32,740 bases of DNA. Source: Paracoccaceae bacterium (lineage in GTDB: Bacteria; Pseudomonadota; Alphaproteobacteria; Rhodobacterales; Rhodobacteraceae). Positions 1-32,740 of this stretch are shown in pieces. Every line of letters begins with the position of its first letter. Positions within the stretch are counted from its first letter, which is position 1. Under the pieces are notes generated by a model, which made no database searches, was not told where the DNA came from, and saw only the letters and a program-made list of their open reading frames with translations. The position numbers and the translations under genes are program-made. The stretch is taken from positions 1 to 32,740 of the forward strand of contig JAIXSA010000019.1 of NCBI GenBank assembly GCA_027484915.1, given 5' to 3'.

Positions 1-665
<665 letters not shown>

Positions 666-678
666 TCCCGCGCTGCAC

Positions 679-705
679 AAAGGGCGCCCCTCGGGGCGCC
701 CTTTT
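679..705 (+). terminator. Intrinsic terminator of ilvC
   Basis: A perfect 9-bp G+C stem, GGGCGCCCC at 682-690 with GGGGCGCCC at 693-701, has a two-base loop and is flanked by AAA and TTTT. The A-tract/T-tract symmetry means it could also stop transcription of the minus-strand gene that ends at 708. Confidence 0.9.
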
Positions 706-707
706 CC

Positions 708-974
708 TTACGGCGCGTCGCGGCGCAGCATCTGCCGCCGCACCTCGGCCACCGGCATCCGCGCCAGCTCCATCCGGCGCACGACCCGCTGCCGCTGTTC
801 CAGCGGGACCAGGAACGCCACGCCGCCGTACTTGCCGTCCTTCGCCAGCGTCGAGACCGGCGCATTCGGGTCCCGCATCCGCTCCTTTGTCCGCTCCTTG
901 CTGATCAGCGCCAGCACCCCAACGGCCAGAAGAGTGAACAGCGACAGGAAGGGCACGATTCCACCATCGAACAT
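708..974 (-). CDS. Small single-pass membrane protein, unknown function
   Basis: This is an 88-residue protein with one N-terminal hydrophobic segment (about residues 7-24, IVPFLSLFTLLAVGVLAL) followed by a basic, charged, presumably cytoplasmic tail containing EQRQRVVRRMELARMP. I do not recognise the family. The ATG at 974 is preceded on the minus strand by a near-perfect AGGAGG at about 980-985, which fixes the start and supports this as a real gene. It ends just inside the ilvC terminator, so the two genes converge. The arrangement of one TM helix and an amphipathic charged tail suggests a membrane-anchored accessory protein, but nothing in the neighbourhood says of what. Confidence 0.75.
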   Translation of the reverse strand: MFDGGIVPFLSLFTLLAVGVLALISKERTKERMRDPNAPVSTLAKDGKYGGVAFLVPLEQRQRVVRRMELARMPVAEVRRQMLRRDAP

Positions 975-993
975 CCTTGCCTCCTATGTCAAA

Positions 994-1009
994 GGCACCC
1001 CACGGTGCC
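994..1009. other. Inverted repeat in a divergent intergenic region
   Basis: GGCACC, CCAC, GGTGCC forms a 6-bp inverted repeat about 20 bases upstream of the small membrane protein gene (minus) and about 110 bases upstream of the glycosyltransferase gene (plus). Read on the minus strand it is followed by TTT and then the AGGAGG ribosome site. It could be an operator or a leader hairpin; there is no direct evidence for either. Confidence 0.3.
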
Positions 1010-1115
1010 GTCAGGACACCAACACCCCCTCCGCGGACACGGTTCCGTTTTCCTTTGATATCCGGCTTGTCCTTTGGCACCTTGCCGCCGACAAGCCGAA
1101 AGGGGCACCCCACCG

Positions 1116-1898
1116 ATGGCCACCGTCCTCATCCTGATGCCGACCTCCGGCCAGGTCCACACGCCCGCCATGCTCAGCCTGATCGGCCTGACCCAGGCGA
1201 TGGCCCGGCGAGGGGTCGCCTTCGCGATGAAGACCTGGGAATGGTCCGACCTCGTCATCTCGCGCAACTACCTGATGTCCTATTTCCTCGCGCAGACCAA
1301 GTTCACCCACGCGCTCCTCCTCGACAGCGACATGAGCTATCCGGCGCAGCTTTTCTTCGACCTCCTCGACTTCGATGCCGACTTCACCTGCGCCCCATAC
1401 CCGCAGCGACAGATGCGCTGGCAGGTCTTCCGCAGCCTGATCGAGGCCGAGGCCGCGAAGCCCGAATCCGACCGCGCATCCACAGCCGACCTCCTCGCAC
1501 GGTCCCTGCGCTACAACGTGGCCGATCTCTATGACGCCGGGCAGCCCTGGCCGGTCGTAAGGCGGGGGGGCTTCCGCAAGGTCCCCGGTGTTGGCACCGG
1601 GTTCATGCTGCTCCGCCGCGCGGTGCCCGAGCGGATGGTGCAGACCGGGACGGCGAAACCCGTTCCGGCCTTCAATGGTCCCGGCTATCCCGGTGCCGAT
1701 TTCCACGACTTCTTCAGCCATCTGCGCGGCCGGGGCGGCGACGTGATGCACGGCGAGGACACCTCCTTCTGCCGTCGCTGGATCGAGGGGTGCGGCGGCG
1801 AGATCTGGTGCCACGAGACCGCGATGATCACCCACCACGGCGCGCTTGCCTATCCCGGCGACTATGCGCTTGCACAAAAACCGGGCCAACGCGACTGA
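1116..1898 (+). CDS. GT-A-fold glycosyltransferase-like protein
   Basis: A 260-residue soluble protein that looks like a small GT-A-type nucleotide-sugar transferase. It opens with a beta strand (ATVLILMPTSG), then ISRNYLMSYFL, then the acidic metal motif LLLDSDMSYPA with Asp-Ser-Asp at residues 70-72. Near the C-terminus is HGEDTSFCRRW, matching the second acidic/basic motif often seen in GT-A enzymes. I chose the ATG at 1116 because the fold starts directly there; the only earlier in-frame start is a TTG at 1074 that would add 14 unstructured residues. Ribosome-site match is weak (AAAGGGG about 11 bases upstream). A GT61-family gene follows 75 bases downstream in the same direction, so the pair may build or decorate a surface glycan. 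Donor and acceptor cannot be inferred. Confidence 0.75.
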   Translation: MATVLILMPTSGQVHTPAMLSLIGLTQAMARRGVAFAMKTWEWSDLVISRNYLMSYFLAQTKFTHALLLDSDMSYPAQLFFDLLDFDADFTCAPYPQRQMRWQVFRSLIEAEAAKPESDRASTADLLARSLRYNVADLYDAGQPWPVVRRGGFRKVPGVGTGFMLLRRAVPERMVQTGTAKPVPAFNGPGYPGADFHDFFSHLRGRGGDVMHGEDTSFCRRWIEGCGGEIWCHETAMITHHGALAYPGDYALAQKPGQRD

Positions 1899-1973
1899 CG
1901 CAGCTTTCGATTGCGCGGCGGGCAGGCGATGTGCCAGCTTCTGCCAGACATTTCATGATCGGGATTTCGACTG

Positions 1974-3008
1974 GTGAAGATGCTTACCCGGCTTGCCCCG
2001 CTGACCGCCCCCGTCCTGCAACGCCTGATCGGCCCCGGCCATCCCGACACCCAGGTCCTGCAACCGGCCGAGACCGTGTCCGTCCGCCCGCCTGCCTGCC
2101 TGGACGGAATGCTGGACCGCGTCACCGGGACGGACGAAAACTCAACCCTGGCCTACCACATGTCGGTGGCGCAAGAGACGGTGGTGACCCACGCCCCAGT
2201 GATCCGGCAGGTCTGGCGCAATGCCTTGGTCCGTCGGCGCGGCTTTGCCAGCCTGCGGCGCCACGAACGCTACGGCCCGGGTTTCGGCTTGGGCGATCTT
2301 GTCGGGCCGCTGACCCATGTGCCGGTGCTGCGCTACGCCCACGGCTGGGTCAGCTGGAAATACTTCGGCCATTGGCTGACCGACGCCATCCCCAGCGCCC
2401 TGATCGAGCCCGACACCGGCGCGCTCTGGATGCCGCACGACCCGTCCTGGACGCATTGCCCCGGCTATCTGCAAGCGCTGTCGCTGTCCGCCCTGCCCGA
2501 CCGGCCGGTCGTCGCGGACGAGTTGATAACCTACCAGGACTTCGGCCAGGGCAGCCACAAGGCCCGACGCTACGCCCGGATCCGCGACCAGTTGCAGGCG
2601 CGCTTCGGCAGTCCGGGCGAGACGGCGGTCTATATCCGGCGCGGTCGCACCGGCGCGCCGCGCTGGATCGCGAACGAGGACGCGCTGGTTGACGCCCTCC
2701 GCGCCCGGAACTGGCAGGTGATCGACGTTGCCGGCACCTCGGTCGAGGCGATGCAGCACGCGCTTTGCCCTGCCACGGTCGTGGTCAGCATCGACGGCAG
2801 CCATCTCGACCACGCCCATCTGTCGCTGCGGCCCAAAGCCCGGATGGTCGTTCTGGTGCCGCAGGACCGCTTCACCCTGCGCCAGGTCGGCCTGTCACGC
2901 GCGCATGACGTGGCACCGGGCGTCGTGGTCCTGAAAGGCTCGACCGAGGCCGGGTATCACGCCGATCTGGACGAGATCCTGCGCACCGTGGACCTTGCCC
3001 AAGTCTAG
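1974..3008 (+). CDS. Glycosyltransferase family 61 protein
   Basis: A 344-residue protein with the layout of GT61 (DUF563) transferases. A mid-protein motif, WKYFGHWLTDAIP (His133, Asp137), is followed by the C-terminal block YIRRGRTGAPRWIANEDAL, then a predicted strand (WQVIDVAG) and VVSIDGSHLDHAHL, which resembles the donor-site region of the family. No signal peptide or membrane segment is evident, so it is probably cytoplasmic. The start may be GTG at 1974 or ATG at 1980, two codons apart; neither has a clear ribosome site. It follows the GT-A-like gene in the same direction and ends 6 bases before the convergent gene at 3015. Family call is fairly confident; the sugar and target are unknown. 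Confidence 0.8.
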   Translation: MKMLTRLAPLTAPVLQRLIGPGHPDTQVLQPAETVSVRPPACLDGMLDRVTGTDENSTLAYHMSVAQETVVTHAPVIRQVWRNALVRRRGFASLRRHERYGPGFGLGDLVGPLTHVPVLRYAHGWVSWKYFGHWLTDAIPSALIEPDTGALWMPHDPSWTHCPGYLQALSLSALPDRPVVADELITYQDFGQGSHKARRYARIRDQLQARFGSPGETAVYIRRGRTGAPRWIANEDALVDALRARNWQVIDVAGTSVEAMQHALCPATVVVSIDGSHLDHAHLSLRPKARMVVLVPQDRFTLRQVGLSRAHDVAPGVVVLKGSTEAGYHADLDEILRTVDLAQV

Positions 3009-3014
3009 ACCGTG

Positions 3015-3485
3015 CTATTCGGCCTGACCCGACCAGCCCTTGCCCGGCGTCCAGGCCCAGAATTCCCCGCCGCCCATCGGATCGGCCTCCAGCACCGCCA
3101 TTCCGGCCGTGGCCGACGGCGTGAGCTTCTGGCAGGTGGTGACCGGCCCATCTGCAGCGGGCGGCGCGCCCAGCGTCACGGCCCAATAGGCCCGCGCGTC
3201 GCCCATGTCGCAACTGTGCGTGCCCGTGACCTCGACCAGCAGAACCGGCTGGCCGATCAGGGCCACGCTGTCCGGATCGCCCGCGAACAGCACGATCTCG
3301 ACATCGGCGCCGGACAGGACCTCAACCTTGTCTTGCGCACTTCGGCGCAGCGTCAGTGTCTCAAGGTAGCCCGCAACCACGATCTGGACCTGCCAGTCGC
3401 CCACGACATGCGCCTCTGCCCGCACTTCGGCCAGCGCAGGGGACGTCAGGACCACCAGACCTGCAACCAGACGGGCCACCCTCAT
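3015..3485 (-). CDS. Exported protein, shorter paralogue of a tandem pair
   Basis: A 156-residue protein with a clear signal peptide (MRVARLVAGLVVLTSPALA, cleavage after ALA near residue 19). The mature part is beta-rich, with two cysteines (residues 92 and 118) and the C-terminal motif EFWAWTPGKGW just before the end. I chose the ATG at 3485 because it gives a complete signal peptide and an ATGA overlap with the upstream gene; a further in-frame start at 3527 lies inside that gene. The two-cysteine block and the WTP motif recur in the upstream neighbour at similar spacing, so this looks like a truncated duplicate of it. I do not recognise the family. The ATGA overlap implies translational coupling. 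Confidence 0.75.
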   Translation of the reverse strand: MRVARLVAGLVVLTSPALAEVRAEAHVVGDWQVQIVVAGYLETLTLRRSAQDKVEVLSGADVEIVLFAGDPDSVALIGQPVLLVEVTGTHSCDMGDARAYWAVTLGAPPAADGPVTTCQKLTPSATAGMAVLEADPMGGGEFWAWTPGKGWSGQAE

Positions 3486-4291
3486 TCGCCAACCCCACGC
3501 AGCGCCGCCATCGCCTCGGCAGGCCAAAGTGTCGTGTCAGCGGGCCAGACACGCGGCTCGATCTCGCCCATGACATGCCAGGCGGCAAAGACCCCTTCGG
3601 TCGCGGGATGCAGGTAAAGAAAGGCCCAGTCCGCGTCGCAGGTGAATTTCAGACAGGCCTGCCCCAGGTAACCCTCTGCCGTCAGGTCCCCCGACCCAAG
3701 GTCCGAGATCCGCTCGGCAAAGACCGGATAATCGTCCCCCAGCCCGCCCTGCAGGGCCGCCAGCACCGGGGCCAGCTTCATCGCATCGACCGGATGTGCC
3801 CCGGCCAACGTCGACACCGCCTCCCAGCCCGCGTTGGCGTCGGCACTGAACTCTTCCGGCAAGGCTTCCGTCAGGCCGGAGATCGGGGTCCAGACCCAGA
3901 TTTCGCCGGGTTCGGACGGCAGGGCTTCGGTCGCAAAGACCAGCGCCTCGGGCTGGACCTGGACGCTGAATTCCCGGCAACTCTCCAAAGGACCGTACAG
4001 CGCCGGGGCCGAGCCTTCGGGCAAAGCCAGCACGAAGGGCGCCGCACCGCAGGCATTTCCACCCGCGCCCGCGACGCCGGTCACGACCGTCTGCCCGGCA
4101 ACCTTCACTGGCGCGTCAAGGAAGATGACCCCGTTCTCGTGCAGAACCTCGCCATCCACGACCAGCGCCGCGCCGCCCATCCCGTCTTCATTGACGGTGA
4201 TCCGGTGCCCGGCAACCGACGCCTCCTGCGCCTCTGCCGCCGCACCCGACAGCGCCAGCAGCACCCCCGCCACCTGACCGATGATCCGCAT
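3482..4291 (-). CDS. Exported protein, longer paralogue of a tandem pair
   Basis: A 269-residue protein with a signal peptide ending near AAAEAQ (residue 22). The first half parallels the downstream gene: two cysteines (81 and 105, spacing 24 against 26 there), a hydrophobic strand (FVLALPEG), and EIWVWTPISGL at residues 130-140 matching EFWAWTPGKGW. Residues 145-269 have no counterpart downstream and carry a second pair of cysteines in ACLKFTC and the aromatic stretch DWAFLYLHPA. No known domain is recognised; it is presumably periplasmic. The ATG at 4291 has a modest AGGA upstream. The 177-base region before it contains the glmM 3' element and probably this pair's promoter. Confidence 0.75.
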   Translation of the reverse strand: MRIIGQVAGVLLALSGAAAEAQEASVAGHRITVNEDGMGGAALVVDGEVLHENGVIFLDAPVKVAGQTVVTGVAGAGGNACGAAPFVLALPEGSAPALYGPLESCREFSVQVQPEALVFATEALPSEPGEIWVWTPISGLTEALPEEFSADANAGWEAVSTLAGAHPVDAMKLAPVLAALQGGLGDDYPVFAERISDLGSGDLTAEGYLGQACLKFTCDADWAFLYLHPATEGVFAAWHVMGEIEPRVWPADTTLWPAEAMAALRGVGE

Positions 4292-4390
4292 GTCCTGCCT
4301 CGTTGGCTGCCAACTTCAGCCGCAGATTGCGCCGTCGGATGTCCCTGCGCCAGAGGGGGAAAGCCTGACCTGCCGCGGCCGGCACAATCG

Positions 4391-4468
4391 TTAAGGCCGC
4401 ATGAACGCGGCCAGGCAAGTGCTTGAAATTCCTGTACGTCAGAAAGTGTCCACGCGTGGGCAGGCTGG
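4391..4468 (-). repeat. Structured 3' element behind glmM (copy A)
   Basis: Starting immediately after the glmM stop codon on the minus strand there is, in order: GCCCACGCGTGG (containing the palindrome CCACGCGTGG), 17 bases, GGAATTTCAA, a CTTG, a hairpin GGCCGC-gttcat-GCGGCC, and TTAAC. The same string of motifs in the same order and nearly the same spacing lies immediately after the xseA stop codon at 32391-32467. It may be a terminator-bearing 3' UTR or a dispersed repeat. The direction is assigned from the position relative to glmM and is inferred. Confidence 0.55.
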
Positions 4469-5812
4469 TCAGACCGCAGCCTCCACCGCGCCCACGATCT
4501 CGTCCACGACGGCGGCCAGCAGGGCCTCGTCCTCGCATTCAGCCATGACCCGGATCAGCGGTTCCGTCCCCGATTTCCGGATCAGGATGCGCCCCAGCCC
4601 CTCGATCCGCTGCTCGCTGGCCCGGATCGCCTCCTGCACCGAAGCCACTTCCAGCGGCTTGGCCCCGGCGGTGAAGCGGACGTTCTTCAGCATCTGCGGA
4701 ACCGTCGCGAAGGACCGCGTCAGCTCGGACGCAGGCCGCCCGGTCCGCACCATCTCGGCCAGGAACTGCAGGCCCGCCACCAGCCCGTCCCCGGTGGTCG
4801 CATAGTCGGTCATCACGATGTGCCCCGACTGCTCGCCCCCCAGGTTGAATCCGCCCTCCCGCATCCGTTCCACGACGTAGCGGTCGCCCACCGCCGTCCG
4901 CTCCAGCCGGAGCCCGCGCCCTTCCAGGAACCGCTCCAGCCCCAGGTTCGACATCACCGTGGCGACCAGCGCACCGCCTGCAAGCCGCCCCTCCTCGGCC
5001 CAGCGGGCAGCGAGGAGCGCCATGATCTGATCCCCGTCCGCCACGCGGCCCGTCTCGTCCAGGATCATGATCCGGTCGGCATCGCCGTCCAGACTGATCC
5101 CGACATGCGCCCCGTGCGCCACCACCGCCTCGGCCGCCGTCTCGGTATGGGTCGACCCGCAGCGGTCATTGATGTTGGTCCCGTTCGGCGCGACGCCCAC
5201 CGGGATCACTTCGGCCCCCAGCTCCCACAACACCTCGGGTGCCGCACGGTAGGCCGCCCCATTGGCGCAGTCGATCACCACTTTGAGCCCGTCCAGCCGC
5301 AGGCCGGTGGGGAAGCTCGTCTTGACGAACTCCTGATACCGCCCGCGCCCATCCTCGATCCGCTTGGCCCGTCCGATGTTCTCGGGCTTGGCCGGCTGGA
5401 TCTCGCCCTCCACCAGCGCCTCGATCTCGGCCTCGGCGGCATCGGACAGCTTGAACCCGTCCGGCCCGAAGAACTTGATCCCGTTGTCCTGGTGCGGGTT
5501 GTGAGAGGCACTGATCATCACCCCCACGTCCGCCCGCATCGACCGCGTAAGGTACCCGACTGCCGGGGTCGGCACCGGACCGAGGAGAAGGACGTTCATC
5601 CCCGTCGAGCAGAACCCCGCCGTCAGCGCATTCTCCAGCATGTATCCTGAAAGCCGCGTGTCCTTCCCGATCACCACCCGGTGCGCAGACGACCCATCCC
5701 GACGGAAATACCGCCCCGCCGCCGCGCCAAGTTTCAGCGCCAGCTCTGCCGTCATCGGCCAGCTGTTCGCCCGCCCCCGGACGCCATCGGTGCCAAAGAG
5801 CTTTCTGGTCAT
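4469..5812 (-). CDS. glmM: Phosphoglucosamine mutase
   Basis: A 447-residue, full-length enzyme that interconverts glucosamine-6-phosphate and glucosamine-1-phosphate, the step before GlmU in UDP-GlcNAc synthesis for peptidoglycan and lipopolysaccharide. All four domains of the alpha-D-phosphohexomutase family are visible. The N-terminus is [10 protein letters not shown]; the active-site phosphoserine loop is [13 protein letters not shown] (Ser103); the Mg2+ loop is DGDADR (242-247); the sugar-binding loop is GGEQSG (325-330); and the C-terminal phosphate-binding loop is [10 protein letters not shown] (412-421). The ATG at 5812 overlaps the folP stop by 4 bases (ATGA), so the genes are co-transcribed and translationally coupled. 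A folP-glmM pairing is common in bacteria. No anomalies were seen. Confidence 0.98.
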
Positions 5813-6828
5813 GCCTCAGTCTCCAAATGATCGGTGTTCAATGCCTGCCAAAGACGCAGCGCCTGCCGCGTCTCGGCCACGTCATGCACGCGGACGATCT
5901 GTACGCCCTGTGCCACGCCCGCAAGCGCCGTGGCGATGGACCCAGGCGCACGATCCTGCGGATCGGGTGCCCCGCCGATGCTGCCGATGAACCGCTTGCG
6001 CGAGGTGCCTAGCAGGATCGCGCAGCCAAGCCCGTGGAACAGCGACAGGCCCCGGATGAGCGCAAGGTTGTGGGCTTGCGTCTTCCCGAACCCGATACCG
6101 GGATCAAGGACGATGCGGGCACGGTCGATCCCCAGCGCTTCGGCCCGGGCCAGGCGGGCGGCAAGGGCGTCGTAGACGTCCAAGAGCACATCCGCATACA
6201 GCGGATTGTCCTGCATCGTCGCGGGCACGCCTTGGGCGTGCATCAGGACCACCGGGACGGCAGTCTTTGCCACCATGGGGCCAAGCGCGGGGTCAAAGTC
6301 GAAGGCCGAGACATCGTTGACGATGGTCGCCCCGGCCTGCAGCGCCGCCTCGGCCACGGGGGCTTTTCGCGTGTCTATGGACAGGGGCGCAGTCAGCCCG
6401 CCCTCGCGCAGGGCCCGGATCACCGGGACAGTGCGGGCGATCTCCTCGGCCACGGGAACTTCCGCCGCGCCCGGACGGGTGCTTTCGCCGCCGACGTCGA
6501 TGATCTCGGCCCCCTTGGCCATCAAGGTTGCCTGCGCAACGGCTGCGTCAGCCCCAAGGAACTTGCCCCCGTCCGAAAAGCTGTCAGGTGTCACGTTCAG
6601 GATGCCCATCAGGCGCGGGCGGTCCAGTGCCAGCCCCGCGAAGGCCGGGCGCGTCTCTGTCAGGCGGTGCAGAACCGGCGCAGGGAGCTCAAAGGCAGGA
6701 ATGATCCGGCCTTTGGCGGCACGGGACAGGACTTCAACCCGGTCGAACCAGCACCAGCCGCCAGCCAACGAAAACGCGCCCGCCGGACGCGCGGGATCGG
6801 TCATCGCGATGGGACGGTAATATTCCAT
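5809..6828 (-). CDS. folP: Dihydropteroate synthase
   Basis: A 339-residue enzyme that condenses 6-hydroxymethyl-dihydropterin pyrophosphate with p-aminobenzoate to give dihydropteroate; it is the sulfonamide target. The TIM-barrel signatures are complete: [14 protein letters not shown] (75-88), [10 protein letters not shown] (111-120), LSIDTRKA (149-156), NDVSA, MHAQG (196-200), DPGIGFGK (242-249), GTSRKRF (274-280) and RVHDV near the end. It carries about 70 residues before the barrel, rich in aromatic residues ([12 protein letters not shown]), which makes it longer than the roughly 280-residue E. coli enzyme. I kept the ATG at 6828; an internal Met at 6804 lacks a ribosome site. It sits 45 bases after folB and overlaps glmM by 4 bases. 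Confidence 0.97.
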
Positions 6829-6873
6829 GCCCCCGGAGTGGCCGATGGTCCGCCGCTTTTCAAGGGGGAAGCT

Positions 6874-7773
6874 TCAGGCGCGCCGCACCGGGACGCGGCT
6901 TCCTGCCGGGACTGCAACGTCACCGTGAACGACCAGCGCTGTGGCTGACATGGTCTCTGCCAGCCACAGGGCAAGACTGACCGGCTCGGACCCCTTCGGC
7001 CCGTCCACCGCGTCGAGCACCAGCTTGGACGGCGCCCAGACCACCGACTGCCCCCGCTTGATCGCCCAGTCGATCTCGGTCCGCGTCGCCACCACCACAC
7101 AGCGCGGATCGCGCGCAGCAAGCGTCCAGGCATTCTGCTCCATCGCCAGAAGATCCACCCGGCGCTGGGTCGGCTTGTGGCCGGTAACGGGGCGCGGCAG
7201 GTCCGGCAGGCCCACGGCTAGGATCAGCGGCAGACCTTCCGAAAGCAGTCCATCCAGCCGCGCCGAAAGGTCCGGTGCCTGGATCGTCGAATTGTCCAGA
7301 AAGACGACCAGCGGATGCACGGCTTCCATCCCCTCGGTCTGGACCGGGCGTTCGGCACGGGACCGGACGATTTCCACCCCAAGCGCATAGGGCCCGATGT
7401 CCAGCTTTTCGATCCGCACGAAGACCCGCATGGCGGCAGGTTCGGCCAGAATGCGCTCGGCCACCCGCTCGGCCAGAGTCTCCAGAAGGTTCAGCCGTTC
7501 CGCGGCAAGTTCGGCATCGATGGCCTCGGTGATCCGGTCGTAAGACAGGATGCGGTCGACGTCATCCTCCAGCGGTTCGGTGACAGGCCGCACCTCGACC
7601 ACCACGTTGAACCGCAGACGCTGCTTGTGGCCGCGTTCCTTCTGGAAGGCGCCGATATCCGCCTCGACCACATGGTCGCGCAAGCTGATCCGGTCACGCG
7701 GAGCAGCCCCGGCCGAAGCCTCTGCCCTATCCTCGGGATGGGCGAAGGCAAGCTCGATGTCGGACATGGTCAT
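6874..7773 (-). CDS. folB: Dihydroneopterin aldolase with an amino-acid-kinase-like C-terminal domain
   Basis: A 299-residue protein. Residues about 28-137 are a dihydroneopterin aldolase domain, which cleaves 7,8-dihydroneopterin to 6-hydroxymethyl-dihydropterin and glycolaldehyde. It has the expected GAFQKERGHKQRLRFNV segment with the substrate-binding Glu46, the LLETLAERVAERIL helix, and the catalytic lysine in IEKLDIG (Lys123). A typical FolB ends there at about 120 residues. The remaining 160 residues look like a degenerate amino-acid-kinase fold: a first strand where the glycine-rich loop should be (VVFLDNST), then RRVDLLAMEQNAWTLAA, VVWAPSKLVLD and PVSLALWLAETMSATALVV. The ATG at 7773 has GGAGG at good spacing; a second Met lies two codons on. 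It heads the folB-folP-glmM run. Confidence 0.88.
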   Translation of the reverse strand: MTMSDIELAFAHPEDRAEASAGAAPRDRISLRDHVVEADIGAFQKERGHKQRLRFNVVVEVRPVTEPLEDDVDRILSYDRITEAIDAELAAERLNLLETLAERVAERILAEPAAMRVFVRIEKLDIGPYALGVEIVRSRAERPVQTEGMEAVHPLVVFLDNSTIQAPDLSARLDGLLSEGLPLILAVGLPDLPRPVTGHKPTQRRVDLLAMEQNAWTLAARDPRCVVVATRTEIDWAIKRGQSVVWAPSKLVLDAVDGPKGSEPVSLALWLAETMSATALVVHGDVAVPAGSRVPVRRA

Positions 7774-7795
7774 GGGCGCCTCCGCTATTCGGCCC

Positions 7796-7823
7796 GTCTT
7801 ACCATGCGGCACCGTCAGGCCAA
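7796..7823 (-). promoter_or_regulatory. Possible promoter of folB-folP-glmM
   Basis: On the minus strand TTGGCC (7818-7823), 16 bases, TAAGAC (7796-7801), about 23 bases upstream of the folB start. The hexamers match the sigma-70 consensus only moderately. Confidence 0.3.
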
Positions 7824-7858
7824 GCGGGAAGGCGTCACCGAACGCGCAATACCCGACA

Positions 7859-8467
7859 TCAGCCCCGGCTGTCGGACTGGCGGTAGAAGAGATGTGCGCC
7901 GATCGCCGCCGTCTTGGCAAAGCGCTTGGACCAGCTGGGCTTCACGCCCCGGGTGTGGAAATGCGTCGCCCCATCGGTCAGCACGCGCGGCGCGCCGTCC
8001 AGCATGGCCCGCGCGATACGGCCCGCGCGGTCGGCCGATACCTTGTCGCGCATCCGGTCGGCCCGGCCGTCGCAGACGTAAGAGAACTGGCACCCGCCAC
8101 CACCGCGCTGCTTGACGACGCCGCAGATCGTGCGCGGGTAAAGGGGGCTGTCCACCCGGTTCAGGATCACTTCGGCCACGGCAATCTGGCCGTCCAGGCT
8201 TTCGCCCCGGGCCTCGAAATAGATCGCTTCGGTCAGACATTCCCATTGGCTGTCGCCAGTCGGTGCAGGCTGCGCCATCAGCCAGTCCAGGGTCAGTCCA
8301 TCGGTCATCGTCGTGGCGGGCCGCGGGGTATCCGCACTGTGGTCAAGCTCGGGAGAAAAGGCTGCCGACTGCAGGCCGAACATGCTGGCCGGCCAGCTGG
8401 CGTCGGCCAGAGCGGTTGTTGCCGCCAGGGTCATCGCCAGCGCGAGGGTCGCAAGATCGCGTTTCAT
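7859..8467 (-). CDS. Exported cell-wall hydrolase, SleB type
   Basis: A 202-residue protein with an N-terminal signal sequence (MKRDLATLALAMTLAATTALA). The C-terminal half is a Hydrolase_2 (SleB/CwlJ-type) domain: CLTEAIYFEARGE with the conserved glutamate pair, then GQIAVAEVILNRV, YPRTICGVVKQ, CQFSYVCDG and the distal GATHFHTRGVKPSW. Enzymes of this family cleave peptidoglycan glycan strands as lytic transglycosylases or amidases. Outside spore formers they act in envelope remodelling, so the protein presumably works in the periplasm. The ATG at 8467 starts the signal peptide; the frame is open further upstream to 8590 but without a ribosome site. The gene lies between folB and the PPDK-like gene, all on the minus strand, with its own 185-base upstream gap. 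Confidence 0.88.
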   Translation of the reverse strand: MKRDLATLALAMTLAATTALADASWPASMFGLQSAAFSPELDHSADTPRPATTMTDGLTLDWLMAQPAPTGDSQWECLTEAIYFEARGESLDGQIAVAEVILNRVDSPLYPRTICGVVKQRGGGGCQFSYVCDGRADRMRDKVSADRAGRIARAMLDGAPRVLTDGATHFHTRGVKPSWSKRFAKTAAIGAHLFYRQSDSRG

Positions 8468-8652
8468 CTGCTTTATCCGTCTTTGGGGTCGGCGGCGTAT
8501 CCCCGCCTGTGCAAGCAGTCGGCCACCTAGGGACATTGTTCCCGGGGGTCCACCGCTGTTGCCCAAAAGCCACGGAATTCCATGCTGCATAAGCGAGATG
8601 CCGCCGAAAAAAACGGTCTCACTTCCGATAAGTTTGCTATAAAATACTGCTT

Positions 8653-11199
8653 TTAGACGGCTTTCGCCCTATCGTTGAGCGCAAGGTGTGCTGCCGCCAG
8701 CCGCGCCATCGGCACGCGGTAGGGCGAACAGGACACATAATCGAACCCCGCCTGGCGGCAGAAGTCGATGGATTCCGGGTTCCCCCCATGTTCGCCGCAG
8801 ATGGAAAGTGTCAGGTCTTTCCGCGTCTTGCGGCCCCGTTCGGCACCGATATGCAGCAGCTCGCCCACCCCGTCGATGTCCAGGATGTGGAACGGATCCT
8901 CGGGGAAGACTCCCAGGCGGACATAGGTGTTCATGAAGCGACCGGCGTCATCGCGACTCAACCCGTAGGTCATTTGCGTCAGGTCGTTGGTCCCGAAGGA
9001 CAGGAAGGCCGCGTGTTGCGCGATCTCTCCGGCCCGCAGCGCGGCGCGGGGGGTTTCGACCATGACGCCCAGCTTGTAGTCGAAGCCCGCCCCCGCCTTG
9101 GTGCGCACCATCGCGGCCACCGCGTCGATGCGGGTCTTGACCAGTTCCACCTCACGCCGGGCGCTGACGAGGGGGATCATGATCTCGGGCACCACAGGCG
9201 CGCCGCGGCGGGCGCTTTCCAGCGTCGCCTCGAAGATCGCCTGGGCCTGCATGTCGTAGATTTCCGGCAGGACGACCCCCAGGCGGACGCCGCGCATGCC
9301 AAGCATCGGGTTCACCTCGGTCAGGGCCTCGGCGCGCCGGGTCACCTCGGACAGGGGGCGGTCCAGCGCCTCGGCCAGGTCGCGCAACCCCTCGCGGTCC
9401 GAGGGCAGGAATTCGTGCAGCGGCGGGTCAAACAGGCGGATGCAGACCGGCAAACCCTGCATGATTTCAAAGAGCTGCACGAAATCCGCCCGCTGCATCG
9501 GCAACAGCCGCGCCAGCGCCGCCGCACGGTCGCCCGGCGTGTCGGCGAAGATCATCTCGCGCATGACGACCAGCCGGTCCTCGTCGAAGAACATGTGTTC
9601 CGTCCGGCAAAGACCGATCCCCTCGGCATCGAACTTCCGCGCGGTTTCCGCATCGGCGGGCGTGTCGGCGTTCGCCCGCACCCCGATGTCGCGCACCTCG
9701 TCGGCCCAGGACAGAAGCCTGCGGAAACTGTCGTCCAGCGCCGGGGGCAGCATTTCGGCCGCACCGGCCAGCGCCTCACCCTTGGTGCCGTCCAGCGTCA
9801 CCACCTCGCCCTCGCGGAACACCCGCCCGTCCGCCGTCGTCAGCTTCTTGTCCCGCGTGTCAAGCCGCACTTCCGACGCACCCACAACGCACGGCAGACC
9901 CAGCCCGCGCGCGATCACCGCCGCGTGGCTGGTCATCCCGCCCCGTTCGGTCAGCACCGCCGCCGCCGAATGCATGCCGCGGATATCCTCGGGCGCGGTT
10001 TCGCGCCGCACCAGGATGCAGGCTTCGCCCCGCGCCGCCGCCGCCTGCGCCGCCGAGGAGGAGAAGACCAATATCCCCGTCGCCGCACCGGGAGAGGCCG
10101 CGATTCCCCGCGCGATCACGTCGCGTGCGCCACGCGGATCGACCTGGTGGTGAAGGAGTTCCGACAGCGCCCGGGGTTCCACCCGCAAGACCGCCTCGTC
10201 CTTCGGGATGAGCCCATCCTCGGCCAGCGCCACCGCGATCCGCAGTCCCGCCCGGGCGGACCGCTGCACCTTGACCGCATCCAGTACGGCCAGGCGACCA
10301 TCCTCGATGGTGAACTCGACCTGCATCTCCTCGCGCAGGCGTCGGCGGCAGACCGCGCCATAGTCCACCAGGCGCGCAAAGATCTCGGGGGCCACATCCT
10401 CCAGCGACGGACCGCGCGGGTCGCGCGTCAGGTACAGCGCCTCGGTCGTCTTCAGCGCGTCCCGGCCCTGGCTTTGCCCCAGATAGCGCCCGGTGATCTG
10501 CGGCTGGCCGGTGACCGGGTCGACGAACTGGATCACGCCGGATCCACTGATCCCCTGCCCGATGCCCTGCGCCATCTCCTGCACGACAAGCCCCAGCGCC
10601 GCCTCTTCGGGCGCACCCTTGGCCTGGCGAAGCAGGCGCGCGCTCGTCCCTTCCCAGGCCCGCGCCATCGACCGCAGGACTTCGGACAACTGCCGGGCCG
10701 GGTCCTCGGGGAACGGCTCCTCCGTCTCGACCTCGTACTGCCGCAGCGCCTCGCGCAGGGCCCCCGGCCCCGGCTTCAGGCCGTCGAAGACCTCGGGGTC
10801 CAGCCGGGCAACGTGGATCGCGTAGGCCTGGACAAAGCGCAGATACAGCGCATCCGCCGCCGTCTCGCCATGCGTCTCGGCCAGTCGGGCGTGGCGCTTG
10901 GCGTTGAGCCCGATGTTCAGGATCGTCGCCGGGCCACCCCAATCGGGATTGGCCGGGCTGGGGCGGACGGAAATCAGCGGGCCGTCGCCAAAATTGTCAA
11001 GGATTCCAGCGGCATCCACCCCATGCCCGGCGGCGATGGCGCGCACGGTGGTCGAGGGCAGCGCCACGGACTTTGGCACAGGCAGGTCCAGCCGCACCAG
11101 CCGCTGCAGGCACTTGGCCCGCCAGCCATGCGAAGCCGTCGCAATCTGCGCTGCGGGCGCGATCTGGACGAATTCGGCGATGGGGTCGTGTTTCTGCAC
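8653..11199 (-). CDS. ppdK: Pyruvate phosphate dikinase-like protein with a degenerate ATP-grasp domain
   Basis: An 848-residue protein with PPDK architecture, slightly shorter than the usual 870-890. The swivelling phosphohistidine domain is intact (TERGGMTSHAAVIARG, His415). So is the PEP/pyruvate barrel: GIGLCRTEHMFF (517-528), DPPLHEF, NPMLGMRGVRLG, VETPRAA, SFGTNDLTQM and CGEHGG with the proton-donor Cys791. The N-terminal nucleotide half is abnormal: the lysine motif GGKGAN reads HGWRAK, the SVRSGARASMPGMMD loop reads SVRPSPANPDWGGPA, GEYL/QGED read GRYL/QGRD, and LQTR reads LDAV. PEP/pyruvate chemistry at the C-terminal half is plausible but normal ATP/phosphate chemistry is doubtful. 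GTG at 11199 has AAAGG upstream at good spacing. It follows glyS by 155 bases and seems to have its own promoter. Confidence 0.85.
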   Translation of the reverse strand: MQKHDPIAEFVQIAPAAQIATASHGWRAKCLQRLVRLDLPVPKSVALPSTTVRAIAAGHGVDAAGILDNFGDGPLISVRPSPANPDWGGPATILNIGLNAKRHARLAETHGETAADALYLRFVQAYAIHVARLDPEVFDGLKPGPGALREALRQYEVETEEPFPEDPARQLSEVLRSMARAWEGTSARLLRQAKGAPEEAALGLVVQEMAQGIGQGISGSGVIQFVDPVTGQPQITGRYLGQSQGRDALKTTEALYLTRDPRGPSLEDVAPEIFARLVDYGAVCRRRLREEMQVEFTIEDGRLAVLDAVKVQRSARAGLRIAVALAEDGLIPKDEAVLRVEPRALSELLHHQVDPRGARDVIARGIAASPGAATGILVFSSSAAQAAAARGEACILVRRETAPEDIRGMHSAAAVLTERGGMTSHAAVIARGLGLPCVVGASEVRLDTRDKKLTTADGRVFREGEVVTLDGTKGEALAGAAEMLPPALDDSFRRLLSWADEVRDIGVRANADTPADAETARKFDAEGIGLCRTEHMFFDEDRLVVMREMIFADTPGDRAAALARLLPMQRADFVQLFEIMQGLPVCIRLFDPPLHEFLPSDREGLRDLAEALDRPLSEVTRRAEALTEVNPMLGMRGVRLGVVLPEIYDMQAQAIFEATLESARRGAPVVPEIMIPLVSARREVELVKTRIDAVAAMVRTKAGAGFDYKLGVMVETPRAALRAGEIAQHAAFLSFGTNDLTQMTYGLSRDDAGRFMNTYVRLGVFPEDPFHILDIDGVGELLHIGAERGRKTRKDLTLSICGEHGGNPESIDFCRQAGFDYVSCSPYRVPMARLAAAHLALNDRAKAV

Positions 11200-11203
11200 T
11201 GCA

Positions 11204-11222
11204 GCACCTTTTGTTCAGGTGC
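11204..11222 (-). promoter_or_regulatory. Inverted repeat overlapping the ppdK ribosome site
   Basis: On the minus strand GCACCT-gaacaaa-AGGTGC forms a 6-bp inverted repeat. The AGG of the ribosome-binding site lies in the second arm, only a few bases before the GTG start. If both arms are transcribed, the hairpin would occlude the ribosome site. If the promoter at 11223-11250 is used, the first arm would probably not be transcribed, and the repeat would be a DNA site at the transcription start. Confidence 0.4.
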
Positions 11223-11250
11223 AGAATACGCCGAAACCCCTGTCAATCAA
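11223..11250 (-). promoter_or_regulatory. Predicted sigma-70 promoter of the ppdK-like gene
   Basis: On the minus strand TTGATT (11245-11250), 16 bases, TATTCT (11223-11228). This gives ppdK its own transcript separate from glyS, with a leader of fewer than 20 bases. Confidence 0.55.
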
Positions 11251-11252
11251 GC

Positions 11253-11264
11253 CTGACATGTCAG
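11253..11264. promoter_or_regulatory. 12-bp palindrome upstream of the ppdK promoter
   Basis: CTGACATGTCAG is a perfect 12-bp palindrome two bases upstream of the predicted -35 box. Position and symmetry fit a dimeric regulator's operator; no regulator is identified. Confidence 0.4.
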
Positions 11265-11354
11265 TTCCGTGACAAATCTTTGGGCAGTCCGCGAAGCAGC
11301 GGCTGCGCAGCTCCCCTGCCCTTCGTGGGAAGTGGATAAGGGTGAGGGAACCCC

Positions 11355-13553
11355 TTACCCCTCGATGCGGCCCAGATCGGCGACGCCGGAACAGATGGCG
11401 CGGATGCGGTGCAGAAGGTTCAACCGGTTGCGGCGGACGATCTGGTTGTCGCTGTTCACCTGCACGGCGGTGAAGAAGGCGTCGATCGGCGCCCGCAGGC
11501 CCGCCATCGCGGCCATGGCCTTCGGGAAATCCTCGGCTGCCATAGCCGGGGTGATCCCGGCCTCGGTCTTGTCCAGCGCCGCGAACAGCGCGCGTTCCTC
11601 GTCCGTCTCGGCAAACTTGATGTCCGCCCCGAAGGAGTATTCGACGCCGTCCTTCGCTTCCGCCTGCGCCAGGATATTGGCGGCCCGTTTGTACCCCTGG
11701 ATCAGGTTCGCCCCGTCCTCGGTCTTCATCACCGCCGCCAGCGCCTCGGCCCGCTTCACAAGGAGCGTGAGGTCGTCATTCCCAGGCATGGCAAGGCAGG
11801 CGTCGATGATGTCGTGCCGGATGCCCTGGTCCTTGAGGTAGACCTTGAGGCGGTCGTGGAAGAAGGAGAGGAGGTCGGGCGAACGGGCGTCTACCGTCCG
11901 GCCATCCACTTCTCTTGTGACGGTAGCAACAGCTGTCATGAAAGATGTGCCGCCACTTGTCTGTTCCTGAAACTTCTTTGCAGCTTCCAACTTGAGGGCT
12001 TTGAGAGTCTCGTTGACCGATGAGTCCGCACGCCCAAGCTGTGCCGAAAACATGTCCAGAAGCTTGATCTCGGCATCGGTTCCCAGCACCAACCGCACCA
12101 CCCCCAACGCCGCCCGCCGCAGAGCAAACGGGTCCTTGGACCCCGTCGGCTTTTCGTCAATCGCCCAGAACCCGGTCAGCGTGTCGATCTTGTCGGCCAG
12201 CGCCACGGCCACCGACACCGGCTCCGAGGGCACCGAGTCACTCTCCCCCTTCGGCCGCCAGTGGTCCCGCGCCGCATCGGCGACCGCAGGCTTCTCCCCG
12301 GCCTCCAGCGCATAGTAGCGGCCCATGACACCCTGCAATTCGGGGAACTCACCCACCATCGCCGACCGAAGGTCCAGCTTCGCCAGCCGCGCCGCGCGTT
12401 CAGCGTCCGCCGGATCAGCCCCAACCAGCGGAGCAATCTCCCGCGCCAGCGCCGCAATCCGCTCGATGCGGTCCGCCTGCGACCCCAGCTTCGCCTGGAA
12501 GGTCACCGACTTCAGCCCCTCCACCCACTCGCCCATGCCGGTCTTGGCGACGCGCAAGTCATTCTCCCAGAAGAATTTCGCATCCGAGAGGCGGGCCGCG
12601 AGGACCTTCTGGTTCCCTTTCAGGATCACCTCACCGCCATCCGCGGCCTCGATGTTCGCCACGGTGACAAACCCCTCGATCCGCCCCGTCTTGGGGTTCC
12701 GGACCGAGAAGAACTTCTGGTGTTCCTTCATCGAGGTCTGCAGCACCTCAGGCGGCAGGCCAAGGAAAGCCTCGCCGATCCGGCCCATCAGGGGGACCGG
12801 CCATTCCACCAGCCCCGCGACCTCGGACAACAACCCCGGATCGGCCACGACTTCCATGCCAGAAGCGAAGGCCAGGTTCTGCGCGCCCTGCCAGATCGCG
12901 GCCTCACGCTCGGCGGTGTCCAGCACCACCTTCGCGCGCTTCAGCTTGACCACATAGTCGTCAAAACCCGTCACCACGAAACGGCCGTTGCCCATGAAGC
13001 GGTGGCCTTCGGTCGTGTTGCCCGCGACGATCCCGTCCACCGTCAGCGGCACGACATGCGCGCCGGTCTCATCCGACAGAAGGGAGAGGATCGACTGCAA
13101 CGGCCGCACCCAGCGCAGAGTGCCATTGCCCCAGCGCATCGACTTCGGCCAGGGGAAATTGCGGATCACCGCTTCCAGCACCTCGGCCACGATCTCGGCT
13201 GCCTGGCGACCGGGCTTTTCCACCACGGCATAGAAGGTCTCGCCCTTCTTGTCCGCCCGCCGCTCCAGCCGGTCCAGCGTCAGCCCGGTGGACCGCAGGA
13301 ACCCCTCCACCGCCTGCGCCGGCGCCGAGGTCGAAGGCCCCTTCCGCTCCTCCCGCACCGGGCGGCTTTCGGACGTCAGCCCCTCCACCGACAGGACCAA
13401 CCGCCGGGGTGTGGAAAACGCGCCTGCCGAGGCATAGGTCAGCCCCGCCTCGACCAGCCCGTCGGTCACCAGCTTCCGCAGATCCTCGCGGGCGCGGGCC
13501 TGCATCCGGGCCGGGATTTCCTCGGAAAAGAGTTCGATCAGAAGGTCGGGCAT
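11355..13553 (-). CDS. glyS: Glycyl-tRNA synthetase beta subunit
   Basis: A 732-residue beta subunit of the alpha2beta2 glycyl-tRNA synthetase, which carries the tRNA-binding part while GlyQ holds the aminoacylation site. It begins with the family signature MPDLLIELFSEEIPARMQ and contains ALADKIDTLTGFWAIDEKPTGSKDPFALRR of the HD-like core (read in two parts: ALADKIDTLTGFW, then GSKDPFALRRAALGVVRL). The C-terminal anticodon-type domain ends FFTAVQVNSDNQIVRRNRLN. Residues about 500-550 form an insertion-like stretch (KALKLEAAKKFQEQTSGG onward, to REVDGRTVD) encoded with codons such as ACA, GCT, AGA, AGT and GTT that are rare in the rest of the gene. The ATG at 13553 lies 17 bases after the FkbM stop, so glyS closes the operon. 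Confidence 0.96.
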   Translation of the reverse strand: MPDLLIELFSEEIPARMQARAREDLRKLVTDGLVEAGLTYASAGAFSTPRRLVLSVEGLTSESRPVREERKGPSTSAPAQAVEGFLRSTGLTLDRLERRADKKGETFYAVVEKPGRQAAEIVAEVLEAVIRNFPWPKSMRWGNGTLRWVRPLQSILSLLSDETGAHVVPLTVDGIVAGNTTEGHRFMGNGRFVVTGFDDYVVKLKRAKVVLDTAEREAAIWQGAQNLAFASGMEVVADPGLLSEVAGLVEWPVPLMGRIGEAFLGLPPEVLQTSMKEHQKFFSVRNPKTGRIEGFVTVANIEAADGGEVILKGNQKVLAARLSDAKFFWENDLRVAKTGMGEWVEGLKSVTFQAKLGSQADRIERIAALAREIAPLVGADPADAERAARLAKLDLRSAMVGEFPELQGVMGRYYALEAGEKPAVADAARDHWRPKGESDSVPSEPVSVAVALADKIDTLTGFWAIDEKPTGSKDPFALRRAALGVVRLVLGTDAEIKLLDMFSAQLGRADSSVNETLKALKLEAAKKFQEQTSGGTSFMTAVATVTREVDGRTVDARSPDLLSFFHDRLKVYLKDQGIRHDIIDACLAMPGNDDLTLLVKRAEALAAVMKTEDGANLIQGYKRAANILAQAEAKDGVEYSFGADIKFAETDEERALFAALDKTEAGITPAMAAEDFPKAMAAMAGLRAPIDAFFTAVQVNSDNQIVRRNRLNLLHRIRAICSGVADLGRIEG

Positions 13554-13570
13554 CGGTCGGTTTCCTGAAA

Positions 13571-14233
13571 TCAGATCCAGTCGAGGTTCACACGGGTCGG
13601 CGGATAGGCGTCGGCGATAGCAGTGCGCAAAGCGGCAAATCGGGGGCGCAGGTCCTTGAACTTGCGCTCATGCGTCTCGGCGACGGTCAGTTGGATGTGG
13701 TCGAAAATCCGCGCGTCGAGCATGGCGGACAGAAGGTCGAGCTCCGCCCCCTCGATGTCCATCTTGACGAAGGCGACCCGGCCATGCGCGCTGACTAGCG
13801 CGCCAAGGAAGGCCGGGAAGTCGATCACGTCGACGTCGATCCCCTCGCCTTCCGCGATGTTCTGCCCGCCCGCGACCACCGTGCTCTTGACCGAGGCAAG
13901 GTCCGGGTTCGCCTCCCAGTTGGCGGCGCGCATCAGGCGGATCGTGCCGGCTCCGGTTCCCACCGCCGCCGCGTGCAGATGCACGGTCGCTTGCCCCGCA
14001 AAGCGCTCTTGCAGCTTGGCCAGATTGTAGGGGTCGGGCTCGAAGGCATGGACCGTGGCCCCCGATGACGCCAGAAGCTCGGTCACGTCGCCCCGGTTCG
14101 CCCCGCAGTCCACCACCACGTCCTCCGGCTTCAGCATCGAGACGACACCAGCCAGAAGCCCCTCGGCCCGTGCATGGCGCAGGTCGCGCTTGTGACGGCG
14201 CTTGAGCTTCTTCAGGGCGTCCTCGTCAGCCAT
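13571..14233 (-). CDS. FkbM-family methyltransferase
   Basis: A 220-residue SAM-dependent O-methyltransferase-like protein. Motif I of the Rossmann fold is VVVDCGANRGDVTELL, the acidic end of strand 2 is VHAFEPDPYNLAKL, and the FkbM signature is VKMDIEGAELDLLSAM. A basic N-terminal helix (LKKLKRRHKRDLRHAR) precedes the domain. The substrate is not predictable; relatives methylate sugars or polyketides, and several sit in surface-glycan loci. I chose the ATG at 14233 because GGAG lies 5 bases upstream; a GTG two codons earlier overlaps the previous stop as GTGA. It lies between the glyQ-linked small gene and glyS, an unexpected occupant of a tRNA-synthetase operon. Confidence 0.88.
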   Translation of the reverse strand: MADEDALKKLKRRHKRDLRHARAEGLLAGVVSMLKPEDVVVDCGANRGDVTELLASSGATVHAFEPDPYNLAKLQERFAGQATVHLHAAAVGTGAGTIRLMRAANWEANPDLASVKSTVVAGGQNIAEGEGIDVDVIDFPAFLGALVSAHGRVAFVKMDIEGAELDLLSAMLDARIFDHIQLTVAETHERKFKDLRPRFAALRTAIADAYPPTRVNLDWI

Positions 14234-14235
14234 TG

Positions 14236-14712
14236 TCACTCCGCGAGGTTGCCATTCAGCTGGTGCCAGGCGAAGGCGCGGCCATCGGGGAAGACGGCGA
14301 CCACGCGGTCGACGCCGGGGTGGATGTTCGGCTCGGACAGGAAGGCCAGCGCCTCGCCCGTCTCCAGCGCCTTGCCGATGGCCTCTGCGTCAAAGCAGTC
14401 AAAGCCCGAGGGCGCGACCAACGGCTCGGCACCGTCATATTCCCGATAGGTCTCGGTCAGCATCGCCAGCGACAGCGGCGTGCGGAAACAGGCGCGGAAC
14501 TTGATGGGAGAGCTGTCCGCGTCGATCCCTTCGATCCCCTCGACCACGATGGCCTCGGGCTGGTCCGAGGTCAGCGGCACCAGCCGGATCTCGGCCCCCG
14601 GCTGGAAGGCGACGGGGTCATAAAAGGCCCGCTCGGCGGTGTACCAGAGAAAGGCCCCGGCAGCGATGGCGACGATCACGATGGCCCCCAGGAGAATGCG
14701 CGCCACATTCAC
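14236..14712 (-). CDS. Membrane-anchored protein of the glyQ-glyS operon (DUF6446-like)
   Basis: A 158-residue protein with one N-terminal transmembrane helix ([20 protein letters not shown]) and a roughly 130-residue domain outside the membrane. Two cysteines (in FRACFRT and SGFDCFDAE) could form a disulfide if it faces the periplasm. From memory it resembles the uncharacterised DUF6446 proteins found next to glyQ in Rhodobacteraceae; this was not searched. The GTG at 14712 overlaps the glyQ stop (GTGA), which supports it over the longer in-frame reading that would start inside glyQ at 14754. Function unknown; the gene is tightly coupled to its neighbours on both sides. Confidence 0.8.
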
Positions 14713-15635
14713 TGATCCGCCCCCGCTTCGGTCTGCCGGAAGGCATCGGCGCATTTCTTCGCCAAGGCCCGCACGCGCCCGATATAGGCCTGGCGTTCAG
14801 TGACCGAGATCACGCCCCGCGCGTCCAAAAGGTTGAACAGGTGGCTCGCCTTGATCGTCTGGTCATAGGCGGGATGCGCCATGATGATCCGCTTGCCCGA
14901 CTTGGGGTCCTGAGGATCGAAAGCAAGCAACCGCTCGCATTCCGCCTCGGCGTCCTTGAAGTGCTGCAGCAGCATCTCGGTCGAGGCGCCGTCAAAGTTG
15001 TGGCGGCTGTATTCCTCTTCGGTCTGGCGGAAGATGTCACCGTATTTCAACGGGATCGGACTTTGCGGATCGTTGAACGGCATTTCCATCACGTGGTCGA
15101 TGCCCATCACGTACATCGCCAGCCGCTCCAGCCCGTAGGTCAGCTCGCCACTGACGGGTTTGCAGTCGTGCCCGCCGACCTGCTGGAAATAGGTGAACTG
15201 GCTGACCTCCATCCCGTCGCACCAGACCTCCCAGCCCAGACCCCAGGCGCCCAGCGTCGGGCTTTCCCAGTCGTCCTCCACGAACCGAATGTCGTGGACG
15301 CCAAGGTCGATGCCGATGGCCGCGAGCGAGCCGAGATACAGCTCCTGCAGGTTCGGCGGCGAGGGTTTGATGATGACCTGGTACTGGTAATAGTGCTGCA
15401 AGCGGTTCGGGTTCTCGCCATAGCGGCCGTCCGTGGGCCGGCGCGAGGGCTGGACATAGGCGGCCGCCCAGGGCTTTGTCCCCAGCGACCGCAAGGTCGT
15501 CGCCGGGTGGAATGTCCCCGCACCGACTTCCATGTCATAGGGCTGCAGCACCGCACAGCCCTGCGCCGCCCAGTAATTCTGCAGCCGCAGGATGATTTCC
15601 TGGAAGCTCTTCGGCGTGGTAGGGGCGTCGGACAT
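14709..15635 (-). CDS. glyQ: Glycyl-tRNA synthetase alpha subunit
   Basis: A 308-residue catalytic subunit of the heterotetrameric class II glycyl-tRNA synthetase, which forms glycyl-adenylate and transfers glycine to tRNA-Gly. The sequence is highly conserved: [86 protein letters not shown] and [14 protein letters not shown]. It heads the minus-strand operon glyQ - small membrane protein - FkbM - glyS, with AGAGG about 7 bases before the ATG at 15635 and a good promoter match upstream. Length and motifs are normal. Confidence 0.98.
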
Positions 15636-15683
15636 GGGCAGGCCTCTGGCAACGGCTTTTGGCGGGGGTGGAACGTGCCGCCT

Positions 15684-15712
15684 TCCCTATCCACTGGGGG
15701 GCACAGGGTCAA
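15684..15712 (-). promoter_or_regulatory. Predicted sigma-70 promoter of the glyQ operon
   Basis: On the minus strand TTGACC (15707-15712), 17 bases, TAGGGA (15684-15689), about 50 bases upstream of the glyQ ATG. The -35 box is strong and the -10 box weak. Confidence 0.5.
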
Positions 15713-15722
15713 TTCCGGAAAG

Positions 15723-15745
15723 AACCGGCAGAAACGTGACCGGTT
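15723..15745. promoter_or_regulatory. Inverted repeat in the glyQ divergent promoter region
   Basis: AACCGG, 11 bases, CCGGTT. It sits just upstream of the predicted glyQ -35 box and about 70-90 bases before the divergent exported-protein gene. An operator role for either gene is possible but unproven. Confidence 0.3.
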
Positions 15746-15812
15746 TCACCCTTGTCGCCGCCCACGCACTGACTAATGTCGCGCCAGTCGCCTTTGCCCG
15801 TCAGGACGCTCG

Positions 15813-17567
15813 ATGTTCAAACCCTTTGCCCTGCTTGCCCTGCTGCTGACCGTCCTTCTCGTCGTGCAGCCGCGTGCCGCCCTGGCCCAGGACGAGCAGG
15901 TCTACATCCAGCTCGAGGCGCATCCGGACGTCGCCACCGCCACAACCCGGGCCGAGGCATACCGCGCGCTTTTCCCCGAAACGGCGGGCTTCGGCCTTCG
16001 CTCCGGCTGGTTCGGCGTCCTTCTCGGACCCTATCCACCGACCGAGGCCGCCAACCTTATGGCCAACCTCAAGTCCGAGCGCCTGATCCCGCGCGACAGT
16101 TTCATCACATACCCCGGCGACCTGCGTGATCCGTTCTGGCCGGCCGACGGCGCCGCGGCAGCCTCCGGCGAACCGGTCCCCGATCCGGCCGCCGAGGTGG
16201 CCGCCGAACCCGCGCCGCAGCCCGATCCGGCGCCCACCCCGGACGAAGACCGTCAGCAGGCCCGCGACAGCGAGGCGCTTCTGACGCCAGAGGACCGCAA
16301 GGACCTGCAGACCGCGCTGCAGTGGTTCGGTTACTACCCGTCCGCCATCGACGGCGCCTTCGGCCCCGGCACGCGCACGTCGATGTCCGCCTGGCAGGAA
16401 GCGCGGGGCTATGAAGCGACCGGCATCCTGACCACACGCCAGCGGCGCGAACTGCTTGACGCCTGGCGGGGCGAGTTGTCCGCCTTCGGCTTCCAGGACG
16501 TGATCGAGACCGAGTCAGGCATCACCGTCACCCTGCCGCTGGGTCTCGTGGAATTCGACCACTATGAGCCGCCCTTCGTCCACTACCGCGCCAAGGTCGA
16601 GGGCGCGCCGACGATCATTCTGATCTCGCAGCCCGGCAACGAGGCGGCTCTCTACGGCCTTTATGACGTGCTGCAAACGCTGGATTCCGTGCCGCTGGAC
16701 GGCGCGCGCGACCGCGACGACCGCAGCTTCCGCATCCGCGGCACCTCGGCCAAGGCCGACACCACCATCTACGCCGAACGCAACGGCGAGCGGATCAAGG
16801 GCTGGATGCTGATCTCCACCCCTGGAAACGAGGGCCGCGACGCCCGCATCCTGAAGGTTCTGCAGGACAGCTTCTCGCCCGACGGAGACAGCGTGCTTGA
16901 CCCCGGCATGGTGGCGATGGACGCCGGCACCCAGGCCGGACTGATGGCCGGGCTCGAGGTCCGCAAGCCCAAGCTCAGCCGCACCGGTTTCTTCGTCAGC
17001 GCCGACGGCGCGGTCGTGACCACGGTCGAGGCCGTGGCCCAATGTGGCCGCGTCACCATCGACCGCACCACTGACGCCGAGGTCGCCCTGACCGACGCCA
17101 CGGGCCTTGCGATCCTCAAGCCGAAATCGCCGCTCGCGCCCCGCGCCGTGGCCGCCTTCGCCACCGCCTCCACCCGCCCCGGCAGCGAGGTGACGGTTCC
17201 CGGCTATTCCTACGAAGACCGCCTGCCCGCGCCCGTCCTGACCTTCGGAACCTTCGAGGATGCACAGGGCCTTGATGGCGAAACCGGCGTCCTGCGCCTG
17301 TCGCTGCAATCCCTGCCCGGTGACGCAGGCGGCGCGGTCCTTGACGGCACCGGCTCTGTCCTTGGCATGCTGCTGCCCGCCGCCCCGCAGGACGGCAAGC
17401 TTATGCCCGCCGGCGTCGCCTTCGCCCTTTCGGGGGCCGAGATCACCCGCCTTCTGGCCGCCAACGGCATCACCGGACCCGCCCCCGGCGCGTCGGCACC
17501 GCTTGCCCCTGGCGCACTGGCCGAGCTTGGCACGGGCCTTACCGCGCTGGTCTCCTGCTGGGAATAG
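15813..17567 (+). CDS. Exported SPOR / peptidoglycan-binding / trypsin-fold protein, catalytic triad apparently lost
   Basis: A 584-residue envelope protein. Residues 1-25 are a signal peptide ending AALA. Residues 29-100 look like a SPOR domain, which binds denuded peptidoglycan (VYIQLEAHPD, SGWFGVLLGPYP, LIPRDSFI). A Pro/Ala-rich linker spans about 110-150. Residues 157-207 are a PG_binding_1 domain (LQTALQWFGYYPSAIDGAFG, TRTSMSAWQ). Residues 215-350 are a mixed domain I do not recognise. Residues 379-540 have a trypsin/HtrA-like fold (RTGFFVSADGAVVTTVEAV, GLAILK, LPGDAGGAVLDGTGSVLGML). The positions expected to be His, Asp and Ser read Glu396, Gly421 and Ala495, so it is probably not a protease. 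The ATG at 15813 is fixed by the signal peptide. It is transcribed divergently from glyQ. Confidence 0.85.
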   Translation: MFKPFALLALLLTVLLVVQPRAALAQDEQVYIQLEAHPDVATATTRAEAYRALFPETAGFGLRSGWFGVLLGPYPPTEAANLMANLKSERLIPRDSFITYPGDLRDPFWPADGAAAASGEPVPDPAAEVAAEPAPQPDPAPTPDEDRQQARDSEALLTPEDRKDLQTALQWFGYYPSAIDGAFGPGTRTSMSAWQEARGYEATGILTTRQRRELLDAWRGELSAFGFQDVIETESGITVTLPLGLVEFDHYEPPFVHYRAKVEGAPTIILISQPGNEAALYGLYDVLQTLDSVPLDGARDRDDRSFRIRGTSAKADTTIYAERNGERIKGWMLISTPGNEGRDARILKVLQDSFSPDGDSVLDPGMVAMDAGTQAGLMAGLEVRKPKLSRTGFFVSADGAVVTTVEAVAQCGRVTIDRTTDAEVALTDATGLAILKPKSPLAPRAVAAFATASTRPGSEVTVPGYSYEDRLPAPVLTFGTFEDAQGLDGETGVLRLSLQSLPGDAGGAVLDGTGSVLGMLLPAAPQDGKLMPAGVAFALSGAEITRLLAANGITGPAPGASAPLAPGALAELGTGLTALVSCWE

Positions 17568-17615
17568 GGCCGTCCGCGCCCGAGGCGTAGACGCAGTCTC
17601 ACGTCTCGGCGTCGC

Positions 17616-19064
17616 TCAGCGCCGCCAGAAACTTGGCAGCACCAGGACCAGGATGGCCAATAGGCCCAGACGGCCCAGAAGCATACTCAGAGACATGATC
17701 GCAATGGCGCCTGGCGGGAAGTCGACAAAAGTGCCGGTCCTTTCCATCAGCGGGCCGAAGCCGTATCCGATGTTGCCCATCGCCTGCCACACCGCAAAGA
17801 GCGCCGACACTGAATCGACGCCTGTCAGGGTCATCGCCACGCTCAGCACGCCAATGATGAACACGTAGCCAGAGACGAACATCATTACAGCATTCAGGAT
17901 GTCATCATCGACCGTGCGTCCTGCGTACTTTACCGGGTCTACCGTATTCGGATTGCCGATTTTCCGGATTTCGCGGGTCAGGAAGCTCAACGCAATCTGC
18001 ACCCGAAAGACGGTCAGGGCGCCCGAACTGGATCCCGAACACCCGCCGATCAGACCGACGATGAAAGCGACAAGCATGGCAAAGCCGCCCCATCCCATGA
18101 ATGATCCCGAAAAGAACCCGGTCCCGGTCATGATCGAGCTTAGGTTGAAGAGCGTCTCTCGGAAGGTCGGCTCAACTTCTGCTCCAGTCGACAGAACACG
18201 CCACAGCGTCACCGCAAGCACAGCAACAAGCATCCACAAAAGGTAGGAGCGGATCTGGATATCCTGGATCAGCGGTCGAGGACTGCCGTTGATGAGCTGC
18301 ACAAAGCGGATGTAAGGCAGCGCTGCTAGGATCATGAACAGCGAGCCGACATATTCCCCGGGCCCCACGTATTTCGAAAACGAGATGTCAGATGGGAAAA
18401 ATCCCCCCGTGGCGACGGTCGCGAACCCTCCCACAACGGCGTCTAGCGCGGTCATGCCAATCACGGAGTAGGTCGCAATGCAGGCCAGCGTCAGCCCAGA
18501 GTAGACATAAAGAAGCTGCAGCGCGATGTCGGTCGCGCGCGGCAGCGCCTTGCCGAAGGTGTCGAACCCCTCGGTCCGGAAAAACTGCATCCCCCCGATC
18601 CGCATCAGCGGCAGGAAGATCATCGCGATGAAGGCGATCCCCAGGCCCCCAAGCCAGTTCAGCATCCCCCGCCACAGGTTCATGCCCGCCGGCAGCTCGT
18701 CCAGCCCATAGATCACGGTCGCCCCGGTGGTGGTGATGCCCGAGACAGCCTCGAAATAGGCGTTATTCAGTGACAGGCCCGGCGCGCCGATCCAGAACGG
18801 AAGCGCGCCGAAGAACGGCACCAGAAACCAGATCCCCGCCGTCAGCAGATAGGCCTGCCGGGTGTCAAGCGCGCGCCCCAGCGCGTTGCCGGTTGATAGC
18901 GACAGCGCCGCGCCGACAACCCCGGTCAGCGCAGCACAGGCCAGGAAGTCATAGCCGTTCGCCAGCCCCGCCCGCCAGTCGATGATGGCCGGGGCCAGCA
19001 TCAGGATCGCCAGCACGATCAGGATGCGGCCAATGACATAGGCGACGGGGCGGAGGTCTACCAT
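17616..19064 (-). CDS. trkH: TrkH-family potassium uptake channel subunit
   Basis: A 482-residue inner-membrane protein that forms the K+-translocating pore of the Trk system; it needs a cytoplasmic TrkA-type partner, which is not in this window. Four pore-loop repeats can be read: SGITTTGATVIYG, GGFATVATGGFFPSD, SSIMTGTGFFSG and AMGNIGYGFGP, each carrying the conserved filter glycine. Transmembrane segments surround each loop, and the C-terminus ends in a hydrophobic helix (LLAILVLVLPSFWRR). The first third (about 18530-19064) uses the very GC-rich codons of the neighbourhood, while the C-terminal two thirds are visibly less GC-rich, suggesting a mosaic gene. The ATG at 19064 lacks an obvious ribosome site. 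It stands alone, converging with the SPOR-protein gene. Confidence 0.93.
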   Translation of the reverse strand: MVDLRPVAYVIGRILIVLAILMLAPAIIDWRAGLANGYDFLACAALTGVVGAALSLSTGNALGRALDTRQAYLLTAGIWFLVPFFGALPFWIGAPGLSLNNAYFEAVSGITTTGATVIYGLDELPAGMNLWRGMLNWLGGLGIAFIAMIFLPLMRIGGMQFFRTEGFDTFGKALPRATDIALQLLYVYSGLTLACIATYSVIGMTALDAVVGGFATVATGGFFPSDISFSKYVGPGEYVGSLFMILAALPYIRFVQLINGSPRPLIQDIQIRSYLLWMLVAVLAVTLWRVLSTGAEVEPTFRETLFNLSSIMTGTGFFSGSFMGWGGFAMLVAFIVGLIGGCSGSSSGALTVFRVQIALSFLTREIRKIGNPNTVDPVKYAGRTVDDDILNAVMMFVSGYVFIIGVLSVAMTLTGVDSVSALFAVWQAMGNIGYGFGPLMERTGTFVDFPPGAIAIMSLSMLLGRLGLLAILVLVLPSFWRR

Positions 19065-19103
19065 GGTCGGGCATGGCTACGCGGCCCCGCGCCTTTGGTC
19101 AAT

Positions 19104-20189
<1,086 letters not shown>

Positions 20190-20271
20190 TTGGGCAGGTC
20201 CTTTCGGTTCGGGCGCGGCCATCGGGCAGGCACCGTCAATTTCCGGAGAGTCTTACGTGGCTAGCCCACCG

Positions 20272-20290
20272 CCGGATCACCCTGATCCGG
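20272..20290. other. Perfect 8-bp inverted repeat between folE2 and the esterase gene
   Basis: CCGGATCA, CCC, TGATCCGG, a perfect stem with a 3-base loop, in the 156-base gap after the esterase stop and before folE2. There is no T-run on either side, so it is not a classical terminator. It may be a Rho-assisted stop for the metZ-esterase transcript or an operator for folE2. Confidence 0.45.
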
Positions 20291-20345
20291 GGCAGATGTC
20301 CATCAGATAGGGATTCCCCGGCGCGACGCAAGATGAATCCGGACT

Positions 20346-21572
20346 CTATCCATCCGTTTCCGACCAGCGCGGCACAATCCGCTGCTGCAACGCCCAGTCC
20401 TGCAGGCTTTCGCCAAAGGGCCCAGGGTCGCCGCCTTCGGTCCGCAGCCCGGTCGCACCACCCCCCGCCGTGGTAGGATCGCCCTTCACGAACCCCTCGG
20501 GCGTCGCGATGCCTTCGGGAAATCCCAGCGCAACAAATGTCTTGTCCAGGGTAGGTGGCACCTCGGACAACGTCAGGCGGACCTCGCGCGGCCCGCTGAT
20601 CCCTGCCGCAACGATCCGTGTCGTCAACCCCCGGGGCGGCTGCCAGACGAAGCCCAGATGCGGCAGCGGCCTGACGCCAACCTCGACCGGCCCAGAGGGG
20701 GGCGGCGCGGCCACCAGATCACCAACACCTCCCGCAAACGTGATCCGGACCTCGGACCCCGCGACCCGCGCCGCGACCATCCGCACGGGTGCCCACCCAT
20801 CGCCCGTCAGGGCCCGCTGGATCGCCCGGCCATGCAATGCCCCCAACCGTACGGCACTGCGCGGCTTCAGGTGCACCCCGTCCGACCGTTCCAGCATGTA
20901 CTCAGGTCCGGCCAGGATCACCTGCCCCGACCGCGCCTCGGCCAAGTCCAGTTGCGCCAGCGGCACACCTCGACGCCCCGGTTTGTAGAAGGCCGTGGTC
21001 TGACTAAGACAGAAGACAAGTCGCCCCCGCCCGCCGGTTGCCGCCGCAAGCGCTGCATCCAACCCCTCGACCAGTGCATCCATCCGCTCCAGATAAACCG
21101 GGTGCGGCGTGCGCGCGTCGGCCTGACCCTGGACCCAGGACACCACCAGCCGCTCAAGGCGCAGGTCCCGCTCGGCCGCCAGCTCAACCGCCCGCGCCAA
21201 ACACCGCTCGACGTTCCGGAACGCCGCGCCGCCCGGCAAGAACACGTCAACCTCCGTGTTCCGCCGCGCAAGGTTGACGGTCAGAAGCCGGTCCTGCGGC
21301 CCCAGAGCCCCCAGGATCGCCGCCGACGCCGCCGTCAGCGGCCCCGACCGCCCGTGCCGCAGATGCGCGACCGGCGCTGCCAAGGCACCGTCAGGCAGGT
21401 CCTGCGTCGGATCGTTGGCGACCTTCGGCTCTCCGTTCGCACCAAACACCCAGGCCCGGTCCGCATCCACCGGACCCGGCCTTTCTCCCAGCGGTCGCAA
21501 GCGCGGTACCAGGGCCAAAAGCGACTGGCCGAGGCCCAGATACAGCACCAGCTCTCCGCCCGGCGCGGCCAC
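20346..21572 (-). CDS. SASA/SGNH-type carbohydrate esterase-like protein
   Basis: A 408-residue protein whose N-terminal half resembles sialate O-acetylesterase (SASA) domains of the SGNH hydrolase superfamily. The nucleophile block is LYLGLGQSLLAL (Ser17), the central block is WVQGQADART, where relatives usually have QGE, and the Asp/His pair is in RSDGVHLKPRSAVRLGA. Residues from about 270 onward are a beta-rich tail with repeated hydrophobic strands. There is no signal peptide: the first strand begins at residue 8. The start is GTG at 21572, one base after the metZ stop, so the gene is almost certainly co-transcribed and coupled with metZ and hence under the SAM-II switch. Substrate unknown; a role in methionine metabolism is not implied by sequence. 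Confidence 0.7.
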   Translation of the reverse strand: MAAPGGELVLYLGLGQSLLALVPRLRPLGERPGPVDADRAWVFGANGEPKVANDPTQDLPDGALAAPVAHLRHGRSGPLTAASAAILGALGPQDRLLTVNLARRNTEVDVFLPGGAAFRNVERCLARAVELAAERDLRLERLVVSWVQGQADARTPHPVYLERMDALVEGLDAALAAATGGRGRLVFCLSQTTAFYKPGRRGVPLAQLDLAEARSGQVILAGPEYMLERSDGVHLKPRSAVRLGALHGRAIQRALTGDGWAPVRMVAARVAGSEVRITFAGGVGDLVAAPPPSGPVEVGVRPLPHLGFVWQPPRGLTTRIVAAGISGPREVRLTLSEVPPTLDKTFVALGFPEGIATPEGFVKGDPTTAGGGATGLRTEGGDPGPFGESLQDWALQQRIVPRWSETDG

Positions 21573-21573
21573 G

Positions 21574-22755
21574 TCAGGCGACAGCCAGCGCCTGCGTCAG
21601 GTCGGCGATCAGGTCGCCCGCATCCTCGAGCCCCAACGACAGCCGGATCAGGCCCGGAGTGATCCCCAAGCTGTCCTTCTGGTCCTGCGGCAGCCGCTGG
21701 TGCGTCGTCGTCGCGGGATGCGTAGCGATGGTCTTCGCGTCGCCCAGGTTGTTGGAAATCTTGGCGATTTCCAGCGCGTTCATGAAGCGGAAGGCCGCCT
21801 CCTTGCCACCCGCGATCTCGAACGTCACCAGCGTCCCGCCCGACCCCATCTGGTCCATCGCCAGCCGATGCTGCGGATGGGTGTTCAGCCCCGGATAGAT
21901 CACCTTGGTGACCTTGCCATGCGCCGACAGCGCCTTGGCAACGGTCAGCGCCGTATCCGCCATTGCCCGACAGCGCAGGTCCAGTGTCGCCATGCCGTTC
22001 AAGTGCATCCAGGCGGTGAACGGGCTCATCGAGCCCCCGGTGTGCTTCATGTAGGGCTCAAGCACCTTGCGAACGAACTCCTTCGTGCCGCAGACGACAC
22101 CCCCCAGCGCGCGCCCCTGCCCGTCGATATGCTTCGTCGTGGAGTAGACCACCACATCCGCCCCCTGCTCCACCGCGCGCGAAAAGATCGGCGTCGCAAA
22201 GACGTTGTCGCAGATCACCAAAGCACCCTGCGCATGGGCGATCTCGGCCACACTGCGGATATCCACCAGTTCCAGCGTCGGGTTCGACATGGATTCAAAG
22301 AACACCGCCTTCGTTCCAGGCGTCACGGCCTTGCGCCACTGGTCCAGGTCCGCGCCGTCGACAAAGGTGACCTTCACGCCAAAGCGCTGCAGCACTTCCT
22401 CCAGCACGTAAAGGCAGGACCCGAAAAGCGCGCGGGCGCTGACCACATGGTCCCCCGCCCGCAGCATCGACATCAGCGCACCCGAAACCGCCGCCATGCC
22501 TGACGCGGTCGCAAAGGCGTCCTCGGTCCCCTCCAGCGCGGCGATCCGCTCTTCGAACATCCGGGTCGTCGGGTTGCCGTAGCGGGCATAGATGAACTCG
22601 TCCTCGCCCGCCTTCACGAAGCGCGCCTCGGCGGCCTCGGCCGTGGGGTAGACGAACCCTTGCGTCAGGAAGATCGCCTCGGCCATCTCGCCATACTGGC
22701 TGCGGCGGCTGCCTTCGTGCACGAGGCTCGTGCGGGTCTTCCAGTCCTTCGTCAT
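21574..22755 (-). CDS. metZ: O-succinylhomoserine sulfhydrylase
   Basis: A 393-residue PLP enzyme of the Cys/Met metabolism family that makes homocysteine directly from O-succinylhomoserine and sulfide. Family motifs are complete: QGFVYPTAEAAEARF, YARYGNPT (57-62 region), GMAAVSGALMSML, the cofactor aspartate in ICDNVFATPI (Asp183), the Schiff-base lysine in VVVYSTTKHIDGQGR (Lys208), GGTLVTFEI and THPATTTHQRL. The close homologues MetB and MetY cannot be excluded by eye, but the overall wording fits MetZ. The ATG at 22755 (MTKDWKTRTSLVHEG) is preceded by GGGAGG and GAGAG; a longer reading to 22794 would start inside the attenuator. Expression is predicted to be switched off by S-adenosylmethionine through the leader. 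Confidence 0.93.
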   Translation of the reverse strand: MTKDWKTRTSLVHEGSRRSQYGEMAEAIFLTQGFVYPTAEAAEARFVKAGEDEFIYARYGNPTTRMFEERIAALEGTEDAFATASGMAAVSGALMSMLRAGDHVVSARALFGSCLYVLEEVLQRFGVKVTFVDGADLDQWRKAVTPGTKAVFFESMSNPTLELVDIRSVAEIAHAQGALVICDNVFATPIFSRAVEQGADVVVYSTTKHIDGQGRALGGVVCGTKEFVRKVLEPYMKHTGGSMSPFTAWMHLNGMATLDLRCRAMADTALTVAKALSAHGKVTKVIYPGLNTHPQHRLAMDQMGSGGTLVTFEIAGGKEAAFRFMNALEIAKISNNLGDAKTIATHPATTTHQRLPQDQKDSLGITPGLIRLSLGLEDAGDLIADLTQALAVA

Positions 22756-22778
22756 CTCTCGCGGGCCTCCCGGCCAAT

Positions 22779-22811
22779 AAAAAGCCCCGGACAACCGAAA
22801 GGTGCCGGGGC
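22779..22811 (-). terminator. Intrinsic terminator (attenuator) between the SAM-II aptamer and metZ
   Basis: On the minus strand GCCCCGG, then an inner ACC-tttc-GGT pairing, then CCGGGGC and TTTTT. The stem lies 10 bases after the aptamer and 24 bases before metZ, where a ligand-controlled terminator would be expected. Confidence 0.88.
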
Positions 22812-22821
22812 CAAGCCCTTC

Positions 22822-22876
22822 ACCTCTTTAGCGGCTTGTTTAACGTGGCCCGCAATCCGGAGGACAAATCGCCACG
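22822..22876 (-). promoter_or_regulatory. SAM-II (SAM-alpha) riboswitch upstream of metZ
   Basis: Read on the minus strand the leader holds the SAM-II landmarks in order: P1 5' arm CGTGGC (22871-22876), loop with GATTTG and CCGGATTGC, P1 3' arm GCCACG, then TTAAACAAG and the pseudoknot-side GCTAAAGAGG. The P1 arms are perfectly complementary over 6 bp. SAM-II riboswitches bind S-adenosylmethionine and are known ahead of methionine genes in alphaproteobacteria. Here the aptamer is followed by an intrinsic terminator, so transcriptional attenuation is likely. Confidence 0.93.
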
Positions 22877-22882
22877 ATGGTT

Positions 22883-22911
22883 TGAATACGCCTGCCGCCC
22901 AGTGTGGTCAA
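22883..22911 (-). promoter_or_regulatory. Predicted sigma-70 promoter of the metZ leader
   Basis: TTGACC (22906-22911), exactly 17 bases, TATTCA (22883-22888) on the minus strand. The expected transcription start falls at the first bases of the riboswitch P1 stem, which supports both calls. Confidence 0.75.
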
Positions 22912-22984
22912 CCCGCCCGTCACGCTTGATTTTCGCACGCCGGTAAAGGACGCTGACGACATCACCCCTGACCGCAAGGCCCCC

Positions 22985-24103
22985 ATGCGCCGCCTGCTCT
23001 TCGTCCTCGCCACCCTGTCCCCCGCCCCCCCCGCCTGGGCGCAATCCTGCACCGACCGCGTCGCCGACCCTGAAACCCAGGTCACCCTCTGCGACCAGGC
23101 CTTCCAGGCCGCCGGATCGCCCGAGGACGCCGCGCTTGCTCTCGCCTACAAGGGCGAGGCGCAGCGGATGCTCGGCCAGTTCGACGACGCGGCGGCCACG
23201 TTGCAGCAGGCGCTCGGCTACACCCCCGCCAACGCCTGGGTCTGGGTCGAGTTGGGCAATGTCCGCTACGACCAGGGCGACAGCGCCGGGGCGCTGGCGC
23301 ATTACTCTGCCGCCCTTGCGACCGAGGATTACATTTCCGCCTGGGCCAACCGGGCCGAGACCTGGTGGCAATTCCGCGAGGGGCAGCGCTGTTCGGACGA
23401 CGCGGACAACGCGCTGCGCCTTGACCCGCAATACGCCTATGCGAACGAGATCAAGGGTCGCTGCCTGATCGACCTTGGCCGCTCCGAAGAGGCGCTGTCC
23501 TACTTCGACACCGCCATCGCGCTGGCTCCTGGCTATCAGAACGCCTACCGCAACAAGCTTGCCGCCCTGGCCGCGCTTGGCCGCCACGAGGACGTCGTCG
23601 CCGTCGCGGACGAAGCCTTGCGCCCCGGCACCGTCCCCGAGCCGAACCCCGAGATCGAGGAGGATATCCTCGCCCGCCGCCTGCTCGCGCTTGGCGAATA
23701 CGCACCCCCCGCCACCGTGGCGACCGAGGCCGCAGCCCTTCTGCAACGCTACCCGCAGAACCTGGCGGCGGTGAACGTCCAGGGCGCGGCCCTTCTGGCC
23801 GACGGCAAGGCCGCCGAGGCCGATCAAGTCACCCAGGTCCTGCGCCAGAACCCCAACGGCGCGCGGATGGAAGCGGTCTATCACGACACCCTCGCCCGGA
23901 TCGACGCGGCCCTTGGCCGGATGGACGACGCCTATGCCAATTTCGAGGCGGCCCTGAACATCGACCCCGCACTGTCAAGGACCTACGCCCGCAAACTGTC
24001 CGAGCTTGGCTTCCTGCCGCTGTCGAACGCGCCGCCGGCTGTGCTGACCGCGCTTCGCCGCTGCATCGATGTCAAGAAGACCGCCTGCGTCCTGACCAGA
24101 TGA
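22985..24103 (+). CDS. Exported TPR-repeat protein
   Basis: A 372-residue protein with a signal peptide (MRRLLFVLATLSPAPPAWAQ) and a chain of tetratricopeptide repeats. Repeats are seen at about residues 60-95 (AYKGEAQRMLGQFDDAAATL), 95-128 (NVRYDQGDSAGALAHYSAAL), 130-160, 165-200 (GRCLIDLGRSEEALSYFDTA) and near the C-terminus (DAALGRMDDAYANFEAALNI). Two cysteines near the start of the mature protein and two at the C-terminal end suggest disulfides in the periplasm. TPR proteins are scaffolds, so the partner cannot be predicted. The ATG at 22985 was chosen for the signal peptide; the frame is open from 22904 but that part overlaps the metZ promoter. It is transcribed divergently from metZ. 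Confidence 0.88.
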   Translation: MRRLLFVLATLSPAPPAWAQSCTDRVADPETQVTLCDQAFQAAGSPEDAALALAYKGEAQRMLGQFDDAAATLQQALGYTPANAWVWVELGNVRYDQGDSAGALAHYSAALATEDYISAWANRAETWWQFREGQRCSDDADNALRLDPQYAYANEIKGRCLIDLGRSEEALSYFDTAIALAPGYQNAYRNKLAALAALGRHEDVVAVADEALRPGTVPEPNPEIEEDILARRLLALGEYAPPATVATEAAALLQRYPQNLAAVNVQGAALLADGKAAEADQVTQVLRQNPNGARMEAVYHDTLARIDAALGRMDDAYANFEAALNIDPALSRTYARKLSELGFLPLSNAPPAVLTALRRCIDVKKTACVLTR

Positions 24104-24107
24104 CAAA

Positions 24108-24131
24108 GGGCGCCGCTGGGGCGCCCCGTCT
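24108..24131 (+). terminator. Probable terminator of the TPR gene
   Basis: GGGCGCC (24108-24114), 5-base loop, GGCGCCC (24120-24126), followed only by the weak tail CGTCTT. The stem is strong and the T-run poor. It lies between two converging genes. Confidence 0.55.
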
Positions 24132-24149
24132 TGCCGTGTGGCGGCTCGC

Positions 24150-24782
24150 TCAGGCCTTGTGACCGGCATCCAGGTTGATCACCGTCAGCACCATGGCCCG
24201 CAGGACCGTATGGCCGATGATCGGCAGCACCGCCCAGAACAGCAGCCAGTGCGACGGCTCGACCACGCGGATCATGGTTTCGTTCAGCAGCAGGAAGCCG
24301 AAGTTGTAGACAACCATCATCTTGGTCAGGTTCGGCAGATGCTCACGCATCTCCTCATCCGGCCAGAAGCTGGCGGCAGTCGCGGTCCGGCCGTTCAGCA
24401 CGTCCTGCAGGAAGACCCCGGCGATCACCACGTAGAAGACCGACTGCATCCGCTGGCACCACAGCGGGTCGTCCACCAGCGCCACCACGGCCAGCGGAGC
24501 CGCTGCGAAAATCAGCGCAAGGATCACAGCCTGGGTCGGCGAATAGCGCGTCAGCATCCGCCGCACCATGCCCTCGAACCCCATCCCGATCCGCACGGCC
24601 AGCGCGGCCAGGAAAGCCGTCGCAAAGGCCTGTCCATTATGATCCGGCCCCAGCAGCACCGACAGGACCGGATAGCCCAGCAGCAGCACCGCGCCCGGCA
24701 GGTAGAGCGACCGCGACAGCGGCGGCAGATCCTGGAACAGGCTGAGGAAGATGCGGACAAGGTCAAGCGGCGAGCGATACAT
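24150..24782 (-). CDS. Multi-pass membrane protein, unknown function
   Basis: A 210-residue integral membrane protein with about six hydrophobic helices, including LYLPGAVLLLGYPVLSVLL, AVILALIFAAAPLAVVALV, SVFYVVIAGVFLQDVL, MMVVYNFGFLLLNETMI and WLLFWAVLPIIGHTVL. I do not recognise the family. A polar segment in the middle (TATAASFWPDEEMREHLPNL) looks like a loop. The ATG at 24782 has AAGGG upstream at suitable spacing. It lies downstream of yciB in the same direction with a 96-base gap, so it may belong to the same transcript; the septation-protein neighbour hints at an envelope role only by position. Confidence 0.75.
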   Translation of the reverse strand: MYRSPLDLVRIFLSLFQDLPPLSRSLYLPGAVLLLGYPVLSVLLGPDHNGQAFATAFLAALAVRIGMGFEGMVRRMLTRYSPTQAVILALIFAAAPLAVVALVDDPLWCQRMQSVFYVVIAGVFLQDVLNGRTATAASFWPDEEMREHLPNLTKMMVVYNFGFLLLNETMIRVVEPSHWLLFWAVLPIIGHTVLRAMVLTVINLDAGHKA

Positions 24783-24878
24783 GGCAGAACCCTTCTGGCG
24801 TGCTGAAAGGTCTAGCCACGAACCAAGGCAGACCTGCGGCAGAAGACGGTCCGTAGCGGGGCATTTGCCCCCCGCCCG

Positions 24879-25487
24879 TCACTCTTTCCCGGGCTCGTCC
24901 TCGATCAAGAACCGCTGCAGCGCCATGAAGTTCAGCATCAGGAACAGAAACAATGCCGCCGGCATGGCGAAGGTCTCAAGAATGACCCAGACCTTCTCGG
25001 ACTGGGTGCGCCAGATGACCTCGTTGGCGATGGCAAGGGCCGCGAACATCATCGCCAGCCTGCGGGTCAGGATCATCCAACCCTCTGGTTTCATGGGCAA
25101 AGCCTCGGCCATCACCCATTGAAGAAGGCTCCGCCCCCGCAGCAGCCCGGCGCCAAGGATCACGGCGAAGGTGCCATAGACGAAGGTCGTCTTCATCTTG
25201 AAGAAGGTGGCGTCGTTGAACCAGGCCGTCAGGCCGCCGAAAAAGATCACCATCACGGCCACGAATATCTGCATGCGGCTGATCGTTCCCGTCAACAACC
25301 AGAGCGTGAATGTCGAGACCAGCAGAAGCGGCACCAGGATCAGGGCTGCCACAATGAAGCCAGAATACTCCGTGCCCCCAAGGCTGTAGGTCTGGTCCTT
25401 GATCCGCATGTAGATCACGAAGAACAGAATCGTCGGCCCCAGCTCCAACGCCTGCTTGAGTATCGGGTTGATCTTCCGCTCGGCCAT
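24879..25487 (-). CDS. yciB: Septation protein A / inner membrane protein YciB
   Basis: A 202-residue inner-membrane protein of the YciB/IspA (septation protein A) family, linked in other bacteria to cell-envelope synthesis and intracellular septation. About five transmembrane helices are visible, with the conserved opening KQALELGPTILFFVIYM, the FFGGLTAWFNDATFFKMKTT block and the LNEVIW-like AIANEVIWRTQSEKVW. The true start is the ATG at 25487 (MAERKINPILKQ), which overlaps the upstream EamA stop as TAATG; the longer open frame upstream is an unrelated reading. A charged tail (EDEPGKE) ends the protein. Translational coupling to the transporter is likely. Confidence 0.93.
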   Translation of the reverse strand: MAERKINPILKQALELGPTILFFVIYMRIKDQTYSLGGTEYSGFIVAALILVPLLLVSTFTLWLLTGTISRMQIFVAVMVIFFGGLTAWFNDATFFKMKTTFVYGTFAVILGAGLLRGRSLLQWVMAEALPMKPEGWMILTRRLAMMFAALAIANEVIWRTQSEKVWVILETFAMPAALFLFLMLNFMALQRFLIEDEPGKE

Positions 25488-26386
25488 TATCCCGCCCATT
25501 CCATGATGACTGCGCCCAGCGCGATCAGGGCCATCAGCCCGGCCCGCACGGGCCCCACCTTCTCGCCCAGAACCAGCCAGCCGATCAAGGCGGCAAATAC
25601 GGTACTGGTCTCGCGCAGGACCGCAGCTTCGCCGACCTTGTCCAGCCTTGTGGCCAGCATGATCGAGCCGAAGCTGAAATAGGCGACGAAGGCGCCCAGC
25701 ACACCCCGTTTCATCAGGGGCAGGACCTCGGCGGCGGGAAGCTGCCGCCAGCGTCGATGCGTGACCAGCGGGATGAAGATCCCGTCCAGCATGAAGAACC
25801 ACGCCAGAAAGGTGAACGGATCCGCCGTCGCCCGGATGCCATAGGCGTCATAGGTGGTGTAGCAGGCCACCATCGCCCCCGTCGCCACCGCAAGCCACAG
25901 CGCCGGCACCATCGTCGCGCGGTCAACCGTCACGGTCCGCAGGTTCCACACCGCAAGCCCCAGGATACCGCCCACCAGCAGCGCCAGCCCCGCCCATTGG
26001 CCGGGCGAGAAGATCTCGCCAAAAACGATGCCCGCGCCGATCACCGTGAAGAACGGTCCCGTGCCCCGCACGACCGGATAGACCACGGTGAAGGCCCCCC
26101 GGGTGTAGGTCATCGCCTGCAGCACCTTGTAGACGATGTGGATCACCACCGCGCCCGCGAAGATTGGCCACATGTGGGCTTCCGGCCAAGGGACGACGAA
26201 CAAGGCGAAGGGTGCCGCGATCACCCCGTAGCTGACGTCGATGGCCGCCCGGCTAAGCCAGGGGTCATGCCGCCCCTTCTGCAATGCTCCGAAAAGCGCA
26301 TGCAGCACCGCCGCGAGCAGCGCCAGCACCAGCGCCGCATCATGCCCCGCCGGGGTGCCCTCAATGGACCGCAGGAACTCGGTCAC
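25487..26386 (-). CDS. EamA-family (DMT) transporter
   Basis: A 299-residue membrane protein with about ten transmembrane helices in two repeated halves, the layout of drug/metabolite transporters with two EamA domains. The first half includes LHALFGALQKGRHDPWLS and YTRGAFTVVYPVVRGTGPFF; the second includes VGEAAVLRETSTVFAALIGW and the closing GEKVGPVRAGLMALIALGAV. The substrate is unknown. The start is GTG at 26386 with AGGG about 8 bases upstream. It lies 77 bases after ftsY and overlaps yciB by one base, forming a probable ftsY-EamA-yciB run; ftsY and yciB suggest membrane biogenesis context, but the transporter may be unrelated. Confidence 0.87.
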   Translation of the reverse strand: MTEFLRSIEGTPAGHDAALVLALLAAVLHALFGALQKGRHDPWLSRAAIDVSYGVIAAPFALFVVPWPEAHMWPIFAGAVVIHIVYKVLQAMTYTRGAFTVVYPVVRGTGPFFTVIGAGIVFGEIFSPGQWAGLALLVGGILGLAVWNLRTVTVDRATMVPALWLAVATGAMVACYTTYDAYGIRATADPFTFLAWFFMLDGIFIPLVTHRRWRQLPAAEVLPLMKRGVLGAFVAYFSFGSIMLATRLDKVGEAAVLRETSTVFAALIGWLVLGEKVGPVRAGLMALIALGAVIMEWAG

Positions 26387-26463
26387 GTCACGGCCCTAAG
26401 GCGCATCGCAGGGGGTCACGCCGACCGGCAATCCACCGCTGGGGGCCAGATGTCCGGCGCGGA

Positions 26464-27630
26464 TCACCCCTCGGCCCCGACCAGCGCGCGGGCGAACTCC
26501 TCGGGGTCGAAGGGCGCCAAGTCGTCGATCTGCTCGCCCACGCCGATGGCATGGATCGGCAGGCCGAACTTGTCGGCCAAGGCCACCAGCACCCCGCCCT
26601 TCGCTGTCCCGTCAAGCTTGGTCATGACCAGGCCGCTGACATCGGCGATCTTGCGGAAGATGTCGACTTGCGCCACCGCGTTCTGGCCCGTGGTCGCATC
26701 CAGCACCAAAAGCGTGTTGTGCGGCGCCGTGGGGTCGACCTTGCGGATCACCCGAACGATCTTGGCCAGCTCCTCCATCAGGTCCTGCCGGTTCTGCAAC
26801 CGCCCTGCCGTGTCGATCATCAGAAGGTCCGCGCCATCCGCCCGCGCCTTGGTCAGCGCGTCAAACGCCAGCGAGGCGGGGTCCGACCCTTCCGGCGCGG
26901 TCAGCACCGGCACCCCGGCGCGCTGGCCCCAGATCTGCAACTGCTCCACCGCCGCCGCGCGGAACGTGTCGCCTGCCGCGATGACCACGGTCTTGCCCGC
27001 CGCCTTGAACTGGCTCGCAAGCTTGCCGATGGTCGTGGTCTTGCCCGACCCGTTCACGCCCACCACCAGCACGACCTGCGGCTTTTGCGGATAGATCGGC
27101 ATCGGCCGCGCTACCGGCTCCATGATCCGCGCCACTTCGGCCACCAGCGCCGCGCGCAGCTCGCGGGTCGAGATCTTCCGCCCGAACCGCCCCTCGGCGA
27201 TGTTGGCCGTCACCCGCACCGCCGTATCGACGCCCATGTCGGCCTGGATCAGCAATTCCTCCAGGCTTTCCAGCATCGCATCGTCCAGAACGCGCCGGGG
27301 TTCCTCGACCGCAGTACGCCCGAAGAGCCGCCCCAGAAGGCTGGGCTTCGCGGATTTGGGGTCGGTCCCCGCCTCGCGACGGTCGGACGGCGCGGGGTCC
27401 TCCGGCATCGGCGCGACCGGCTCTGGATCGGTCGCTGGCGGCACTTCCGGCAGGTCCGGCTCCGGCAGCTCCGGCACCGGCGGCTCGGGCAGTTCCGGAC
27501 CCCGGTCCGGCACCTCGCGCGGCGGGGTCTTCGGGTCCTCGGACCCTTCGGCCACCAGCGCCTCCAGCCCCTCGCCGATCTTGTCCGAAGACCGGAACAT
27601 CCGCTCCTTGAGCTTCTTGAAGAACGACAT
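26464..27630 (-). CDS. ftsY: Signal recognition particle receptor FtsY
   Basis: A 388-residue SRP receptor GTPase, which docks Ffh-ribosome complexes at the inner membrane for insertion of membrane proteins. The N-terminus has a basic amphipathic start (MSFFKKLKERMFRSSDKIGE) typical of membrane targeting. Residues about 36-84 are an acidic proline/glutamate-rich linker with PEP/PELPEP repeats. The helical N domain follows, then the G domain: GVNGSGKTTTIGKLA (191-205), DTFRAAAVEQL, DLLMIDTAGRLQNR, TKLDGTAKGG and GVGEQIDDLAPFD at the end. The ATG at 27630 was chosen because the basic helix begins there; the open frame continues 31 codons upstream without support. It lies 76 bases after a lysoplasmalogenase-like gene. 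Confidence 0.97.
   Translation of the reverse strand: MSFFKKLKERMFRSSDKIGEGLEALVAEGSEDPKTPPREVPDRGPELPEPPVPELPEPDLPEVPPATDPEPVAPMPEDPAPSDRREAGTDPKSAKPSLLGRLFGRTAVEEPRRVLDDAMLESLEELLIQADMGVDTAVRVTANIAEGRFGRKISTRELRAALVAEVARIMEPVARPMPIYPQKPQVVLVVGVNGSGKTTTIGKLASQFKAAGKTVVIAAGDTFRAAAVEQLQIWGQRAGVPVLTAPEGSDPASLAFDALTKARADGADLLMIDTAGRLQNRQDLMEELAKIVRVIRKVDPTAPHNTLLVLDATTGQNAVAQVDIFRKIADVSGLVMTKLDGTAKGGVLVALADKFGLPIHAIGVGEQIDDLAPFDPEEFARALVGAEG
27430..27525 (-). repeat. GC-rich degenerate repeat coding the FtsY linker
   Basis: Within ftsY the plus strand shows repeated variants of GGCAGNTCCGG and CTCCGGCACCGG. They encode PELPEP/PDLPEV-type repeats of the acidic linker and probably vary in copy number between strains. 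Confidence 0.6.
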
Positions 27631-27706
27631 GGGCTGCACCCCCGGGGCTGTTTCCCCTTCACCTAGTCGCTTTGTCCCGCCATTGGAAGGCGGTCCCCGA
27701 TCCGGC

Positions 27707-28405
27707 TCAGCCCGCGCCCGCATAAAGCATGGCGCCCCAAAGGATCAGCGCCTGTCCGGCCCAATAGGCAGGCCACAATGCCAGCGCCAGCCGCTTTCGC
27801 CAAGCGGCCGATTTCACCACGAAAAGCTGCAGCGCCAGCATCAGGTCCGACAGGATGAAAAGCGTTGCTCCCAGCCGCAGTTCCGTCTGCCCCGGATGGG
27901 TCGGCAACAGCACCGCAGCCACACCCATCAGTCCGATCAGCCCGACATAGCCCCGAACCGGAGGACGCAGTTCTCCAGTGCGCGGGGCAAGCCAGACTTC
28001 GGTCGACAGAAACAGTACCAGCAGAACCGCCAGCGCCGTGACCTCGCCGATGCCCAGCCCGTCGAACCTCAGATCACCCGACCGCCAGATGAACCCGCCC
28101 GCATAGGCCAGATGCCCCAGCCCGAAGGCCGCCACTCCGGCCAGAAACCGCTGCATCCCGCCCAGCGCGAGAAGAAGGTCGCCCAGCGCCCCCAGCGCAA
28201 GGCCCAGCGGGATCAGCCAGAACCAGCCGCCGTACGGCATCGCCAGCGCCAACAGCGCCAACAGCCCCGTCGCGGCCGTCTTCACCGCCGCCCCTGCATT
28301 CCCCTTCACCTCGCGCGTCGCAAAGCCCAGCCAGTAGGCCACCGCCGCCGCCAACGACAACAAGGCTGTTGCAAGCGCCAGCGTTTCGCCCAAGTTGTCC
28401 GGCAT
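27707..28405 (-). CDS. Lysoplasmalogenase-like (YhhN/TMEM86) membrane protein
   Basis: A 232-residue membrane protein with about eight hydrophobic helices matching the YhhN family. Conserved acidic motifs are ALGDLLLAL in the third helix region and ILSDLMLALQLF near the end, with GHLAYAGGF between them. Characterised members hydrolyse the vinyl-ether bond of lysoplasmalogens; in bacteria without plasmalogens the role is unclear. I used the ATG at 28405 (MPDNLGET) because CAGGGGG lies 6 bases upstream; a longer reading adds 9 unsupported residues. It is divergent from the AlkB-type gene, with a 52-base gap. Confidence 0.8.
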   Translation of the reverse strand: MPDNLGETLALATALLSLAAAVAYWLGFATREVKGNAGAAVKTAATGLLALLALAMPYGGWFWLIPLGLALGALGDLLLALGGMQRFLAGVAAFGLGHLAYAGGFIWRSGDLRFDGLGIGEVTALAVLLVLFLSTEVWLAPRTGELRPPVRGYVGLIGLMGVAAVLLPTHPGQTELRLGATLFILSDLMLALQLFVVKSAAWRKRLALALWPAYWAGQALILWGAMLYAGAG

Positions 28406-28457
28406 CAAAGCCCCCTGACCTGTCCCCGCCACCAGACTTCACCGGACCAAGCCCCCG

Positions 28458-29510
28458 ATGCAAGCCCGCCGCCCCCTGCCGCTGTCCGCCTTCGCGCTGG
28501 TGGCCCTTGCCCCTCTGCCGCTTTTCGCAGCCGGGGTCGCGCAAGGCGGGGTCTGGCTCTGGGCGGCGTTTCTTTACATGGCGGTCCTCACGCTTTTGCT
28601 CGACCAGCTCGTCCCCCTGACAGCCGGCACCGCCGAGGATGCCGAGTTTCCCGCCGCCGACGCCCTGCTCGTCGCAGTGGCGCTGTGCGCGCTGGCCGTC
28701 CTGCCGCTGGCCACCTGGGCCATCGCCGGCGACAGCCCGCTTGATGGAGGCGAGAAGGTCCTTCTCTTCTTTGCCACCGGCTTCTGGCTGGGCCAGGTCG
28801 CCCATCCCGCGGCGCATGAACTGATCCACCGCCCCAAGCGCCCGCTTTTCCGGCTTGGCGCCGCCGTCTACGCCGCAATCCTCTTCGGGCAGCACGCCTC
28901 GGCCCACCGTCTGGTGCACCACCGGGCCGTGGCGACCCGCGACGACCCCAACACCGCGCGCGAGGGCGAGGGCTTCTACCGCTTTGCCCGTCGTGCCTGG
29001 GCGGGCAGCTTCCGCGAAGGCGCGAGGGCCGAAACCGCGCTGCGCGCCGGTCGTCCCGGCACCCACCCCTATGCGCTGTACCTGGCCACAAGCGCCGTCG
29101 CGCTGATCTTGGCCACCCTGATCGCAGGGCTGCCCGGCCTTCTGGCCTGGTGCGGCCTTGCGCTTCATGCCCAAAGCCAGATCCTTCTGTCCGACTACGT
29201 CCAGCACTACGGGCTGACCCGCGCCCGCCTGCCCGGCAGCAAGCTGGAACCCGTCGGCCTGCACCACAGCTGGAACACCGCGCACTGGTTCACCTCGGCC
29301 CTGATGCTGAACGCGCCGCGCCATTCCGACCACCACGTCCACCCCGCCCGTCCCTTCCCCGCGCTGCGCCTGCCCGACGAGGCCCCCCGCCTGCCCTGGC
29401 CCCTGCCCTTCGCCTGCATGCTGGCACTTTCCCCGCGCCTCTGGCGTCGCGCGATGGCCCCGCACCTGCAGCGTCTGCGGGAAACCCGACCCCGCAACAC
29501 GGCGGCTTGA
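28458..29510 (+). CDS. alkB: AlkB-family alkane/fatty-acid monooxygenase
   Basis: A 350-residue integral-membrane non-haem di-iron protein. The histidine boxes are in order: HELIHR (120-125), HRLVHH (150-155) followed by VATRDDPNTAREGEGF, DYVQHYGL (246-253, usually NYVEHYGL), and HSDHHVHP (289-296). Hydrophobic helices fill residues 10-115 and 205-240. AlkB enzymes hydroxylate medium-chain alkanes or fatty acids at the terminal position and need rubredoxin and its reductase, neither of which is here. The protein is shorter than the roughly 400-residue Pseudomonas enzyme; the family extends to other substrates, so the alkane is not certain. The small-protein array starts 55 bases downstream on the same strand and could share its transcript. 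Confidence 0.9.
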   Translation: MQARRPLPLSAFALVALAPLPLFAAGVAQGGVWLWAAFLYMAVLTLLLDQLVPLTAGTAEDAEFPAADALLVAVALCALAVLPLATWAIAGDSPLDGGEKVLLFFATGFWLGQVAHPAAHELIHRPKRPLFRLGAAVYAAILFGQHASAHRLVHHRAVATRDDPNTAREGEGFYRFARRAWAGSFREGARAETALRAGRPGTHPYALYLATSAVALILATLIAGLPGLLAWCGLALHAQSQILLSDYVQHYGLTRARLPGSKLEPVGLHHSWNTAHWFTSALMLNAPRHSDHHVHPARPFPALRLPDEAPRLPWPLPFACMLALSPRLWRRAMAPHLQRLRETRPRNTAA

Positions 29511-29565
29511 CTGGCCATCGCGGCCACTCTCTGGCACTCTCTGCCCGATCCAAACGGAGTCCCGG

Positions 29566-29958
29566 ATGCGTAGCCTGATCCTGTCGCTTGTCCTGTCCTC
29601 GACCCCGGCCTTCGCCGAGACACCCCTGAACGCCGAGCAATTCGACGCCGCCACCCGGGGCGACACGATCACCTACGACTACGGCGGCGGTCTTTTCGGC
29701 ACCGAAGAATACCTCGACGGCCGCCGCGTCCGCTGGGCCTTCGAGGGCGACCTGTGCATCTACGGCGTATGGTACCAGAAGGACGACCAGATCTGCTTTG
29801 AATACGAAAACGAACCCGGCGCGGCCTGCTGGCTCTATTTCCTTGAGGACGGCAAGATCCGTGGCCGTTACATGGGCGAAGGCGGCGGATGGGAGATCCT
29901 GGAATCCTCCCGCGACGGCGGTCCCCTGCCCTGTGCCGGACCGGACGTGGGGGTCTGA
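29566..29958 (+). CDS. Array protein 1: small exported four-cysteine protein
   Basis: A 130-residue protein with signal peptide MRSLILSLVLSSTPAFA. Cysteines lie at 64, 77, 88 and 123. It has FGTEEYLDGRRVRWAFEG, close to array protein 4 in the FGTEEYL part and to protein 2 in WAFEG. It ends LPCAGPDVGV. It has the best ribosome site of the array (GGAG, 7 bases before the ATG). It is the first gene of the run, following the AlkB gene by 55 bases; a short inverted repeat (TGGCC-atcgc-GGCCA) in that gap is too weak to be a convincing terminator. Confidence 0.88.
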   Translation: MRSLILSLVLSSTPAFAETPLNAEQFDAATRGDTITYDYGGGLFGTEEYLDGRRVRWAFEGDLCIYGVWYQKDDQICFEYENEPGAACWLYFLEDGKIRGRYMGEGGGWEILESSRDGGPLPCAGPDVGV

Positions 29959-30353
29959 TGCGGGCCTTGGTCCTGATCCTCGCCGCCCCCGCCAGCGCCG
30001 AGACACCCCTTTCCGCCGAGGCTTTCGCCGCCCATGTCGGCAGCGATACCATCACCTACGCCTACAGCACCGGCACCCGGGGCACGGCGGACTACGGACC
30101 GGACGGGACCCTCCTCTGGGCCTTCGAGGGCGAGCCTTGCTTCGACGGCATCTGGTTCGCCCGCAACGACGAGATCTGCTTCGCCTATCCCGACGGCCGC
30201 CTCTCGGCCTGCTGGCATTTCTTCCTGGACGGCCAGCGACTTCGCGGCGCTGCGACCGAGCTCGGCTCCGGCAGTACCGACCCCGTGACGATCCGCGAGA
30301 CCGGCCGCACCGACCAGGCCCTCGCCTGTCCCGGGCCCCAGGTCGGGGTCTGA
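29958..30353 (+). CDS. Array protein 2: small exported four-cysteine protein
   Basis: A 131-residue protein whose ATG shares one base with the preceding stop (TGATG). The signal peptide is short (MRALVLILAAPASA). Cysteines lie at 61, 74, 85 and 124. It is the most divergent of the first six: the common EYLPxR-x-VRW block is replaced by ADYGPDGTLLWAFEGE, and the gap between the last two cysteines is four residues longer than in most copies. It ends ACPGPQVGV. Its closest partner in the array is protein 1 (shared DTITY and WAFEG). Confidence 0.87.
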   Translation: MRALVLILAAPASAETPLSAEAFAAHVGSDTITYAYSTGTRGTADYGPDGTLLWAFEGEPCFDGIWFARNDEICFAYPDGRLSACWHFFLDGQRLRGAATELGSGSTDPVTIRETGRTDQALACPGPQVGV

Positions 30354-30356
30354 CCG

Positions 30357-30746
30357 ATGCGCGCTTTTGCCTTCGCTCTTCTCCTTGCCACCCCCGCCAT
30401 CGCCCAGACCCCGATGACCGCCGAAGAGTTCGAAGCCTTCGCCACCGGCAAGATGCTCGACTACTTCTCGGACGGCCAGGTCTTCGGGCGCGAGGTCTAC
30501 CTGCCCGGCCGCCAGGTCCGCTGGGCCTTCACCGCCGAGGAATGCAAGCTTGGCCACGGGTATCCTGAGGGCGAGCAGATCTGCTTTCTCTACGACGGCG
30601 ACCCTGAACCGAAATGCTGGCGCATCTGGCCCAACGGCGACGGACTGGCCGCAAGCTACGCGACCGACACCCCCGATATCCCGCCACGCGACGTGCGCGA
30701 GACGACCGAGCCTTTGGCCTGCCCCGGCCCGGACGTGGGGGTCTGA
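30357..30746 (+). CDS. Array protein 3: small exported four-cysteine protein
   Basis: A 129-residue protein starting three bases after the preceding stop. Signal peptide MRAFAFALLLATPAIA; cysteines at 63, 76, 87 and 122. Its N-terminal mature part (PMTAEEFEAFATGKMLDY) closely matches array protein 5, while its middle and end (CKLGHGYPEG, YDGDPEPKCW, RETTEPLACPGP) match array protein 6, so it looks like a mosaic of two neighbours. It ends ACPGPDVGV, encoded by codons ending in a GGGG tract that can serve as the next ribosome site. Confidence 0.88.
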   Translation: MRAFAFALLLATPAIAQTPMTAEEFEAFATGKMLDYFSDGQVFGREVYLPGRQVRWAFTAEECKLGHGYPEGEQICFLYDGDPEPKCWRIWPNGDGLAASYATDTPDIPPRDVRETTEPLACPGPDVGV

Positions 30747-30749
30747 CCG

Positions 30750-31139
30750 ATGCGCCAGCTTGCCTTCTCCCTCCTCCTTGCAGCACCGGCGCTTGCTGAA
30801 ACGCCCTTCACCGCCGACCAGTTTCAGGCGCATGTCACCGGCAAGACCGTGACCTACCAGCAGGGCGACTACATCTTCGGCACCGAGGAATACCTCCCCG
30901 ACCGAAAGGTCCGCTGGTCCGTTTCGCCCGACATGTGCCAATACGGCAGCTGGTATCCGCAGGATGACGACATCTGCTTTGTCTACGAATACGATCCCGT
31001 CCCGCATTGCTGGACCTTCTGGCTAAGGGACGGCGCGCTTGTCGCCCTGTCCACCGACGGCCTGCCCGGCCAAGAGCTGTACGAGATCCAGGCCAGCGAC
31101 CAGCCGCTTGCCTGCCCAGGACCCGAGGTCGGCGTCTGA
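30750..31139 (+). CDS. Array protein 4: small exported four-cysteine protein
   Basis: A 129-residue protein starting three bases after its predecessor's stop. Signal peptide MRQLAFSLLLAAPALA, then ETPFTADQFQAHVTGKTVTY. Cysteines lie at 63, 76, 87 and 122. It is close to the array consensus: FGTEEYLPDRKVRW, CQYGSWYPQDDDICFVYE, HCWTFW and ACPGPEVGV. The next gene's start overlaps its stop (TGATG). It and protein 6 share the TADQF opening, which alternates with the PMTxxxFEAF opening of proteins 3, 5 and 7. Confidence 0.88.
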   Translation: MRQLAFSLLLAAPALAETPFTADQFQAHVTGKTVTYQQGDYIFGTEEYLPDRKVRWSVSPDMCQYGSWYPQDDDICFVYEYDPVPHCWTFWLRDGALVALSTDGLPGQELYEIQASDQPLACPGPEVGV

Positions 31140-31543
31140 TGCGTGCAGCACTTCTGGTCCTGTTTTCCGCCACCGCCCTTGGCGCCGAAACCCCGCTGGC
31201 CGCCGCCAAGCCGATGACGCCAAAGGAGTTCGAGGCCTTCGCCACCGGCCGCACCCTCGACTATGCTGTCGACGGCACCGTCCTGGGGTCCGAAGCCTAT
31301 TTCCCCGACCGCAGCGTCCGCGATGCAGATACCGGCGGCCCCTGCCGTGCGGGCCACTGGTATTCCGACGGCCCCGCCATCTGCTTCGTCTATGACGGCA
31401 ACGACCGTCGCCACTGCTGGCATTACTGGCGCCAGGGCGGGCAGGTACTGGCAAAGCCCGTCACCGCCAGCCCGGACGAACCGGCCCAGATCGTGACGCC
31501 TGCCACCACCCCGCTTGCCTGCACCCCCGAGGTCGGGGTCTGA
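31139..31543 (+). CDS. Array protein 5: small exported four-cysteine protein
   Basis: A 134-residue protein, the longest of the array because of five extra residues (AAAKP) before MTPKEFEAFATGRTLDY. Signal peptide MRAALLVLFSATALGA. Cysteines at 69, 82, 93 and 128 keep the common spacing. The usual VRW is VRD, and the C-terminal block is LACTPEVGV, lacking the Gly-Pro pair. I used the ATG that overlaps the previous stop by one base; the same frame is open further upstream but inside protein 4. Confidence 0.87.
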   Translation: MRAALLVLFSATALGAETPLAAAKPMTPKEFEAFATGRTLDYAVDGTVLGSEAYFPDRSVRDADTGGPCRAGHWYSDGPAICFVYDGNDRRHCWHYWRQGGQVLAKPVTASPDEPAQIVTPATTPLACTPEVGV

Positions 31544-31544
31544 C

Positions 31545-31934
31545 ATGCGCGCAGCCCTCCTTTCCTTGGTCCTGGTATCGCAGGCCGCCGCTGAAGCCCC
31601 GCTCACCGCCGATCAGTTCGACGCCCTGACCCTTGGCCGCACCCTGACTTGGGCCGAGTTCGGCCAGGTCTACGGGGTCGAGCAATACCTCCCCGACCGC
31701 CGTGTCCGCTGGACCGTCCTGGGCGACGACTGCAAGCTTGGCCACTGGTATCCCGAAGGCCAGATGATCTGCTTTCAGTACGAGGACGACCCCGAACCCG
31801 ACTGCTGGACCATCACCCCGGGCGCAACCGGGCTTGATGCCCGCTACGCCGGCAGCGCCGCCGACTCCGTCCCCGTCGTCGTGAAAGAGACCACCGAACC
31901 GATGGCCTGCTTCGGCCCCGAGGTCGGCGCATGA
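31545..31934 (+). CDS. Array protein 6: small exported four-cysteine protein
   Basis: A 129-residue protein with its ATG one base after the preceding stop. Signal peptide MRAALLSLVLVSQAAA, nearly the same first residues as protein 5 (MRAALL). Cysteines at 63, 76, 87 and 122. CKLGHWYPEGQMICFQYEDD and the DPEPDCWTI run are very similar to protein 3. It ends ACFGPEVGA, with Ala in place of the last Val. It overlaps protein 7 by four bases (ATGA). Confidence 0.88.
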   Translation: MRAALLSLVLVSQAAAEAPLTADQFDALTLGRTLTWAEFGQVYGVEQYLPDRRVRWTVLGDDCKLGHWYPEGQMICFQYEDDPEPDCWTITPGATGLDARYAGSAADSVPVVVKETTEPMACFGPEVGA

Positions 31935-32320
31935 CCCGCCTTCTCCTCGCCCTCGCGTTGATCCCGTTGCCGGTGATGGCCGAAACCGACCCGCCGATGA
32001 CCCCCGAAGCGTTCGAGGCCTTCGTGCAGGGACGCACCTTCGACACCCATGACCAGACGGGCAGCTACGGGGTGGAAACCTTCCTGCCCGGCCGCAAGGC
32101 CATCTGGCGGGATGCGAACCAGTGCATGGAGGGGACCTGGCGGGTGCAGGGTGACCAGATCTGCTTCGACTACCAGGGCGATCCTACGTCCTATTGCTGG
32201 ACCTACCATGACCGCGGCGACTGGCTGATGGCCTGGCTTGATGGCGACCGGGGAACCGACCCGATCATGCTCTACCCCGCCGACGAGGTCGTCACCTGCG
32301 ACGGCTACTTCGGTGTCTGA
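31931..32320 (+). CDS. Array protein 7: small exported four-cysteine protein
   Basis: A 129-residue protein and the most diverged copy. Signal peptide MTRLLLALALIPLPVMA. It has PPMTPEAFEAFVQGRTFD, then YGVETFLPGRKAIW in place of VRW. Cysteines at 65, 78, 89 and 123 keep the C-x12-C-x10-C spacing. The last block is TCDGYFGV, so the GP-x-VGV tail, and with it the built-in downstream ribosome site, is lost at the very end of the array, where no further gene follows. A terminator lies 19 bases after the stop. Confidence 0.86.
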   Translation: MTRLLLALALIPLPVMAETDPPMTPEAFEAFVQGRTFDTHDQTGSYGVETFLPGRKAIWRDANQCMEGTWRVQGDQICFDYQGDPTSYCWTYHDRGDWLMAWLDGDRGTDPIMLYPADEVVTCDGYFGV

Positions 32321-32338
32321 CCGCGTTCCCGCAGACCC

Positions 32339-32362
32339 AAAATTCCTTGAGCAAGGAGTTTT
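32339..32362. terminator. Bidirectional intrinsic terminator after the array
   Basis: AAAA, then TTCCTT-gagc-AAGGAG (one G-T pair), then TTTT. The A-tract before and T-tract after make it usable for both the array (plus) and xseA (minus). It lies 19 bases after the last array gene. Confidence 0.8.
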
Positions 32363-32390
32363 CGGCCCAGATCCGGACGTGGTGACTGGT

Positions 32391-32467
32391 TAACAAGCGG
32401 AGAATGTCCGCAAACAAGCCATTGAAATTCCAAGGCTCCGCTTCCGCCCACGTGTGGGCAACCCCGG
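32391..32467 (-). repeat. Structured 3' element behind xseA (copy B)
   Basis: Read on the minus strand directly after the xseA stop: GCCCACACGTGG, 16 bases, GGAATTTCAA, a CTTG, a hairpin GCGGA-cattc-TCCGC, and TTAAC. This is the same order and spacing as copy A behind glmM at 4391-4468; the stretch from CTTG to TTAAC is the same length in both. The hairpin sequences differ but both keep paired arms, which suggests a conserved structure. Confidence 0.55.
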
Positions 32468-32740
32468 TCAGAACAGGCTCCCCTGCCCGCTCTCGCCCTC
32501 GCCCTTCGCCCGCTTCCCGGCCCGGCCGCCTACCAGAAGCCGCCCGTCCCGGAACTCGATCTCCAGCATCGCAGCCTTCTCTGCCCCGACCTTCGAGGTG
32601 ACGACCGCCCCGTCCCCCCGCACGACCGCATAGCCCCGCTTCAAGGTCTCGGCATAGCCCAGCGTGACCCGCGTCCGGTCCAGCGCCTCCAGCCGGTCGG
32701 CCAGCCTGCGGAACCGCTGGTCCAGCGCCGCGTCCATCCG
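32468..32740 (-). CDS. xseA: Exodeoxyribonuclease VII large subunit, C-terminal part (partial)
   Basis: The last 90 or so residues of XseA, the catalytic subunit of exonuclease VII, which degrades single-stranded DNA to short oligonucleotides. Visible are the coiled-coil end (LDQRFRRLADRLEALDRTRV) and the C-terminal family motif ETLKRGYAVVRGDGAVV followed by LEIEFRDGRLLV. The tail GKRAKGEGESGQGSLF is a basic, flexible end. The gene runs off the window's right edge, so the OB fold and catalytic domain are not seen. It converges on the small-protein array, with copy B of the 3' element and a bidirectional terminator between them. Confidence 0.92.
   Translation of the reverse strand, partial: RMDAALDQRFRRLADRLEALDRTRVTLGYAETLKRGYAVVRGDGAVVTSKVGAEKAAMLEIEFRDGRLLVGGRAGKRAKGEGESGQGSLF

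What the first reader, a model, noticed from the sequence alone, without database searches (positions are those of the whole stretch)
29566..32320. Seven-gene tandem array of a small exported four-cysteine family
Seven back-to-back genes encode signal-peptide proteins of 129-134 residues sharing one plan with C-x12-C-x10-C in identical spacing in all seven and a fourth cysteine 34-39 residues later. I recognise no known domain. Seven retained copies, all apparently intact, argue for selection on diversity or dose, such as recognising varied ligands or assembling into a multi-subunit structure. The cysteines fit two periplasmic disulfides (inference).
Basis: partly seen in the sequence, partly recalled or inferred. 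Interest (0 to 1): 0.8.

Follow-up and report, generated by a model that had tools for sequence, protein, structure and literature searches.

The report
Seven-gene operon of exported barrel proteins
Seven neighbouring genes encode small exported proteins predicted to be disulfide-pinned barrels, old and specialised duplicates of a gene that most of this bacterial family carries and that the protein-family libraries searched do not describe.

Summary
In detail: seven intact genes, 29566-32320 (+), 129-134 aa, cysteine spacers 12, 10 and 33-38. Gaps of -4 to +3 nt suggest one operon. No meaningful Pfam, NCBIfam or PHROGs match.

They are not recent or dose copies. Mature paralogues are 32-53% identical, and slot order is the same in 25 of 25 genus arrays. 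Five of seven slots are well-supported clades. A relative occurs in 128 of 149 sampled genera of the family, exactly one in 96.

AlphaFold2 gives confident barrels (pLDDT 91.8, 88.3). Lipocalin-like proteins lead the fold matches, but none reaches E 1e-3. In genus loci 123 of 133 copies end in [VILF]G[VA]-COOH, 94 of them as GPx[VILF]G[VA].

Best reading: periplasmic lipocalin-like binding proteins with diverged barrels and a shared docking tail, kept as specialists. The barrel is predicted; specialisation rests on phylogeny and constraint; export, ligand, partner and tail function are inferred.

The parts
29566..29958 (+). copy 1, slot A: four-Cys barrel protein, lowest omega of the slots (AF2 model 2)
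29958..30353 (+). copy 2, slot B, spacer 38 between Cys3 and Cys4; found in 7 of 25 genus arrays
30357..30746 (+). copy 3, slot C; found in 4 of 25 genus arrays (one doubtful), phylogenetic placement unsettled
30750..31139 (+). copy 4, slot D, present in 25 of 25 genus arrays (AF2 model 1)
31139..31543 (+). copy 5, slot E, present in 18 of 25 genus arrays; tail TPEVGV
31545..31934 (+). copy 6, slot F, present in 21 of 25 genus arrays
31931..32320 (+). copy 7, slot G, present in 20 of 25 genus arrays; variant tail GYFGV
28458..29510 (+). upstream neighbour: membrane fatty-acid-desaturase-like protein (PF00487); conserved neighbour, not shown to be a partner
32339..32362 (.). 10-bp hairpin with A and T runs just after copy 7, possible two-way terminator (weak: z -1.6; not flagged by the terminator scan)
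32468..32740 (-). convergent downstream gene, C-terminal part (xseA by recall, not profiled here; neighbour cluster C1)

Best explanation
The seven genes form one operon of secreted (periplasmic, non-lipidated) lipocalin/calycin-like eight-stranded barrels, each stapled by two disulfides. They arose by tandem duplication of a gene that most sampled genera of the family carry once, and were kept for a long time as specialised paralogues in fixed order. I think each barrel binds its own small ligand or protein surface in the periplasm, and that a shared, flexible C-terminal tail (typically -GP[DE]VG[VA]-COOH) docks all of them onto one common partner, so the array is a set of alternative heads for one envelope function. 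Shown by calls: gene layout, old positional paralogy, constraint, family-wide distribution, tail conservation. Predicted: the barrel fold. Inferred: single transcript, export, disulfide pairing, ligand or partner binding, docking by the tail.
For: Layout: 84 of 96 gene-to-gene gaps in 25 genus loci lie within -10..+30 nt, median 1.5. Paralogy: in a careful tree of 113 copies (12 array loci plus other genera) slots A, B, D, F and G are clades at 100/97 or better, E with two sister-genus copies at 90/93; slot order is the same in 25 of 25 arrays. Constraint: median omega A 0.156, G 0.259, F 0.293, D 0.315, E 0.371, B 0.486, C 0.518. Distribution: 128 of 149 genera. Fold: pLDDT 91.8/pTM 0.83 and 88.3/0.82; TP0435, potempin E and ApoD are listed for both models, LptY/YedD for model 1, avidins for model 2. 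Tail: 28 of 28 slot A, 26 of 26 D, 20 of 23 F, 19 of 20 E, 5 of 6 C, 5 of 8 B and 20 of 22 G copies end in [VILF]G[VA]-COOH. In 36 singletons of other genera the last seven residues are more conserved than the body (0.81 against 0.63, ratio 1.29) and 36 of 36 end in one column; eight neighbour gene families have ratios 0.25-1.19. The strict tail pattern occurs four times in the 3.8 Mb assembly, all in this array. The very end has low model confidence (last 3 and 5 residues average 45), as expected of a flexible end.
Against: 0 of 544 and 0 of 665 Foldseek matches reach E 1e-3, TM-scores are about 0.4-0.6, and the lists also hold other barrels such as carboxylase domains (rank 4 for model 1, 14 for model 2). 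Low confidence at the tail may only reflect the shallow 34-row alignment, and the ten residues before it average 77-78. Three of eight neighbour families have ends conserved as much or more in absolute terms (xseA-like 0.86, purD-like 0.88, C10 0.94). Slots B and C are rare and evolve fastest; damaged copies exist. No partner is known, and the conserved neighbour does not co-occur above chance.
Confidence: 0.45

Rival explanations
1. An array of periplasmic inhibitors or immunity proteins: each barrel blocks a different protease, lysozyme or rival's toxin, as potempins do for proteases (recalled) and as orphan immunity arrays do (recalled).
For: Potempin E is the best solved match of model 1 and fifth of model 2. 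Small exported proteins in tandem paralogous sets are typical of such systems (recall). Other genera have tandem sets of their own: G098 five copies forming one clade (support 94), G072 four, G120 two.
Against: Orphan immunity arrays turn over fast (recall), whereas here slots are orthologous and in one order across the genus and a copy is found in 128 of 149 genera. No protease or toxin was recognised among the conserved neighbours, though most neighbour clusters were not profiled. No inhibitor family in the Pfam scans.
Confidence: 0.2
2. A hydrophobic-ligand carrier working with the adjacent membrane desaturase-like enzyme.
For: The enzyme's close orthologue (about 237 bits or more) lies directly upstream on the same strand in 62 of 74 genera that have it, median gap 89 nt. 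Lipocalin-like folds often carry lipids (recall).
Against: Co-occurrence is not above chance: of 148 genera 65 have both, 63.5 expected, Fisher p 0.64; 62 have the family without the enzyme and 9 the enzyme without the family. The adjacency looks like inherited gene order.
Confidence: 0.1
3. The seven paralogues assemble into one hetero-oligomeric periplasmic structure.
For: Tight gene layout, fixed order, a shared tail that could swap between subunits.
Against: B is missing in 18 of 25 arrays, C in 21, E in 7, G in 5, F in 4 (some loci are cut by contig ends), and 96 of 149 genera have exactly one copy.
Confidence: 0.12
4. Neutral or dose-driven amplification with slow decay.
For: Copy number is 2 to 7 in fetched genus arrays; two copies with stops in G018, a truncated one in G014, a relic in L038; omega of slots B and C about 0.5.
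Against: Paralogues 32-53% identical, so not dose; omega below 1 in every slot; slots A and D in 25 of 25 arrays.
Confidence: 0.1
5. The conserved tail is a by-product of the ribosome-binding site of the next gene.
For: Genes overlap or nearly so; G-rich motifs occur in the last 24 nt of 60 of 97 non-last array copies (62%), slightly more than in last copies (11 of 21) or singletons (16 of 32).
Against: Singletons have no family gene after them yet 36 of 36 keep the same C-terminal column, and synonymous codons of the tail vary.
Confidence: 0.05

Closest known systems
Lipocalins / calycin superfamily (ApoD, sandercyanin, avidins, FABP)
   Same: Predicted short helix followed by eight strands; Foldseek probability up to 1.0.
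   Different: No match at E<=1e-3, TM about 0.4-0.6, no Pfam lipocalin hit; about 113 residues mature; the conserved G-x-W lies in the fourth strand (mature 50-52), not at the start as in the lipocalin signature (recalled).
LptY (formerly YedD)
   Same: Small eight-stranded lipocalin-like barrel with disulfide-capable cysteines; ranks 8 (4hwm) and 15 (9fz5) for model 1. Passages of PMC12644819 say that it stabilises the LptD beta-taco domain.
   Different: LptY is a lipoprotein with two conserved cysteines and a C-terminal helix; here no lipobox, four cysteines and a conserved C-terminal tail. Not among the 50 rows shown for model 2.
Potempin E (Tannerella forsythia; 8ehc/8ehd)
   Same: Best fold match of model 1, fifth of model 2.
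   Different: E 8e-3 at best, 11-17% identity; its inhibitory role is recalled, and no protease neighbour was recognised here.
TP0435 (Treponema pallidum; 4u3q)
   Same: Fold match of both models, TM 0.53-0.62.
   Different: 12-18% identity, another phylum; that it is a lipoprotein is recalled.
LIC10280 family (NF050085)
   Same: Weak profile match over most of its length: E 0.054 for copy 7; best 0.015, in 2 of 34 aligned members.
   Different: 13.8 bits against a curated cut-off of 100; not evidence of membership.

Membership tests
Lipocalin (calycin superfamily) | Eight-stranded antiparallel barrel | tested here: inconclusive
   Two confident AF2 models with a helix plus eight strands; lipocalin-like proteins among the top Foldseek rows but none at E<=1e-3
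Lipocalin (calycin superfamily) | Sequence profile match or N-terminal G-x-W signature | tested here: not met
   No lipocalin match in 7 copies or 34 aligned members in Pfam; conserved G-x-W in the fourth strand
Lipocalin (calycin superfamily) | Binds a hydrophobic ligand in the barrel | not testable with these tools
   needs purified protein
LptY/YedD | Lipoprotein signal and two conserved cysteines | tested here: not met
   0 of 121 genus copies with a lipobox; four cysteines in 178 of 182 copies
Potempin inhibitors | Inhibits a co-encoded protease | not testable with these tools
   no protease recognised among the neighbours that were profiled; most clusters were not profiled
MliC/PliC lysozyme inhibitors | Match to the Pfam family | tested here: not met
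   no such hit in the Pfam scans
LIC10280 family | Score at the curated cut-off | tested here: not met
   13.8 bits against 100

The most novel reading that the evidence does not exclude
A family-wide, undescribed periplasmic adaptor system of Rhodobacteraceae: one conserved C-terminal tail recognised by a common hub (for example a PDZ-type protease or chaperone that reads free C-termini), with barrel heads that in one genus diversified into up to seven positionally fixed specialists choosing different clients or ligands.
Probability: 0.18. Interest if true: 0.65.

Novelty: new variant of a known kind. Interest (0 to 1): 0.42.

Why it matters
A protein found in 128 of 149 sampled genera of a large aquatic bacterial family matches no family in the three profile libraries searched. 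The array offers seven natural, old variants of it in one operon, so function can be mapped by comparing slots, and the conserved free tail gives a simple, testable prediction of a shared partner.

Tried and rejected
Profile searches: Pfam and NCBIfam gave only chance-level rows, PHROGs at best E 0.012 to a family of unknown function. Solved-structure sequences with the 34-row profile: best E 0.44. Viral predicted structures: 0 of 305 at E<=1e-3. Plasmids: one hit, a 1.58 Mb Pseudorhodobacter turbinis record. Rfam: nothing in 28400-32740 at gathering scores. The promoter scan found none and its one terminator-like site lies inside copy 1.

Considered and rejected or weakened: partnership with the desaturase-like neighbour; dose; ribosome-binding-site origin of the tail; general sorting signal (strict tail pattern only in the array; it matches 4 of the 7 copies and the assembly is 95% complete). 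Slot G being older than the array (93/94 for joining L063_2) is not secured: holding A-G as one clade is not rejected, p-AU 0.63, nor A-F, 0.61; the held trees even scored better, so the deep branching is not the best tree.

Caveats. The signal-peptide test is a crude pattern. Omega is NG86, pairs with dS<2 only, dS partly saturated. Slots were assigned by the nearest window copy on the tree; L042_2 as slot C and the E of L041 and L050 are doubtful. The tail counts include L060 (same genome as L041) and L062 (another genus). The tree used 12 of 27 array loci and left out L099. One search left out L056, L060, L062, L099 and rows under 100 residues. The output was cut, so some rows were not seen there. 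The one-copy count (96 of 128) was made by eye, where at most 28 candidates per genome were scored and some single matches are weak. In one search the enzyme orthologues were picked by a bit-score gap, one genome (G184) was taken as lacking the family because one search leaves one genome unlisted.

Papers: searches (LIC10280; Rhodobacteraceae tandem paralogues, twice; potempin, twice; YedD with LptD and LptE; Tabrizicola genome; bacterial lipocalin with Rhodobacter; Rhodobacterales lipocalin; Rhodobacterales signature proteins). None of the listed rows was about this family, but three listings were short extracts (8 of 1,554, 10 of 70, 8 of 37). Only PMC12644819 was opened, as passages. PMC2241609 (signature proteins of alpha proteobacteria) was seen in the listing only and could name the single-copy gene.
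Full report
WHAT IS THERE. The seven ORFs are intact at the stated place. They are 129-134 aa, share 17 invariant columns including four cysteines, and have spacers 12, 10 and 33-38. Consecutive genes are separated by -1, 3, 3, -1, 1 and -4 nt, so a single translationally coupled transcript is likely (inference). A 10-bp hairpin with A and T runs follows copy 7; it folds only somewhat better than shuffles (z -1.6) and the terminator scan did not flag it.

FAMILY. No Pfam, NCBIfam or PHROGs family matches meaningfully. In its own genome the profile finds the seven plus one remote two-cysteine relative (L008). Of 24 other genomes of the same genus, 23 have matches, 1-8 each, remote ones included. 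Across the family, 128 of 149 genomes, one per genus, have at least one, 96 of these exactly one by my count. In a class-wide sample of 190 genomes 7 match; 4 of these lie outside the family, all weakly (best E 1e-8). So this is mainly a family-level protein (Rhodobacteraceae in the GTDB sense, by the titles of L037-L039; NCBI places Tabrizicola in Paracoccaceae), expanded in one genus.

LOCUS. In 66 loci (window and L037-L101) many copies lie in a conserved neighbourhood: ftsY (PF00448), a YhhN-family protein (PF07947), a PF00487 membrane enzyme, the family, then a convergent gene that I recognise as xseA and a purD-like gene (labels by recall; clusters: the ftsY cluster in 48 loci, xseA-like in 40, purD-like in 34, enzyme in 32). 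The enzyme's close orthologue sits directly upstream in 62 of 74 genera that have it, yet the two genes co-occur only at the chance level (65 seen, 63.5 expected, p 0.64). I read the adjacency as inherited gene order.

ANCIENT SLOTS. A tree of 182 copies and a careful tree of 113 sort array copies by position. Slots A, B, D, F and G are clades at 100/97 or better; E holds with two sister-genus copies at 90/93; C is unresolved. In 25 array loci (window, L037-L059, L061; L060 dropped as the same genome as L041, L062 dropped as another genus) the slot order never changes; A and D occur in 25, F in 21, G in 20, E in 18, B in 7 and C in 4. Only the window and L046 carry all seven. Some arrays are cut by contig ends, so these counts are lower bounds. 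Omega medians within slots are 0.16-0.52 (NG86, dS partly saturated). Thus the copies are old, distinct and constrained; neither dose amplification nor positive selection is indicated. Against this, G018 has two copies with an in-frame stop (slots B and F), G014 a truncated slot A, and L038 a relic between A and D (tblastn E 1.6e-5; the other four gaps tested gave nothing). Separate tandem sets occur in other genera; G098's five copies form their own group (support 94). How slots A-G relate at depth is not settled.

FOLD. AlphaFold2 with 34 rows gives pLDDT 91.8 (slot D) and 88.3 (slot A): a helix then eight strands. Foldseek against solved structures lists, for both models, TP0435, potempin E and ApoD; LptY/YedD appears for model 1 and avidins for model 2. 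The best E-values are 8e-3 and 1.3e-2, TM-scores about 0.4-0.6, and other barrels such as carboxylase domains are also listed. I take the fold class as likely and the family as unplaced. Distant relatives L008 and L104-L107 keep cysteines 2 and 3 and lack cysteine 1; L008 has only those two; L109 departs by keeping a cysteine near position 1. The fourth cysteine of L104-L107 was not examined. This suggests pairs 2-3 and 1-4 (inference).

TAIL. After the fourth cysteine most copies end at the same distance, typically as x-GP-[DE]-V-G-[VA]-COOH. Ends of the form [VILF]G[VA] are found in 28 of 28 slot A, 26 of 26 D, 20 of 23 F, 5 of 6 C, 19 of 20 E, 5 of 8 B and 20 of 22 G copies; preceded by GPx in 28, 26, 20, 5, 12, 3 and 0 of these. 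Of 48 copies from other genera 35 fit, and 9 of the 13 misses are copies of L099-L101. In 36 singletons the last seven residues average 0.81 against 0.63 for the body, and 36 of 36 end in one column. The ratio (1.29) exceeds those of eight neighbour families (0.25-1.19, 6-22 loci each), but three of these have higher absolute values at their ends (0.86, 0.88, 0.94). The strict coding pattern occurs four times in the genome, all in this array. A ribosome-binding-site origin is disfavoured because singletons, with no family gene behind them, keep the tail and synonymous codons vary, although G-rich motifs are slightly commoner in non-last array copies (60 of 97 against 16 of 32). Both models give low confidence (45) to the last three or five residues, which fits a flexible end but may reflect the shallow alignment.

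HOW IT MAY WORK. The simplest reading of these facts is a set of periplasmic binding barrels whose heads have specialised while a common tail docks them to one partner. Export, binding and docking are inferred. Inhibitor or immunity arrays remain the main rival, since potempin E is among the nearest folds, but slow, positional evolution and the widespread single copy speak against a rapidly changing defence array. LptY (passages of PMC12644819) shows that a barrel of this size can act by stabilising an envelope machine, which is the kind of role I would expect of the single-copy ancestor.

VERDICT. Confirmed array, partly supported interpretation, an undescribed family with a lipocalin-like predicted fold. 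Interesting as a tractable, conserved unknown; not categorically new.

Noticed in passing
window 32468-32740 (-): The convergent gene (xseA by recall) ends in QGSLF, which resembles a sliding-clamp binding motif (recalled); the end of this cluster is also conserved across 12 loci (0.86 against 0.72 for the body).
   Followed up: no
L008:1468-1860 (-), G000 contig C60: A remote two-cysteine relative of the family elsewhere in the genome; similar proteins without the first cysteine appear in a few other alphaproteobacteria.
   Followed up: partly
L099 (G098), L100 (G072), L101 (G120): Other genera carry tandem sets of the family (5, 4 and 2 copies); only 1 of these 11 copies has the GPxVGV tail.
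   Followed up: partly
L056 (G018) 5645-7222: One genus member has two copies with an in-frame stop in its array (slots B and F): decay or assembly error.
   Followed up: no
window 28458-29510 (+): The PF00487 enzyme beside the array has a second, more distant form (mostly 36-42% identical) elsewhere in many genomes of the family; the two could be confused in annotation.
   Followed up: no
NZ_CP039965.1 1182624-1182962: A family member (47% identical to copy 4) lies on a 1.58 Mb Pseudorhodobacter turbinis replicon listed as a plasmid.
   Followed up: no
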